Positions 1 to 64,000 of a stretch of 64,000 bases of DNA are shown here, one piece after another (the first letter of the stretch is position 1; every line of letters starts with the position of its first letter). The stretch comes from Cyanobacteriota bacterium (GTDB lineage: Bacteria; Cyanobacteriota; Cyanobacteriia; CACIAM-69d): contig JAKRSF010000001.1 of the NCBI GenBank assembly GCA_022402445.1, forward strand, positions 1-64,000, read 5' to 3'. Both the position numbers and the translations under genes were made by a program. The notes beneath the pieces are model-generated. The model made no database searches. It was not told the origin of the DNA and saw only the letters and a program-made list of their open reading frames with translations.

Positions 1-190
1 TTATTAAGGTAGCAAGATAAAACAAAACTGTCAACCATCTCCTGGAAAAAAGTTTGGGGGGACGGAAAGGGGGGTGTAGGAGGGGACTGGGGGGGTTGGC
101 TTGCCTAGGGGTTTGGGTGGGGGAGGGGTAATCTGGGGAGAGTTGGGGGGGTTGGGGCTCCGACCAGGTTATTTGGGTTGAGTCAGGCGC
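1..190. other. Intergenic leader of the first gene
   Basis: The first 50 bases are AT-rich, followed by a G-rich tract with many runs of four or more G. I see no gene, no clear promoter and no convincing ribosome binding site for the gene starting near 191. Confidence 0.4.
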
Positions 191-3100
191 GTGAGTTGTT
201 TTTTCCATTTGCTGACGATCGCGGGGTATGAGGTTTTAGAGAAGCTCCATGGGGGGCTGCAAATGACGCTCTACCGTGGGGTCTGTCGGGGGGATGGGCA
301 GCCGGTCATTTTGAAGTTGCCACGGTTGGCGTACCCGTCGCTGGAGGTGTTGGGGCGGTTGCGGCGGGAATATGATTTGCTGCGATCGCTGTCGGTGCCG
401 GGGGTGGTGCGGGCGCGGGAGTTTGTGGCATGGCGACATGCGGCGGTGCTGTGTTTGGAGGACATTGGCGGGATTGGGCTGCGGGAGTTTCAGGGGCGGC
501 AGCGGCGGACGGGGGAGCCGTTTGATTGGGACATTTTTTTTGAGGTGGCGATCGCCCTGGCGACGGTGGTGGGGGAGTTGCACGGGGCGGGGGTGGTCCA
601 TGGGCGTTTATCGCCGGACCATGTGGTGATTGAGCCGCGATCGCGGGAGTTGCGGCTGGTGGGGTTGTGTGGTGCGTTCCTGACGGATGAGTCGGGGGCA
701 GCGTTGGAGGGGGGCGGCGTTGGGACGGGGGTTTTGAGCTATCAAGCGCCGGAGCAGACGGGGCGGGTGAACTGGCCGGTGGATCGGCGCTGCGATCTCT
801 ATGGGCTCGGGGTGGTGCTCTATGAGTGGCTGGCGGGGCGGCTGCCGTTTCGGGGGACGGAGGCGCAGGCGGTGGTGCGGGGGCATTTGGCGGGGCAGCC
901 GGAGCCGCTGACGGCCTTTGGGGTGCCGAGGTCGTTGGCGGACATTGTGTTGAAGGCGCTGGCGAAGAATATGGAGCAGCGCTATCAGACGGCGGAGGGG
1001 CTGGGGGAGGATCTGCGGCTGTGCTACCGCCAGTGGCGCTATGGCAGTGCGGAGCAGCCGTTTGCCCTGGGGCGGGGGGAGCATCGGGGACAGCTTCCGC
1101 TGCTGTTGGGTCGATCGCGGCGGATCCATGGCCGCGATCGCGAGGTGCTGGTGCTGCGGGGGCTGATTAAGGGGCTGACGGAACCTGTGGCGACGCCGGG
1201 GCGATCGCGGGCGGTGGTGCTGGTGGGGCCTCAGGGGGTGGGCAAGTCGGCCATGGTGCGATCACTAGACGGCATCCTGGGGGCGCAGCGGGCCATTACG
1301 ATCGCGGGGCGGGTGGCGGCGGGGGAAACATTTCCCCATGGGGCGATGGCTCGGGCATTGCGGACGGCGCTATTTCGGATGGCGGGGGAGGGGGATCCAC
1401 AGTTGGGGCGGGTGCGCGATCGCGCGATCGCAGTTCTGCAACGGGGGGAATTCCTGGGGGGACCATTTTTACCCGACGGCCCCAGGCAGCCGGAGCGGGT
1501 ACTCCCCCTGGAGGACACCGTCTTGGATCAGGGGCGGGTCGAGGAAATCCAGGCCCTGCTGGGGGAAGTGTTCGAGATCCTGCGCGATAGCGGTCGCCCC
1601 TGCGTCTGGATTCTGGAAAATCTTGACCGGCTCAGTTCAGCGGGTTTACAGGGGGTCAGCGCTTGGCTGGGGCTTTGGCTGAACAACCCCATGGCCGGGG
1701 CAATTTTTACGGAAAGCCTTGGGGAGGAGGGGGGGCTTGCACCGACGCAGGGGAGCCGTCTTGCGGCCTTGGTGCAGGAAAACGGGGAAGGAGAGGGGGA
1801 GGCGGTCCCGGTATCGATCCTGAGCATCACCCCCCTGTCCATGCAGGCCACGGCGAGCTGGTTGGCGGAGGAGCTGACCTGTGGGTTGGCGACGGTAACG
1901 GAACTGGCGACGGCGATCCAGGGGGCGGGCCAGGGGATTCCCCAACGGATCCGGGAGGTGGTGGCGGATCTTCAGCGGCGGGGTGCCCTTTGGTTTGATG
2001 GGCTGGAGGGGGAGTGGCGGTGGGATTTGCTGGCCATTCGACGGTGGACGCGCCCGGAGGAGTCAGGGGCGGAGGTGGGGCTGGGGGAGTTGATGGGGCG
2101 GCTGGAGCGTTTACCCCCAGAGGTTCGGGCGATCGCGATCGCGCTGATGGTGCTGGACTGTCCCCTGGAGACGACGGAGTTGGGGCTCATCCTGGGGCAA
2201 CCGCTGGCGGGGCTGCAACGGCATTTGGAAATTTTGGTGCATCTGGGCTGGGCGCGGATGGAGCAGGGGGGACGATCGCCCCATCCCACGCTGGGGATTT
2301 ATCAGACCACCTATGGCAATCGACGGCGGGCGCTCCTGCGGCAGTTGTCCCCGACGGAGCGGGGGGGAGTGAGTCGGCTGCTGGCGCGATCGCTGGGGCG
2401 GTGGCTCCGGGACCAGTGCTGGGGGGAGGGGGCGATCCTAGAGCGGGTGGCGATCGCGGCGGCGGACTGTGTGCGGCAAATTCCCCTGGGGGATCTGCAA
2501 GGGGAGGATGCCCTAGCCCAGGCGCAGGTGCTGAGGACGGTGGCGGTGCTGGCGGCGGAGCAGGGCCGGGGTGAGCAGGCCCATGGGGTCTGGCTGGAGC
2601 TTCTGGCGCGGCTGAGGGCGGCGGCGGCGGATTTGACCACGGCGGCCCACCAGGGGATCGACGCCGACGAGGCCAGGGGTACCCACGAGGCTCTGGCACG
2701 GGTGGCTGAGGCCCATGGGCTGATCCTGGAGGCGGCGCGTTTTTACTGCGATCGCGGCGATCGCAATGCCCTAGAGGAGGCGATCGCCCTGGCGCAAACC
2801 CTGGCGGTCCACGGGCAGGCGCGGCTGCAGACGGAGGAATTGATCGTCCTGGAGCGCTTTTTGGCCGGGGACTGGGACAGGGCAGTGGCGGCGGCGGATC
2901 GTCTGTTGGGGCCAGTGCTGGCGGCGGCGGGCCTGTCCCCGGTCGAGGAGTCCACCACCTTGGCCCTATGGCGACGGGTGCAAAGGGCGGCGGATGGGTG
3001 GATCGCAGAGCAGGGCAAGGCCCAGGGGGAGGGACGAACTTCCCCAGATCCCAGGGAGAGGGAGGATCAGGAGGGGGCGATCGCGGCGGCTTTGCCCGTG

Positions 3101-6100
3101 GCGGCCTATGGGGTTCTGGCCCGATTGCAGAGCGTGGGGCGAACGGCGGCCCCCGAGGGGACTCGGCAGATTTTGCGGGATATGGCGCGGCTGCTGGGGA
3201 TGGCCCGGTCAGTCGCGGGGCCTGGGCGGGTTGAATGGGCCATGGCGGCGGCGGTGACGGCGGCTTTTTTGGCGACCCATCGGGATCTGCGGCGGGCGAT
3301 CGCCCTGGGAAATTGGGCGATGGCGGTGGCGGCGGAGGAGGGCGATCGCGCGGACCTGCGCAACCTCACCAAGGTGGTGGTCATGCTGTATGTCCATCCC
3401 TGGCACCTGTCGCGCCATCAGGTGCTGAGAAATTTAGACATTCTGTTCCAGAACTGGCAGAGCGATGCGAGTTTTTCGCCCCATGTCCTCGGGCGCTATG
3501 GGGGATTGGTACCCCTGGTCCATGTGTCCTATCTTCTGCTGCTGGGGGTGGATCTGCGGCGGCTGGTGACGGTGGCGGCGGGCTATCTGACCCATGATTT
3601 TGGGGTCGCGGGCGGCGATCTTGAGCCGGGTGAGGGTGATGGGGCTGTGACGATCGCCGGGTCCGGGTCCGCGTGGCTGACGGCCTTCTGGCGATCGCTT
3701 CAATATTGCACCACCCCCAATGCTGCCCAGGGTTTGGCGATCGCGCGATCGCCCCATCCCCTCCAGGGGGCCATCCTCAGTCTGGCGGGGTTGGGCCACC
3801 CCCTGCGGGGCACCGAAACCGAAGCCGTGACGCCCCTCGATCCAGCCGCGCTCCAGGATGCCTTTGGCCAATGGAGCCACCGCCTGCGGGGGACGCCCCT
3901 ACAAATGCTGTTGCAGATCGAGGCGTATTTGATCGCGATCGCCCAAGACTCAACGCCCGATCACGCCGCCCAACTGCGGCAGGAGGGCCAGCGCCATCAA
4001 CGGCAACTGCAGCACCTGCGCGATCGCGGTTTCACCCTGGTGGAGGAATTCCTAGATTTCCTAGGGGCCGAGTGGGAACGGCGGTTTGGCAACCCCTGGC
4101 AGGCGATCGCCGCCTACGATCGCGCCGCCCAAACCGCCCGCCAGAGCGGCAACCACCACCTCGGGGCACGGATCTATGACCGGGCCGCCACCTGCTGCCA
4201 AACCCTCAACCTGGCGGACCTGCGGCGGCTCCACACCCAAGAAGCCTATTACCAGTACCGGGCCTGGGCCTGCGCGGCGCAGTTTGAGCGGTTCGAGCAG
4301 GGGGGCATTGAACCACCGCCGCCGCCGCCGCCAACCGATGACCACCGTCCGCCGGATCCCTGGCCCCTGGGTAACTTCAGCCCCCTACCGGATTGGGAGG
4401 AGCCCCGCCGCGATCGCCCCCTCCTTGAAGCCGCCACCACCCTGGACGCCTACCGCGCGATCGCCAGCGAAATCGACATCGGCCGCCTGCTGGAAAAACT
4501 CATCGAAACCCTCCTCGCCGTCGCCGGAGCTGAGCGGGGCCACCTCATCTTCGTAGACGGCCAACAGCTCACCATTGAAGCGTCCATCGAAACCCACCCC
4601 GATCGCATCGAAGTCCTCCAATCCCATCCCCTCCAGGGGCGCGTTCCCCTCTCGGTGATCACCACCGTCCTGAGAACCCGCCAGCCCCTCCTGCTGGACT
4701 GCGCCCACACCACCCCCGGCTTCGAGCGCGACCCCTACCTCCAGGAGCACCAAACCCAGGCCATCCTCTGTATGCCCCTGATCAACCAGGGGGAGTCCAT
4801 TGGGATGCTCTATCTGGAAAATAATCTCCTGGCGAGGGCCTTTGGTCCCCACCTGGTGCAAACCCTCGAGATTTTGGCCGCCCAGACCACCATTTCCCTC
4901 AAAAATGCGCGTCTTTATGCGGAATTGGCGGAGGGGGAGCAAAAATTACGCCATTTACTGGATCGGCTGCCCATTGGCGTGTCGATCATTAACCAAAATT
5001 GGGAGGTGGTCTACCTCAACCGCTCCGGGCGCGCCACCTTGGGCTGCGATGAGGCCATGGAATTTCCGGTGCCCGTGTCGGAGGTGTATCGACCGGTGGC
5101 CCAGATCCCTAACGATGCGGTGTTTATGGAGGGGTTGCCCTTCGTGACGGCCCTGCGGGGGGAGGCAACGGAGTCGGATGTGATTGAGGTGAGCAATGGG
5201 CAGGTGGGGGTTCCCCTGGAGATGCGCTGTTTGCCCCTCTACGATGGCCACGATCGCGTGGATCAGGTGCTGAATATTTTTCAGGATGTGGGCGATCGCC
5301 AGCGGGCGCAGCAGGTGTTGGCGGACTATAGCCGGACCCTGGAGCGGGAGATTCGCCAGCGCACCGATGCCCTGCAAGCTAGCCAGACGAAGTTCCGCCA
5401 AGCCTTTGAAACTTCGACCATTGGCATGGGGCTCATGGGGCTAGATCTGCGGATCACCCAGGCCAATCCGGCCCTGGCGGAGATGTTGGGCTATGGCATT
5501 TCGGAACTGTTGGCGCTGGAGTTTGCGGCGCTGCTGCATCCGGACCACCGCGATCGCGGGGTGGGTCAATTGCTGGCGGTGGCGAGCGGTGCCCAGGCGA
5601 TCCGACGGCTGGAACTGCGGCTGCAAGGGCAGGGGCAGCGGGATCTATGGGCGATTTTGGGGGTGGCCCTGGTGCGCGATCGCGAGAACCGCCCCTCCTA
5701 CCTGATCGTGCAAATGCAGGACGAAACCGCCAGCAAATTGGCCGAGGAGCGCCTGCGCCAGAGTGAAGCCTCGTTGGCCTATGCCCAGCGCATCGCCCGG
5801 TTGGGCAGTTGGGAATTTGTCCGTCCGGCGCGGCGGGTGACCTGCTCGATGGAGTTACTCAATATCCTTGGCATCCAGAAGCTGGGGCGATCGCTCACCT
5901 ACCGAGACCTGATGGGCTGTGTCCACCCGCGCGATCGCGCCCGCCACCAACGGCTGATCCGCACCGCCCTGCGCCGGGGCATCGGCTACTGCACCGAACT
6001 GACCGTCCTGCGGCCCAATGGGGAACTGGTCTATGTGGAAGTGCGCGGCGAATCACAGGTCCAACCGGGGGGCGGCCTGAAGCGTCTATTTGGCACCGTC

Positions 6101-8125
6101 CTCGACATCACCGAACGAAAACGGGCCGAGTCCCGAATCCGTCGCAGCGAAGCCCTCCTGCGGGCCATCAACGACGCCCTGCCCGTGGGGATTTACGTGG
6201 CGGATCTGGGGACCGATCGCATCTCCATGGTGAACTCAGAATTTTGCAAAATCTGGGGTCTCGAGGCCCTAGAGGCGGATATGCGTCGGGGGCGACTGCC
6301 CAATACGACGATCGCGGCCCACTGCGCCGCCCTGGTGGAAGGGGACAATCCCCTCGCGCCACCGGCCCCCCCCATGCCCCACCAGCCGGAACCGCCATCC
6401 CTCCAGGAAACGGAAATTACCCTGCGCGATGGGCGCACCCTACGGCGCATCTGTGGCCAGGTCCGCGATCGCGCCACGGCCTTCGGCTCCCTGTACTTAT
6501 TTGAAGACATCACAACCCGCAAACGCTCCGCGATCGAACTCGAACAGGCCAAGGAAGCCGCCGAAGGGGCCAACCGCGCCAAAAGCGTTTTTCTAGCGCA
6601 CATGAGCCACGAACTGCGCACCCCCCTCAATGCCATCCTCGGTTTCGCCCAACTGCTGACCATGGACAGCAACCTCCGGCCCGAGCAGCGGGAACGGGTG
6701 GAAATCATTAACCGCAGCGGCGAGCATCTCCTGGAGCTGATCGACGACATCCTAGATCTGTCAAAAATCGAGGCTAACCGCGTCACCTTTGAAGTAGCCC
6801 CCCTGCTGCTGCACCCGTGGCTAGAGGGACTGCGGGGCATGGTGCAAGGGCGACGGCGCGATGGCAGTGTTTCCATCGTCCTGAAGCGGGATGGGGCCGT
6901 CCCGGCGAGCATCATTGGCGATGCGGGCAAATTACGCCAGGTGGCCATTAATTTATTGGGTAATGCCCTGAAATTCACGGAACAAGGGCAAATTTCCCTG
7001 ACGGTGCGCCTCGCCACCGCAGCGGAAATTGAGCAAACCCAACGGTTCCAGGACACCTTCGAGGGGCGGGATCTGACGCTGGAGTCGCTTTTGCAGGAGG
7101 CGATCGCCCCGCCGGACACTTCCCCGGCCCTCCTTTGGCTCTGCCTAGAGGTACGCGACACGGGGATGGGCATCGCCCCGGATGACCTCGGGCGTATTTT
7201 TGAAGCCTTTGTGCAGGCCGGTTCCACCCAGGCGCGGGCCAAGGGGACCGGTCTGGGCCTCGCCATCAGTCAACGGCTCATGCGGCTGATGGGGGGAGAT
7301 CTGACGGCCACCAGTGTTTTGGGCCAGGGGAGCACCTTCTACTGCATTTTCCCCACCCGCCCCTGCGACCCACCCCCGGAGGTGGCGGCCCCCCGGCCCC
7401 GGCTGCCGGTGGGTTTGGCGTTGGGGATGGCGGCCCCTCGGATCCTGGTGGCGGATGATGTGCGGGAAAATCGGCGGATTTTGGTGGATATCCTGGCGCG
7501 CATTGGGGCGGAAGTGCTGGAGGTGACCGATGGGGAGGCCGCCGTCGAGACCTGGGAACAGTGGCAGCCGGATGCGGTGCTGATGGATCTGCGGATGCCG
7601 ACGCTCAATGGCTGGGAGGCGACCCAACGGATCCGGGCGATCGCGGGGGGAGAAACCGTGCCGATTATTGCCATTTCGGCGGGGGTCTTCGAGGCCCAGC
7701 GGGACAGTGCCCTCGCGGCGGGCTGCAATGCCTACCTCCGCAAGCCCATCCAGGCCCTAGAGCTCTTCGCGGTGTTGGGGGATCTCCTGCATCTGGAGTA
7801 TGTCTATGGCCATGATCTGTCGGCCCTACCGGGGGCGGCGGCGGCAGAACGGGAGCGGGCGATCGCCCCACGACCCTCTCCACCCCCCTCCCCATCCCCA
7901 ACCGAGCTCGATGCCCAAATCCTCAGTTCCCTGGATCCCCAATGGCGGCAGGCCATGGAGCGGGCGGCCCTCCTGTGCGATGAGGAAACCCTCCTGATGC
8001 TGGTTCGGTCCCTGGGCGATCGCCCGGATTTCCCCATCGAACAACTCCTGGGCTTGATCCAAGAATTCCAATTCGAGACCCTGCTGACCCTGCTGCTTCA
8101 GGTGCAAGATCAGCCAAACTCCTAG
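191..8125 (+). CDS. Giant hybrid sensor histidine kinase with N-terminal Ser/Thr kinase-like domain (HstK-like)
   Basis: This is a 2644-residue cytoplasmic signalling protein. In order it has a protein-kinase-like domain (about 5-280), an AAA/NTPase domain with a P-loop (GPQGVGKS, about 345), a long helical region, a proline run (about 1378), a GAF domain (about 1430-1575), four PAS-like domains (about 1585, 1735, 1863 and 1986), HisKA (HMSHELRTP, about 2136), HATPase (N box NLLGNALKF; GTGLGLAIS) and a C-terminal receiver (Asp in VLMDLRMP, about 2463). The kinase-AAA-GAF-histidine kinase order matches the cyanobacterial HstK family, but the PAS array and receiver make it much longer. The kinase domain keeps VILK, yet HRD reads HGR and the DFG region reads GLC, so it is probably a pseudokinase. 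The start is GTG at 191; TTG at 209 is equally plausible. It converges on the REC-GGDEF-EAL gene nine bases away. The signal sensed is unknown. Confidence 0.9.
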   Translation: MSCFFHLLTIAGYEVLEKLHGGLQMTLYRGVCRGDGQPVILKLPRLAYPSLEVLGRLRREYDLLRSLSVPGVVRAREFVAWRHAAVLCLEDIGGIGLREFQGRQRRTGEPFDWDIFFEVAIALATVVGELHGAGVVHGRLSPDHVVIEPRSRELRLVGLCGAFLTDESGAALEGGGVGTGVLSYQAPEQTGRVNWPVDRRCDLYGLGVVLYEWLAGRLPFRGTEAQAVVRGHLAGQPEPLTAFGVPRSLADIVLKALAKNMEQRYQTAEGLGEDLRLCYRQWRYGSAEQPFALGRGEHRGQLPLLLGRSRRIHGRDREVLVLRGLIKGLTEPVATPGRSRAVVLVGPQGVGKSAMVRSLDGILGAQRAITIAGRVAAGETFPHGAMARALRTALFRMAGEGDPQLGRVRDRAIAVLQRGEFLGGPFLPDGPRQPERVLPLEDTVLDQGRVEEIQALLGEVFEILRDSGRPCVWILENLDRLSSAGLQGVSAWLGLWLNNPMAGAIFTESLGEEGGLAPTQGSRLAALVQENGEGEGEAVPVSILSITPLSMQATASWLAEELTCGLATVTELATAIQGAGQGIPQRIREVVADLQRRGALWFDGLEGEWRWDLLAIRRWTRPEESGAEVGLGELMGRLERLPPEVRAIAIALMVLDCPLETTELGLILGQPLAGLQRHLEILVHLGWARMEQGGRSPHPTLGIYQTTYGNRRRALLRQLSPTERGGVSRLLARSLGRWLRDQCWGEGAILERVAIAAADCVRQIPLGDLQGEDALAQAQVLRTVAVLAAEQGRGEQAHGVWLELLARLRAAAADLTTAAHQGIDADEARGTHEALARVAEAHGLILEAARFYCDRGDRNALEEAIALAQTLAVHGQARLQTEELIVLERFLAGDWDRAVAAADRLLGPVLAAAGLSPVEESTTLALWRRVQRAADGWIAEQGKAQGEGRTSPDPREREDQEGAIAAALPVAAYGVLARLQSVGRTAAPEGTRQILRDMARLLGMARSVAGPGRVEWAMAAAVTAAFLATHRDLRRAIALGNWAMAVAAEEGDRADLRNLTKVVVMLYVHPWHLSRHQVLRNLDILFQNWQSDASFSPHVLGRYGGLVPLVHVSYLLLLGVDLRRLVTVAAGYLTHDFGVAGGDLEPGEGDGAVTIAGSGSAWLTAFWRSLQYCTTPNAAQGLAIARSPHPLQGAILSLAGLGHPLRGTETEAVTPLDPAALQDAFGQWSHRLRGTPLQMLLQIEAYLIAIAQDSTPDHAAQLRQEGQRHQRQLQHLRDRGFTLVEEFLDFLGAEWERRFGNPWQAIAAYDRAAQTARQSGNHHLGARIYDRAATCCQTLNLADLRRLHTQEAYYQYRAWACAAQFERFEQGGIEPPPPPPPTDDHRPPDPWPLGNFSPLPDWEEPRRDRPLLEAATTLDAYRAIASEIDIGRLLEKLIETLLAVAGAERGHLIFVDGQQLTIEASIETHPDRIEVLQSHPLQGRVPLSVITTVLRTRQPLLLDCAHTTPGFERDPYLQEHQTQAILCMPLINQGESIGMLYLENNLLARAFGPHLVQTLEILAAQTTISLKNARLYAELAEGEQKLRHLLDRLPIGVSIINQNWEVVYLNRSGRATLGCDEAMEFPVPVSEVYRPVAQIPNDAVFMEGLPFVTALRGEATESDVIEVSNGQVGVPLEMRCLPLYDGHDRVDQVLNIFQDVGDRQRAQQVLADYSRTLEREIRQRTDALQASQTKFRQAFETSTIGMGLMGLDLRITQANPALAEMLGYGISELLALEFAALLHPDHRDRGVGQLLAVASGAQAIRRLELRLQGQGQRDLWAILGVALVRDRENRPSYLIVQMQDETASKLAEERLRQSEASLAYAQRIARLGSWEFVRPARRVTCSMELLNILGIQKLGRSLTYRDLMGCVHPRDRARHQRLIRTALRRGIGYCTELTVLRPNGELVYVEVRGESQVQPGGGLKRLFGTVLDITERKRAESRIRRSEALLRAINDALPVGIYVADLGTDRISMVNSEFCKIWGLEALEADMRRGRLPNTTIAAHCAALVEGDNPLAPPAPPMPHQPEPPSLQETEITLRDGRTLRRICGQVRDRATAFGSLYLFEDITTRKRSAIELEQAKEAAEGANRAKSVFLAHMSHELRTPLNAILGFAQLLTMDSNLRPEQRERVEIINRSGEHLLELIDDILDLSKIEANRVTFEVAPLLLHPWLEGLRGMVQGRRRDGSVSIVLKRDGAVPASIIGDAGKLRQVAINLLGNALKFTEQGQISLTVRLATAAEIEQTQRFQDTFEGRDLTLESLLQEAIAPPDTSPALLWLCLEVRDTGMGIAPDDLGRIFEAFVQAGSTQARAKGTGLGLAISQRLMRLMGGDLTATSVLGQGSTFYCIFPTRPCDPPPEVAAPRPRLPVGLALGMAAPRILVADDVRENRRILVDILARIGAEVLEVTDGEAAVETWEQWQPDAVLMDLRMPTLNGWEATQRIRAIAGGETVPIIAISAGVFEAQRDSALAAGCNAYLRKPIQALELFAVLGDLLHLEYVYGHDLSALPGAAAAERERAIAPRPSPPPSPSPTELDAQILSSLDPQWRQAMERAALLCDEETLLMLVRSLGDRPDFPIEQLLGLIQEFQFETLLTLLLQVQDQPNS

Positions 8126-8137
8126 GGCAAGCCCTAG
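8122..8137. repeat. Perfect inverted repeat holding both convergent stop codons
   Basis: CTAGGGC-AA-GCCCTAG is a perfect 7+7 palindrome. The TAG of the giant kinase and the TAG of the convergent REC-GGDEF-EAL gene lie in its two arms. There is no T-tract on either strand, so function as a bidirectional terminator is only a possibility. Confidence 0.5.
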
Positions 8138-10011
8138 TCAAAGCGATCGGCCCAGCGGGAGGCGGGCAGCTCTAGCCAGATGGTGGCCTCCTCCGGGGGC
8201 AGGGCGGGGGCAAAGAAAAATCCCTGGCCATATTCACAGCCCAGCAACCGTAGATAATCCGCATGGGCGCGCTCTGAAACCCCCTCCCCCACCAGGGCCA
8301 TGTCGAGCGATCGCCCCACGGCAATCACCGCCGCAATAATGGCCGCCCGCCGCTCATCGCGGCCGATCGCCTCGACAAAGGAACGGTCAATTTTGAGGGT
8401 ATTGGCGGGGAATTGGTGGAGATAGTTCAAGGAGGAATAGCCCGTGCCGAAGTCGTCGATCCCCACCCGCAGGCCCAGATCGCGCAGTTGCTGCACCAGT
8501 TCCGCCGCCGAGGTGGGATCTTCAATGATGGTGCCTTCGGTGATTTCTAGTTTGATGGCGGCGGCGGGGCAGCCGGTTTCGGCGAGGGTGCGCTGGATGT
8601 CCGCCAGGAGGAATGGGTAGCTAAATTGCTTGGCGGATAGGTTCACGCTCACGAAGTCTAGGGGCAGGCTGAGGTCGAGCCACTGGCGGGCCTGTCGGCA
8701 GGCTTGCTGGAGGATTTGCAGGCCCAGGGCGACGATCGTGCCGGTTTCTTCGGCGCAGGGGATGAATTCCGCCGGGGAGACGTTGCCGCGATCGCGGTCC
8801 TGCCAGCGGGCGAGGGCTTCAAACCCCACCACGGCCCCGGTGCTGAGGCTAACAATGGGTTGATAGAAGGCGCGGATTTCGCCGCGATCCACGGCCCGCC
8901 GCAGATCCCGCTCCAGGTGCATCCGGGTGATGAGGCGATCGTGAACGGTGGGGTCAAAGGTTTGGAAGGAGCCTTTCCCCCTGGCCTTGGCCTGGTACAT
9001 GGCTGTATTGGCGTCCCGCAGGGGGTCGAGGGCGCTGTGGTAGTGGGGGCTGTCCCAGGCGATGCCGACGCAGGCGCTCAGGAATACCTCGAATCCTTCG
9101 ATTTGGAAGGGGGTTTGCAGATTTTCGAGGATGGCGACGGCGATCGCTTCGGCGGCAACGGTATCAAAGGGGATTGGGGCTAGGGATGACTGCCCCCGAT
9201 CCGCCCCACCGCCGACCCCGAGGGAAAATCCCTGGCGCGCCGGTTCCATCAACAGGTAAAACTCATCCTCCCCGGAGCGGCCCAAAAATGCCCCTTCCCC
9301 CTGGAAGCTGCGCAGCCGGTTGCCGATCGCGGCGATCAGGCGATCGCCAATGGCATAGCCCAGGGAGGAATTGATTGTGCGGAAGCGATCGCAGTCAATG
9401 CACAGCAGGGCAAAGGGGGAATCGGCGCAGCGGCGGGGGGACATCAGGGCCGTCTCCAGGGCCTGCAACAGGGCCGCGCGACTGGGTAGACCGGTCAGGG
9501 GATCCGTCAAAATGGACTGGCGCAGTTGGCGGGTGCGATCGCGCACCGTCTGCTCCAAATTGCTATTAAATCGCTCTAGCCGTTCATTGGCCGCCCGCAG
9601 CCGCGACACCAACTGTTCAATGCTTTGCTGCTGATGGCGCAGGCGCAGCAGGGACCGCAGCCGCGATCGCAGCTCCACCCCATCCACCGGCTTACGGATA
9701 AAATCCTCCGCCCCCGCCTGGAAACAGTCCGCCAAACTCTGCTTAGAACTCAGGGCCGTCACCGCCAGGATCGGAATCGCCGCCCAGCGATCGTGGGCCT
9801 TGATGCAGCGGCATACCTCAATCCCGCTGATGTCCGGCAGCATGATGTCGAGCAAAATCGCATCCGGCTGCACCGACGCCAGCAAATCCAGGGCCTGCTG
9901 TCCCGAGGACGCATAAAACAGCTCATAGCCCTCCGAAAACAGCAGAATTTCGATTACCTCAAAATTGTCCGGCTCATCGTCCACGACCAAGATGCGGTTC
10001 GACTCGTCCAT
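8134..10011 (-). CDS. Response regulator with GGDEF and EAL domains (c-di-GMP turnover)
   Basis: A 625-residue cytoplasmic protein. It has an N-terminal receiver (ILVVDDEP; phospho-acceptor Asp in ILLDIMLP), a coiled linker, a GGDEF domain (DPLTGLPSR, then SGEDEF in place of GGDEF) and a C-terminal EAL domain (VVGFEALARW, EITEGTI, DDFGTGYSSL). The EAL metal and catalytic motifs look intact, so c-di-GMP phosphodiesterase activity is likely. The signature loop SGEDEF is close to the canonical sequence, so cyclase activity cannot be excluded. I chose the ATG at 10011 because the receiver begins just after it; an upstream in-frame start at 10041 would add ten Pro/Phe-rich residues. The neighbouring giant hybrid kinase is a plausible partner, but nothing in the sequence proves this. 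Confidence 0.9.
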   Translation of the reverse strand: MDESNRILVVDDEPDNFEVIEILLFSEGYELFYASSGQQALDLLASVQPDAILLDIMLPDISGIEVCRCIKAHDRWAAIPILAVTALSSKQSLADCFQAGAEDFIRKPVDGVELRSRLRSLLRLRHQQQSIEQLVSRLRAANERLERFNSNLEQTVRDRTRQLRQSILTDPLTGLPSRAALLQALETALMSPRRCADSPFALLCIDCDRFRTINSSLGYAIGDRLIAAIGNRLRSFQGEGAFLGRSGEDEFYLLMEPARQGFSLGVGGGADRGQSSLAPIPFDTVAAEAIAVAILENLQTPFQIEGFEVFLSACVGIAWDSPHYHSALDPLRDANTAMYQAKARGKGSFQTFDPTVHDRLITRMHLERDLRRAVDRGEIRAFYQPIVSLSTGAVVGFEALARWQDRDRGNVSPAEFIPCAEETGTIVALGLQILQQACRQARQWLDLSLPLDFVSVNLSAKQFSYPFLLADIQRTLAETGCPAAAIKLEITEGTIIEDPTSAAELVQQLRDLGLRVGIDDFGTGYSSLNYLHQFPANTLKIDRSFVEAIGRDERRAAIIAAVIAVGRSLDMALVGEGVSERAHADYLRLLGCEYGQGFFFAPALPPEEATIWLELPASRWADRFD

Positions 10012-10393
10012 GGGGCAGCGAAAGGGGAAGGGAAACGGCAATCGTGAGGCAACATAGGGACGGATCGGCGCGATCGCGGCCCATCGACAAAACCTATGGG
10101 CACTACAACGGATTGTGATATTTAGCCCAAGTGGATTCTCCTAGGCTAACAGGCCGATCTTAAATCTAAGCCATTTAGGGGGATGATTCAGCCCCGTGGG
10201 GTCAGTCCTAGACGGTGGTGGCCACTAAAGAGTTTCCCGCCCTTTGTCCCCACCGGTTCTAGGGGAATCTTGAAGGATTTGATGGGGAGATCGAGGTGAT
10301 GATCCCGCGCTCCTTTTCTCTCCATCTAGGGCGCGATCGCCCCCAGACAATCCCCAGAAAATACTGAATGCACTGGTTAACGGTTCCTGTTTC
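10012..10393. other. Intergenic region between two minus-strand genes
   Basis: About 380 bases between the start of the REC-GGDEF-EAL gene and the stop of the TetR gene. It contains HIP1-type GCGATCGC sites but no credible coding frame, terminator or RNA gene that I can support. Confidence 0.4.
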
Positions 10394-11026
10394 CTAGGGT
10401 TTGGGGAAGTCCTCCGGGACATCCTCCAGGGGCAACACCATATCAATTAGGCAATTGAGGTAGCGATCGCGATCCATGGGCACGATGTCGCGGCCATGCA
10501 AAATTTCCTGGGTAAAAACCCAACTGATCAAAGCCCCCGTCACAATGGACGCCAGGGCTTCGCAGTCATGATTTTGCAGTTGCGGGTAGCGCTGGAAACA
10601 GTCGCGAAAGGCTTCAATGCCTGACTTCGTTAGGGTCTGTAGAAACAGTTGCGCCAGGGCCGGAAATCGCCCCGACTCCCCCACGGTCAGCCGCACGAAT
10701 TCCAGATGTTCTGGATCATTAGCGAGACGTTCCATCAGGGTTTGGCACAGGTGGCGCAGGGCCTGTCGAGGGGGCGCATCGATCGCGCTGGCGGCATAAA
10801 TCCCCGGCAATTTGCGGTGGGCGGCGCGCTGGACCAGGGCAGCAAAAAGGCTTTCCTTATCGCGAAAGTAGCTGTAGACCGTTGCCTTGGACACCCGCGA
10901 CTCCGCCGCCACCCGGTCCATACTGGTGCCCGCATAGCCCTGGGCAAGGAAGGCCCGAAATCCCCCCTCTAGGATTTGCTCAGCCTTGGCGGAGAGGGGC
11001 GAATCGAGGGGCGGGGGAAGGGACAT
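10394..11026 (-). CDS. TetR/AcrR-family transcriptional regulator
   Basis: A 210-residue DNA-binding regulator. The N-terminal helix-turn-helix is clear (GYAGTSMDRVAAESRVSKATVYSYFRDKE spans the recognition helix and the conserved YSYF-KE end). The rest is an all-helical ligand-binding domain that I cannot assign to a ligand. The ATG at 11026 is preferred over a TTG four codons upstream. It lies downstream of, and on the same strand as, the peroxiredoxin-like gene, and both are divergent from frmA-frmB. Control of the formaldehyde genes or of the peroxiredoxin-like gene is an inference from position only; no operator was identified here. Confidence 0.88.
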   Translation of the reverse strand: MSLPPPLDSPLSAKAEQILEGGFRAFLAQGYAGTSMDRVAAESRVSKATVYSYFRDKESLFAALVQRAAHRKLPGIYAASAIDAPPRQALRHLCQTLMERLANDPEHLEFVRLTVGESGRFPALAQLFLQTLTKSGIEAFRDCFQRYPQLQNHDCEALASIVTGALISWVFTQEILHGRDIVPMDRDRYLNCLIDMVLPLEDVPEDFPKP

Positions 11027-11196
11027 GGCGACGGCCAAGGGGAAAGGACAGTGGATGGAAGGCTCGAACCCTCGGGGGGGGATCGCAGGGTCAGTTTAAG
11101 GCCATTCCTTCAATTCGCGGGGGGAGGGGTGGGGGCAAAAACCGGCGATTTGCGGCGATTGACGTGGATTGACGCCGCTGGGGTGGGTTTCTTGCC

Positions 11197-13320
<2,124 letters not shown>

Positions 13321-13362
13321 TGGAATTCTGTTCTTCTTTCACTTCAACTTTCAACCTGAGCG

Positions 13363-14253
13363 ATGGAAACGGTTTTGAATCCGACGGTGGTGAGTGCGGC
13401 CCGCTCCTATGGCGGCTGGCAGCGGGTCTATGAACATCGGTCGGCGGTGCTGGACTGTTCGATGCGGTTTGGCCTCTATGAGCCGCCGGAGCTGGGAAAA
13501 CCCCGATGGGTGCTCTATTGGCTCAGTGGCCTGACCTGTACGGAGCAGAATTTCATTACGAAGTCTGGCTTCCAGCGGTGGGCGGCGGAGTTGGGGGCGA
13601 TCGTGGTGGCTCCGGACACGAGTCCCCGGGGCGATCGCGTGGCGGATGATCCCGATCGCTGGGATTTGGGCCAGGGGGCGGGGTTTTATGTCAATGCCAC
13701 GGAGGAGCCCTGGGCGCGCCACTATCGCATGTATGACTATGTGCTCCAGGATTTGCCGTCGGCGATCGCGTCGATCCTTCCCGGCGTTGGGGAGCTGCCC
13801 ACCGCGATCGCGGGCCATTCCATGGGGGGCCTGGGGGCGCTGGTGCTGGGTCTGCGGAATCCGGGGCGCTACCGCAGCATTTCCGCCTTTTCGCCGATTG
13901 TGAATCCCAGCCAGGTGCCCTGGGGCCAGGGGGCCTTTGGCCATTACCTCGGATCAAAGTACGACGCTTGGCGGGCCTATGATCCCACGGCCTTGATCCA
14001 GGACTATGGCCCTAGGACAGGCCGCGATCCCCAGGGGGAACCGCCAATCCTGATCGATCAGGGCACCGCCGATGGATTTTTGGGGCAGCAGCTTCAGCCG
14101 GAGGTCTTTAGGGATGCCTGTCAGGCGGTTGGCTACCCCGTGACCCTGCGCCTGCAGCCGGACTATGACCACAGCTACTACTTTGTCGCCACGTTCCTGG
14201 GGGATCATTTTGCCCACCACGCGGCCCACTGCACGGGTGATCGCGCCATTTAG
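13363..14253 (+). CDS. frmB: S-formylglutathione hydrolase
   Basis: A 296-residue serine hydrolase of the esterase D family that converts S-formylglutathione to formate and glutathione, the second step after FrmA. The nucleophile Ser is in GHSMGG (S153). The acid and base lie in IDQGTADGFL and DYDHSYYF near the C terminus. LYWLSGLTCTEQNF is the family oxyanion-hole region. The length is typical (about 280). It is preceded closely by frmA, suggesting one transcript. Its last roughly 146 bases overlap the 3' end of the convergent replication-protein gene, which is unusual. Confidence 0.95.
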   Translation: METVLNPTVVSAARSYGGWQRVYEHRSAVLDCSMRFGLYEPPELGKPRWVLYWLSGLTCTEQNFITKSGFQRWAAELGAIVVAPDTSPRGDRVADDPDRWDLGQGAGFYVNATEEPWARHYRMYDYVLQDLPSAIASILPGVGELPTAIAGHSMGGLGALVLGLRNPGRYRSISAFSPIVNPSQVPWGQGAFGHYLGSKYDAWRAYDPTALIQDYGPRTGRDPQGEPPILIDQGTADGFLGQQLQPEVFRDACQAVGYPVTLRLQPDYDHSYYFVATFLGDHFAHHAAHCTGDRAI

Positions 14254-17200
14254 CGATCGCGGGGACCGCAGATCCTTGCTGGGGCCAAGGGGGCCGGGGC
14301 GGATCACCTACCGGGGGGGTTAGGGTATTGAATTTCAGCGGGGTAGGTGATCCAGGGGCGGGGGGTGCCATCCGGAGGCCCTGGCGACGCTCAAGGATGT
14401 CCTGGAGCTGCTGCCAGCGATCGTGATCAAGCCGATAGACCCGCAGCTTTTCCCCCTGGCGGCGCTCCCAGCGGAACTGGCACCGCAGGCCCAATTGCCG
14501 CAGGAGCCGATGCCAAATGTCCACATCGTGCAGGTGGGGGCTTGGATCAAACCCGACGGCCAGCTTCACATCCCGCCGGTGGGCACGCACCCGGTCCACC
14601 AACCCCTTCAGGTCATATTTCGTCCATTCCCGCTCCGGATCCAAAAAGTCCCTGAGGCCCAGATGGTGGCGGGCTTGGCTGGCGAGGGACGCCTGACCAA
14701 AATCCCAGGGGCTCAGGGGATCACCCCGGTGGATTTGATGGGTGATGGTGCTGAGGTCGTGGCGGTGGGCGATCGCCCGGTCCAGCAACTCCTCAAGGGC
14801 CAAAATTTCCTGCCGCTGCTGCCCCTGGCGATCGGCGAGGACAAACTCCGCCGTGATGGCCTCCGGCTCAACCCCGTAGAACATCACCAGGTCATATTTG
14901 GCGATCGCCCACCGCTGGGCCTGGGTGAGGGAGCCCGCCTCCGCCCAATCCCGCAGATCCAGAACTGTCGGTAGGGGGGCCGTGGCGATCGCGGTAGCCT
15001 CCGCCCCCTTGAGGGTTGCCCGGGCCTGACGGATCAGATCCCGCACCTGGGGATTTTGGTCATGGCTACAGTCCACCGCCTCCAGATGGTTGCCCTCGTA
15101 GCGCAGCCGCACCCACAGGGCCGTCCGCAGATGGTCTAGGGCAAACCGCCGCGCCGCCATGGTTTCCGCCCAAAGCTGCACGTGGGGCGACTTCTCCCAG
15201 TCCACGCGATCGCCCAGATCCCCGATCCCCACGGCCATCAACTGCTGCTGAAGTAGGGCCGCCGTCACATCGGTGCGTCGCTTTAGGGTGGCGCGGATCT
15301 GTTCAACCGAGTTGCCCCAGGGGCGATCGCACCCCCCCTGGCCCCGCTCCCGACACCACACAATCCGAGGCACCGGCTGCCGCACCCGCCCGAGGGCCTG
15401 GGCCATGTCCCCATCGGTGATACTGACCCCATAGAACAGGCCAAACACCCGATCAAAGTAGGCGGACTCAATACTCACCCCCGTCGCCAAACTGGGGGTG
15501 GCGATGACCACCTGGGGCTGGAGGGCCGCCAAAACCGCATCGGGCGATCGCGCAAACTGCTGTTCCACCGGGCCGTTGCTCGTGTCCGCATTGATCAGCA
15601 GAACCGGCACTTGCAACTGTTCCAACTGCTCCAGGAGGCGATTGAGCTTTTGGCTATGGCGCTTCGAGTCCGTCGCCACAAAGAGTTTTTCCCCCGCCGC
15701 TGCGGCCGTCAGCAGCCGCGCGATCGCCGCCTGGTCGTGGGGGGCCATCAAAAACTCACCGCCATAGCCCAGGGGCGTCCCCCCATTGCGCACCAGAATC
15801 ACCTGGGCCTCGTCATCCGGTTCACTGCGCAGTTGCTGGAGGTAGTGGAGGGACGAATCATCTAGATCCGCATCCGCCACCAGCACCAGGGCCGCCCCCC
15901 GGATCAGGGTTTGGAACCGGGCCAGGATGGCCGAACGGCGATCGCGGCAGGTGGCCGACAGGAGCAAATGGCGCAGCACCTGCACCACCTCATCGAGCAC
16001 CAGGGTGCAGCCCCGGAATCGCTCGGGATCAAGGGCCAGCAGGGAATCTACACACAGGCCCACCCGCAGGGAATAGGCGGCCCCGGTGATCGCATCGGGG
16101 GGATGACCGTCGAGGGCAAAGCGATCTAGATCGCCGCGATAGGCCGCCCCCACGCGATCGCACAGGTTCCGCATCAGGGCGACCCGATGGCCCACCAGCG
16201 CCGTGGTGCCCCGGACCTCCAGCCAGCGTGCGAGACATTTGGTTTTGCCCGTCCCCTTTGGACTGGCGATCGCCACAATGGGCCGCCGCGATCGCGCCAC
16301 CTGGTCCCAAAGGCCCGTCCAGTCCTGATCCCCCAGATCGCCGCCGGGGATCAACCAATCGGCCCGATAGGTCAGCCGCCCCTGCAACCGCTGCCAGCAT
16401 CGCCACCCGTCGAGATCCATCGCCTCCCCAAAAATCCGATCCAGGGACATTGAGGCATCCCCCTCTGGCCTCTGATCAGCCCCCTGGGCCGCGATCGCCG
16501 CGATCGCATCATCAATCCCCTTGCCCAGCTCCATCGGCCAGGTCAGGACCGACACCCGGCACCCGCGATCCGTCAGGAGTGCCCCCAGCCCCGCCATGGC
16601 CGCCGCCACCCGCGATCGCGCCCTGGGATGGCTGTCCTGGTCAAAGGCCAACTGAATGGCCCTTCCCGCCGTCGCAAAGGGCCGCAAATCCTCGATCAGC
16701 TCCGGTCCCCCCTCCAGGGGTCTACCGAGGGCATCGCGCCGCCGGTGGCCCCCATGGACGCCATACAGGGCGATCGCACAGCGCCCCTGGGACAGCAGCG
16801 CCAATGCCTTCTTGCCCCCCTCCGTCAGCACCACCTCCACCTGGGGATGCGCCACCACCCAGGGCCAAAAGTCCGTGGGCTCGACCCCCTCTGGCACCGG
16901 CAGGCCCGCCCGCGCCGCGATCGCCCCCCAGATCCGCAGGGGCACCGCCGGGAAAAATCCCCGCGCCCCATTCCCCTTCGGCGTTTCGTACTTGTAGACC
17001 TTGCCCCCCATGCGATCGCGGCGCGGCGTCGAAAGCTTCAGTTGCCAGACGGTGCCATCCCCGTTTTCGAGGGCGATCGCCGCCAAATTCTGCCGCGCCG
17101 TCCGCCCAAACCGCACCACCCCCGACCAATTCAGGGCCTCATGGATCGGATAGGTGGCCTCATGGCCCCAGTCGCCCCCCGCATCCCCCAGCAGCCGCGT

Positions 17201-17335
17201 TGCCAGGTCGTACACATCCGGCGCGATCGCCGATCCCTCCACAAATTCCGCCCGGATCCGCTCCCCAAAGGCCCGAACATTAGCCAAGGCCCCCGTTTCG
17301 CCACCCGTAACCCGTCCCGTCCCTATGCACACCAT
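14108..17335 (-). CDS. Plasmid replication protein, CyRepA1 family (DUF3854 + superfamily helicase)
   Basis: A 1075-residue protein with the architecture of cyanobacterial CyRepA1 plasmid replication proteins. The N-terminal DUF3854/toprim-like domain has VVLTEGGKKAL (about 175) and an acidic IQLAFDQDSHP motif. A helicase-type ATPase follows, with Walker A (SPKGTGKT, about 362), Walker B (LVLDEVVQ) and late motifs (VIATPSLATGVS, QALGRVRQ). A basic, aromatic C-terminal region follows. ATG at 17335 is preferred: AAGGAG lies nine bases upstream, whereas the GTG at 17344 overlaps that site. The last roughly 49 codons run antisense through the end of frmB and look non-conserved (Pro/Gly/Ser-rich), as if an original stop was lost. 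The 1.2-kb region upstream has repeats that could be its origin or operator. It is probably from an integrated plasmid or an alternative replication origin. Confidence 0.85.
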   Translation of the reverse strand: MVCIGTGRVTGGETGALANVRAFGERIRAEFVEGSAIAPDVYDLATRLLGDAGGDWGHEATYPIHEALNWSGVVRFGRTARQNLAAIALENGDGTVWQLKLSTPRRDRMGGKVYKYETPKGNGARGFFPAVPLRIWGAIAARAGLPVPEGVEPTDFWPWVVAHPQVEVVLTEGGKKALALLSQGRCAIALYGVHGGHRRRDALGRPLEGGPELIEDLRPFATAGRAIQLAFDQDSHPRARSRVAAAMAGLGALLTDRGCRVSVLTWPMELGKGIDDAIAAIAAQGADQRPEGDASMSLDRIFGEAMDLDGWRCWQRLQGRLTYRADWLIPGGDLGDQDWTGLWDQVARSRRPIVAIASPKGTGKTKCLARWLEVRGTTALVGHRVALMRNLCDRVGAAYRGDLDRFALDGHPPDAITGAAYSLRVGLCVDSLLALDPERFRGCTLVLDEVVQVLRHLLLSATCRDRRSAILARFQTLIRGAALVLVADADLDDSSLHYLQQLRSEPDDEAQVILVRNGGTPLGYGGEFLMAPHDQAAIARLLTAAAAGEKLFVATDSKRHSQKLNRLLEQLEQLQVPVLLINADTSNGPVEQQFARSPDAVLAALQPQVVIATPSLATGVSIESAYFDRVFGLFYGVSITDGDMAQALGRVRQPVPRIVWCRERGQGGCDRPWGNSVEQIRATLKRRTDVTAALLQQQLMAVGIGDLGDRVDWEKSPHVQLWAETMAARRFALDHLRTALWVRLRYEGNHLEAVDCSHDQNPQVRDLIRQARATLKGAEATAIATAPLPTVLDLRDWAEAGSLTQAQRWAIAKYDLVMFYGVEPEAITAEFVLADRQGQQRQEILALEELLDRAIAHRHDLSTITHQIHRGDPLSPWDFGQASLASQARHHLGLRDFLDPEREWTKYDLKGLVDRVRAHRRDVKLAVGFDPSPHLHDVDIWHRLLRQLGLRCQFRWERRQGEKLRVYRLDHDRWQQLQDILERRQGLRMAPPAPGSPTPLKFNTLTPPVGDPPRPPWPQQGSAVPAIAKWRDHPCSGPRGGQNDPPGTWRQSSSCGHSPAAGAGSRGSQPPDRHP

Positions 17336-17753
17336 CCTCTGCACTCCTTAATTCCAGGGGTGCAACGGCCGCACGATTCCCTCACCAGCCTGATCTGGAG
17401 TGGGGGGAAAGCGCGATCGCCACCCTAAATCCGCAAATCCCGAAAACTTTCGCGAGCTCCCTACGAACCGCTGGCGAAGATCGGGGAATGGGTCAAAAAG
17501 CTTGAAATCCTTATAGCGAGGCCCTTTCAGGAATTGCCGCTACTTCGACTGATGACTCTGGGGGACATCAAATCCAGAAAAATCCCAGCAGGCCGATCAA
17601 ACGACTGGGCAAGCCACCGAGGGATGTGCTAATTTGAGTTCAAGTATTTTTTCACTTTTTTGGGTGTCCCCCCGGCATCGGTTCGCAGCCATGCTGGATC
17701 AAGGGGACCTTTTTTTTGCTTGCGCTGATTTTGGCGGGGCGCTCAACGCATCG

Positions 17754-17839
17754 GGAACAGAGCAAGACTTTTTGTTTTTGTATGTTGCTCTCTGCGCGGT
17801 TGCTGGGGGGCATGGTGACCCCATCGCCAACTCTGTTCC
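17754..17839. repeat. Nested inverted repeats with T-runs (possible RNA structure)
   Basis: GGAACAGAG (17754-17762) pairs with CTCTGTTCC (17831-17839). The overlapping arm AGAGCAA (17759-17765) can instead pair with TTGCTCT (17785-17791) around a T-rich loop. The two pairings are mutually exclusive. Upstream of a replication gene this could reflect a regulatory RNA, but there is no further evidence. Confidence 0.3.
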
Positions 17840-18247
17840 TGCGCCACCTCTGCTATGTGGATCTCAACTGGACCTTAATGTGGGTCCAATCGCGACGCCC
17901 CAGGGCAAAGGGGTGAAAGATAACCTCGGTTAAATCATTTGATAGCCAATCTACAACCCGAGCCCGCAACTGGGCAAGGGCAGAAACGGATCTGAGCGCG
18001 TGCGAACGGCCCCTTCACCCCGTTTCCCTCGAAAAATCCCTTCAATAGGCCCCGCGATCGCCGTTTTGGCCCCCGGACGCCCTCGGAAATTTCTTGCCCA
18101 TCACTATGCCACAGGGGTTCCGGGAAAACCACGATCGCCCAACTCGGAAATCATGATACAAAACGACCTTAGCCCTTGCCCCATCTAGCCTTCAGCCGCT
18201 GTTTCAGAAAAGGACCACAAAAAACTCACTGTACTTTTTTGCGATCG

Positions 18248-18265
18248 CTATCCCTGGATACTAGA
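18248..18265. repeat. 18-bp direct repeat, copy 1 (CTATCCCTGGATACTAGA)
   Basis: Identical 18-mers at 18248 and 18385, 137 bases apart. Each contains TATCC-CT-GGATA, an inverted repeat of two 5-bp arms, and both are followed by AAAAT-rich sequence. They look like iterons or binding sites of a dimeric protein controlling the CyRepA1 gene. Confidence 0.7.
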
Positions 18266-18384
18266 AAATCTGTAAGCATTGTATAGTCCTTTCCCCGTAA
18301 GGGTTTCAGCGACCGCCAAAAGCGAATTTGCACATTTCAATCACCCCCTCACAACTTTCTGAATTTTCCCCAAACGAAAAAAAC

Positions 18385-18402
18385 CTATCCCTGGATACTA
18401 GA
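18385..18402. repeat. 18-bp direct repeat, copy 2 (CTATCCCTGGATACTAGA)
   Basis: Second exact copy of the 18-mer at 18248. It lies 15 bases before a DnaA-box-like site and about 75 bases before the TTTGTATACAAA palindrome. Confidence 0.7.
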
Positions 18403-18416
18403 GAAAATTCGAGGGC

Positions 18417-18425
18417 TGTGGAAAA
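18417..18425 (-). promoter_or_regulatory. DnaA-box-like nonamer (TTTTCCACA on the minus strand)
   Basis: The plus strand reads TGTGGAAAA, so the minus strand is TTTTCCACA, matching the TTWTNCACA DnaA consensus. I found only one clear copy; ATTTGCACA near 18327 has one mismatch. A single 9-mer can occur by chance, but here it sits among other repeats upstream of a replication gene. Confidence 0.4.
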
Positions 18426-18475
18426 CTCCTGGAGCCCTTACCCAAAAAGCGCTTCAGCGATCAGAGATGGCCAAT

Positions 18476-18487
18476 TTTGTATACAAA
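18476..18487. promoter_or_regulatory. Perfect palindrome TTTGTATACAAA (candidate operator)
   Basis: A 12-bp perfect palindrome. Related half sites (ATACAAAA at 18156, ATTGTATA at 18278, TTTTTGTATG at 17776) occur in the same intergenic region, and TTGTACAA lies upstream of the RNB gene at 22429. A site for the adjacent XRE-domain protein is plausible but unproven. Confidence 0.4.
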
Positions 18488-18497
18488 GCAACTTTTA

Positions 18498-18517
18498 ACA
18501 ATTCTTTACGGAATTGT
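18498..18517. repeat. Inverted repeat ACAATTC-N6-GAATTGT
   Basis: Perfect 7-bp arms with a 6-base spacer, ten bases from the TTTGTATACAAA palindrome and about 60 bases from the stop of the XRE-domain gene. No T-tract follows, so it is more likely a binding site than a terminator. Confidence 0.4.
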
Positions 18518-18578
18518 CGATTAATGGATTTTGTGAGTGAGTGAATGAAAAGGCTTGTGGCGTAAGGAAATTAGGTTA

Positions 18579-20378
18579 TCAATCGAGCCCTAAAACTTCC
18601 CTTAGCTGAGCGGCGTACTCATCAGAAATGGACCGTCGTCCCCGTTCCCAGTGGCAGATCAGGCCGTGGCTGACCCCCATCCGTTCCGCCAGCTCCCGTT
18701 GATTCCACCCGAGGGCCTTGCGCTTTTGCACCACGTCTTCGCCGGAGATGCCCCGGACGCAGCGATCGCCGAGGCGGATCGGGGGGGGCATGTAGGACGG
18801 GAGGGGGGTGATCTCTTCCGGGGCTAGGGCTCGGCCCTTGGCGGAAGCGAGGGATTCGGGGGACGCGATCGCGCTGGGCATTGGATCCGGCGGCGCGATG
18901 CGGAGGGTCGCCTCTAGGAACTGCTGGAAATAATTTGGCCCCTTGCGCATTCGACTCTTGGGCCGCAAATTGCGCAGGTAGTTATCGCCGTAGCGAATCA
19001 CCCAGCCCAGATCCTCGAGCAGCAGCAGGGCATTATCCCAGCGGCTTTTCAGAGTATAGGCGGTTTTTGGGTTGTCCTCCGCCTGTTTGAGCAGGCTACC
19101 GGGCAGGATGAAAGGGTTTTTCAGCAGGCTCTTGACCCGGTAGAGGCGATCGCGCAGGTGACGATTTTCCAGGGTCAGGTGCAGGGCAAGGCGCAGGGCC
19201 AATTCATTGTGGTAGCCATCGATTTTGAGGATGCTCTGGGCCAAAAAACCAAATTGGTAGAGGGCTTGGCGGGCCTGGGAACCGGCGCGATTGAGAAAAT
19301 CCTGGGTCCAGAGACCGGGCTGCACGGTCAGGTCAAGCTGGGTCATGCGCTCGAAGTCCCCCGACAGGAGGTTGCGCTGGCCGTCAAAATCTAGCTTGAT
19401 GTTCCACAGGCGGCTGATATCGACGCTCACCTTGACCTTATGGCCCTGGGGTTGCCCTTCTTGCCAGGTGCCGCGCACCAGGAGGCTATCGAGGAGGCTG
19501 GCGTGCTGGGCGATGTGCTGGAATTTTTCCGGTAGGGTCAGATCCGTGCGCCGCTCCCAGCCCAGGAGGTTGATGACATCGGTGCCCCGCAGGGTGAAGC
19601 GGCCTTCCCAGGGGCGTTCGAGTTGGGTGGCGTAGGCGGCGAAGATGAATTGCAGTTTGGCGGTCTCGAAGCCGAATTTGTCGATGATTTGCTTGGCTTC
19701 GTTCCAGGGCAGCACTTGGATGTCGCCTGGACCGGTGATGTAGTGCTCGATGCGGTTGTAGGCGTCCTTGGGGCTGGTGTGGACGAACCGGGCGAGGCCG
19801 TTGGCGTCTTCCCAGGGGCTGTCGGGGACGACGGCGCGGGTGGCGCTGACCATGACGGCGGCGGTGGCGATCGCCGTGACATCTTCAGCGAAGAAGAAGG
19901 GGGGTTCCGGGGGCAAGAGGGCGTCGCGGACGATGTGGCCCAGTTGCTCGAAGTCCAGGTGATAGGTGCCCTGGGGGCTGGTGCGGTAGGGGTTGAGGAG
20001 GGCGTTGGCGGCGGCGATGAGGCTGTCGAAGTCGCTGCCGATGTCCGTGTCGGGGAGGGCGTTGGGGCCTTGCTGGCACTGGTGGATGGTTTGGCGCAGC
20101 AGGCGGAAATAGTGGCTGCGGATGGATTCGAGCTGTAGGGCGTTGGGGGCGCGATCGCCGGTGGCCTTGTCTTTAGTTGGTTTGCGGCCCCGGCGGCGGG
20201 GGGGATCGGCGGGGATTTTGGCGGCGAGCTGGTCGAGTTTTTCCAGTTCCTCGAGGGCGACCTTGAGGGCGGCGTATTTGATGCTGAGGGCGGCGGGGAC
20301 TTCGGCGTCGGAGAGTTCGTCGAGGGGGGCGGCGAAGAGGTGGGCGATGGCTTCGTGGTTGAGGGTTTGGGGCTGCAT
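18579..20378 (-). CDS. Large uncharacterised protein with C-terminal XRE helix-turn-helix
   Basis: A 599-residue protein. Only the last 55 or so residues are recognisable: a Cro/C1-type helix-turn-helix (WNQRELAERMGVSHGLICHWERGRRSISDEY). The remaining roughly 540 residues are mixed alpha/beta with basic patches (RRRGRKPTK near residue 64) and match no family I know. The middle (DISRLWNIKLDF, QALYQFGFLAQSILKIDG) might be a winged-helix or replication-initiator-like fold, but this is a guess. It lies ten bases downstream of the RNB ribonuclease gene, so the two are likely co-transcribed, and upstream of the CyRepA1 gene on the same strand. That context suggests a regulator or replication accessory factor of a plasmid-type module. 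ATG at 20378 is the only reasonable start. Confidence 0.75.
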   Translation of the reverse strand: MQPQTLNHEAIAHLFAAPLDELSDAEVPAALSIKYAALKVALEELEKLDQLAAKIPADPPRRRGRKPTKDKATGDRAPNALQLESIRSHYFRLLRQTIHQCQQGPNALPDTDIGSDFDSLIAAANALLNPYRTSPQGTYHLDFEQLGHIVRDALLPPEPPFFFAEDVTAIATAAVMVSATRAVVPDSPWEDANGLARFVHTSPKDAYNRIEHYITGPGDIQVLPWNEAKQIIDKFGFETAKLQFIFAAYATQLERPWEGRFTLRGTDVINLLGWERRTDLTLPEKFQHIAQHASLLDSLLVRGTWQEGQPQGHKVKVSVDISRLWNIKLDFDGQRNLLSGDFERMTQLDLTVQPGLWTQDFLNRAGSQARQALYQFGFLAQSILKIDGYHNELALRLALHLTLENRHLRDRLYRVKSLLKNPFILPGSLLKQAEDNPKTAYTLKSRWDNALLLLEDLGWVIRYGDNYLRNLRPKSRMRKGPNYFQQFLEATLRIAPPDPMPSAIASPESLASAKGRALAPEEITPLPSYMPPPIRLGDRCVRGISGEDVVQKRKALGWNQRELAERMGVSHGLICHWERGRRSISDEYAAQLREVLGLD

Positions 20379-20388
20379 GGGGACGGGG

Positions 20389-22368
20389 CTAGGGGGATGG
20401 GGCGATCGCGGCGAGGAGGGCTTGGGCGGCCTGTTGTTTGGCTAGTTTTTTGGTGCGGCCCTGGCCCCGGTATGGGTGGCCCTTCCAAACCAGGATGCAG
20501 CAAAATCCGCCCGCCGGGTCTGGGCTGTAGTGATCGGGGGGCATGGGCTGGCCGGTCTGCTGGCAGTGCTGGTTGAGTTGGCCGATGTAGTTGCTGCTGG
20601 GTTCGGGGGCGATCGCGGGGCTGGCGCTGGGGCTTGGGGTGGGGGCGGTTTGGCGATCGGTGGCGTCACGGGTGGTACCGGCGAGGCCCGCTTGCCAGAA
20701 GGCGATCGCGGCGCGGGCGCGGGCCTGTTTTTTGTTGGTGCTGTGGCAGGGGTGGGGGTGGGTGCGGCCATTGACGATCGCCCAGGCGGTCCAGTGGGTG
20801 CCTGCGCCGCTGACTTCAAATTCCACGGTCCAGTGCAGGCGATGGCAGGCGATGTCGAGGATGGAGATGGCCAGGGAGGGGGTCTGTTGGAGTTGCCGCA
20901 GGGCCGCCTGGGGGAGGGGGTGTTGGCCGTCCGTGAGGCCGTGGATCAGCAGCCGCCCCAGGTCGTCGGTGGAGAGGCGATCGAGGCGTTTGAGGGCCAG
21001 GTCGGTGATTTGGTCGAGGCGATCGGTGTTGATGGCGTGTTCGAGGTGTTGGGAGAATTGGTCGTCGTCCAGTTGGGCGAGGCGGTGCTGTTGGTCGAGG
21101 TTGCGATCGCGCACCGCATGGCGTTTTTGCCGCTGGGCCAGGTCGATGCGATCGCGGGCGGCCTCGAGCCAGGTGTTGATGCGCTCAGCCAACTCTTCCA
21201 GTTCCCCTTGGCTGTAAGGGGGATCGCTGCCATCGGCGATCGCGTGGAGCACCCGATGGTTAATAAAATCCGCCAGCCGCCGCAGGGGGGAGGTGCTGTG
21301 GCAGTAGGCCGGGGCCGCGAGGGCCAGGTGACCGATCGGTTCGGTGCCGTAGCGGGCGCGATCGAATTGGCAGGCGAGTTTCCGGCGCAGGGCGGTGCGC
21401 TGATCGGCGGGCATGTCCGCTAGGGCCGCCAGGAGCGCTTGGGGGCCGCGATCGCTCCAGTCCTCATCGCCCCAGTCCACCGCGATCGCCGGATCCAGGT
21501 CATTGCGCCAATCGAGGGGCTGGGCCGGGGTGGGAGAATCGCCGGTGGGGTCCGGGGCGATCGCCCGAGTGCCCTGGTTGCGGTAGAGGGCCGGATAGCC
21601 CGAGGAGCGGAGGATTTGGGCCATGATCGTATTGGCCAGCACCGCATATTCCGCCACCAGAACCTGCGATCGCAGGGGGGTGCCCAGGACCGGTCGCCCA
21701 TCCTCATCGAAGTAGGTATCGCCAATGGTGGACGCCCCCAAGGCCCCCAGGGTTTGGCGGTGGCGGGCGAGTTTTTTGGCCCAGGTTTGCAGGTAGCTGA
21801 GCTGGAGATGGTGGGGATCATCCGGCTGATCGAGGATGGCATCCGCCTGGTCGTAGCTGAGTTTGCGGATGCTGCAAAAGCGCACAAATTGCCAGTGGTA
21901 GTCCTGGAGGAGGCCCGTGGCGTCGAGGTCGAGGCGCAGTTCCAGGGCGGGCCGCATTTGCCCCTCGCGCAGGGAGAGGCGATCGCCCGTGAGCAGTTCC
22001 GGCAGCATGGGTTCGACCCGCCGGGGTAGATAGAGGGTAGCGATCCGTTCAATGGCCGCCTGATCGAGGAGCGAACCGGGGGCGATCGCGGCGGTGGGGT
22101 CGGCGATGTAGACATAGACCGTTGCTCCCACGGTGGCCCCAGGGGCGATCGCATCGTCCGCCACCTCGATGCGCAGGGCGTCATCTAAATCTTCGGAATT
22201 GGGACCATCAATGGTGAGACCCCAACGGGGGGGCCGCCGTTCGAGGAGGGCGTCCGTGTTGAGGGCTTCGGCGGCGGCGATCGCGGCGCGGGAAAAGGTG
22301 CGGCGTTTTTGGGGAGAGTTGGGGCCGGACCGGCTGGACTCGGGCCGTTGGCTTCCTGCGAGTTCCAT
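20389..22368 (-). CDS. RNB-domain exoribonuclease with two C-terminal dsRNA-binding motifs
   Basis: A 659-residue protein. The RNB (RNase II/R) catalytic motif NSEDLDDAL appears near residue 57, with acidic residues placed as in the DxxxxxDxDD active site, so 3'-to-5' hydrolytic exoribonuclease activity is expected. The domain continues through typical RNB features (YLPRRVEPMLPELLTG; the late HSTSPLRRLADFINHR motif). Unlike RNase II/R, there is almost no N-terminal cold-shock region and no S1 domain. Instead two dsRBM-like units follow: one around residues 525-575 (WTVEFEVSG, STNKKQARARAAIAF) and a fuller one at the C terminus (NYIGQLNQHCQQ, TKKLAKQQAAQALL). ATG at 22368 has GGAG upstream. 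A palindrome TTGTACAA lies 60 bases upstream. It is the first gene of a likely operon with the XRE-domain gene. Processing of structured RNA, perhaps a replication-control RNA, is inference. Confidence 0.82.
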   Translation of the reverse strand: MELAGSQRPESSRSGPNSPQKRRTFSRAAIAAAEALNTDALLERRPPRWGLTIDGPNSEDLDDALRIEVADDAIAPGATVGATVYVYIADPTAAIAPGSLLDQAAIERIATLYLPRRVEPMLPELLTGDRLSLREGQMRPALELRLDLDATGLLQDYHWQFVRFCSIRKLSYDQADAILDQPDDPHHLQLSYLQTWAKKLARHRQTLGALGASTIGDTYFDEDGRPVLGTPLRSQVLVAEYAVLANTIMAQILRSSGYPALYRNQGTRAIAPDPTGDSPTPAQPLDWRNDLDPAIAVDWGDEDWSDRGPQALLAALADMPADQRTALRRKLACQFDRARYGTEPIGHLALAAPAYCHSTSPLRRLADFINHRVLHAIADGSDPPYSQGELEELAERINTWLEAARDRIDLAQRQKRHAVRDRNLDQQHRLAQLDDDQFSQHLEHAINTDRLDQITDLALKRLDRLSTDDLGRLLIHGLTDGQHPLPQAALRQLQQTPSLAISILDIACHRLHWTVEFEVSGAGTHWTAWAIVNGRTHPHPCHSTNKKQARARAAIAFWQAGLAGTTRDATDRQTAPTPSPSASPAIAPEPSSNYIGQLNQHCQQTGQPMPPDHYSPDPAGGFCCILVWKGHPYRGQGRTKKLAKQQAAQALLAAIAPSP

Positions 22369-22428
22369 GGGGGTCTCCGCAATCGGGGCGATCGCGGGGC
22401 GGGGCGATCGCCGGATCAGTGGTCAGTA

Positions 22429-22436
22429 TTGTACAA
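22429..22436. promoter_or_regulatory. Palindrome TTGTACAA upstream of the RNB gene
   Basis: An 8-bp palindrome within ATTGTACAAAAT, 60 bases before the RNB start codon. It shares TTGTA/TACAA half sites with the palindrome upstream of the CyRepA1 gene, although the half-site spacing differs. It is a candidate operator only. Confidence 0.3.
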
Positions 22437-22467
22437 AATCCTATCGGTTCCCCCTCGTTTATGGCCC

Positions 22468-22830
22468 CTAGCGATCCAGCAGGGTGCAGATCCAGGGGCC
22501 GGGGCCTTGGGCTTGGAAGGGCTGGGGGCGGCGATCGCGGCCAATGCGGATCCGTCGCTGGCAGTCGTAGAGGGTGCGCCCCTGCTCGATGCCGTCAATG
22601 CTGACGATCGCGCGATATTCCCGATGGTTTTTGGCGCTGCGCTGGACGTCCACCAGGCACTGCCGATGGCCTTCGACGGTGCGGCAGGTCAGCGGCGCGG
22701 CGATCGCCCCCTGGATCGGCCCTGCGAGCATCAACATCAGGGCGCTGAGGCATCCCAGGGCGATCGCCTGGACCCTAGATAAGCGAGCTGGGGAATGGCT
22801 GAGGTTGGGTCTTGAACTGGGGTTAACCAT
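22468..22830 (-). CDS. Small exported protein of unknown function
   Basis: A 120-residue protein with a basic N terminus, a hydrophobic stretch (LSALMLMLAG) and an Ala-x-Ala cleavage site near residue 44, so it is probably secreted to the periplasm. The mature part of about 75 residues contains four cysteines (TCRTVEGHRQC, DCQRRI, WICTLLD), suggesting two disulfides. I do not recognise the family. ATG at 22830 is chosen because AGGA lies just upstream; the open frame continues to 23007 but without a signal-like start. It is divergent from the PEP-CTERM membrane protein gene. Confidence 0.6.
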   Translation of the reverse strand: MVNPSSRPNLSHSPARLSRVQAIALGCLSALMLMLAGPIQGAIAAPLTCRTVEGHRQCLVDVQRSAKNHREYRAIVSIDGIEQGRTLYDCQRRIRIGRDRRPQPFQAQGPGPWICTLLDR

Positions 22831-22986
22831 GGTCCTCGCGAAAAGATGGCCTGGGGCGCTAATTGGGCGTTGATTGGGCCGGTGAGCTAAGACTAGGGCA
22901 ACTGGCTCGGGGGCTGGCCGTGCGATCGCCCCTGCTGCGCCCTTGGTCCCCTGGCCGTTCAGAATCCTTTCCCTTGCCTTACCCCC

Positions 22987-25935
22987 ATGGATAAGCCCCT
23001 GCGCCAAAGCATTTCCATTCTATTTGCGGGTACGTTTTGGCTGTGGAATGGCTTTTTTATTGTCCTGTTCTACGGCTTTTTTCTGCCCTTTTGGGCACCG
23101 CAGTTGCTGGCGGCCATGGCGGCGGGGGAGGTGGCCCCGGTTTACCTCATTCCCCTGGGGTTGCTGCTGCTGACGCCGGTGGTGTCCGTGGCGGTGGGGC
23201 TGATCCAGTTTGGGGGCCTGCCGCGATCGCTCCTGCGGTGGTTTTATGGGGTTGAAGCGCCCCTGATGCTGGTGGCGACCCTGTGGCTGTTTCTGCTGCG
23301 AGATCTGACCCCCGGAGCCGTGTGGACCCTGGGGGCGGGGGCCGCGTGTTTGGGGACCTATGGCCTGGAACTGGTGGGCTGGCGACCGGGCCGGCGCGAT
23401 CGCTGGGGGGCGATCGCCGTGCTGGCCACCAGTGTGCTGATGCTGGGCCTCGCGATCGGTCTGGGGGCGCTGATGACCCTCTATGCCATCCCCATCACCT
23501 GGAGTGGGCTGACCGTGCTGGCCCAGGGGCTCGGGAACTATCAGCTCTCCTTCCTTGCAGCGATTCGAGATCTGTTCTTCATGGCCTTTTTTGCCCTGTC
23601 GGTGGTGCTGCTGGCGGGGATGCCCGTGTCCGTGGCGGTGCTGTATTGGCGATCGGGCCTGCGGGGGCTGGAACGGAGTGTCCACCGCTGGGGCCAACGG
23701 CGCGCCTTCTGGGGGGCGATCGCGGTGCTGGGATTCTGGCTGGTGGCCCTGGTGGGTCTGTCCTGGCAGCCGCAACATTTTGCCTTCCGGACCCTCGATC
23801 GCCCCATTGCTACCGATGGCGATCGCCAAACCCTGATGGACCAGCGCGATCGCCTGCGGCGCGGCCTCCTCAATGCCTATCTCCAACGGCAGCGTTACCT
23901 GGGCACCACCGACACCAGCAGCGATCTGGCGGATCTCTATCGCTCCGTCCTCAGGGTGCCCGAGGAGACGGCGGAGGCCCTTCAGCAGGTGCGCGATCGG
24001 CTCATTTTCCCGTTCCTCTACCAGGGCCACCCCCGCGATGGTCAGCGGGCCGCCCGCCTCTATGCGGCGCTCTTTGACGAATCCATCGAGCGGGGGGAAC
24101 AGGAGGCCGTGCAGCGGGCCTTCCGGGCGTCCGCCAGTTTGGACGGGGCGGCGGCGGGATCGCTCAATGCCAATGAACGGCGGGTTTTGCTCGAACGGCA
24201 GGATTTGAATGTCATTCCCCACGGGGATTGGGCGACGGTGGAACTCCACGAGGTCTATCGCAACCAAACCCTTGAGCCGGAGGAGGTGCTCTATAGCTTT
24301 TCCCTGCCGGAGAGTGCGGTGGTGACGGGCCTGTGGCTGGGGGATACGGGGGATTTGGCGAAGCGGTTTAGCTACCGCATTTCCCCGAGGGGGGCGGCCC
24401 AAAGGGTCTATGAGAGTCAGGTGCAGCGGGTTGCGCCCCAGGATCCGGCCCTGCTGGAGCAGGTGGGGCCGCAGCAATATCGTCTGCGGGCGTTTCCGGT
24501 GCCGGCGCGTTTGCGATCGTGGGAGACGGATCTGCCGGAGCGTCCGACGGCGATGCACCTGTGGCTGACCCTGGAGGTGCCGCGCCAGGGCGATCGCTAT
24601 CCCCTGCCGAAGCTGTTGGAGCGCCGCAATATCTATTGGACCAGCCGCACGGAGCGCCGCCATGGGGAGTTGAAGACCCTGACGGATCCGGCGGTGGAGG
24701 TGCCTGAGCGGGATTACCGGGCGGACTGGCTCAAGAATCCCTGGCTGCCGACGGCGATCGCGGCCCAATCACCCCAGGATCAGACCCAGGATCCGGCCCA
24801 GGATCAAGTAAAAAACAATCGGGATCAAGCGATTCAAGACTATGGGGCGATCGCGGGCTATCGGGTCACGGCGGAACCCCTCCCGCGCGATCGCATCCCC
24901 CTGCCGACGGCCCCGCGCTTGGCCGTGATCCTCGATACGTCCTACAGCATGGCCCGCCAGCGGCCCGCCCTCAAACGGCTGTGGCAATGGTTCGAGGGCC
25001 AGGGCTACCTGGATCAGCGGTTGGACAATGGGGATGTGGATCTGTTTTTGCCCGGAGATGCCCTGAGCAATCGCGCGCCCCAGTGGCTGTCGGCGGTGGA
25101 GCGGTTTGATCTGGATCGCTATGGATTCTTTGGCACCCTGCCGCCCCAGCGGGCCTTGGGGCAATACCAGCGGCACCGGGCAGACCGGGCTCCGGCGGTG
25201 CCCTACGATGCGGTTGTGTTTGTGACCGATCGCGGTAGCTATGAACTGGCGGGCGATCGCCAGGATGCGGTGCCCTTCCAACAGCCCCTGTGGCTGCTGC
25301 ACCTGGGGGGCCAACTGTCCGAAGCCTATGACGATGCCACCCTCGGGAGCATTCAGGCCAGCGGCGGCGGCGTCGCCACCGACATTGAAACCCTCCTGGC
25401 CCAGGTGGCCCTGCGGCGATCGCTGGCCGCCTCCGGTTCCGCCCAGGCAGAATTACCGTTCACTTGGGCCGATGGGTACCGGTGGCGCTTCACGGCGATC
25501 GCCCCATCGCCATCCTCCGCCCCTCTCCAGGGTGATCCCCAGCGCGATCGCCTGGAAAGTCGCGATCGCCTCGCCGCCGCCCCCGCTGCCCGCCAACTGA
25601 TCCTGGCCCTGGCCGGTCGCACCGCCAACCCCAGCCCCGAAACCCTCGATCGCATCCACCGCATCGCCACCACCTTCGGCATCGTCACGCCCTACTCCTC
25701 CGCGATCGTCCTGGTCAACGACGAGCAGCGCGCCGCCCTAGATCGCGCTGAAGCCAGCCGCGATCGCTTCAACCGCACCGTCGTTACCGGCAAAGAAGAC
25801 GAGGAAACCAACCCCAACACCGCCAGCGTCCCCGAAGGTTCCCCCCTCTACGGCCTGCCCATCGTCCTACTGCTGCTGTGGTTGATGCGATCGCGATCGC
25901 CCCATCGCCGGAACCCCGCCCCGCCCCGGCCGTAA
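22987..25935 (+). CDS. PEP-CTERM family integral membrane protein with VIT and vWA-like domains (TIGR02921-like)
   Basis: A 982-residue membrane protein. The N-terminal third has several hydrophobic segments (for example residues 15-40, 45-75, 85-105 and 145-165). A VIT-like domain follows around residues 390-520 (RRVLLERQDLNVIPHGDWATVELHEVYRNQ region). A von Willebrand A-like segment has a MIDAS-type DTSYSM near residue 650. The C terminus is VPEGSP, a hydrophobic helix and RSRSPHRR, which fits a PEP-CTERM sorting tag for an exosortase. The whole arrangement matches the PEP-CTERM integral membrane family described as TIGR02921. No exosortase gene is in this window. The start codon is ATG at 22987; no strong ribosome binding site is seen. 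The role is unknown; cell-envelope or exopolysaccharide-linked function is inferred from PEP-CTERM systems in general. Confidence 0.8.
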   Translation: MDKPLRQSISILFAGTFWLWNGFFIVLFYGFFLPFWAPQLLAAMAAGEVAPVYLIPLGLLLLTPVVSVAVGLIQFGGLPRSLLRWFYGVEAPLMLVATLWLFLLRDLTPGAVWTLGAGAACLGTYGLELVGWRPGRRDRWGAIAVLATSVLMLGLAIGLGALMTLYAIPITWSGLTVLAQGLGNYQLSFLAAIRDLFFMAFFALSVVLLAGMPVSVAVLYWRSGLRGLERSVHRWGQRRAFWGAIAVLGFWLVALVGLSWQPQHFAFRTLDRPIATDGDRQTLMDQRDRLRRGLLNAYLQRQRYLGTTDTSSDLADLYRSVLRVPEETAEALQQVRDRLIFPFLYQGHPRDGQRAARLYAALFDESIERGEQEAVQRAFRASASLDGAAAGSLNANERRVLLERQDLNVIPHGDWATVELHEVYRNQTLEPEEVLYSFSLPESAVVTGLWLGDTGDLAKRFSYRISPRGAAQRVYESQVQRVAPQDPALLEQVGPQQYRLRAFPVPARLRSWETDLPERPTAMHLWLTLEVPRQGDRYPLPKLLERRNIYWTSRTERRHGELKTLTDPAVEVPERDYRADWLKNPWLPTAIAAQSPQDQTQDPAQDQVKNNRDQAIQDYGAIAGYRVTAEPLPRDRIPLPTAPRLAVILDTSYSMARQRPALKRLWQWFEGQGYLDQRLDNGDVDLFLPGDALSNRAPQWLSAVERFDLDRYGFFGTLPPQRALGQYQRHRADRAPAVPYDAVVFVTDRGSYELAGDRQDAVPFQQPLWLLHLGGQLSEAYDDATLGSIQASGGGVATDIETLLAQVALRRSLAASGSAQAELPFTWADGYRWRFTAIAPSPSSAPLQGDPQRDRLESRDRLAAAPAARQLILALAGRTANPSPETLDRIHRIATTFGIVTPYSSAIVLVNDEQRAALDRAEASRDRFNRTVVTGKEDEETNPNTASVPEGSPLYGLPIVLLLLWLMRSRSPHRRNPAPPRP

Positions 25936-26121
25936 AATTAAAACAACTCTCCCGATCCACAGGCCGCAGACCCGGTATCTAAACTACATAAGAGTATTCA
26001 TTGTCAGGAATATTCAACCCCCTTGGATCCCTGCCCTCACCCCCCGCCCCATCCCCACGCGAGGGGCGATCATTCCCCATCCCCAAACCCCTGGGGTGCC
26101 ATACCCCCTGTCCGCCGCCCG

Positions 26122-27666
26122 ATGCCCCCACCTAATCGCGCGTCTCCATTCCTAGAGCAACCGAGCGACGAGGACCCCCGCACCGTCCTGGTGGTTGACG
26201 ATACCCTCGAAAATCTTCAGGTCCTCACGGCCCTGCTGCGGCAACATGGCTACCGGGTTCGCCAAGCCAGCAGTGGCCGCATGGCCCTCATGACCGTCCA
26301 GGCCAACCCCCCCGACCTGATCCTCCTGGACATTTCCATGCCCCAAATGGACGGCTATGACCTGTGCCGAGCCCTCAAGGACAATCCCCAGAGCGCCGAT
26401 ATTCCCGTCATTTTCCTGAGCGCGCGCGGGGATTCCGCCGACAAGGTGCAGGGCTTCCGCGTCGGCGGGGCGGACTATATCACCAAGCCCTTTCAGGTGG
26501 AGGAGGTGCTCGTGCGGGTGAGCCACCACATCACCGTGCAGCGCCAAAAGATCCAGATCCTGGAGCAAAATCGCCAGCTACAGCTCCAGGAAATGCAGCT
26601 ACGTCAACAGTCCCAGCGCGAAAAATTGCTGGTCGCCGCGATCGATGACATCCGCCAAACCCTCAATGTGGGCCAAATCCTGCGGACGGCGGCCGATCGC
26701 ACCCGCACCTTCTTTTCCGCCACCTCCGTGATGGTCTATGCCTTCCATTCCCCCCTGCCCGGAGAGGAGGGTGAAGAAATCGCCTCCGTGGTGGCCCACT
26801 CCATTGATGCGGGGGTGAATTGCCCCCTCCAGCGCCACTTCCAGCGCCATGGCCTCGGGCACCCCCTCGAAAAACCGCACCAGGTCAAAGTCATTCGCTC
26901 CGGCGCAAAATCCCCCCTCGCTGACTGGCTGCACCTGGACTGCGGCCCCTGCAGCGATGAGGAGACCACCGCGATCGCCCCCCTGCAAACCCCCTCCGGC
27001 CTGTGGGGCATCGTCACCGTCTGCCATCTCCAGGGCTATAGCTGGGAACCCTGGTCCCTCGCTTTCTTCGAGAGCCTCGCCGGGGCCATGGCCGTCGCCA
27101 TCCACCACGCCGAACTCTATGAACAACTGCGGGTCCTCAACAAAACCCTCGAACAGCTCGCCCACGTGGACGGCCTCACCAAGGTCAATAACCGCCGCGC
27201 CTTTGACAATCGCCTCACCACGGAATGGGACCGCCATCAGCACAGCGGCAAACCCCTAACCCTGGTCATGTGCGACGTGGACTTCTTCAAGCCCTACAAC
27301 GATTTCTACGGCCACCCCACCGGCGACGATTGCCTCAAGGCCGTTGCCCAGGCCCTCCAACATACCCTGCGGCGCTCCTCCGACTGGGTGGCCCGCTACG
27401 GCGGCGAAGAATTTGCCATCCTCCTGGCGGAAACCAACGGTGACCAGGCCCGCCAAGCGATCCACAAGGTCCAGGCCGCCATCCGCAAGCTCGCGATCGC
27501 CCACCAGCAGTCCCCCTTCCAGCGCGTCACCCTCAGCTTCGGCATCGCCACCGCCATCCCCGCCGACCCCCAATCCCCCAAGGATCTAATCGCCGCCGCC
27601 GATCGCGCCCTCTACCGCGCCAAGCAACAGGGCCGCAACCGCTGCGAACGGGCCGACTGCCCCTGA
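26122..27666 (+). CDS. Response regulator diguanylate cyclase (REC-GAF-GGDEF)
   Basis: A 514-residue cytoplasmic protein. The receiver spans about 20-140 (TVLVVDDTLENLQVL; phospho-acceptor Asp in LILLDISMP; Lys in ITKPF). A GAF domain follows (about 185-345, DIRQTLNVGQILRTAADRT), then a GGDEF domain (HVDGLTKVNNRRAFDNRL and an intact GGEEF loop RYGGEEFAILL). The intact loop predicts c-di-GMP synthesis controlled by phosphorylation and by a GAF ligand or chromophore. No bilin-type Cys was recognised in the GAF domain. The ATG at 26122 starts shortly before the receiver; an upstream TTG at 26023 would add a Pro/His-rich stretch. No dedicated kinase is adjacent. Confidence 0.9.
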   Translation: MPPPNRASPFLEQPSDEDPRTVLVVDDTLENLQVLTALLRQHGYRVRQASSGRMALMTVQANPPDLILLDISMPQMDGYDLCRALKDNPQSADIPVIFLSARGDSADKVQGFRVGGADYITKPFQVEEVLVRVSHHITVQRQKIQILEQNRQLQLQEMQLRQQSQREKLLVAAIDDIRQTLNVGQILRTAADRTRTFFSATSVMVYAFHSPLPGEEGEEIASVVAHSIDAGVNCPLQRHFQRHGLGHPLEKPHQVKVIRSGAKSPLADWLHLDCGPCSDEETTAIAPLQTPSGLWGIVTVCHLQGYSWEPWSLAFFESLAGAMAVAIHHAELYEQLRVLNKTLEQLAHVDGLTKVNNRRAFDNRLTTEWDRHQHSGKPLTLVMCDVDFFKPYNDFYGHPTGDDCLKAVAQALQHTLRRSSDWVARYGGEEFAILLAETNGDQARQAIHKVQAAIRKLAIAHQQSPFQRVTLSFGIATAIPADPQSPKDLIAAADRALYRAKQQGRNRCERADCP

Positions 27667-27793
27667 AGTGTGCCCAAACCCCATAAAAAATAGCCGCCTT
27701 CGCCCCGCCCCCGCCCAAACTCCCCCCGAACCATTAGCTATACTGGCTGCAAAATCCTTGATTTGTAAGCGATAGCAAGGGGCGCGATACACC

Positions 27794-29353
27794 ATGCGAG
27801 TTCTTTTAGTTTATCCGCTCTTTCCCAAAACCTTTTGGTCCTATGAAAAAATCCTAGAACTGGTGGGTCGCAAGGTGCTACTGCCCCCCTTGGGCCTGGT
27901 GACCGTGGCGGCAATTTTGCCCCAAACCTGGGAATTTCGATTGGTGGATCGCAACATTCGAGCCGTCACCGATGAGGAATGGGCCTGGGCGGATCTGGTC
28001 ATCTTCTCCGCCATGATCGTCCAGAAGGAAGACTTGATTGTCCAGATCCATGAGGCCAAACGGCGCGGGAAGCGCGTCGCCGTGGGTGGCCCCTACCCCA
28101 CCTCAACGCCCCAGGAATTGGAGGATTTGGGGGTGGATTATTTCATCCTAGACGAGGGGGAAATTACCCTGCCGATGCTCGTCGAGGCCCTGGAACGGGG
28201 GGAAACCAGCGGTAAATTTACGTCCAATGGCGAAAAGCCCGATGTCACCAATACCCCGATCCCCCGCTACGATTTGCTGGAGCGGGATGCCTATGATTCC
28301 ATGTCGGTGCAGTTTTCCCGGGGCTGCCCATTCCAATGTGAATTCTGCGACATCATTGTGCTCTATGGCCGCAAACCCCGCACCAAAACCCCCGAACAAT
28401 TGCTAGCGGAATTGCAGACCCTCTACGATCTGGGCTGGCGCGGCAGTGTGTTCATGGTGGATGATAATTTCATTGGCAATAAGCGCAATGTCAAACTGCT
28501 CCTAAAGGCCCTGCAAGTCTGGCAGCGGGAGCGGGATTATCCTTTCCGGTTTGATACGGAGGCGTCCCTGGATTTGGCGGACGATGAGGAGCTAATGGAT
28601 CTGATGCTGGAGTGCAACTTTGCGGCGGTCTTTATGGGGATTGAAACCCCGGATACGGAAAGTTTGCAGTTGACTAAAAAGTTCCAGAATACGCGATCAT
28701 CCCTGCTCGACGCGATCGACAAGGTGACCCATCGGGGCCTGCGGGTGATTGCGGGATTTATTGTCGGATTTGATGGGGAAAAATCGGGGGCGGGCCAGCG
28801 AATTGTTGACTTTGCGGAGATTACGGGAATTCCCACGACGACGTTTGCCATGCTCCAGGCGCTGCCCAATACGGCCCTGTGGCACCGCCTAGAAAAGGAA
28901 GGGCGGCTGCGCAATCCGGCGGCAAATATTAACCAGACCACGCTGATGAATTTTGAACCGACGCGCCCGGTGGAGGAGATTGCGCGGGAATATGTGGATG
29001 CGTTTCGGGCGCTCTATGATCCGGTGCAGTATCTCAATCGGGTCTATCGCTATTTCCTGAAGTTGGGGGCTCCTCGGGTGCGGCCGACGCCGAAGTTTCC
29101 GGAGTGGATTGTGATTCGGGCGCTGCTGTTGGTGTGCTGGCGACAGGGGGTGGTGCGCGAAACCCGGTGGCTGTTCTGGCATCACTTAATTAGTATGGCG
29201 ATTCGCAATCCGGCGGTGGTGGATCAATACATAACGGTGTGTGCCCACAATGAACACTTTTTGGAATATCGCGATATTGTGAAGGCGCAGATCGAGGCCC
29301 AATTGCAGGAGTACCAGCGATCGCAACGGGAGCCGGTGGAGGTGGCGGTTTAG
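27794..29353 (+). CDS. B12-binding-domain radical SAM protein (DUF4070 type)
   Basis: A 519-residue enzyme. The N-terminal cobalamin-binding-like Rossmann region (MRVLLVYPLFPKTFWSYE; VAVGGPYPTSTP) is followed by a radical SAM core with the 4Fe-4S motif CPFQCEFC (C178, C182, C185), then a C-terminal region with IAGFIVGFDGE and NTALWHRLEKEGRL as in the DUF4070-associated family common in cyanobacteria. The reaction is unknown; relatives include methyltransferases and hopanoid-type modifying enzymes, but I cannot choose. ATG at 27794. A good intrinsic terminator follows. Confidence 0.88.
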   Translation: MRVLLVYPLFPKTFWSYEKILELVGRKVLLPPLGLVTVAAILPQTWEFRLVDRNIRAVTDEEWAWADLVIFSAMIVQKEDLIVQIHEAKRRGKRVAVGGPYPTSTPQELEDLGVDYFILDEGEITLPMLVEALERGETSGKFTSNGEKPDVTNTPIPRYDLLERDAYDSMSVQFSRGCPFQCEFCDIIVLYGRKPRTKTPEQLLAELQTLYDLGWRGSVFMVDDNFIGNKRNVKLLLKALQVWQRERDYPFRFDTEASLDLADDEELMDLMLECNFAAVFMGIETPDTESLQLTKKFQNTRSSLLDAIDKVTHRGLRVIAGFIVGFDGEKSGAGQRIVDFAEITGIPTTTFAMLQALPNTALWHRLEKEGRLRNPAANINQTTLMNFEPTRPVEEIAREYVDAFRALYDPVQYLNRVYRYFLKLGAPRVRPTPKFPEWIVIRALLLVCWRQGVVRETRWLFWHHLISMAIRNPAVVDQYITVCAHNEHFLEYRDIVKAQIEAQLQEYQRSQREPVEVAV

Positions 29354-29398
29354 ATTAATCTGGATCTAAGGTGCCATAGGGGATGATCCTAATGGTTT

Positions 29399-29425
29399 AA
29401 AGGGGGGTCTTTTGGCCCCTTTTTT
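29399..29425 (+). terminator. Rho-independent terminator after the radical SAM gene
   Basis: The hairpin AAAGGGG (29399-29405) pairs with CCCCTTT (29416-29422) and runs into a T-tract, 46 bases after the stop codon. Confidence 0.75.
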
Positions 29426-29671
29426 GATGGATCAGTCGCTGGCCGATGTTGCAAAACTCTCTGGGGGGAGGTGCGATCGCGACTCGAAAAGGACTAAATT
29501 TTAGGAGACTTGACCCCAGCGGCGATCAGAATTATGAAGATTCGATGAGTTTCAAGATTTGGTGACGATTTTAGCAATTTTATATTCCTAACTCGCCAAC
29601 AATAGTAGGGTTTCCCCTTTAGGATCAGTCAGTGTTGTCATCGCCGCCGTCCCTTTGAATGATCCCTTGAT
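29426..29671. other. Promoter-bearing intergenic region of the permease-kinase gene
   Basis: With the terminator included, the gap from 29354 to 29671 is about 320 bases. Its second half is AT-rich and is expected to hold the promoter of the permease-kinase gene. I cannot fix a -10/-35 pair with confidence, and no NtcA-type GTA-N8-TAC was seen. Confidence 0.35.
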
Positions 29672-32600
29672 ATGGCCACGACCCGTGCAAAATCCGTTGT
29701 CCAAGAACGCCGCGACTATAGCCGTTGGGTCGCCAACGAAACCCTAGAGGACTATGCCCTGCGCTATGCGCCCCAGTCCTTTCGGCGCTGGCCGGAACTG
29801 CTGGTGGCCAATACGGCCCTGGGGGGAATTTCGTTCCTGGCCCTGGAGGCGATCGGCGGTTCCCTCGCCATCAATTACGGATTTGCTAATTCCTTCTGGG
29901 CGATCGTTGTGGTGGGGGGCCTCATCTTTCTGGCGGGAGTTCCCATCGCCTATTACGCGGCAAAATACAACATTGACATGGATTTGCTGACCCGTGGGGC
30001 CGGGTTTGGCTATTTAGGATCAACGATTACATCGCTGATTTATGCGTCCTTCACCTTCATTTTCTTTGCCCTCGAAGCGGCCATTATGGCCCAGGCCCTG
30101 GAACTCTATTTCCATTTGCCCCTGTGGCTGGGCTATATCCTCTGCTCCCTTTTGATTATTCCCCTGGTTTTTTATGGGGTGACTTTGATTAATCAGCTAC
30201 AGCTTTGGACCCAACCCCTGTGGCTTATTTTGATGGTCTCGCCCTACATTTTTGTGCTGCATCGGGAGCCCCAAGCCTTTGACCATTGGCTCCATTTTGC
30301 GGGCAATTCCCCCAGCGGTGCGGCCTTTGATCCGCTGCTCTTTGGCATGGCGGCTACGGTGTCCTTTTCCCTCATTGCCCAGTTGGGGGAACAGGTGGAT
30401 TATTTGCGCTTTTTGCCGGAGCGGCGACCGGAAAATCGGCGGCGCTGGTGGCTGGCGGTGCTGATGGCGGGGCCGGGTTGGATTGTGTTGGGGGTTGCGA
30501 AACAGCTTGGGGGGGCGTTTCTGGCGTCGCTGGTTTTGTCCCATGGCCTGACGATCGCGCGGGCGCGGGAGCCGGTGCAGATGTACCTGGCGGGGTTTAG
30601 CGATATGTTTAGCGATCCATCGCTGGTGCTGGCGGTGGGGACGCTATTTGTGGTGGTGTCCCAGATCAAGATTAATGTGACCAATGCCTATGCGGGATCG
30701 TTGGCCTGGTCGAACTTTTTTTCGCGGCTGACCCATTCCCATCCGGGGCGGGTGGTGTGGCTGGTTTTTAATGTGTTGATTGCCCTGGTGCTGATGGAAT
30801 TGGGGGTGTTTGAAACGCTGGATTTGGTCCTAGGGCTCTATTCCAATGTGGCGATCGCGTGGGTTGGAGCACTGGTGTCGGATTTGGTGATTAATAAACC
30901 CCTGAAGTTGAGCCCGTCCTACATTGAGTTCAAGCGGGCCTATTTATATAATATTAATCCCGTTGGATTTGGCTCCACGGCGATCGCGTCGGCGGTGGCG
31001 ATTTTGGCGTTTGTGGGGGTGTGGGGTGAGTGGGCGCGGGCCTACTGTGCATTTCTGGCCCTGGGGATTGCGTTTGTGCTGGCCCCCGCGATCGCGTGGA
31101 TTACGAAGGGGAAGTACTATCTGGCGCGGGAAAATACTGTCCGTTTGGCCTTTGGCCCAGAAGATTCTGACGCTGAATCTGGGGGAGACGCGATCGCGAC
31201 GGATGGGAATGGGGAGGTGATAATCGCGCCCCAAGCCTCCTCCCCTTGGATTAATTCCCAGACCTTGAAAATGGGCTGGATTGGTCAGAATATTCCGTCT
31301 TCTTCAAGGCAAAAAGCTGCTCCGTGGGGGAATGAAAATGGGCCACTGGGGCCATGGGCTTTATCTCAGGATCAAGGCCAAAATACCGCTCCAACCCTGC
31401 TGACTTGCATCATCTGTGAAGGGGCCTACGAAACGGCGGATATGGCCCATTGCTCGGTCTATGGCGGCGCAATTTGTTCCCTGTGCTGCACTTTGGATTC
31501 CCACTGCCATGATCGCTGTAAGGATCCCCTAGATCGCGAACCGGAAACGAACTGGCGACGGCGTTTATCGGTGGCCCTTTTTGCGGATAAATTAGCGCCC
31601 TATTTAGGGGCAAGAATTATCCATTTTGCCCTAATCTTTGGCCTCCTTTCGGGGGTGGTGGGGGCGATCGTTGGGCTGGTTTACTACTTCGCGGTGGTGC
31701 AGGCGGTGGACCTTGATGCGGCGACTGCGGCGCGCATGGGTGAACTGTTTGGCCTGCTCTATGCCCTGCTGTCGTTGGTGGTGTGTGGCGGCGCGGGCTG
31801 GTTTGTCCTCAGTGAAGAAAGTCGCGAGCGGGCGGAGGATGAACTGGACCGGCAAAATGCCCAGCTCCAGGCGGAGGTGCGCGATCGCGAGCGGGCGGAG
31901 GCGGCATTGCAGGCCCTGACACGGAGCCTAGAGCAGCGGGTGGAACAGCGCACGGCGGAATTGTCTGAGGCGCTGGCGACCCTGCGGCAGGCCCAAACCC
32001 AGCTCGTGCAGACTGAGAAAATGTCGAGTTTGGGACAATTGGTGGCGGGGGTAGCCCACGAAATTAATAACCCGGTGAATTTCATCCACGGCAATTTAGA
32101 CCATGCGGCCACCTATGTGGGTCAACTGCTGGAGTTGATTGATGCCTATCAAGAAATATTGCCGGAGCCGCCCTTAGAAATTGAGGCCCTGTGTGAGGAT
32201 ATTGAATTAGATTTCTTGAGGGAAGATTTGATCAAAATTCTCAATTCCATGCGGGTTGGTACGGATCGCATTCGGCAAATTGTCCTGTCCCTGCGGGTTT
32301 TTTCGCGGGTGGATGAATCGGCCGTTAAGGCGGTGGATCTCCACGAGGGCATTGAAAGTACGCTGTTGATTTTGGGCAATCGACTCAAGGCCAATGGCCA
32401 GCGCTCCGCGATCGCGGTCCAGCGCCACTATGGTGATCTGCCGTTGGTGGAATGCTATGCGGGCCAACTGAATCAAGTGTTTATGAATCTGCTGGCCAAT
32501 GCGATCGATGCCTTTGATGAACTGAATCAGGGACAGGCGGGTGAAGATCCGATCTGCTGGCTGCCTAAGATTGATATCCGCACCCAGCGCGTCGGCAATG

Positions 32601-32881
32601 ATCAGGTGCAGATTGCGATCGCGGACAACGGCCCCGGCATTCCCCTGGAGATTCAATCTAAATTATTCGACGCCTTTTTCACGACCAAAGGTGTCGGTAA
32701 AGGCACCGGTTTAGGGTTATCAATTGCCTATCAAATTGTGACGGATAAGCATGGGGGTCACCTCTCCTGTGAATCAAAACCGGGCCATGGAACCCAATTT
32801 ATCCTCAGAATTCCCATCCGGGCTCAGATGCAGGACAGCGCCATGGCGATCGCCTCCCCTGCCCGCAGAGTTTTGACCTGA
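29672..32881 (+). CDS. NCS1-family (purine-cytosine permease-like) transporter fused to a sensor histidine kinase
   Basis: A 1069-residue inner-membrane protein. Residues 1-490 form an NCS1-like permease with about twelve hydrophobic segments and a family-like N terminus (YALRYAPQSFRRWPELLVANTALGG; LLTRGAGFGYLGSTI). A cysteine-rich segment (about 577-617, nine Cys; CIICEGAY, CSLCCTLDSHC) comes next. Two more membrane segments (about 650-710) and a coiled coil lead to a HisKA domain (VAHEINNP, about 796) and an HATPase (NLLANAIDAF; GTGLGLSIAYQI). It probably couples binding or transport of a nucleobase-like or hydantoin-like substrate to phosphorelay output, by analogy with transporter-kinase fusions such as CbrA. 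The substrate and cognate response regulator are unknown; none is adjacent. The Cys-rich segment could bind metal or sense redox state. Confidence 0.88.
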   Translation: MATTRAKSVVQERRDYSRWVANETLEDYALRYAPQSFRRWPELLVANTALGGISFLALEAIGGSLAINYGFANSFWAIVVVGGLIFLAGVPIAYYAAKYNIDMDLLTRGAGFGYLGSTITSLIYASFTFIFFALEAAIMAQALELYFHLPLWLGYILCSLLIIPLVFYGVTLINQLQLWTQPLWLILMVSPYIFVLHREPQAFDHWLHFAGNSPSGAAFDPLLFGMAATVSFSLIAQLGEQVDYLRFLPERRPENRRRWWLAVLMAGPGWIVLGVAKQLGGAFLASLVLSHGLTIARAREPVQMYLAGFSDMFSDPSLVLAVGTLFVVVSQIKINVTNAYAGSLAWSNFFSRLTHSHPGRVVWLVFNVLIALVLMELGVFETLDLVLGLYSNVAIAWVGALVSDLVINKPLKLSPSYIEFKRAYLYNINPVGFGSTAIASAVAILAFVGVWGEWARAYCAFLALGIAFVLAPAIAWITKGKYYLARENTVRLAFGPEDSDAESGGDAIATDGNGEVIIAPQASSPWINSQTLKMGWIGQNIPSSSRQKAAPWGNENGPLGPWALSQDQGQNTAPTLLTCIICEGAYETADMAHCSVYGGAICSLCCTLDSHCHDRCKDPLDREPETNWRRRLSVALFADKLAPYLGARIIHFALIFGLLSGVVGAIVGLVYYFAVVQAVDLDAATAARMGELFGLLYALLSLVVCGGAGWFVLSEESRERAEDELDRQNAQLQAEVRDRERAEAALQALTRSLEQRVEQRTAELSEALATLRQAQTQLVQTEKMSSLGQLVAGVAHEINNPVNFIHGNLDHAATYVGQLLELIDAYQEILPEPPLEIEALCEDIELDFLREDLIKILNSMRVGTDRIRQIVLSLRVFSRVDESAVKAVDLHEGIESTLLILGNRLKANGQRSAIAVQRHYGDLPLVECYAGQLNQVFMNLLANAIDAFDELNQGQAGEDPICWLPKIDIRTQRVGNDQVQIAIADNGPGIPLEIQSKLFDAFFTTKGVGKGTGLGLSIAYQIVTDKHGGHLSCESKPGHGTQFILRIPIRAQMQDSAMAIASPARRVLT

Positions 32882-33029
32882 TGGGTGGTCTAGGGCTGAA
32901 CCTAGAAAATATGATTAAATGATCTTAAATGATCGAAATTGCTGGCGTGACCCGAGTGAGAAATGACCGTCGGGCCAAGGAGCTTTAGCCCCCTTGCTTT
33001 AGCCGCTGAATTCCTAGGGATAATACATC

Positions 33030-34235
33030 CTAGGCACCGACAAAATTGACGGGATTTTGGTCCCGACGGTGACGAACGGGAATCTCCGGACCCTGCCGAT
33101 TGCCCACTAAAGAGGCGGTCAATTCTAGGGATTCCCGCAGACGTTTTGCCCCATAAATTGACATGTCACGGGGAACACTGATGCGATCGCGCAGATACCG
33201 CAAGCCCACATCAGAATCGGCAGGCGGCGTGCAGACTTCCCCCGTCATCAAATGGGTCAGCGCACAGCGTAAAGCCCCATCAAACACCTCATCATCCAAA
33301 GGATTGAGACGAATCAACGTATCCCGATGCTTCAAAACCCGATGCAGCGCCTCCGTCCGCGAGGTGGGCGGCTCAGGATAGCTCACATCCGGCAGCCCCA
33401 GCCAAGGCCCCTGATCCACCCGCTGCTGGGCCAACCTGGTTTCAGGTTCATCATTGGCCCAACAGCCCCCCATCTGTGGCGGCAAATCATGGGCATGGGT
33501 ATGGAAATCACTCTGGGTGCCGCGATAGGTGGAGCGCTGTTCTAGGGCCTCAAACCAAGCGTGGAGACCGGCATTTTCCTCCCGCAAACTGTAGCCCTTG
33601 TAGTAGAACAAACTGGCGTTCATGCGCTCCACATAGGGCACAAAAATCACGTCAGCAATACTAAAATCCTCTAGAAAAAATGGACCGGATGTTGAGGCCA
33701 ACGCCTCCTCCACCTGGGCCGCAATGCGTAAAAAAGCCCGCTGATTTTGCTGCTCCTGCTGCCGCGATCGCGTCGGGTAGCATAACCAATTGCACCAGGC
33801 CCGAAACAGCAAGCGCTCTAGCCGCCGGAGGGGCCAAACCCTCGCCTCTTCCATGCCATAGCCCAGGGGGCCAAATTCCCGTTCGAGCGCCCTTAAAATA
33901 TCATCGCTTTCGGTCAAGGTTGCCCCATGGAGTTCCAGGGCCGGCAGCATCCCCGACGGCACCTTCCGCTGATACCAGCTTTCCTTCTCGCCGTAGCAAA
34001 ACATGGTCACTTTTTCGACCCGGTAGGGAATGCGCTTTTCCTCTAGCCAAAGCCAAACCTTTTGGCAATAGGGACACCAGGCATGGTGATCGCGATAGAG
34101 GGTGACCCGCACCTCCGCTTCCGATTGACCAAATAACCGCAGGCGTGACTGGGCATTGGTGGGGCCATTGACGGGATCGCTTTGATAGGTATCGAGCGCT
34201 TCTAGGTCGAGCCAAGTTAGGGGAGAACGGGTCAT
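33030..34235 (-). CDS. Glutathione S-transferase-like protein with long C-terminal extension
   Basis: A 401-residue protein. A thioredoxin-fold GST N-terminal domain starts near residue 45 ([20 protein letters not shown]), with a CPYC redox motif (C54, C57) and the cis-Pro/glutathione-binding segment VPSGMLPAL, followed by TESDDI. An all-helical GST C-terminal domain follows to about residue 255. The last roughly 145 residues are an extension not found in ordinary GSTs of about 220 residues. Glutaredoxin-like CPYC suggests thiol transferase or dehydroascorbate-reductase-like chemistry rather than classical conjugation. Similar long proteins are known to me from cyanobacteria and plastid-bearing organisms, but the substrate is unknown. 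ATG at 34235. Confidence 0.8.
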
Positions 34236-34373
34236 GGATCTGTGGGCAATGAATTGAAGAGAACCGTTGAGCCAGTCTAGGGAAAGTAGTTTCAGAAGGC
34301 TTAACTCGGGTCTAAAAGAAAACCGCAGGATGCACTAATGCAGTGTAGCGCATTGAGTCCTAGGACCACAGCT

Positions 34374-34904
34374 CTATAATTCCTCAAAGCGCAAATTGAC
34401 GTTGATTTCCTCTGGGGAAAGGGCCACGGCTTGAATCACTAGAAAAACCCCCGGTTCCTGGGATTCATGGACCGTGAGGGACTCCCCAATCTGTAGGGCC
34501 GGGGTTCGATCGGGGCGGGTGGGTTCCAATGCCAACTGCTCCGGTGGAATGAAGACAATACTAAAGCCCCAGGCCCCGGAGGTGGTGTTAATAGGGCGCT
34601 CTTGGTATCCTTGGGCGGTGAGGGCTTGGCGATAGAAGGCTAGAATTTCCGGGGCGGGTTGATTGCTCCTGAAATTGATGGATTGTTGCCCATAGGAATT
34701 GGGGCTAAAGGTTAGTTCCCGCGACGGGGCGTCCGGCGGTTGGGGTAAGTCCTGGAGGAGGGGGGCAATATCCCGAGGCGCGATCGCGGTTTCAGTCACC
34801 GGGGGACTGGTGCGCGGCGCATCCGATGGCGTTTGGGCGATCGCTGGAGCCACCGCCGTAAGGATGATCGTGGCGACTATTTGATGGATTTTAAAGGGCA
34901 TCAT
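34374..34904 (-). CDS. Exported protein of unknown function
   Basis: A 176-residue protein with an N-terminal signal peptide (hydrophobic VATIILTAVAPAIA, cleavage expected before QTP), a Pro/Ala/Thr-rich linker and a compact C-terminal domain of about 110 residues (AFYRQALTAQGYQERPI is typical of small secreted cyanobacterial proteins with an amphipathic helix). I do not recognise a named family. ATG at 34904 is preferred to an upstream TTG at 34913. It is downstream of the cyclase-kinase gene on the same strand, about 90 bases from its stop codon. Confidence 0.65.
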   Translation of the reverse strand: MMPFKIHQIVATIILTAVAPAIAQTPSDAPRTSPPVTETAIAPRDIAPLLQDLPQPPDAPSRELTFSPNSYGQQSINFRSNQPAPEILAFYRQALTAQGYQERPINTTSGAWGFSIVFIPPEQLALEPTRPDRTPALQIGESLTVHESQEPGVFLVIQAVALSPEEINVNLRFEEL

Positions 34905-35005
34905 AGCGTCCAACCTGGAGAAAATTTAAGGGCAATTTGAGACATCTTGAAAGCGGAATTGATCTTCAATTGAGATGCACCAAAATGAAGAGCGGCAAGC
35001 ATTTT

Positions 35006-38000
35006 CTACTTATTTGTAAAATGCCAAATGCCGTCCCAGGTGGAAGCGATCGCGGCCTCCCGGAGCAGCAACTCATCAATCCGTCGAATGTACATGGCCG
35101 CCGTGCGATCGCCGGGATTTTGGTGAAGCACAGCAGCAAACTGCTCCCGTGCCTGCTCAAATTGACCATCCTGATAGGCCCCCCAGGCCGCCACAAAGGC
35201 ATCCAGGGTTTCCACCTTCAGGCGGCGCACCCGCTCATCGCGCTCCCCATTGATCACCTCATAGATCAGAATCGGCCCAGAACGGCCCTTCACCACGGCG
35301 CGATCCAGGGGCCGTAAATCGTAGGCATTGGGATCCGTCAGGCGATCGCGCACCGACTCAGAAATTAGCAGCGCCACCCCATAGTATTTAGTCAACCCCT
35401 CCAGCCGCGCCGTGAGATTAACCGTATCGGACAGGGCATCCCCCTGCATTCGCCCCGCTTCCCCCACAATGCCCACCATCATTGGCCCCACGTGGAGACC
35501 AATGCCGATCGCGATCGGCGGCTGATGAATCTTGGCGCGATCTTGATTATATTCCGTCACCTTTTCCAATTCCGCGATCGCGGCGCGCACCGCATCATCG
35601 GCACATTTTGGAAAGACCGCCATCACCCCATCGCCCAAATATTTAACGATAATGCCCCGATGGCGACGAATTTCAGGACTAACGCGGCCCAAATACTCAT
35701 TAATGAACCGGAAACTTTCGTCCGGCGTCATCGATTCTGCCAGGGGCGTGAAGGACCGAATATCGGAAAACATCACCGCCATTTCCCGGCTGACATGATC
35801 CCCCAGCTTCACCTCCGTAATGCTCTCCCGGTTGAGAAACTCCAGGTATTCACTGGGCACAAACCGCTGATAGGACGTACTGATTCGGGCGAGGCGCACA
35901 TGGGTTTTAATGCGCGTCAGCAATTCATCCTTAATAAACGGTTTGGTTAAATAATCATTAGCCCCACATTGGAACGCCGCAATGAGATCACTGATCTGAT
36001 TTTTTGCCGTCAGCATAATGATTGGCAGCCGGTGGGGCGGGAAGCGATCGCGGATGCGCTTACAGACCTCATAGCCCGACATTTGCGGCATCATGACATC
36101 CAATAAAATGAGATCAAAGGGCACCGTTTCCGCCTCAATCCGCGCCAAAGCCTCCGCCCCACTATTGGCCCGCGTCACCAAGTAATGGTGGAAAGACAGG
36201 TGGTTTTCGAGCACCTGCAAATTGATCGGCTCATCATCCACAATCAGGAGGCGCACCTCATCCTCATCGCCGCTGCTCTCTTCCCGCTGGAGGGCCAGGG
36301 TGCCCAGGGCATGATCGCCGCCCACTTCTCCAGGGTCAGTCTTACCGGTTATAGACTCGCCACCCTCCATCAGCCGCGTCAGGCGACTGCCCGGTAACTC
36401 CTGTCCGGCGCTGTCTGAGAGGTCCGTTTCCGCCACCGCCGGGAGCGAGAAGGTGAACCGCGAGCCGATCCCCTCGGCGGACTCGACCCAGATGCGGCCC
36501 CCATGCAGCTCCACCAGTTGCCGCGTCACCGCCAGCCCCAGGCCCGTGCCCCCATAGCGGCGGGCGGTGGATCCATCCCCCTGTTCAAAGGCTTCAAAGA
36601 TGCGATCGCGGCGCTCCGGTCCAATGCCGATGCCCGTATCGAGAATGGTCAGTTCTAAATGACCGATGGGCGTGCCCCCCTCTTGGCGGATTTGCTCAGC
36701 GACGGCCGCCTCCGGTGTGCCCGCCGGGAGCGCCGTCTCCGGCACAAACCGGGCCGAAACCTTGACCTGGCCGCGCTCGGTGAACTTCACCCCATTGCCC
36801 ACCAGGTTATAAAAGATCTGCTGCAACCGCCCCTCATCGGCCCAGGCCGCCGGGAGATCCAGGGGCACCTGGTTTTCAATGACCAGTTCCCGCACGCCGA
36901 TGAGCACCCGGCTCACTTCCACCACCAGATCCGCCACGGCCCCCACATTGACGGGCTTGCGGTTCAGGGCGATCGTGTGGTGGCGCAGCTTAGAAAAGTC
37001 CAGGATGTCATTGACCAGGTTCGAGAGCCGCCGCCCGCTGCGGGCCACGATCCACAGGTTGCGCTCCTGCAACTCCGTCATTGGCCCCGTGGCCCCGTCT
37101 AGCATTGATTCCGCGATGCCGATGATGCCATTGAGCGGCGTGCGCAGCTCGTGGGACGTGTTGGCCAAAAATTCGTCCTTAAGGCCGTCTAATTGCTTTA
37201 AATCCTGATTTTGGCGCTCCAATTCCTCAAACGATCGCCGCAACTGGGCCGCCATTAGATTGAACGAGTCCGCCAATTCCCCCACCTCATCGCCGCGATC
37301 GAGCTTGATCGGCTCATCCCAACGGCCCGCCGCCATCCGCTTGGCCGACTGGTTCAGGCGCAGAATCGGATCCGTCACCCACCGGGAGGTGCGCAGGCCC
37401 GCCGCGATCGCCAGGAGCACCGCGATCGCCGCCAGCAGAATGACCAGTTGATTTTGGCGCTCGATCGCGGCCATAAAATCCGCCTCGGGCACCACCACCA
37501 CCACCAGCCAACTGAGATCCTTGAGGTTATCCAGGGGCGTGATCCAGGCCCGCTGGCGATCGCCGTCCACCTCAAAATCGAGCAACAGGGGTTTTTGTAA
37601 GGTCGCCAGCACATTAGAGGCACGGATATCACTATTGCCCGCCCGCCGCTGCAACGACTCCCCCAGCACCCGCAGGGTCGGATCCTCACTGGCAAACAGG
37701 TGGCGGCGATCGGGCTCCTGGTCGGGGCCGCGATCGATAAACGGCAGCTCCTCCGTGGAACTGGCCACCATATTGCCCGATCGCTCAAAAATAAACGCCT
37801 TACCGGTTTTGCCAATGTCCAATGTCCGCAGGAAGTGATCGATCTGAGACAGGATCAAATTGGTGCCCAGGACGCCGCGAAACTGCCCATTCGGCCCATA
37901 GACCGGCGTGGCCGGGGTAATCTGCAACGCCCCCAGGTCCGCCGACGTATAGATCGGGCTCCAGGTTTGGCGACGACGGCCTCTGGCCGCCACATACCAG

Positions 38001-38512
38001 GGGCGATCGCGCGGATCGTAGGGGGCTGCCTTGAGGAACTTGGCCCGATCGCCATTGGCATCAAGCTCATAAATCTCACGATTCGGAGCCGTCGCATTCG
38101 TGCGAAACTTGAGGGCATTGCGGCCATCGGGATAGGTCTGGACCCCGATGAACTGCCCATCGTCCGTGCCCATGAAAATGTAGTCAATGCTTTCTGACAC
38201 CTGCACATCGGCCCAGAACTGCCGCTGGAGCGCCTCAAAATTATTGCTGTCCAGGTTGCCATTGGCGATCGCGGCGGCCAAACTGCGGTGCATCAGATGG
38301 GGACGCGACAGGTAATTTTCCAGATGCTCATCAATCTGATCGGCCACCTTACCGCTGAGGCGATCGCTCAGATCCCGCACCGTACGCTGGCTGCTGACGA
38401 AGGACAGGGAAACCACAACCGTGACCGCGCCCACCAATTGCAGCACAAAGGGGACCGTGGACACCACCCGCAACGGCAGCCGCGTAGCCATCTGACGGAA
38501 TCGTAGGAACAT
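35006..38512 (-). CDS. Cache-HAMP-histidine kinase-receiver-class III nucleotide cyclase
   Basis: A 1168-residue membrane-anchored sensor. One transmembrane helix is near 20-42, then an extracytoplasmic dCache-like domain (about 45-335, DPRDRPWYVAA typical), a second helix (about 350-370), HAMP, HisKA (NTSHELRTPLNG, about 454), HATPase (GTGLGLAVTRQL), a receiver (LLIVDDEP at about 754; Asp in LILLDVMMP) and a class III cyclase domain (about 905-1090). The cyclase has metal-binding Asp in VMFSDIRSF and GDGVMAVF. Lys in VKYLGDG and Asp in LSDTVNLTARLE fit the Lys/Asp pair of adenylate rather than guanylate cyclases. A short TPR-like tail closes the protein. The kinase-REC-cyclase order recalls CyaC of filamentous cyanobacteria. 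Ligand-driven phosphotransfer to the receiver probably controls cAMP synthesis. ATG at 38512. Confidence 0.9.
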   Translation of the reverse strand: MFLRFRQMATRLPLRVVSTVPFVLQLVGAVTVVVSLSFVSSQRTVRDLSDRLSGKVADQIDEHLENYLSRPHLMHRSLAAAIANGNLDSNNFEALQRQFWADVQVSESIDYIFMGTDDGQFIGVQTYPDGRNALKFRTNATAPNREIYELDANGDRAKFLKAAPYDPRDRPWYVAARGRRRQTWSPIYTSADLGALQITPATPVYGPNGQFRGVLGTNLILSQIDHFLRTLDIGKTGKAFIFERSGNMVASSTEELPFIDRGPDQEPDRRHLFASEDPTLRVLGESLQRRAGNSDIRASNVLATLQKPLLLDFEVDGDRQRAWITPLDNLKDLSWLVVVVVPEADFMAAIERQNQLVILLAAIAVLLAIAAGLRTSRWVTDPILRLNQSAKRMAAGRWDEPIKLDRGDEVGELADSFNLMAAQLRRSFEELERQNQDLKQLDGLKDEFLANTSHELRTPLNGIIGIAESMLDGATGPMTELQERNLWIVARSGRRLSNLVNDILDFSKLRHHTIALNRKPVNVGAVADLVVEVSRVLIGVRELVIENQVPLDLPAAWADEGRLQQIFYNLVGNGVKFTERGQVKVSARFVPETALPAGTPEAAVAEQIRQEGGTPIGHLELTILDTGIGIGPERRDRIFEAFEQGDGSTARRYGGTGLGLAVTRQLVELHGGRIWVESAEGIGSRFTFSLPAVAETDLSDSAGQELPGSRLTRLMEGGESITGKTDPGEVGGDHALGTLALQREESSGDEDEVRLLIVDDEPINLQVLENHLSFHHYLVTRANSGAEALARIEAETVPFDLILLDVMMPQMSGYEVCKRIRDRFPPHRLPIIMLTAKNQISDLIAAFQCGANDYLTKPFIKDELLTRIKTHVRLARISTSYQRFVPSEYLEFLNRESITEVKLGDHVSREMAVMFSDIRSFTPLAESMTPDESFRFINEYLGRVSPEIRRHRGIIVKYLGDGVMAVFPKCADDAVRAAIAELEKVTEYNQDRAKIHQPPIAIGIGLHVGPMMVGIVGEAGRMQGDALSDTVNLTARLEGLTKYYGVALLISESVRDRLTDPNAYDLRPLDRAVVKGRSGPILIYEVINGERDERVRRLKVETLDAFVAAWGAYQDGQFEQAREQFAAVLHQNPGDRTAAMYIRRIDELLLREAAIASTWDGIWHFTNK

Positions 38513-38862
38513 GGCGCGTTTAATTCAATACTTAATTCAGTAGGGTGCTAACGAAATTCACAAAAGTCTGAAGTTGGCTGATCTAAAGTCCGTTGAACGG
38601 GCTTGCCCCTCTGCCCCCCTGCGTTCAGTCTCCAGTGATGGGGGTTGATTGGCGGCCCCGTGGCGTTTGAGTCCTCGTCGCCCCGTCCCCCGGAGGTGAC
38701 GCCGCCGCAACCCTCAATCCCCCTAGGATAGGCTTTGAATCCTAAAATGCCGAATGGCGGGCCTGAACGGGGCTGGGGGGCCGATGCTACGATCGACCTA
38801 CGGCGGGGGCGCGTCGGATGCGTCAGCCACCAGCGGAAACCGTTAGACCCGAGGGGGTGGCC
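38513..38862. other. Divergent intergenic region
   Basis: About 350 bases between the divergent cyclase-kinase and isochorismatase genes. The first 70 bases next to the cyclase gene are AT-rich and should carry its promoter. No gene or clear regulatory motif was recognised. Confidence 0.35.
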
Positions 38863-39927
38863 ATGGGGACTGGAGAGCGAGGGGCGGACCTGGGGCGATC
38901 GCGGCTGCCACTGCCGCCATGCCATCGGCCCGAATGGACGGAGCAGGTGGCGCGGGTGCCCTATCAGGAGTTGGCGATCGCGGCGGCGGCGTGGCGGGAT
39001 CAATATGCCATTGCCCCAGCGGATCGGGATGACCACCGGCTGGTGCTGCTGGCGATCGATGTGCAAAACACTTTTTGCTTGCCGGATTTTGAATTATTTG
39101 TGGGGGGCCGCAGCGGGCGCGGGGCGATCGACGACAGCCGCCGCCTCTGTGAGTTTGTTTATCACAATTTGCCCCACCTGACGGCGATCGTGCCGACCTT
39201 GGATACCCATGGGGCGCTCCAGATTTTCCATCCCCACTTCTGGTGCGATCGCGACGGCAACCCCCCGGCCCCCATGACCCAGATTGATGCGGCGGCGGTG
39301 GAATCGGGCCAATGGCAGGTGAATCCCGCGATCGCGGCGGCCCTGGGCACAACGCCGGACGACCTGGCAAGGCACGGCCTGCATTATGTGAAAACCCTAG
39401 AGCAGGCGGGCAAATTTCCCCTGACCATCTGGCCCTACCATTCCATGCTGGGCGGCGTGGGCCATGCCCTGGTGGCGGCCTTCGAGGCGGCGTGTTTTTT
39501 CCACGCGATCGCGCGCCACAGCCCCACCCGCTTTGACCTCAAGGGCGATCATCCCCTCACGGAGCACTATTCCGCCCTGGGGCCGGAGGTGGCGATCGCG
39601 GCGGACGGAGCCCCCCTGGGGCTGGCTAATAAACGGCTGCTGGATTATTTGCTGGAATTTGACGCGATCGCGATCGCCGGTCAAGCCAAAAGCCACTGCG
39701 TCGCCTGGACCATCGCCGACCTGCTGGCCCGGATTCAGGCCATAGATCCAGCCCTGGCGGGGCGGGTGTACCTGCTGGAAGACTGCATGTCCCCCGTCGT
39801 CGTGCCCGGAATCGTGGACTTTAGTGACGCCGCCGAAGCCGCCTTTGCCCAGTTCGCTGCCGCCGGGATGCACCGGGTGCGATCAACGGATCCCCCAGAA
39901 ACCTGGCCCGGTTGGGGCGATCGCTAG
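38863..39927 (+). CDS. Isochorismatase/nicotinamidase-like cysteine hydrolase
   Basis: A 354-residue hydrolase of the isochorismatase superfamily. The catalytic triad is visible: Asp in LLAIDVQNTF, Lys in HYVKTLE, and Cys in AGQAKSHCVAWT. It is far longer than nicotinamidases of about 200 residues, with an N-terminal stretch of 55 residues and insertions around the substrate pocket (for example HPHFWCDRDGNPPAP). Substrate is not predictable; relatives hydrolyse amides, ureido groups or isochorismate. ATG at 38863 follows GAGGGGG; an open frame extends to 38818 but without a ribosome binding site. It converges on the coiled-coil protein gene. Confidence 0.8.
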   Translation: MGTGERGADLGRSRLPLPPCHRPEWTEQVARVPYQELAIAAAAWRDQYAIAPADRDDHRLVLLAIDVQNTFCLPDFELFVGGRSGRGAIDDSRRLCEFVYHNLPHLTAIVPTLDTHGALQIFHPHFWCDRDGNPPAPMTQIDAAAVESGQWQVNPAIAAALGTTPDDLARHGLHYVKTLEQAGKFPLTIWPYHSMLGGVGHALVAAFEAACFFHAIARHSPTRFDLKGDHPLTEHYSALGPEVAIAADGAPLGLANKRLLDYLLEFDAIAIAGQAKSHCVAWTIADLLARIQAIDPALAGRVYLLEDCMSPVVVPGIVDFSDAAEAAFAQFAAAGMHRVRSTDPPETWPGWGDR

Positions 39928-39933
39928 GGGCCA

Positions 39934-40632
39934 TCAGCGGCGCAGGCCAATCACCTGGATTGACAGGGTACGTTCCCCCGTGGGCGCATCCGCCGCCGGT
40001 GGGGCCACCATCCGGTCCTGGTGTTCGCGCAACTGCTGCTGCATCTGGTCGTGCAGGTGGGCCATCTGCTGGGCGAGGCGCTCCTCGAGTCCCTGCAGGG
40101 CCACGGAAAGCTGCACCTCAAGCTGGGCCTGGACTAACCCATTGACCAGTTCCGCAATCTCCGGCGCAAGCTGGGCCAGTTGGGCGGTGCGATCGTTGAG
40201 GATTTGCACCTGATCCTGGGTGTCCTGGAGGGTGGGCTCCAGTTCATTGGTGAGGTAGTCTTCTAATTCCTCAAATTTATGGTTAGTTTGGCGGGTTGCC
40301 TGATCCAGGCGGCTCACCACCTCTTCGACCGTGCGATCGATGCGGTTCACCTGGTTGCGCAGGCGCGTGAGGCCCGGTTGCACCAGCAGTTCATGGAGGG
40401 CGTCGAGGCCCCCTTCCGCATCATCGCCCTCGTCGCCGCTACTGTCCCTGGTTTCATCCCGCCGTTGAGTGGGTTCCGGGGGGCGATCGCGCGGTTCCAG
40501 AAAAGATCGTCGAGGGGTGCGGCTGGGGGGCGGTTCAGCCTTGGGCGGAGCGTCGGGTTCCGGGGCCATGCCCGCCAACGCCCCCAACATTTCCAGGAGG
40601 CCGCCCCCTAGGTCGTCTTGGTCCGGTGCCAT
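39934..40632 (-). CDS. Coiled-coil protein of unknown function
   Basis: A 232-residue protein. Residues 1-70 are acidic, Pro-rich and probably disordered (PPKAEPPPSRTPRR). Residues 75-215 are a continuous heptad-like helical region (RLRNQVNRIDRTVEEVVSRLDQATRQ; EELEDYLTNELEPTLQDTQ) suited to a coiled coil. There is no signal peptide and no enzymatic motif. Such proteins often act as scaffold or partition-type factors, but no function can be named here. It converges on the isochorismatase-like gene with only six bases between the stop codons. Confidence 0.65.
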   Translation of the reverse strand: MAPDQDDLGGGLLEMLGALAGMAPEPDAPPKAEPPPSRTPRRSFLEPRDRPPEPTQRRDETRDSSGDEGDDAEGGLDALHELLVQPGLTRLRNQVNRIDRTVEEVVSRLDQATRQTNHKFEELEDYLTNELEPTLQDTQDQVQILNDRTAQLAQLAPEIAELVNGLVQAQLEVQLSVALQGLEERLAQQMAHLHDQMQQQLREHQDRMVAPPAADAPTGERTLSIQVIGLRR

Positions 40633-40937
40633 GGCTCAAAATCCCCCTGAAAGACGTGGACGGAAGGGTATCCCCGGCGCGATCGCCATGGGCCGCGCCA
40701 CCCCCTGAAATGGCCCTGGGGGTCAGCGGAGCCGGAATCGCCCATCGGTTCAGATCCAGTGTAGGGGCAAGACTCCCCGCGCGCTGCCCCCTCGGACCCA
40801 CTTGTGGATACACTGGCGGGAATGAACAGTCCATGGGCCGCCGCTCGACCGGTGGGCTAGACCTAAAGGCCATGGACATTCTAGGGATCATCCAGGCCAG
40901 CTTGCCGCCATTAGGGGCCTTCGAGGGGGAATAAGGG
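40633..40937. other. Divergent intergenic region upstream of the MscS gene
   Basis: About 305 bases. A 102-codon open frame on the plus strand (40626-40934) overlaps it but has low-complexity Pro/Gly/Arg composition and is not believed. No regulatory motif was recognised. Confidence 0.35.
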
Positions 40938-42809
40938 ATGCAAAGTCAGGGGGAATGCCATCGCCGCTGGGGCGCGATCGCCGCCAATGTTTTTGTGAGT
41001 TTGCTCCTGGGCCTAGGGCTGTGGCTGTGGCCCGCCGCGATCGCCGGACCCGAGGGAAGCATTGCCCTAGCCCAGGACGCCGCCGCCCCCAGTACCCTCC
41101 TGCCCAACCTGGGAGCCCCCGCCCCCGCTGCCCCCGCGATCGCCCCCGTCCCCGTCTCCTTCAATGGCGAAACCCTCTTCGAGATCCGCGAAACCTTCGG
41201 AGCCCTGTCGCGCCAGGATCGCGCCGATCGCCTCACGGCCGCCCTCCACGCCGTCGCCGACGATCGCACCCTAAACCTCGATCAACTCACCACCGCCCGC
41301 CAGGACGACACCACCTACATTACCCTCGGCGCAACCGCCCTGATGGCCGTCTCCGAGGCCGATGCCGCCGCCGCCAACCGCACCGTCGAACAGCTCGCCC
41401 AGGAATATATCGATATCCTGCGCCCCGCCCTCGAACGGTATCGCCTCGATCGCAGCCCCGATGCCCTGATCAAAGGCTTGATCGGCACCGCGATCGCCAC
41501 GGCCCTCACCCTAGGTCTACTCATCCTCATCACCCGCGCCTTCCGCCAAGCCGATCACTGGGTCACCCGCCTCGGTCGAGAAGCCGCCCGCCAGCGCGCC
41601 TTCCGCCACCCCGACCGCGATCGTCGCCGCACCCCTCGTCCCACCAAACTCAAACTCGCCCAATCGCGCCAGGGTATCGAGCTCCTCGCCTTTGTGATCC
41701 GCACCGGCCGCCTCTTCACCCTCCTGGGCCTGTTGGGCAGCTACGGCCTCACCCTCCTGAGCCTCTTCCCCTGGACCAAAGGGCTCTACCGCAGCCTCAC
41801 CGCCAGCATCCTCCAGGCCCTCGGCGGCCTCCTGTCCTCCATTTTGGGCTACCTCCCCAACGTCTTCATCATCGGCACCATCGTCGGCCTCATCTACTAC
41901 AGCCTGCAAATCATTCATCCCCTCTTCAAAGGCATTGAACGGGGCACCGTCACCATCAGCGGGTTCTATGCCGAATGGGCTCAACCCACCTACCGCATCC
42001 TCGAATTCTTCATCGTTGCCCTAGGGGTGGTGATGGTGTTTCCCTATCTCCCAGGATTTGGCTCCTCCGCCTTCCAGGGGGTGTCGATTATGCTAGGGGT
42101 TTTGGTCTCCCTGGGGTCCACCGCCGCCGTTTCCAATGCCGTAGCGGGCATCATTTTGATCTACACCCGCGCCTTCCAAATTGGCGATCTGGTGCAAATT
42201 ACCGAAGCCTTTGGCACCGTCGATGAAAAACTGCTGCTGGTGACCCGAATTCGCACCTTTGAAAATGTAATTATTACGGTCCCCAACTCTTCCCTATTGG
42301 ACAGCAATATTATTAATTATTCCGCCTCGATTCGCGATACGAACGTCCCCGTGGCCATTGAACTATGCCTAACCCTGGGCTATGACGTGCCCTGGCGGCT
42401 GGTGTATGACGTGCTGAAGGCGGCGGCGCGGGCGACGGAGGGGGCCTGCCCGGACATGGAGCCGGAGGTGGAACAAAAGGCCCTCGGGGATTATTCGGTG
42501 ACCTATGAAGTCAATGTGTTCACGCGATCGCCGGAGAACTACAAGGCCATCATTTCATCCCTCTGCCAAAACATTCAGGATCACTGCAACGGGGCGGGCA
42601 TTGAAATCCTGTCGCCCGCCTACAGCGCCCTGCGCGATGGCAACACCACAACCATGCCGGAATCCTATCGCCCCGCTGGCTACGAATCCCCCGGTTTCCA
42701 ACTCAATCCCCTGGGGAATTTGTTCCAAATTGATCTCAAGATGGCGGCGAATCCGAAACCGAAATCAACGGCGGCGGCGGCGCGATCGCGGCCTGGGTCG
42801 TCCCATTGA
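40938..42809 (+). CDS. MscS-type mechanosensitive channel with N-terminal signal and periplasmic region
   Basis: A 623-residue membrane protein. It starts with a signal peptide (hydrophobic FVSLLLGLGLWLWPAAIA, then Ala/Pro-rich sequence), a periplasmic helical region to about 170, transmembrane segments around 175-200, 250-275, 285-325 and 350-375, and the MscS core (FQGVSIMLGVLVSLGSTAAVSNAVAGIILIYTRAF is the pore-lining TM3 and the start of the beta domain). The cytoplasmic MscS beta domain follows (FQIGDLVQI; VPNSSLLDSNIINYS). It releases osmolytes on membrane tension. ATG at 40938 is preceded by GAGGGGGAATAAGG. The 3' end overlaps the convergent sensor kinase gene by 74 bases. Confidence 0.9.
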   Translation: MQSQGECHRRWGAIAANVFVSLLLGLGLWLWPAAIAGPEGSIALAQDAAAPSTLLPNLGAPAPAAPAIAPVPVSFNGETLFEIRETFGALSRQDRADRLTAALHAVADDRTLNLDQLTTARQDDTTYITLGATALMAVSEADAAAANRTVEQLAQEYIDILRPALERYRLDRSPDALIKGLIGTAIATALTLGLLILITRAFRQADHWVTRLGREAARQRAFRHPDRDRRRTPRPTKLKLAQSRQGIELLAFVIRTGRLFTLLGLLGSYGLTLLSLFPWTKGLYRSLTASILQALGGLLSSILGYLPNVFIIGTIVGLIYYSLQIIHPLFKGIERGTVTISGFYAEWAQPTYRILEFFIVALGVVMVFPYLPGFGSSAFQGVSIMLGVLVSLGSTAAVSNAVAGIILIYTRAFQIGDLVQITEAFGTVDEKLLLVTRIRTFENVIITVPNSSLLDSNIINYSASIRDTNVPVAIELCLTLGYDVPWRLVYDVLKAAARATEGACPDMEPEVEQKALGDYSVTYEVNVFTRSPENYKAIISSLCQNIQDHCNGAGIEILSPAYSALRDGNTTTMPESYRPAGYESPGFQLNPLGNLFQIDLKMAANPKPKSTAAAARSRPGSSH

Positions 42810-44151
42810 GGGGGGGGCGAAAGGTGGCGGTGAAGGTGCTGCCCCGGTGGCGCTGACTGGTGACCGTGAGGGTGCCCCCGTGGCGCTGGACGATCGCCTG
42901 GGCGATCGCGAGGCCCAGACCGGCCCCACCCCCTTGGCGGGAGCGATCGCCCCCGACCCGATAGAAGCGCTCGAAGATGTGGGGCAAGTCCGCCGCGTCA
43001 ATGCCGTCCCCCGTGTCGATGACCTGGAGCAGGACCGCGCGATCGCGGCGCAGGATCTGGAGGGTCACCTGGCCGCCGGGGGGCGTATGGGCGATCGCAT
43101 TGGCCGTGAGATTAGCCAGCAGGCGATAGAGCTGGGCCTCGTGGCCGGGAATGGTGACCTCGGCGGTGGGGCTGAGGGTCTCGGGCGGCGCGCTGAGGGT
43201 GACCTGGGCCGCGATCGCCATGGCCGCAAATTCCTCAAGGGCATCGGCCACCAAATCATTGAGACAGCAGGGGGCGGCCAAGTCCTGGGGGGAGGTGGGG
43301 TCACTTTCCGCCCGCGCCAGCCAGAGCAGATCATCGACCAGACTGGCGAGGCGCTGGGTTTGGCGATCAATAACCGGTAATAGGGCATGGGCATCCCCGC
43401 GATCGCCCGCCGCCTCGACCGTCGCCCGCAGGGCCGCGATGGGGGTGCGCAGTTCGTGGGCCGCATCGCCGGTGAACTGTTGCACCAGCCGATAGGCCCC
43501 ATAGAGGGGAGCCATGGCCCGCCCGGACAGCAGCCAGCTTGCCGCCGCGATCGCGGCAATCCAGGGGGGCAGCGCCAGGGCCAGCAGCCAGCGCAGCAGG
43601 GCCAGATTCGCCTCCAGATCCCCCAGGGACCGGCCCACCTGGAGATAGCCCCAGAAGAGTCCGGCCTGGGTTTTGAGGGGAATCGACAGGCGGTGGTAGC
43701 GCTGGCCGTTGGCCACCTCATCGTGCCACTGCTGATCGGGATGGGTGTGGCCGCCCGGGCGATCGCCCAACAGCGCCAGGGGTTGCCCCGCGCGATCGAG
43801 CAGCCGTGCATAGTAGCCCTCCCGGTTGAGTACCCCCAGCACATGGCGCGGCGGCGGCATTTCCGCACAGGTGAAGCCCGATGTTTGGGGGGCGGTGGCA
43901 ATCACGCACAGGCCCGGTAGGCTCTGGAGGGCAGACGGTGAGAGGCGATCGGGCTCCGTGAGCTTCACCTCCAGACTGTCGTGGAGGGTGCCCGCCACCG
44001 ATTCCAACTCCCGGTGGATGCCCTGCCAGCGCATGTGCCCCTCCCAGTGGTAGAGCCCCACAGCCCCGAGGATGGACAGGCTGCCCATGACGCCGGTAGA
44101 CAGGGCCGCCAGCCGCCAGCGGGTCCGCAGAAAAACGCCGCTACGGTTCAT
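42736..44151 (-). CDS. rppB: Sensor histidine kinase, RppB-like
   Basis: A 471-residue membrane sensor kinase. Two transmembrane helices (about 15-35 and 185-205) bracket a periplasmic sensing domain of about 145 residues containing several His (GHTHPDQQWHDE). QQFTGDAAHELRTPIAALRATVE is the HisKA phosphorylation site (His near 232), with the surrounding wording characteristic of the cyanobacterial RppB/NrsS group. The HATPase has NLTANAIAHTP and GAGLGLAIAQAI. The ATG at 44151 overlaps the TGA of the response regulator gene (ATGA), a sign of translational coupling. In Synechocystis the related NrsS-NrsR pair controls nickel efflux; here the downstream-of-efflux position supports sensing of a heavy metal, identity unknown. 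Confidence 0.85.
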   Translation of the reverse strand: MNRSGVFLRTRWRLAALSTGVMGSLSILGAVGLYHWEGHMRWQGIHRELESVAGTLHDSLEVKLTEPDRLSPSALQSLPGLCVIATAPQTSGFTCAEMPPPRHVLGVLNREGYYARLLDRAGQPLALLGDRPGGHTHPDQQWHDEVANGQRYHRLSIPLKTQAGLFWGYLQVGRSLGDLEANLALLRWLLALALPPWIAAIAAASWLLSGRAMAPLYGAYRLVQQFTGDAAHELRTPIAALRATVEAAGDRGDAHALLPVIDRQTQRLASLVDDLLWLARAESDPTSPQDLAAPCCLNDLVADALEEFAAMAIAAQVTLSAPPETLSPTAEVTIPGHEAQLYRLLANLTANAIAHTPPGGQVTLQILRRDRAVLLQVIDTGDGIDAADLPHIFERFYRVGGDRSRQGGGAGLGLAIAQAIVQRHGGTLTVTSQRHRGSTFTATFRPPLNGTTQAAIAPPPPLISVSDSPPS

Positions 44152-44858
44152 GGTTCCGGCTCCGGCGGGCGGAATCGATAGCCTAGGCCATAGACGGTTT
44201 CGATCGCGCGATCGCACCCCAGCAGAGCCAACTTCCGCCGCAGGAGCCGCACCTGGGCCGCCACCACATTGCTACTCGGTTCCGCCGCCGCCTCCCACAG
44301 GCGATCGAGCAGGGCATCGCGGGACACAATCTGGCCGGGATGGGTCATCAGCAGTTCCAGCAATTGCAGTTCCTTGGCGGTCAGTTCTGCGGTCCGTTCC
44401 ACGGTGGCGGATGGCCCTTGGGATTGATAGGTGAGAATAGCCGTGGCCGGATCCAGCCGCAGCGGCCCCGCCACCAGAACTGATCGCACCTGATGGGGAG
44501 CCCGCCGCAACAGCGCCCGCAGCCGCGCCAGGAGTTCCGCCATGCCAAAGGGTTTTATTAAATAATCATCGGCCCCCGCATCGAGCCCTTCCACCCGATC
44601 GCCCAGGCGATCGCGGGCCGTGAGGATCAGCACCGGCATGGAGGAGCCCCGCTGGCGCAGATGGCGGCACAGGTCCAGACCCGATCGCCCCGGCACCATC
44701 CAATCAAAAATGCCCACCCCATAGGACCAGCGATCGAGGTAGGCTTCGGCGGCATCGCCCTCGGTGACCCAATCGACCACATAGCGCTCCCGTTCTAGCA
44801 CCCGTTGCAGGGCGGCCCCCAGGTCCGGCTCATCCTCCAGCAAGAGCAATCGTGTCAT
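44148..44858 (-). CDS. rppA: OmpR-family response regulator, RppA-like
   Basis: A 236-residue regulator with an N-terminal receiver (LLLLEDEPDLG; phospho-acceptor Asp in VGIFDWMVPG; Lys in LIKPF) and a C-terminal winged helix (LTAKELQLLELLMTHPGQIVSRD; YGLGYRFRPP). It is coupled to the RppB-like kinase by an ATGA overlap. ATG at 44858 is chosen since the receiver begins at once; an in-frame start at 44888 would run into the stop of the upstream His-rich gene. OmpR-type proteins bind direct repeats about 11 bp apart, and such repeats (ATGAAA-N5-ATGAAA) occur upstream of both units of this cluster, so it probably regulates the whole efflux locus. Confidence 0.88.
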   Translation of the reverse strand: MTRLLLLEDEPDLGAALQRVLERERYVVDWVTEGDAAEAYLDRWSYGVGIFDWMVPGRSGLDLCRHLRQRGSSMPVLILTARDRLGDRVEGLDAGADDYLIKPFGMAELLARLRALLRRAPHQVRSVLVAGPLRLDPATAILTYQSQGPSATVERTAELTAKELQLLELLMTHPGQIVSRDALLDRLWEAAAEPSSNVVAAQVRLLRRKLALLGCDRAIETVYGLGYRFRPPEPEP

Positions 44859-44869
44859 GGGGCCATGTC

Positions 44870-45799
44870 CTAGGGAACGTTGATCCAAAAGTCGGCGGTG
44901 ATGAGGCGATCGCCCCGCTGGAACTGGCCCCAGGCCCGGTAGGTGCCCGCGCGGGGGAATTGGGTATGGAAGCTCACCTGGTGGGGGGGCGTGTTGCCCA
45001 GGGCGTGGGCGTGGAGGTAGGCGCTGCGATCGCGGGGTTCCCCCTGGCGGACGATGACCAGATGGCCCCGTTCCCCCAGGTAGGGGCGCAGGTCCGTGGC
45101 GGGCTGGCCGTTGGTGTCCTTGATCTCAAAGGTGAGGGTGGTGGACTGGCCCGCTTGGGGGGCGGGGGCGATCGCGAGATCCACCTGGGTGTTGTTGATC
45201 TGGCGGGTGCGATCGTCTTGGACCCTGGGGGCCGCCGAATCTGCCCCCGGAACCGCCAGGGCTAGGGCGCTGACCTGTTCCCCTTGGCCGGTGGGTTTAT
45301 AGTCCGCGAAGAGGGTGTAGTTGCCCGCCGTGGGCACCGTCAGATCGAGGGTAAAGACCCCATCGCCGCGATCGGTGGGATGTACGTGGATAAATTCCCC
45401 CAGATCGTCGCGCACCACGATCAGGTGCAGTTGCTTTTCCTGGAAGGTTTCAAAGGCCGTGATGGGCTGGCCGTCGGCCCCAGCGATCGCGATCTCGATG
45501 GCGATCGGCTGCCCCGGCGCAACGGTGCCCCGGGTGCGCAGGGTGGCCTGGGTGGGGGAGGTGCTGTGGTTCCCGTGATTTCCGTGATCTTCTCCAGGGC
45601 TCCCGTGGTCCCCGTGGCCATTCGAGGTCGGGTGATGATGCTGATGGTGTTGGTGGTGATGTTGATGGTCCCCTGGGGCCATGGCCGTGGCCGCGCGATC
45701 GCGGTGGGCCGTCGTCAGGGCGATCGCCACCGTCGGGAGGACCAACAGGGTCCCCGCGATCGTCAACAGAACCGATTGTTTCCGCCGTAGCCGTGCCAT
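44870..45799 (-). CDS. Exported histidine-rich protein (probable periplasmic metal binder)
   Basis: A 309-residue protein with an N-terminal hydrophobic segment (LLTIAGTLLVLPTVAIAL) followed by a strongly His-rich stretch (residues about 43-80, many HH and HG pairs such as HQHHHQHHQHHH), then two beta-rich domains (IAIEIAIAGADGQPI; TTLTFEIKDTNGQP), each with a His-containing edge (EFIHVHP; AYLHAHALG). The paired beta domains resemble the YtkA/FixH-like or metal-chaperone type, but I cannot name a family. ATG at 45799 is selected because GGGGAGGG precedes it. It lies between a His-rich lipoprotein gene and the RppA-like gene, so binding of the exported metal in the periplasm is the likely job. 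Confidence 0.75.
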   Translation of the reverse strand: MARLRRKQSVLLTIAGTLLVLPTVAIALTTAHRDRAATAMAPGDHQHHHQHHQHHHPTSNGHGDHGSPGEDHGNHGNHSTSPTQATLRTRGTVAPGQPIAIEIAIAGADGQPITAFETFQEKQLHLIVVRDDLGEFIHVHPTDRGDGVFTLDLTVPTAGNYTLFADYKPTGQGEQVSALALAVPGADSAAPRVQDDRTRQINNTQVDLAIAPAPQAGQSTTLTFEIKDTNGQPATDLRPYLGERGHLVIVRQGEPRDRSAYLHAHALGNTPPHQVSFHTQFPRAGTYRAWGQFQRGDRLITADFWINVP

Positions 45800-45828
45800 C
45801 GCTGAAAACCCTCCCCTAAAAATCAACC

Positions 45829-46323
45829 CTAAAAATCAACGCTGAAGCGTGCCGTCGGCGCATCGTCCCCCATCTGGGCTCGGATGCGCACCTGATAATT
45901 CCCTGACGGCGCATCCGGCAGCGTCGCCGCATAGTGCTTCCCCGCCGCATCGTAGGGCAACGGCAATTCCCGCTCATTGCCATTGGGATCCTGGATTTGG
46001 GCCGTCACCGTCGCCGTTGGAATGGGCGTGTGGTCATCTCCCGCCTGGAGGAGGAAGAGATCCACATGGGCTCCCTTTTCCTCCTGGACCATGACCAGTT
46101 CCAAATGGTATGGCCCCACTTCCACCACCTGGCCGCCGTGGTGAGAATGGCCGTCGCCGCCGTGGGGTTGGCGGGTGTCGGGATTGGCCGCTGGACTGGC
46201 GACCGGACTGGCGGCGATGGGTGGACTTGCCCCCTCTGTCCCAGGGCCGCAACCGACTAGGGCGATCGCGGCGGTGATCAGCAGACTCCAGGAAACCCGT
46301 TCTCGACGAAGGATCGGCGACAT
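45829..46323 (-). CDS. Histidine-rich lipoprotein of the efflux cluster
   Basis: A 164-residue protein with a lipoprotein signal (AALVGC-type lipobox: IALVGC, Cys near 25), an Ala/Pro-rich linker, a His-rich patch (HGGDGHSHHGGQVV, about 54-67) and a C-terminal beta domain (YHLELVMVQEEKG; GNYQVRIRAQMG). HGGQVVEVGPYHLELV resembles the N-terminal metal-binding segment found in some CzcB-type adaptors, here as a separate protein. It starts a second transcription unit within the cluster, with a direct-repeat operator 65-81 bases upstream. A periplasmic or outer-leaflet metal-binding accessory of the RND pump is inferred. Confidence 0.75.
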   Translation of the reverse strand: MSPILRRERVSWSLLITAAIALVGCGPGTEGASPPIAASPVASPAANPDTRQPHGGDGHSHHGGQVVEVGPYHLELVMVQEEKGAHVDLFLLQAGDDHTPIPTATVTAQIQDPNGNERELPLPYDAAGKHYAATLPDAPSGNYQVRIRAQMGDDAPTARFSVDF

Positions 46324-46387
46324 AGTATCTGCACAACGATGGGGACAGGGCGGGGAATTTTCCCCACCAGTAGCCTAGGGGCCAATG

Positions 46388-46404
46388 ATGAAACGACGAT
46401 GAAA
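46388..46404 (-). promoter_or_regulatory. Direct-repeat operator ATGAAA-N5-ATGAAA upstream of the His-rich lipoprotein gene
   Basis: Two identical hexamers (TTTCAT read on the gene strand) repeat every 11 bp, 65-81 bases before the lipoprotein start codon. The same arrangement with the same period occurs at 51287. This is the geometry bound by OmpR/PhoB-type regulators, so the RppA-like protein of the cluster is the candidate binder. Confidence 0.6.
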
Positions 46405-46411
46405 TGGGGCT

Positions 46412-49400
46412 TCAAATCCGCTCCAGGGGCGCGATCGCCTCCGGCACCTCATCCACCTTGTCAAAGGTAAACGCCCCCGCCGCCGGATCCGCCAACAGCC
46501 AGCGGCCAAAGCGCCCATAGAGGGCCGGCACCACAATCAACGTCAGGGCCGTGGACGAGATCAAGCCCCCCAGCACCACGATCGCCAGGGGCCGCAGAAT
46601 TTCCTCCCCCGCCCCATTGCCCACCACCAGGGGCACCATGCCCAGGGCCGACGTGAGGGCGGTCATGAGGATGGGCACCAGCCGTTCCTGGGATCCCTGG
46701 CGGATGGCCTCCTGGATGCTGTAGCCCTCATGGTGCTTGCGGGTGTAGTTATCCACCAGCAGCAGGCCATTGCGCACGGCGACGCCAAAGAGGGTAATGA
46801 ACCCCACCAGGGAGGCGACGGACAAAACGCCACCACTGATGGCCACGGACACAATGCCCCCCGCGATCGCCAGGGGGAGATTGGCCATGATCGCCAGGGC
46901 ACCGGGGAGCGATCGCACGGCCATCACCATCATGGCGGTGACGATCACAACGGCCAGGGTGCCGAAGATCAGCAGCGTTTGCCGCGCCCGCTCCTCGGAC
47001 TCGAACTGGCCACCGTAGGCGATGAAGTAGCCCTCCGGTAGGGTGACCTGGGCCGCGATCGCCGCCTGAATATCCGTCACCACGGACCCCAGATCGCGAT
47101 CGCCCGCATTCGCCGCCACCACCACCAACCGGGCCACATTTTCCCGCCCGATCGTATTTGGCCCCGTCGCGGGCGTAATTTGGGCCACCTGGGCCAGGGG
47201 AATTTTTGCGCCGCTGGGGGTATCAATGGGCAACTGCCCCAGGCGATCGAGGGGCATCCGCGCCTCCGGCGTCAGCCACACCAGCACATCCACGAGCTGC
47301 TGCTGTTCGAGCACCTGGGACACTACCCGCCCATTGAGGGCCGTTTCCACCGTTTCCGCCAGGGCATCCATGGACAGGCCATAGCGTCCGGCGGCGGCGC
47401 GCTCGAACTGGATTTGCACCTGGGGGATGGGCACCTGGGGTTCGAGCTGCAAATCTTCGACCCCGTCAACCGTGGCCATGGCCGCCTGCACCTGCTGGCC
47501 CAGCCGCCGCAGTTCCGCCAGATCTGGCCCAAAGATTTTCACCGCGATCGCGCTGCGCACCCCCGACAGCACCTCATCCATCCGGTGGGTAATAAACCCG
47601 CCAATATTCGGCGCAACCCCCGGCAGACGGCGAAATTCCTCCCGCAGGGCCGCGATCGCCCCGTCGCGATCGCCCAGGCCCACCTCACTCAGTTCCATAT
47701 CCAAATGGGCAATATTCGGCCCCGCCGCATCCGCATCCCCCTCCGCCCGCCCCGATCGCAGTTGGATCGACGTGAAGCGCGGATCATCCGCCATCGCCGC
47801 CGCGATCGCCGCCCCCGCCCGGTTCGTCATCTCCAGGGCCACCCCCGGATACAGCACCACGGAATTCACCAAAGACCGCTCCTGGAACGGCGGCAAAAAT
47901 TCCCGCCCCAGACCGGGCACGATCGCCAGCGCCGCGATCACCGTCGCGATCGCCGCCAGCAGCACCCCCCGCGATCGCGCGATCGCCAACGCCAGCACCG
48001 GTTGATAAAGCCGCTCCAAGGCCCGCACCAGCCCCGTCCCCTCCGGCGGCAGCGTCTGCCGCGCCAGCAAAATCGCACACAGGGCCGGAGAAAGGGTCAT
48101 CGCCACCCCCGTCGAAGCAAAAATCGACACCAGATAGGCCAGCCCCATCGGCGCAAAAATCCGCCCCTCCACCCCCGTCAAACTAAAAATCGGCGCAAAC
48201 ACCACCCCAATAATCACCGTCGAAAAAATGACACTGGTGCGCACCTCCACCGACGTGTCATAGACCACCTGGAACGGATGCAGCGGAAACCCCCGCTCCT
48301 GGTTCTCCCGCAGGCCCCGGTAGGCATTCTCCATATCCACGATCGCATCATCCACCACCGACCCAATCGCCACCGCCAGCCCCCCCAGGGTCATCGTATC
48401 CACCGTCAACCCCAGCAACCGCAAAATCGCCACCCCAATCAACAGGGACAGGGGAATCGCACTCAACGTAATCAGCGCCGTCCGCCAATTCAGCAGAAAC
48501 AGCATCATCACGATCGCCACCACGATCGCCCCATCCCGCAGGGCCGATCGCACATTGCCCACCGCCGCCTCAATGAAATCCGCCTGCCGAAACGTCACCC
48601 CCACCGTCACATCCGTCGGCAACGAGTCCTCCACCTGGGCGATCGCCCCCTCAATCGCCCGCGTCACCGTCGGCGTATCAATCCCCGGCTGCTTATTGAC
48701 CATCACCACCACCGCCGGTCGGCCATTCCAAAAGGCATCCCCCCGCTTCAGGGCTGGCCCCACCTGCACCGTCGCCACATCCCCCAGCAGAATCGGCTGC
48801 CCATCCCGGGCCGTCACCACCGCCCCCGCCAAATCCCCCAACTCCTCCACCCGACCGATCGCCCGCAGCAGGGTTTCCCGCTCCCCATCAATCGCCAGCC
48901 CCCCCGGCGCATTCCGATTCGCCCCCTGGGCCGCCGCCGTCACCTCCTCCAAGGACACCTGGGCCGCCGCCAGCCACTGGGGATCCACCAACACCTGATA
49001 TTGCCGCTCCTCGCCCCCATAAATGACCACCTGCGCCACGCCGGGAACCGCCAACAGCCGGGGCGTAATGTCGCGATCAATCCGCTGGCGCAGATCCATC
49101 ATCGAGGTGGTGTCCGCCACGAAGGCATAGTTAATCACATTGCCCAGGGGTGAAATGACCGGTGAGATCTGAGGCGTCTCCACCCCCGCCGGTAATAAAT
49201 TAGTGACCAGTTGCAGCCGTTCCGTGACCAGTTGCCGCGCCCGGTAGAGATCCGTGCCCCACTCGAAGGTGACCTTAACGACGGAGATGCCCGTGGCGGA
49301 GGACGATCGCACCACCTGGACGCCGGGGGTGCCGTTGACGGCCCGCTCCAGGGGCAAGGTGATCAGGGTTTCCACCTCCTCGGGGGCAAAGCCGGGGGCT

Positions 49401-49555
49401 TCCGTCTGCACCTCCACCTGGGGCGGGGCGAAGTCAGGGAAGACATCGAGGGGCATTTGGCTGAGGTTGTAGGTGCCCAGCAGGGCGATCGCGATCGCGC
49501 CGAGCACCACCAGCCACCGCTGAACGATGGACCACTTGAGGATGGCGTTGAGCAT
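46412..49555 (-). CDS. Heavy-metal efflux RND pump (CzcA/CusA family)
   Basis: A 1047-residue inner-membrane proton-driven pump. It starts with the usual TM1 (IVQRWLVVLGAIAIALLGTYNL) and SQMPLDVFPDFAPPQVEVQTEAPG, and carries two large periplasmic loops and twelve membrane helices. TM4 reads VVDDAIVDMENAYRG; its acidic residues are the proton-relay site of heavy-metal RND proteins. The length is normal (about 1040). Metal specificity (Ni/Co, Cu/Ag or Zn/Cd) cannot be set by eye; the RppAB/NrsRS-like regulator suggests nickel or a related divalent metal, but copper is also possible. It sits 41 bases downstream of the adaptor gene. No outer-membrane factor gene is in the cluster. Confidence 0.93.
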   Translation of the reverse strand: MLNAILKWSIVQRWLVVLGAIAIALLGTYNLSQMPLDVFPDFAPPQVEVQTEAPGFAPEEVETLITLPLERAVNGTPGVQVVRSSSATGISVVKVTFEWGTDLYRARQLVTERLQLVTNLLPAGVETPQISPVISPLGNVINYAFVADTTSMMDLRQRIDRDITPRLLAVPGVAQVVIYGGEERQYQVLVDPQWLAAAQVSLEEVTAAAQGANRNAPGGLAIDGERETLLRAIGRVEELGDLAGAVVTARDGQPILLGDVATVQVGPALKRGDAFWNGRPAVVVMVNKQPGIDTPTVTRAIEGAIAQVEDSLPTDVTVGVTFRQADFIEAAVGNVRSALRDGAIVVAIVMMLFLLNWRTALITLSAIPLSLLIGVAILRLLGLTVDTMTLGGLAVAIGSVVDDAIVDMENAYRGLRENQERGFPLHPFQVVYDTSVEVRTSVIFSTVIIGVVFAPIFSLTGVEGRIFAPMGLAYLVSIFASTGVAMTLSPALCAILLARQTLPPEGTGLVRALERLYQPVLALAIARSRGVLLAAIATVIAALAIVPGLGREFLPPFQERSLVNSVVLYPGVALEMTNRAGAAIAAAMADDPRFTSIQLRSGRAEGDADAAGPNIAHLDMELSEVGLGDRDGAIAALREEFRRLPGVAPNIGGFITHRMDEVLSGVRSAIAVKIFGPDLAELRRLGQQVQAAMATVDGVEDLQLEPQVPIPQVQIQFERAAAGRYGLSMDALAETVETALNGRVVSQVLEQQQLVDVLVWLTPEARMPLDRLGQLPIDTPSGAKIPLAQVAQITPATGPNTIGRENVARLVVVAANAGDRDLGSVVTDIQAAIAAQVTLPEGYFIAYGGQFESEERARQTLLIFGTLAVVIVTAMMVMAVRSLPGALAIMANLPLAIAGGIVSVAISGGVLSVASLVGFITLFGVAVRNGLLLVDNYTRKHHEGYSIQEAIRQGSQERLVPILMTALTSALGMVPLVVGNGAGEEILRPLAIVVLGGLISSTALTLIVVPALYGRFGRWLLADPAAGAFTFDKVDEVPEAIAPLERI

Positions 49556-49596
49556 AGGAGAGTCAGGGGCCTTGGGGACAGGTGTTGTAGGTCAGG

Positions 49597-51243
49597 TCAA
49601 TCCTGCCGATCGCCCTGCCGGGAGAGGGCCACGGGATCGGGTCGGGGGTCGGCGATGGGATCGGGGGCGAAGGCCGGTGGGGACGGCTCCCAGGGGATGG
49701 GACGGCTGCCCCGTTTGGCGAGGCCATAGCCCAAACCGAAGGCCACGGCGATCGCGATCGCGGCTGGCCCCTTGAGGCCCCCCGGCAACCGGCGTAGGGG
49801 AGCAATGGCCCGCCGTAGAAGTGAGGGGTCTTCGGGATGGTCGTGGCCGTGGGCATCTTCGGCTGGATCGGCACTGCCCCCCCGCAGGGATTGGCCGTAG
49901 AGCAACGATGACCCCTGGACGACGATGCGATCGCCCTCGAACAGGCCGCGCCGCACCTCCACCCAGCCGCCAAAGACCGCCCCCCGCTCGATGGGCACCG
50001 CCTGGTATTGGGTTTTGCCCTGGGCGGTGCCGTTTTCCACAAAGATGAGGGCCTGCCCATCCGCCGTGACGATCGCCCCCTCCGGCACCGCGAGGATTGG
50101 CCGTTGCCCCTGGCCGGTCTGGAGTTCGACGGTGGCGAACATGCCCGGCTTGAGAACTCCGTCCCCGTTGGTGATCGTCGCCTGGACCGGCACGGTTCGC
50201 TGGCTGGCGTTGACCGCTGCTCCCACCCGCGTGACAGTGCCGGTCCGGGAACCCTGGCCGAGGGAAGCCGCCGTGACCCGCACCGCCTGACCGGGCCGCA
50301 CGCTGCCGATGGCCCCCTCCGGTAGGTTGGCCGTCACGGCGACCCGCGCCCCGTTGGTGATGGTGAGGATGACTTTGGTGGCCACTTCGACGGTTTCGCC
50401 CGGACTGGCGCTGACCGTGGCGACCACCCCCGCGATCGGGGCGCGCAGGGAGACCCGGCCCTGGCGATCGCCCCCCGTTGCCAGTTGGGCGAGGCGGGTG
50501 CGGTAGGTGCGATCGCTCAACTGCAACCGTTCCTGGGCCAGGGTGAGATCCGCTTCGGCCCGCTCGACCGCCGATTCCGCTTCGAGGACGGGCACCTGGG
50601 CCTGGGCGTGGGTCACCTCGGCGCGGGCTCTGGCGAGGGCATCTTCCGTTTCGAGGGCTTGGCGGCGGGGGAGGGCTCCGGCTTCCGTGAGGTCGCGATC
50701 GCGGTCAAACCGTTCTTGGGCGGTGGCGAGTTCCCCCTGGGCACGGCTGAGGTCCGCCGCCGCGATCGTGCGGAGCCGCGCCACCTGTTTCCGGGCCAAA
50801 TCTAGGGCCACCTGGGCCTGCCGCACCTGGTCCTGGGCCTCCGCCCGGCGATCGAGGGCCTCCGTTTGCAGTTCGTTGATCTCATGGCTGAGGAGCATCG
50901 CCACCGGTTGCCCCTGGACCACGCGATCGCCGGGAGTCACCAAAATCGCCAAAATCCGCCCATCCACCGGAGCCGTGACCGTTGCTTCCTGCCCCGGCAG
51001 CGGTTCCACCTGGCCATTGAGCACCAGACCCTGGGGCCGCGATCGCCGCACCACCGGCTCCGTCACAATGCCCAGCCGCGCCGCCACCTCCGGCTCCACC
51101 GCGATCGCCTTTGGCCCCGTCGCCACCGGTCGATCGGAAAACTCATCCCCATGGCCCGCATGGCCGCGCACTCCCTGGGGCAGGGCCAGCAGCATCGCCG
51201 CGATCGCCACCGCCCCCACCCTCCGTCGCCAACCGTTTCCCAT
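49597..51243 (-). CDS. Periplasmic adaptor (membrane fusion protein) of the heavy-metal RND system
   Basis: A 548-residue HlyD/CzcB-type adaptor. The N-terminal signal (VGAVAIAAMLLALPQGVRG) is followed by a short HAGHGDEF metal-binding-like segment, a barrel-sandwich half (EATVTAPVDGRILAILVTPGDRVVQGQ), a long Ala/Arg/Glu-rich coiled-coil hairpin, the second lipoyl half (SLRAPIAGVVATVSASPGETVE) and beta-barrel domains. The C terminus adds a His/Asp segment (DAHGHDHPEDPS) and a hydrophobic stretch (AAIAIAVAFGLGYGLA), making it longer than usual. ATG at 51243 has GGAG just upstream. It is the first gene of the pump operon, with the direct-repeat operator 44-60 bases upstream. Confidence 0.9.
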   Translation of the reverse strand: MGNGWRRRVGAVAIAAMLLALPQGVRGHAGHGDEFSDRPVATGPKAIAVEPEVAARLGIVTEPVVRRSRPQGLVLNGQVEPLPGQEATVTAPVDGRILAILVTPGDRVVQGQPVAMLLSHEINELQTEALDRRAEAQDQVRQAQVALDLARKQVARLRTIAAADLSRAQGELATAQERFDRDRDLTEAGALPRRQALETEDALARARAEVTHAQAQVPVLEAESAVERAEADLTLAQERLQLSDRTYRTRLAQLATGGDRQGRVSLRAPIAGVVATVSASPGETVEVATKVILTITNGARVAVTANLPEGAIGSVRPGQAVRVTAASLGQGSRTGTVTRVGAAVNASQRTVPVQATITNGDGVLKPGMFATVELQTGQGQRPILAVPEGAIVTADGQALIFVENGTAQGKTQYQAVPIERGAVFGGWVEVRRGLFEGDRIVVQGSSLLYGQSLRGGSADPAEDAHGHDHPEDPSLLRRAIAPLRRLPGGLKGPAAIAIAVAFGLGYGLAKRGSRPIPWEPSPPAFAPDPIADPRPDPVALSRQGDRQD

Positions 51244-51286
51244 GGCTCCATTCCTCCGCAGGCTGCCCCCACCCTGCCAACGGAAA

Positions 51287-51303
51287 ATGAAATGGGTATG
51301 AAA
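51287..51303 (-). promoter_or_regulatory. Direct-repeat operator ATGAAA-N5-ATGAAA upstream of the RND adaptor gene
   Basis: Same two hexamers with the same 11-bp period as at 46388, here 44-60 bases before the adaptor start codon and just after the urtE stop. The recurrence at the two transcription units of one cluster argues for a common OmpR-type regulator. Confidence 0.6.
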
Positions 51304-51320
51304 TGGCCCTCCGGAAGCCC

Positions 51321-52022
51321 CTAAACCGCCAAAAATTCCTGGATCGTGGCGTTGCTCAACTCCGCCGTCGGCCCCGAAGCGACGATCGTTCCCCGCTGCA
51401 TGGCGTAGTAATGATCTGCCTGCCGCACAAAATGGAGATGCTGCTCCACCAGCAAAACCGAAATGCCCGTCGCCTGGACAATCTGGCGCACCGCCTCCTC
51501 GATTTGCAACACAATCGACGGTTGAATCCCCTCCGTCGGTTCATCCAAAACCAGCAGTTTGGGCCGTCCCATGAGCGCCCGGGCGATCGCGAGCTGCTGC
51601 TGCTGGCCCCCAGACAAATCCCCCCCCATGCGGCCGAGCATCGTCTTCAGCACCGGAAACAGGTCATAGATTTCATCGGGCACCGTCTCCTGGCCGCGCC
51701 GTCCCCCGGGCCGCGCCTCACAGCCCAGGAGCAAATTTTCCTCCACCGTCAGCCGGGGAATCACCTCACGGCCCTGGGGCACATAACCAATCCCCAACCG
51801 TGCCCGCTGGTGGGGCGGCAACGCACCAATGGGGCGATCGCCGAACGCCACCGTCCCACTGCGGCCCGCCAACAGCCCCACAATCGTCTTCAGGAGCGTC
51901 GTTTTCCCCACCCCATTGCGCCCAATCAAACAAACCATTTGCCCCTCGGGCACCGTCATATCAACATTCCGCAAAATATGGCTTTCGCCGTAATAGACAT
52001 TGAGCCCAGAAATACGCAGCAT
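51321..52022 (-). CDS. urtE: Urea ABC transporter, ATP-binding subunit UrtE
   Basis: A 233-residue ATPase of the high-affinity urea importer. It has Walker A GRNGVGKTT, the Q-loop region YVPQGREVIPRLTVEENL, signature LSGGQQQQLAIARAL, Walker B LLVLDEPTEGIQPS and the switch His in LLVEQHLHF. The PTEGIQPS wording is typical of UrtE. It is the last gene of the urtABCDE order, 150 bases after urtD, on the inner face of the cytoplasmic membrane with UrtBC. Confidence 0.95.
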   Translation of the reverse strand: MLRISGLNVYYGESHILRNVDMTVPEGQMVCLIGRNGVGKTTLLKTIVGLLAGRSGTVAFGDRPIGALPPHQRARLGIGYVPQGREVIPRLTVEENLLLGCEARPGGRRGQETVPDEIYDLFPVLKTMLGRMGGDLSGGQQQQLAIARALMGRPKLLVLDEPTEGIQPSIVLQIEEAVRQIVQATGISVLLVEQHLHFVRQADHYYAMQRGTIVASGPTAELSNATIQEFLAV

Positions 52023-52172
52023 GGTGAATCAATTGGTTGAAAAGGTGGGCAACGGATTGTGACTGAAACGATTGAATTAAAATGATGGGTTGCGCCCATG
52101 CAACAAGGGGCCTAAATCCCTAATTCCGACCGCTTCAGAAATCCCTTTAAAAAAAACTTCACTGGGGCAAAA

Positions 52173-53369
52173 CTACTTCATCAATCGCGCATCCACCTCC
52201 CCCTCAATGCGCTGCACCACCTCCGGCGGCAGGCCCAGCAGCTCAATCAACTGGCCATAGGTATAGGCTTCCCGCTCATTGATCGACGCATCGCGATCGC
52301 GCGGATCACTCGCCCGCACCACCTCATAGCTCAGGGCCAGCACCTGTTCTCGCAAATCGCGATCGCCCAGGGCCGCGATCGCCGACTCAAGGGACACATG
52401 CGTCATCAAATAATCCCGCAGCTCCCCCTTCAACTCATCCTTCTGCAACGAATCCGTCGCAAACAGACCACTCAGCCGCTCCAGGGCGATCGCCTCCTCC
52501 GCCGGAGCCAGGGAACCATCACACCAGGCCACCGCCGCCACCACCCGCAGCACCCGCATCTGCTCCTCCGTAATCGACGGCGCATTGCCCAGATACACCT
52601 CAATCACCCGAGGATCACTCTGCACATCATCCATCGACCCCTCGAACAGCACCGACCCCTGGTGCAGCACCGTCACCTGGCGCGCGATCTGTCTCACAAA
52701 TTCCATGTCATGCTCAATCACCACAAGCGCATGACTATCCGCCAACGACTGAAGCAACTCACCTAAAGCATAGGTTTCCTCATCCGTCAGCCCCGCCGCC
52801 GGTTCATCCACCAGCAGCAAATCCGGCGACTGGGCCACCAACATGCCAATTTCTAACCGCTGCTTTTCCCCATGGGACAGGAGCGCCGCCGGTAATTCCG
52901 CACGACTGGTCAGACCCACCGTTTCCAGCAGCGCCGGGACCGTCCGCCGTTCCGCCGGAGTTCGGGGCGAAAAGAGACTACTGAACACCCCTTTATGGGG
53001 AAAACAGGACAGCTCTAAATTCTCCCGCACCGTCAAATTGAGATAAACCCGAGGGGTTTGGAACTTGCGGCCAATCCCCATGCGCGAAATTTTATGCTCC
53101 GGCAAACCGCGCAAATTACGCCCCTTAAACCGCACCGTTCCCTGGGTCGGCTGCACCTTACCCGTAATCGTATCGAGGAACGTGGTCTTACCGGCCCCGT
53201 TGGGACCAATAATGACCCGCAACTCCCCCGGAGCAAGGCTAAAATTCAGATTATTTAGGGCCAAAAACCCATCAAAACTAACCGTCACCTGATCAATTTC
53301 TAGGATCTTTTCAGACGGCGCGATCGCCCCTGAAGAATCAGCAACGGAGGACGCGGAAGCAGGAATCAT
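52173..53369 (-). CDS. urtD: Urea ABC transporter ATP-binding subunit UrtD fused to a TerB-like domain
   Basis: A 398-residue protein. Residues 20-255 are UrtD: Walker A GPNGAGKTT, ELSCFPHKGVF region, signature LSHGEKQRLEIG, Walker B LLLVDEPAAGLTDEE and VVIEHDMEF. The ATPase should end near residue 258 (EVYLGN). Instead, about 135 more residues follow, beginning EEQMRVLRVVAAVAWCDGSLAPAEE, an all-helical TerB-like (tellurite-resistance/DjlA N-terminal type) acidic helical bundle with DGSLAP and DRDASINERE motifs that resemble its metal-binding loops. UrtD alone is normally about 250 residues. There is no frameshift or stop between the parts. The role of the appended domain is unknown; regulation of urea import, perhaps by a divalent cation, is a guess. 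Confidence 0.9.
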   Translation of the reverse strand: MIPASASSVADSSGAIAPSEKILEIDQVTVSFDGFLALNNLNFSLAPGELRVIIGPNGAGKTTFLDTITGKVQPTQGTVRFKGRNLRGLPEHKISRMGIGRKFQTPRVYLNLTVRENLELSCFPHKGVFSSLFSPRTPAERRTVPALLETVGLTSRAELPAALLSHGEKQRLEIGMLVAQSPDLLLVDEPAAGLTDEETYALGELLQSLADSHALVVIEHDMEFVRQIARQVTVLHQGSVLFEGSMDDVQSDPRVIEVYLGNAPSITEEQMRVLRVVAAVAWCDGSLAPAEEAIALERLSGLFATDSLQKDELKGELRDYLMTHVSLESAIAALGDRDLREQVLALSYEVVRASDPRDRDASINEREAYTYGQLIELLGLPPEVVQRIEGEVDARLMK

Positions 53370-53456
53370 GGGCGATCACCTCAGGACATCAAACCAATCA
53401 AAGAACCATGGAAAAATGAGTCAATTTAAAGACGCCCCCATCGGCCAACGCCGTCC

Positions 53457-54626
53457 CTAGGCTTCATCCTCTCTCTCCAGCGCCTCCCGCTCCGCCACAA
53501 TATCCGGATCCTGGGCAATTTTTGGATAGGTCATCAATGGAATTGGCCCCTGGCCCCGGAGTCGCCGCAGGAGCATCATCCCCTCCGTCTTGAGCGTTCC
53601 CACCAGACCCGCCGGTAGGGCCATCACCACCCCCAAAAATAGGGCTCCCTGGAAGAACAGCCACACCTCCGGCAACTGTTCACTCAAGAGGCTCTTGGCA
53701 TAATTGACCAGCAGCGCCCCAATGATCGCCCCCAGGAGCGTCCCGCGTCCCCCCACCGCCACCCAAATCACCATTTCAATGGAAAAGGCAATGTCCATAC
53801 TCTTGGGGGAAACAATGCCCGATTGAATGGTGAATAGGGCACCGGCCACCCCCGCTAGGGCCGCAGAAACGGCGAATACTAACACCTTAAAGCCCGTCGG
53901 ATCATAGCCCGTGAACCGCAGACGTGCCTCATCATCCCGAATGGCAATGAGCAGCCGCCCGAAGCGTCCCGCCACCAGCAAACGGCACAGGCCATAGGCC
54001 ACAATCAGCAGCACCACCGTCACCCCATAGGCCACCCGCTGCGGTCCCGCTTGGGTCACCTGCGCCCCGAGGAATTCCCCAAAATTCGTTAGGCCATTGG
54101 TGCCGTTAATCAGCTTTTGTTGCCCATTGAAAAAATTGAAAAAGACAATCGTGGCCGCCTGGGTGAGGATGGAAAAGTAGACGCCACGAATGCGATTACG
54201 GAAAACCAGATAGCCTAGGATGCCCCCCGCGATCGCGGGAATGGCCATGATGGCAATGAACGTAAACGGCAGTGAAAAGAACGGTTGCCAGAACCAGGGC
54301 AACTCCGTCACCCCATAGAGGCCCATAAATTCCGGCAATTTGACCGCCGCATCCGGCGGAATTTGAATGAGCTTGAGGTGCATCCCTAGGGCATAGCCCC
54401 CCAGGGTAAAAAACACCCCATGGCCCAAACTCAATAGGCCCGTATAGCCCCAGATCAAATCAATCCCCAACGCCACGATCGCTAGGGCCAGAAACCGCCC
54501 CATCAAATTCAGGCGAAAATCCGTCAGGATCAACGGAGCCACCAGCATGAGGATCAACAGTGCGATCGCGAGGCCCGTTTCTAGATCAAACGAAAAAAGT
54601 CCCTTTTTTTGCTTAGCCACGGCCAT
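53457..54626 (-). CDS. urtC: Urea ABC transporter permease UrtC
   Basis: A 389-residue LivM-type permease with around ten hydrophobic segments (for example LAIALLILMLVAPLIL, FLALAIVALGIDLIWGYTGLLSLGHG). The loop ARLRFTGYDPTGFKVLVF and GGRGTLLGAIIGA are the expected family segments, the latter contacting the ATPases. It forms the import channel with UrtB. Spacing is 66 bases from urtB and about 90 from urtD. Confidence 0.94.
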   Translation of the reverse strand: MAVAKQKKGLFSFDLETGLAIALLILMLVAPLILTDFRLNLMGRFLALAIVALGIDLIWGYTGLLSLGHGVFFTLGGYALGMHLKLIQIPPDAAVKLPEFMGLYGVTELPWFWQPFFSLPFTFIAIMAIPAIAGGILGYLVFRNRIRGVYFSILTQAATIVFFNFFNGQQKLINGTNGLTNFGEFLGAQVTQAGPQRVAYGVTVVLLIVAYGLCRLLVAGRFGRLLIAIRDDEARLRFTGYDPTGFKVLVFAVSAALAGVAGALFTIQSGIVSPKSMDIAFSIEMVIWVAVGGRGTLLGAIIGALLVNYAKSLLSEQLPEVWLFFQGALFLGVVMALPAGLVGTLKTEGMMLLRRLRGQGPIPLMTYPKIAQDPDIVAEREALEREDEA

Positions 54627-54692
54627 CGTTCCAGTGCTCCCGCATCATCACACCACTTGCCAACCGAACCAACGCCCGTGCTGAACGGTTCT

Positions 54693-55844
54693 CTAGGCAT
54701 CCACCGAGCGTCCCTTCTGGGGAAATAGGCCCCCCGGACGCACCTGAAGAAATACAATAATGGCGGAAAACACCATCACCTTTGCCATGCTGCTCGTGGC
54801 AAAAAAGCTGAAGAATTCCTGCAACGGCGGCACCGACTGAAACAGCACCGCAAAGGTACCCGAACCAATCAAAAAGTTAGCCGTTCCAATCATCAGTGCC
54901 GCCACCACCGAACCGACCAACTTCCCGACCCCGCCGACCACCACCACCATGAACGTATCCACAATGTAATTTTGGCCCGTATTCGGCCCTACGGCCCCCA
55001 GCAAACTAATGCCGCAGCCCGCCAGCCCTGCTAAACCAGAACCGAGGGCAAAGGTCAGGGCATCCACCCGCTCCGTCGGAATGCCCAAACAGGAACTCAT
55101 GGCGCGATTTTGGGTGACCGCACGAATCCGCAGCCCCCAGGTGGATCGATTCAAAAACCAGTACAGACCCGCCATACAGGCGATCGTCAAGCCAATGATA
55201 AAAAGCCGGGTAAATGGCAACTGAAAATTGTCGATTGCCATGCCCCCCCGCAGCCATCCAGGGGCCGTCACCGCCACATTCTGTGCCCCGAACCAAGGCT
55301 TCGTCATCGTTAACTTGCCCACATTCGCCGCGATCGCCCCCGCCGCGATCGCCACCCCCGCCGACACCGGCAACAACGTCGCGATCGCCGGGACCCGAAT
55401 CCGTTGCCAGTTGGGCCGTTTAGACAACACCCACAGGCCCCCAAAACACAGCGCTGAAAACAGCACCAGCCCAATCGCCAGCACCCCATTCACACTGCGG
55501 ACCAACTGCTGCAACATCAAACTAATGCCCCAGGTGGCCAGCAGCGTTTCCAGGGGCCGCCCATAGAGATAGCGCACCACCCCCCGTTCAAGGCCCAACC
55601 CCACCAGAGCCGTCACCGCAAACGACGCCACCAGCGCCGCAAAAATGTAGAGCTCAAACACCCCATCACCGAACCCCTTAAAAAGGTTCTGCACCACAAA
55701 TGTCGTATAGGCCCCCAACATCATCAGTTCCCCGTGGGCCATATTAATGACCCCCATCAAACCGAAAACAATCGCGAGGCCCAACGCCGAAATCAGCAGC
55801 ACCGAACCAATGCTAAGGCCGCCGAGAATCGCATCAACAAACAT
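54693..55844 (-). CDS. urtB: Urea ABC transporter permease UrtB
   Basis: A 383-residue LivH-type permease. The N terminus ILGGLSIGSVLLISALGLAIVFGLMGVINMAHGELMMLGAY is classical for branched-chain amino acid/urea permeases (MAHGE). RAVTQNRAMSSCLGIPTERVDALTFALGSGLAGLAG and GGVGKLVGSVVAAL complete the family pattern. It lies 129 bases after urtA and is part of the operon. Confidence 0.95.
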   Translation of the reverse strand: MFVDAILGGLSIGSVLLISALGLAIVFGLMGVINMAHGELMMLGAYTTFVVQNLFKGFGDGVFELYIFAALVASFAVTALVGLGLERGVVRYLYGRPLETLLATWGISLMLQQLVRSVNGVLAIGLVLFSALCFGGLWVLSKRPNWQRIRVPAIATLLPVSAGVAIAAGAIAANVGKLTMTKPWFGAQNVAVTAPGWLRGGMAIDNFQLPFTRLFIIGLTIACMAGLYWFLNRSTWGLRIRAVTQNRAMSSCLGIPTERVDALTFALGSGLAGLAGCGISLLGAVGPNTGQNYIVDTFMVVVVGGVGKLVGSVVAALMIGTANFLIGSGTFAVLFQSVPPLQEFFSFFATSSMAKVMVFSAIIVFLQVRPGGLFPQKGRSVDA

Positions 55845-55973
55845 GAGAAAACATCCCGCCGAAGCTCATGGGAAAACCGCCGATGGTGGACCTCCAGGCC
55901 CCGCGATCGCCCACGGAGCCCCAGAACCCACCATCAGCCACCCGCGCGATCGCGCGCCACAGACTCAGGTCAC

Positions 55974-57278
55974 CTAGCTAACCTTATATCTGCCCCCCTT
56001 CGCCGGATCCGACCAATCACAGGCAAAGCCCTTCGTCTCCGTTACAAACTGATTCCAGGGCACCGGATCCAACGGCCCATCCGTCGCGAACACCACCTTA
56101 AACTGGCCACTCGCCTCAATTTCGCCAATCCGCACCGTCTTCGACAGGTGATGATTCGCATTCATCGTCACCATCCCCTCCGGCGCATCCAGGGTTTGGC
56201 CATAGGCCGCCGCCCGCACCTTCGCCAGATCATCGGCAACCCCCGCCTTCTCCACCGCCTGCTTCCACAGGTACACCCCAATGTAGGCCGCCTCCATCGG
56301 GTCATTCGTCACGCGATCGGCCCCATACTTCGCCTTAAACGCCTCCACAAACTTAGTATTGGCCGGCGTATCCACCGTCATGAAATAATTCCAAGCCGCA
56401 TAGTGGCCCGTCAAATATTCCGTCCCGATCGCCTGGACCTCCTCCTCCGCAATACTGACCGACATCACCGGATACTTATCCGGCCCCATGCCCGCCCCTT
56501 GCAGCTCCTTAAAGAAAGCCACATTACTATCCCCATTGAGGGAATTAAAAATCACCCCCCCATCGGGCAGCGCCGCCCGAATCTTGGTGATGATCGGCGT
56601 CACCTCCGTGCCCCCCAGGGGAATGTAGTCTTCGCCAACCAACTCGCCGCCCGACTCCGCCAACTGCGCCTTAATAATCGTATTGGCCGTGCGGGGGAAT
56701 ACATAATCCGACCCCACCAGGAAGAACTGTTTCCCCTTGTTCTCCAGCAGCCAGGTCACCGCCGGTTCAATCTGTTGGTTCGGAGCCGCCCCCGTGTAGA
56801 AAATATTCTTCGAGCATTCCTGCCCCTCGTACTGCACCGGATACCACAGCATGTGGTCCTTCTCTTCAAAGACCGGTAAGACCGCCTTGCGGCTGGCGGA
56901 AGTCCAGCAGCCAAAGACCGCCACCACCTGATCGCTGTCAATCAGCTTCTTCGCCTTTTCCGCAAAGGTAGGCCAGTCCGAAGCCCCGTCTTCAATGACC
57001 GGTGCGATCTGCTGACCGAGCACCCCACCGGCGGCATTGATTTCTTCGATCGCCAAGAGTTCCGCATCCACGACGCTCTTTTCGCTGATGGCCATGGTGC
57101 CGCTCTGGGAGTGGAGAATGCCCACCTTGATGGTGGCTCCGGCGGGGGCTCCGGCGGGGGCTCCGGTGCCGGTCTCGGTGGAGGATTGCTGTCCTCCGCA
57201 GGCTTTCAGCAGGACGCTGGCACTGAGGGCAGCGGAGCTATAGACCAGAAAACGGCGACGACTCAGTTGATTGCTCAT
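55974..57278 (-). CDS. urtA: Urea ABC transporter substrate-binding protein UrtA
   Basis: A 434-residue periplasmic urea-binding lipoprotein. The N terminus has a twin-arginine signal ([10 protein letters not shown]) with a lipobox-like LKAC, followed by a Gly/Ala linker. [39 protein letters not shown] and [19 protein letters not shown] are diagnostic of UrtA. It is normally strongly induced under nitrogen limitation; the NtcA promoter about 220-265 bases upstream fits that. Confidence 0.96.
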
Positions 57279-57499
57279 GGGCTAAACCGTTCACTCCTCT
57301 CTTACACAGGATGATATGGATGTTGCTTGGGGCGGTGGGGCTGACTCTGAATTTAGGATTGGCCCGCACTGCGCCGAAGGTTGGGCGTTGCCCCCGGGGG
57401 GATGGGACGCTGGGCCGGGGGCGATCTTGACGATCTCTGGGGGCTAGTCGATCGCGGGGCGTAGCGAGATCGGCGGACGGATTGACTAATCCCCCTGGG

Positions 57500-57542
57500 A
57501 TGGTAGTGGCGGCTTTTGGTTGATCGTTGTAGTCGCCTATAC
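57500..57542 (-). promoter_or_regulatory. NtcA-activated promoter of urtABCDE
   Basis: On the minus strand the NtcA box GTA-N8-TAC (57542-57529, GTATAGGCGACTAC) is followed after exactly 23 bases by TACCAT (57505-57500), which fits the TAN3T -10 element. This is the class II NtcA promoter layout known for cyanobacterial nitrogen genes. The urtA start codon is 222 bases further on. Confidence 0.85.
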
Positions 57543-58172
57543 AAAAAATGATGCCGTCAGTCACGGGGCGATCGCGATCGCGGCTGTCCCCTGATCCCCC
57601 CTGGCCTGCACCCTGGGGCGATCGTCAGCCAAAGGATGTCCCTGACTGAGATTCGGACCGGGGCGCGCTTCGGAGCCCCGCGATCGCGGCCGATAGATTA
57701 AATTTGGTAGCGTTTCATTAAGAAATCACCAAGACCTCTTTAAAAATTACCCATTCCGAATGGCTGACGGGGCCGGGAAAGTCAGGCGATCGCGACAAAA
57801 AATGTCGCTTTGGATACTAAAGCAACTGAATTAATGGGTATTTACTTTGGGAGTATTAATTGCCCTAGGCATCCGCTCCAGTGGGCCGTCATGTTCCCAG
57901 GCCATTGACCCTGTGGATTAACGGACCTGGGAAATGGGGGCCAGCGCGGAACCTGGGGGATTAGGGGGCAGCGGCAACGGGAGCCAAAGCGGCTGGGCCC
58001 GGACGGAATAGGACGACCAGCCGACGTGGAGGGGACTGTGGCGTTGGGGAACGGCGGGGGTTGGTCTGTGGGTCAGCCATGGCCATTGCCTGACGGTGCT
58101 ACTCACCATTCCACGGTGCTTTGGGCGATCGCCGCTCTACCCGTTTGAGGTGTGAGGAGAGTAATAAAGCCC
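57543..58172. other. Intergenic region upstream of the porin gene
   Basis: About 630 bases between the urt promoter and the porin start. It contains an AT-rich part (57695-57870), an inverted repeat AATTAAT/ATTAATT (57829-57861) and another TTCCCAGG/CCTGGGAA (57894-57933). These may belong to the porin promoter and its 5' leader. No gene was recognised; short frames on either strand are Pro/Arg-rich and not believed. Confidence 0.4.
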
Positions 58173-59774
58173 ATGATGTTTTCTGAATTGATGATGCGCG
58201 CGCAGCTCGCCACGATCGCGGCCTTCGGGGCGATCGCCACGGGTGCTTCGGTAGCCCTAGCGAGCCCCACGGCACCCGAAACCGCCACGATAGACGCCCT
58301 GTTGGCGACCCCCGCCGAGGCCAGCGATCTGACCGATGGGGACGGTATCGGTGCAGGGGATCAGGTCACCTCCGTTTCCCAGCTATCGGACGTGCAGCCA
58401 ACGGACTGGGCCTTCCAGGCATTGCAATCCCTTGTGGAGCGCTATGGCTGTATTGCCGGTTATCCCGACGGGACCTTCCGGGGCAACCGGGCCTTGACCC
58501 GCTATGAATTCGCCGCCGGTCTGAACGCCTGCCTTGCCAAGGTGGAAGAACTGATTGGCACCGCCACGGGCGACCTGGCCACCAAGGCGGATCTGCAAAC
58601 CCTGCAGCGGCTCCAGGAGGAATTTGCCGCTGAACTGGCGGTCCTGCGCGGTCGCGTCGATGCCCTCGAAGCGCGCACCTCGGAATTGGAAGCGAACCAG
58701 TTCTCCACCACCACCAAACTGACCGGTTCGGTGATCTTCGGTCTCCAGGGGGGCACGATCGAAGATAGCGATCGCGAGCAAGTCACCTTTGGCCAGCGGA
58801 CGCGCCTCGTCTTTGAAACCAGCTTCACGGGCCGCGATCGCCTCTTCACCCGTCTCGACACCAACACCGTCGAGAACCCCATCGATGATCGCACCGGCCT
58901 CGGCAGCCTGAGCTACGCTGGCCCCAACGGCACCGACTTTGACCTATCGTTCCTGGCCTACACCTTCCCCATCGGTGAGACCTTCGACGCGATCGTCGGC
59001 TTTGACCTGCTGCTGATTGACACCCACCCCCACCATAACCCCCTCTTCGGGAACGGCACCGGAGCCCTTTCGGCCTTTGCCGATCGCAACCCCATCTTCC
59101 GTCAGCCCACCTACGGCGGCGCGGGTCTCACCTGGAAGATCAACGACGCCCTCTCCTGGGCCTTCATGTATTCAGCGGGCAATCCAGCGGATCCGTCCCT
59201 GGGCAGCGGCCTCTTCAACGGCAGCTACAGCGCCAGCACCAGTATCAACTACACCAAAGGGCGATTCTCCGGCGGCGTCTTCTACGCCCGCTCCTACTAC
59301 TCCGACACGGATCTCGGTGACGGCGCTGCCCCGCTCATGGGCGCGATCGGCACCCGCAACTCCCGCTCTGCCTTTGCCACCGACTCCATCGACAGTGACA
59401 ACATCGGCGTCCAACTGTCCTACCGCATCTCCGACGGCCTGACCGCCTTTGGTTGGGGCGGCTACACCCTAGCCCGTAACGCCCGAGACATCGACGAATA
59501 TGTGCGGGTAACCAACTGGGCCTTTGGTCTCGCCTTCCCGGATCTCATCAAAGAAGGCAGCATCGGTGGCCTAATTGTCGGTCAACCGCCAGCGGTGGTT
59601 TCTTCCCGAGGCTACCAGGATGACGACTCCCTCCCCTTCCATGTGGAGGCGCTCTACAAATTCGCAGTCAACGACAACATCTATGTGACGCCCGGTGTCA
59701 TCGCCGTGTTCAACGCAGATGACAGTGATGATACGGCCTTCGTGGGGGTGTTAAGGACCGAATTTAAGTTCTAG
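58173..59774 (+). CDS. SLH-domain outer-membrane porin (OprB/iron-uptake porin family)
   Basis: A 533-residue outer-membrane protein. A signal peptide (LATIAAFGAIATGASVALA) is followed by an SLH domain (about 65-125, QPTDWAFQALQSLVERYGCIAGYPDGTFRGNRALTRYEFAAGLN) that anchors to peptidoglycan, a coiled-coil (LQEEFAAELAVLRGRVDALEARTSELEANQF) and a beta-barrel ending in Phe (VLRTEFKF). This is the cyanobacterial porin type annotated as OprB or iron-uptake porin; substrates are small solutes or inorganic ions. ATG at 58173 is preferred; GAGGAGA lies upstream. An upstream GTG at 58152 would add seven residues. Confidence 0.92.
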   Translation: MMFSELMMRAQLATIAAFGAIATGASVALASPTAPETATIDALLATPAEASDLTDGDGIGAGDQVTSVSQLSDVQPTDWAFQALQSLVERYGCIAGYPDGTFRGNRALTRYEFAAGLNACLAKVEELIGTATGDLATKADLQTLQRLQEEFAAELAVLRGRVDALEARTSELEANQFSTTTKLTGSVIFGLQGGTIEDSDREQVTFGQRTRLVFETSFTGRDRLFTRLDTNTVENPIDDRTGLGSLSYAGPNGTDFDLSFLAYTFPIGETFDAIVGFDLLLIDTHPHHNPLFGNGTGALSAFADRNPIFRQPTYGGAGLTWKINDALSWAFMYSAGNPADPSLGSGLFNGSYSASTSINYTKGRFSGGVFYARSYYSDTDLGDGAAPLMGAIGTRNSRSAFATDSIDSDNIGVQLSYRISDGLTAFGWGGYTLARNARDIDEYVRVTNWAFGLAFPDLIKEGSIGGLIVGQPPAVVSSRGYQDDDSLPFHVEALYKFAVNDNIYVTPGVIAVFNADDSDDTAFVGVLRTEFKF

Positions 59775-59780
59775 ATCGCG

Positions 59781-59814
59781 ACAGCAAGGTATAACCGGTT
59801 ATATCTTGCTGTTT
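59781..59814 (+). terminator. Rho-independent terminator 1 after the porin gene
   Basis: ACAGCAAG pairs with CTTGCTGT around an inner palindrome TATAACCGGTTATA, giving a hairpin of about 16 bp with one G-T pair, followed by TTT. It starts six bases after the stop codon. Confidence 0.75.
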
Positions 59815-59839
59815 AATCATCTCCCTCGTCCGGCTAGGC

Positions 59840-59884
59840 GGGGCTGCTCCCTGGAGTGTATGTACCCCAGAGCGGCCCCGTTTT
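59840..59884 (+). terminator. Rho-independent terminator 2 after the porin gene
   Basis: GGGGCTGCTC pairs with GAGCGGCCCC (one G-T pair), with CTGG/CCAG extending the stem inside, followed by TTTT. It is a second hairpin in tandem, as expected after a highly expressed gene, and also separates the porin from the convergent methyltransferase gene. Confidence 0.65.
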
Positions 59885-59896
59885 CTTGTGGTCACC

Positions 59897-60907
59897 TTAG
59901 GACGCGATCGCGCGCCGCCGAGCCCGAAACATACCAAAGCGACAGAGGCCCGTCCCAAATGCCAGCCGCATCAGCAGCAGCGTCGGCACCTCCCGCAGCG
60001 ACTTAATAAAACCCGCCACCCCGAACTTCACTAAACCCGCCGGACGCACGACCCCCTGCCAAATTGAATCGAGCCAGGAGGGCAGCGTCTCCGGCGTCCA
60101 GTCAGCCGTCATGACCTCCCCCTCGACCCAGCCCGTTGCCGCCAATGCCTCTGCAAATCCCTCAATACTGGCGAAAGCCGGGTGAGCCCACTGATCCAGC
60201 AGTTGTTTCATAACCGGTCGTTCCCAGCCATTGAGGGGCACCTCGCGATCGTCCCGCTGATTCCAGTCCGCCACCACCAGCAGCCCACCGGGCTTGAGAA
60301 CCCGCAATAGCTCCCGCGCAAAGCCCGCCTTATCCGGCATATGGGGGCCTGCCTCAATGGACCAGACCACATCAAACGCACCATCTGGGAACGAGAGCGC
60401 CATGGCATCATCCACCGCAAATCGTGCCGTCACCCCATCGGGCGTTAATTCCGTCGCCCGTGCCACCTGGCGAGGGCTAATGGTAATACCCGTCACATCG
60501 AACCCATAATCCCGCGCCAGAATGCGACTACTGCCGCCAATGCCGCAGCCCACATCCAGAACCGTGGTTCCTGCGGGCAGATCCGCCAGCCCCCCCCACC
60601 GCACCATTTCATGGACAAAGTCCGCCTTGGCGACCCGAAAATCCTTCCGTTGCGGGGGTGATCCGTAGTGTCCTAAGTGAATGTGATCGCCCCAATAGAA
60701 CTCCAAAAGACCGTCTTCGGTCCAGTCATCATAGGATTGGGCTACGGAGGCGGCGGATTGATAGGTCCGGGGCGATCGCAGGTATAGACCCATCAGGACC
60801 GCTGAAAGGGCAAGGATAATCCCGAGGGCCAGCCCAACCCCCCCAATATTCAGGGAAACTGTCTCCGAGGCCGCGACAGCAAAGGGAGCACACACAGGGA
60901 AAACCAT
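59897..60907 (-). CDS. SAM-dependent methyltransferase, probable MPBQ/MSBQ methyltransferase
   Basis: A 336-residue enzyme with an N-terminal membrane helix (GGVGLALGIILALSAVLMGLYL), then a class I methyltransferase fold: motif I LDVGCGIGGSSRILARDYG, followed by ITISPRQVARA and VVWSIEAGPHMPDK. The stretch SYDDWTEDGLLEFYWGDHIHLGHYG and the overall form match the cyanobacterial 2-methyl-6-phytyl/solanyl-benzoquinol methyltransferase of plastoquinone and tocopherol synthesis (as Sll0418 in Synechocystis) and the related gamma-tocopherol methyltransferase. The membrane anchor and size favour the former. ATG at 60907. Confidence 0.82.
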   Translation of the reverse strand: MVFPVCAPFAVAASETVSLNIGGVGLALGIILALSAVLMGLYLRSPRTYQSAASVAQSYDDWTEDGLLEFYWGDHIHLGHYGSPPQRKDFRVAKADFVHEMVRWGGLADLPAGTTVLDVGCGIGGSSRILARDYGFDVTGITISPRQVARATELTPDGVTARFAVDDAMALSFPDGAFDVVWSIEAGPHMPDKAGFARELLRVLKPGGLLVVADWNQRDDREVPLNGWERPVMKQLLDQWAHPAFASIEGFAEALAATGWVEGEVMTADWTPETLPSWLDSIWQGVVRPAGLVKFGVAGFIKSLREVPTLLLMRLAFGTGLCRFGMFRARRRAIAS

Positions 60908-61288
60908 GGATTTAGGACGGCGTTACATTTCTTAATCGTCCTCCCATCCTATCAAGAATCCCCAGGGGAACAGCCCAAGGCGCGTAAACTCTCCAGGGCA
61001 GGCGCATTCCCACCCCGTCAGGATGTGCATTTTGATGTTCACCGCTTGGTTTCCGGAACGCCCCGCCAATCCTGCTGCACCCGTAGGGGCCGCGATTTCT
61101 TGTGTAGAGCGCTGCCGCCAAGCCTTCGATTTGATCCTGCCGTCCGCGCCGCCAACTTGCCCGCGATCGAACAAGGGGTCGCGTTTTGGTGCTGCGCGAT
61201 CGCTTCCCGTCCTGCGGCTGGTAACGGTTTATGGAATGCTCGGTCGAGCGTAACTTAAGAAGCGTGAGTTGATTCGGGAGCCCTGCCC
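60908..61288. other. Divergent intergenic region of methyltransferase and rarA
   Basis: About 380 bases. No GC-rich repeat or HIP1-dense tract like elsewhere, and no gene recognised; the small open frames here (for example 61023-61253) have no family features. Promoters of both divergent genes must be here, but none was assigned. Confidence 0.35.
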
Positions 61289-62644
61289 ATGTCGAGCCTA
61301 TTTCCGGAATTCGACAATCCCCCAGTCACCGCCTCCGTCTTCCGTCCCCTAGCCGATCGCCTGCGCCCGATCGCGTTGGCAGAGGTGGCTGGCCAGGAGC
61401 ATCTAACCGCGCCGGGGATGCCGCTTCAGCGCATGGTCGCCAGCGGCCAGTTCGCCTCAACGATTCTTTGGGGACCGCCGGGGTGTGGAAAAACGACCCT
61501 GGCTCGCATCGTCGCGCAGCAGTCAGGGCTGCATTTCGAGCAACTCTCGGCGATCTTTGCCGGTGTCAAGGATCTGAAAGCCGTGTTTCAGGCCGCGCGT
61601 GATCGTCGTCGAACCGGCGGTCAAACGCTGCTGTTCGTCGATGAAATCCACCGGTTTATGAAATCCCAGCAGGATGCATTTTTGCCGGTGCTGGAAGATG
61701 GGACGATCGTGCTGATCGGCGCAACAACCGAAAATCCGTCATTTGAACTAAACGCTGCGCTTCTGTCGCGCTGTCAGGTGTTGGTGCTGAAGCGGTTGAG
61801 CGAGGACGCGATCGAAGCCCTGTTGCAACGGGCAGAGGCGGCTGAAGAGAAACCGCTACCGCTGAGCGATCGGGCGCGCGAGATTCTCACAACCCTAGCG
61901 GATGGGGATGGGCGTTACGCGCTGTCGATGGCGGAGCAGGTCTTTGCGCAGTCCGAAACGCTAGATGCAAGGGATTTGATGGCGATCGCGCAGCGCCGCG
62001 CACCGCTCTACGATCGTCAAGGTGACGCCCACTACAACCTGATTTCCGCGCTGCATAAGTCCGTGCGGGGAAGCGACCCGGATGCGGCCCTGTACTGGTT
62101 TTCTCGAATGTTGGAAGGTGGCGAAGATCCGCGCTTCATCGCACGGCGCATGGTGCGGATGGCGTCAGAAGATATCGGCTTGGCGGACCCGCAGGCGTTG
62201 CCGCAGTGCGTTGCTGCCTGGGAGGCATATGAACGGTTGGGCAGCCCGGAAGGGGATTTAGTGTTGGCGCAAGCGCTGGTGTATTTGGCAACGGCACCGA
62301 AATCAACGGCGGTGTACTCGGCGTTTAATCGGGCACGCCAGAAAGCCAAAGAAACGGGGTCTTTGATGCCGCCAAAGTGCATTTTGAACGCGCCGACGCA
62401 ACTGATGAAGCGCGAGGGGTATGGAGGGGGATATGTCTACGATCCGGATACGCCGGAGAGTTTTTCAGGGCAGAACTATTTTCCGGAGGAGACGGGGCGG
62501 CTGTCGTTCTACGCGCCGGTGCGGCGGGGGTTCGAGCGCGAAATTGAGAAGCGGTTAGTTTACTGGGCGAAGTTGCGGGCTCGGAAACATGCGAAGCCTG
62601 CCGACACGACCTCGGACGCGATCGCGGAGGACAGCGGCGAGTAA
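61289..62644 (+). CDS. rarA: Replication-associated recombination protein A (clamp-loader-like AAA ATPase)
   Basis: A 451-residue AAA+ ATPase of the RarA/MgsA/WRNIP1 family that acts at stalled replication forks. It has Walker A GPPGCGKTT (62-70), Walker B FVDEIHRF, sensor 1 GATTENPSFELN, arginine-finger region LLSRCQVLVL and the C-terminal tetramerisation and MgsA domain (HYNLISALHKSVRGSDPDAALYW; PPKCILNAPTQLMKREGYG; FSGQNYFP; RRGFEREIEKRL). Phrases such as RPLADRLRP, SVRGSDPDAALYW and RGFEREI resemble alphaproteobacterial RarA more than the usual cyanobacterial form, as far as I can recall. Wording of codons also differs slightly from neighbours (fewer GGCC-rich codons). ATG at 61289 follows CGGGAG. 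Confidence 0.92.
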   Translation: MSSLFPEFDNPPVTASVFRPLADRLRPIALAEVAGQEHLTAPGMPLQRMVASGQFASTILWGPPGCGKTTLARIVAQQSGLHFEQLSAIFAGVKDLKAVFQAARDRRRTGGQTLLFVDEIHRFMKSQQDAFLPVLEDGTIVLIGATTENPSFELNAALLSRCQVLVLKRLSEDAIEALLQRAEAAEEKPLPLSDRAREILTTLADGDGRYALSMAEQVFAQSETLDARDLMAIAQRRAPLYDRQGDAHYNLISALHKSVRGSDPDAALYWFSRMLEGGEDPRFIARRMVRMASEDIGLADPQALPQCVAAWEAYERLGSPEGDLVLAQALVYLATAPKSTAVYSAFNRARQKAKETGSLMPPKCILNAPTQLMKREGYGGGYVYDPDTPESFSGQNYFPEETGRLSFYAPVRRGFEREIEKRLVYWAKLRARKHAKPADTTSDAIAEDSGE

Positions 62645-62747
62645 GGGCGCGATCGCGGCCCCACCCGAGCGGCCCTAGGCCACCACCGCCTAGCCCATCC
62701 GCCCCTAGACACCACCATTTCCATGGGGATACACTGGATTTGGATCT

Positions 62748-62771
62748 AAACTAAACAGTTCAGTTTAGTTT
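62748..62771. promoter_or_regulatory. Inverted-repeat operator upstream of devB
   Basis: AAACTAAAC (62748-62756) and GTTTAGTTT (62763-62771) are perfect 9-bp arms with the spacer AGTTCA, ending 32 bases before the devB start codon. The size and symmetry suit a TetR-family repressor, as is common for exporter genes. The cognate regulator is not visible in the window. Confidence 0.6.
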
Positions 62772-62803
62772 GATTCGATCCTCGGTCAGCGGGAGGATTA
62801 ACC

Positions 62804-64000
62804 ATGGCAGGAAGGGAGTCGGGGGGCGATCGCGGGGGGCCTTGGTCCTTGGGGCGGCGATCGCTGGGGATCTGTCTAGCGGCGGTAGGTCTTGGGGGCA
62901 TTGCTTGGGGCGGCATGGTGAGCGGTCGCGGGAGTGTGGAGTCGCCGCTCGTGGCGGTAATTGTGGACGATCCACAGACGGTGACGGCCCTAGGGCGACT
63001 GGAACCGGCGGGGGAAATTGTGGCGATCGCGGGGCCGCCAGCGCGGGAGGGGAATCGGCTGCGATCGTTGGCAGTGGCCCAGGGCGATCGCGTGGTGGCC
63101 GGCCAGGTGCTAGCGACCCTTGATAGCCGCGATCGTCTTTGGGCAGAATTGCAGGAAGCCCAGGCGCGATCGGCCGCGGCCCAGGCGCACCTCGCCCTAG
63201 TGAAAGCGGGTCCCAAGGCCGGGGAACGGAACGCCCAGCGGGCCACCCTAGGGCAACTGGCGGCGGAGCGGCGGGGAGATTTAGAGGTATTGGAGACCAC
63301 GCGCGATCGCCTGCGGGCCGAGGCAGCGGCGGATCTAGCAGCGCGATCGGCAGACATAGAACGGCTGACGGCGGAACAGATCTATGCCCAGGCGGAAGAG
63401 AAGCGCCACCGGGAGCTATGGCAGGCGGGAGCCCTAGCGGCATCGGCCTATGACAGCAAGCGATTGGCCCTAGAAACCGCCCGCCAGCGCCTTGATGCCG
63501 CCCAAGCTGATCGCGATCGCCTGGCTGCCAGCTACCGAACCGGGCTCCAGGAAGTCGAGGCAGAACTCCAACGGTCGCGCCAGAGCCGCGATCGGCAACT
63601 GGAGCGAGCCGCAGCGGACCTAGATCGCATCGAAACCATCCGTCCCGAGGAAGTACAAATGGCCGTAGCGGAAGCCCAGGCAGCCCAGGCGGCGGTCACC
63701 CGTGCCCAGGTAGAGCTAGCCCTCGCGGAAGTGAAAGCCCCCACAGCGGGTCAGGTGTTAGCCGTGCATGTGCAGCCCGGAGAACTGATCCCCAGCGGCG
63801 GCGCGATTCTCGACCTAGGCAACACGGCCACCATGGAAGCGATCGCGGAAGTCTACGACAGTGATATCCGCCATGTGAACATCGGCCAGGCCGTGCGACT
63901 AACGGGGGATGCCTTCGACGGCGCCTTAACGGGTCGCGTCACCCGCATCGGCCCCCAGGTCCTGGCCCAAAGCCTTGTGGACACGGACCCTGCGGCCCTA
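62804..64000 (+). CDS. devB: ABC exporter membrane fusion protein, DevB family (partial, runs off the window)
   Basis: An open frame of 399 codons continues past the right edge. The product has a short cytoplasmic N terminus, one membrane helix (about 20-40), then TALGRLEPAGEIVAIAGPP and EGNRLRSLAVAQGDRVVAGQVLATLDSRDRL, which are diagnostic of DevB-type adaptors. A long Ala/Arg/Glu-rich coiled-coil hairpin follows, then the second lipoyl half (APTAGQVLAVHVQPGELIP) and the start of the beta-barrel (AIAEVYDSDIRHVNIGQ). DevB works with DevC and DevA to export glycolipids in heterocysts and other substrates elsewhere; devC and devA should follow beyond the edge. GGGAGG lies seven bases before ATG at 62804. 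Confidence 0.9.
   Translation, partial: MAGRESGGDRGGPWSLGRRSLGICLAAVGLGGIAWGGMVSGRGSVESPLVAVIVDDPQTVTALGRLEPAGEIVAIAGPPAREGNRLRSLAVAQGDRVVAGQVLATLDSRDRLWAELQEAQARSAAAQAHLALVKAGPKAGERNAQRATLGQLAAERRGDLEVLETTRDRLRAEAAADLAARSADIERLTAEQIYAQAEEKRHRELWQAGALAASAYDSKRLALETARQRLDAAQADRDRLAASYRTGLQEVEAELQRSRQSRDRQLERAAADLDRIETIRPEEVQMAVAEAQAAQAAVTRAQVELALAEVKAPTAGQVLAVHVQPGELIPSGGAILDLGNTATMEAIAEVYDSDIRHVNIGQAVRLTGDAFDGALTGRVTRIGPQVLAQSLVDTDPAAL

What the first reader, a model, noticed from the sequence alone, without database searches (positions are those of the whole stretch)
14108..22368. Plasmid-type replication module in a chromosomal context: RNB-dsRBM nuclease, XRE-domain giant and CyRepA1
Three minus-strand genes (an RNB exoribonuclease with two dsRNA-binding motifs, a 599-residue XRE-tailed protein ten bases downstream, and a CyRepA1 replication protein) enclose a repeat-rich 1.2-kb region. 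On either side are formaldehyde detoxification and ordinary chromosomal genes. An integrated replicon, or an alternative chromosomal origin, is likely. A dsRNA-directed exonuclease next to a replication gene suggests RNA-based copy control, which to my knowledge is not described for CyRepA-type replicons.
Basis: partly seen in the sequence, partly recalled or inferred. Interest (0 to 1): 0.7.

Follow-up and report, generated by a model that had tools for sequence, protein, structure and literature searches.

The report
Plasmid-type replication origin beside genes
A stretch of a cyanobacterial genome that looks chromosomal carries the core of a plasmid copying system: a DNA-binding initiator gene, short repeats it probably binds, and a known plasmid helicase gene (CyRepA1), a combination that recurs on many cyanobacterial plasmids and could be a spare or backup origin of replication.

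Summary
The three genes are real (CyRepA1 344 bits; 599-aa XRE-tailed protein; RNB nuclease with dsRNA-binding tail). "Repeat-rich" is overstated, but the gap holds two 17-bp repeats (18249-18265, 18386-18402) that matter. Homologues of the XRE protein lie on 45-46 cyanobacterial plasmids. In most loci read, a large Rep-type gene follows on the same strand (CyRepA1, PriCT_2/CyRepX-like, DUF3987 or an unnamed 530-660-aa protein), and in 20 of 34 loci tandem 20-24-bp iterons fill the gap. A matrix built from seven other loci finds exactly the window's two repeats as its two best sites. So 14108-20378 is an iteron replicon core: inferred XRE initiator, origin, CyRepA1 helicase-primase. The RNB gene is not a fixed member: a same-family genome has it among housekeeping genes, yet relatives often lie near par/rep genes (7/20 neighbourhoods versus 1/30 controls). 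RNA copy control of a CyRepA replicon is already published (pSYSA), and chromosomal CyRepA is common (80 of 145 genomes), so those novelty claims fall. The contig is only 65.9 kb; its content looks chromosomal, but a large plasmid is not excluded. The XRE-iteron pairing with several Rep families appears undescribed. Whether the window's sparse origin still fires is unknown.

The parts
18579..20378 (-). 599-aa XRE-tailed protein, inferred iteron-binding replication initiator (probable tandem winged-helix core about aa 205-498, Cro/C1-type HTH 551-598)
   Evidence: HTH_3; homologues on 45-46 cyanobacterial plasmids; weak AlphaFold model whose best full-length match is RctB domains 2-3
18386..18402 (-). 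iteron copy nearest the XRE gene (TATCCCTGGATACTAGA on +; TCTAGTATCC core on the gene strand)
   Evidence: exact repeat; second-best hit in the window of a matrix from other loci, 16.4 bits
18249..18265 (-). second iteron copy
   Evidence: best hit of the same matrix, 24.9 bits; next non-iteron site 7.9 bits
18417..18425 (-). perfect TTTTCCACA, a DnaA-box-like site beside the iteron
   Evidence: one of 3 exact copies in the window, not conserved in most other loci, so weak
18445..18578 (.). AT-richest part of the gap (GC 0.36-0.38), candidate unwinding element
   Evidence: composition; inference
17345..18578 (.). intergenic region = candidate origin of replication
   Evidence: same place as the tandem iterons on plasmids
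14108..17344 (-). CyRepA1-family replication protein (DUF3854 Toprim-like domain + helicase)
   Evidence: NF042913, 344 bits; PF12965, 127 bits; 34-39% identity over about 84-93% of its length with many plasmid copies
20389..22368 (-). RNB exoribonuclease with C-terminal dsRBM; probably co-transcribed with the XRE gene but not a conserved member of the replicon
   Evidence: PF00773 and PF00035; catalytic Asp cluster and SPLRR motif conserved; distribution

Best explanation
14108-20378 is the core of an iteron-type plasmid replicon, now resident in what is most likely the chromosome (or a large secondary replicon). Inferred mechanism: the XRE-tailed protein binds the TCTAGTATCC iterons in the gap between the two genes and opens the neighbouring AT-rich DNA; CyRepA1, a primase-helicase, is then loaded there and starts theta-type synthesis. 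Shown: the genes, the shared iteron, and its recurrent place between an XRE gene and a Rep gene on many plasmids. Inferred: that the XRE protein binds the iteron, that it recruits CyRepA1, and that the origin ever fires here. With two copies 137 bp apart instead of a tandem array, the window's origin may be weak, silent or domesticated. The RNB gene upstream is an accessory, plausibly co-expressed.
For: CyRepA1 identity, a family proven to be a Rep (PMC9978351). XRE homologues on 45-46 plasmids. XRE directly upstream of CyRepA1 in eight loci: L004, L118, L139, L141, L144, L148, L191 and L195. Tandem 20-24-bp repeats downstream of the XRE gene in 20 of 34 other loci, each beating 100 of 100 shuffles, almost absent upstream of it. 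A matrix from seven other loci, window excluded, has its two best window sites at the two repeats: 24.9 and 16.4 bits, next 7.9. Full-length XRE model: best matches are two RctB domain 2-3 entries, Z 11.3 and 10.4 over 223-227 residues; truncated model: RepE first, but Z only 3.6. HIP1 density and composition match the rest of the genome, so the module is probably long resident.
Against: Only two dispersed iterons; the tandem test fails for the window (p = 0.95). No par, relaxase or integrase gene found nearby. No strong skew minimum at the gap. The XRE models are poor (pLDDT 50 and 63), no Foldseek match passes E 0.001, and the conserved core has no convincing sequence match to solved Rep proteins or Pfam Rep families. 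Some loci pair the XRE gene with unrelated neighbours and no iterons (L105, L109, L110). Contig only 65.9 kb.
Confidence: 0.75

Rival explanations
1. Decayed relic: an integrated plasmid whose origin no longer works. The proteins are kept for another role, such as repair priming or regulation, or are drifting. (A variant of the best explanation: same anatomy, no activity.)
For: Two dispersed iterons instead of 3-7 in tandem; no partition genes nearby; the same-family genomes lack the XRE gene; CyRepA homologues of unknown function are common on chromosomes (PMC10899382).
Against: Both genes are full length without stops, and both iteron cores are identical over 17 bp, which neutral decay would not keep for long.
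Confidence: 0.35
2. The contig belongs to a large plasmid or chromid, so the module is simply that replicon's ordinary origin.
For: The contig is 65.9 kb, not joined to a chromosome contig, and the window has no tRNA gene; no other CyRepA1 over the cut-off and no other XRE gene in the genome.
Against: Complete urt operon plus porin in the order seen on a 209-kb contig of a same-family genome; composition indistinguishable from the long contigs; no par or transfer genes among the proteins scanned; its first 55 bases match the end of 163-kb contig C12 inverted, as expected for two sides of an insertion sequence.
Confidence: 0.2
3. The XRE protein is only a repressor of the downstream rep gene; the repeats are its operators, and CyRepA1 alone is the initiator.
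For: The C-terminal HTH is Cro/C1-like; CyRepA1 on pSYSA works with a different upstream region, and on the Tolypothrix plasmid L009 no XRE gene is annotated within 8 kb.
Against: Most of the conserved part is the 300-residue core, not the HTH. The family stays with the same kind of repeat while the downstream Rep changes, which fits an origin-specificity factor better. Operators rarely come as 3-7 tandem 22-bp repeats (general knowledge).
Confidence: 0.3
4. RNB-dsRBM, XRE and CyRepA1 form one RNA-controlled copy-number operon.
For: 10-bp spacing between RNB and XRE; RNB-dsRBM genes lie near par/rep-type genes in 7 of 20 neighbourhoods against 1 of 30 controls, p = 0.005 and on nine Acaryochloris plasmid records.
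Against: No XRE gene in any of the 20 RNB neighbourhoods; the nearest relative is chromosomal without Rep; no conserved RNA in the gap.
Confidence: 0.08

Closest known systems
CyRepA1 replicon of pSYSA (Synechocystis PCC 6803; PMC9978351)
   Same: CyRepA1 with DUF3854 and helicase domains; regulatory/origin region directly upstream of the rep gene
   Different: pSYSA uses ssr7036 mRNA, antisense RNA and RNase E there; the window has an XRE gene and iterons instead
XRE-CyRepA1 plasmids found here (e.g. Calothrix NIES-4105 plasmid3, Calothrix PCC 7716 p4, Chondrocystis NIES-4102 plasmid1, pSYN7502.01, pGM3709_04)
   Same: gene order XRE, gap, CyRepA1 on one strand; the iteron core is nearly the same as on Calothrix NIES-4105 plasmid3
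   Different: most carry 3 or more tandem iterons at about 22 bp (no clear array in pSYN7502.01) and they are plasmids
Iteron replicons of the RepE/RctB type (F plasmid, Vibrio chromosome II)
   Same: initiator gene beside iterons and an AT-rich stretch; weak structural similarity of the XRE core to RctB and RepE
   Different: no sequence similarity detected; here a dedicated primase-helicase follows the origin, and an XRE HTH is fused to the initiator
CyRepX of pSYSX (PMC10899382)
   Same: distant relatives of the pSYSX protein (PriCT_2 proteins) take the Rep position in some XRE-iteron loci
   Different: the window has CyRepA1

Membership tests
CyRepA1 (NF042913) | score over the curated cut-off of 200 bits | tested here: met
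   344 bits over 355-954
CyRepA1 (NF042913) | N-terminal DUF3854 domain | tested here: met
   PF12965, 6.3e-37, residues 159-283
CyRepA1 (NF042913) | supports autonomous replication | not testable with these tools
   needs a replication assay
Iteron replicon | initiator gene adjacent to directly repeated sites of about 20 bp | tested here: met
   two copies, same orientation, matching iterons of seven other loci
Iteron replicon | tandem array of three or more iterons | tested here: not met
   only two, 137 bp apart; so the window is described as an iteron replicon core, not as a typical working iteron origin
Iteron replicon | initiator binds the iterons | not testable with these tools
   needs a binding assay
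Tandem winged-helix initiators (RepE/RctB/Rep_3) | recognisable sequence family | tested here: inconclusive
   no Pfam Rep match in any of 15 members and no convincing PDB sequence match for the core
Tandem winged-helix initiators (RepE/RctB/Rep_3) | two winged-helix domains | tested here: inconclusive
   weak model; RctB Z 11.3 for the full length, RepE Z 3.6 for the truncated core
pSYSA-type RNA copy control | overlapping sense/antisense RNAs upstream of the rep gene | tested here: inconclusive
   no Rfam match, no promoter-like or terminator-like site by simple scans; transcripts not available

The most novel reading that the evidence does not exclude
A plasmid-derived XRE-iteron-CyRepA1 origin has become a working second or DnaA-independent chromosomal origin in this cyanobacterium. 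More generally, XRE-tailed initiators with 22-bp iterons are an undescribed origin-specificity system that is combined with at least four different Rep families across cyanobacteria.
Probability: 0.3. Interest if true: 0.8.

Novelty: new variant of a known kind. Interest (0 to 1): 0.55.

Why it matters
Several cyanobacteria replicate their chromosomes without DnaA, from multiple unknown origins (PMC7198777), and in a Synechococcus elongatus dnaA mutant an integrated plasmid's origin took over the chromosome (same paper). CyRepA genes sit on the chromosomes of 80 of 145 cyanobacteria with unknown function (PMC10899382). A defined iteron and a candidate initiator turn 'where could such origins be?' into a sequence search and a simple binding assay. 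They also supply a new, modular replicon type for vectors.

Tried and rejected
Three-gene module: rejected for RNB. RNA-based control: no Rfam family, no promoter-like or terminator-like site, and no alignable non-coding conservation of the gap beyond the iteron. Tandem-array test on the window: failed. GC skew as origin evidence: only a shallow local trough near 18 kb, confounded by gene orientation. Empty-site comparison: the same-family genomes are too rearranged to show an unoccupied site. Relatives in viral contigs: none. Named genome scan: one relative. Structure of the XRE core: weak models; the truncated model did not reproduce the RctB match. Circular contig: no terminal overlap. DnaA box as a shared feature: rejected, present in few of the other gaps.

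Full report
Observation. All three genes are present where stated: CyRepA1 at 14108-17344, a 599-residue protein with a C-terminal Cro/C1-type HTH at 18579-20378, and an RNB nuclease with a dsRNA-binding C terminus at 20389-22368, all on the minus strand. The gap 17345-18578 is AT-rich but not generally repeat-rich. It holds one significant repeat, TATCCCTGGATACTAGA, twice, 137 bp apart (0.01 expected in 64 kb at up to three mismatches).

Context. The window is nearly the whole of a 65,920-bp contig in a 13-contig, 4.08-Mb assembly. The contig ends inside a devA-type gene and does not close on itself. Its first 55 bases recur inverted at the end of contig C12, as two sides of an insertion sequence would. 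It carries a complete urt operon and porin in the order of a same-family genome and has the composition of the rest of the genome. I take it as probably chromosomal, but a large plasmid is not excluded. DnaA is encoded on C11. CyRepA1 over the cut-off and the XRE gene are single copy. Five same-family genomes lack the XRE gene.

The XRE gene marks a replicon class. tblastn finds relatives on 45-46 plasmid records, all shown ones cyanobacterial. I read the surroundings on plasmids and in other genomes. In most of the plasmid loci a large gene follows on the same strand. It is CyRepA1 in L004, L118, L139, L141, L144, L148, L191 and L195; a PriCT_2 protein or its relative in L005, L006, L103 and more weakly L104 and L115, distantly related to a pSYSX protein that is probably CyRepX1 (the record does not show the locus tag slr6031, so this is an inference); a DUF3987 protein in L192 and L193; or an unnamed 530-660-residue protein in L143, L145, L146, L149 and L196. 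Other XRE loci have unrelated neighbours and no iterons (L105, L109, L110), so the pairing is common, not universal.

Iterons. In the gap after the XRE gene, 20 of 34 loci hold repeats with a 20-24-bp period that beat all 100 Markov shuffles; the region upstream of the XRE gene gives a comparable value in one locus only (for the sequences). The loci are not all independent, since some are close relatives. In L004, L006, L104, L115, L138, L143 and L148 the repeat has the core TCTAGNAT. A weight matrix from these seven, without the window, scores the window's two repeats 24.9 and 16.4 bits, both on the strand of the XRE gene; the next site in 64 kb scores 7.9. Their distance from the XRE stop codon (about 180 and 310 bp) lies within the range of the plasmid arrays. 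This is the strongest evidence in the report.

The initiator. The conserved part of the XRE protein is a 300-residue core before the HTH. No Pfam Rep family or solved structure convincingly matches it by sequence. AlphaFold from two sequences gives poor models (pLDDT 49.8 and 62.6). The full-length model's best matches in VIA-align are two entries of RctB domains 2-3 (Z 11.3 and 10.4), the iteron initiator of Vibrio chromosome II; the truncated model gives RepE first but only at Z 3.6, and Foldseek has no significant match. I treat the winged-helix initiator as likely, not shown.

The RNB gene. The catalytic aspartates and the SPLRR motif are intact. A 42%-identical relative in a same-family genome sits between dapA, RNase J, nadA and aroB (gene names there are read from the translated sequences). 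In 291 genomes of the class, 17 have the family. Of 20 neighbourhoods, 7 hold ParA, ParB, CyRepA1-like or the unnamed Rep-position protein within about 10 kb, against 1 of 30 mostly own-genome control stretches (Fisher p = 0.005; the controls are not matched for genome). Nine Acaryochloris plasmid records carry relatives. The gene is plasmid-associated but is not tied to the XRE-CyRepA1 core.

Literature. CyRepA homologues are on chromosomes in 80 of 145 cyanobacteria (PMC10899382). The word iteron does not occur in the two CyRepA papers and the CyRepX paper (counts), and searches for iterons or XRE proteins with cyanobacterial plasmids gave nothing on this arrangement. The library holds open-licence papers only, so novelty is provisional. 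An integrated plasmid origin can take over a cyanobacterial chromosome (PMC7198777).

Verdict. The window carries the core of an iteron-type plasmid replicon with CyRepA1 as helicase-primase. Whether the origin is active is open and directly testable.

Noticed in passing
L143:9387-11006, L145:8652-10352, L146:9164-10738, L149:9311-11140, L196:7388-9061: An unnamed 530-660-residue protein (motif like FLALFPHRYDYIWAEHP in related loci) occupies the Rep position after XRE gene and iterons on several plasmids; the one member scanned has no Pfam or NCBIfam match. It may be a further cyanobacterial Rep family.
   Followed up: partly
window 1-55: The first 55 bases of the contig recur inverted at the end of contig C12, with a related copy at C2:39-72, probably the end of an insertion sequence.
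   Followed up: partly
window 14108-14253: The CyRepA1 ORF as listed overlaps the convergent S-formylglutathione hydrolase gene by 146 bp at their 3' ends.
   Followed up: no
window 61289-62644: A stand-alone 451-aa RarA-like ATPase scores well below the NCBIfam cut-offs of the family it best matches.
   Followed up: no
L231:3298-6474 and 8155-10023: In another genome an RNB-dsRBM gene and a CyRepA1 gene (40% identity to the window's) lie divergently 1.7 kb apart.
   Followed up: no
L171:16760-18652: Contig C3 of the window's genome carries a ParA-ParB pair 44-45% identical to that beside an XRE-type plasmid replicon (L005); whether it is chromosomal was not tested.
   Followed up: no
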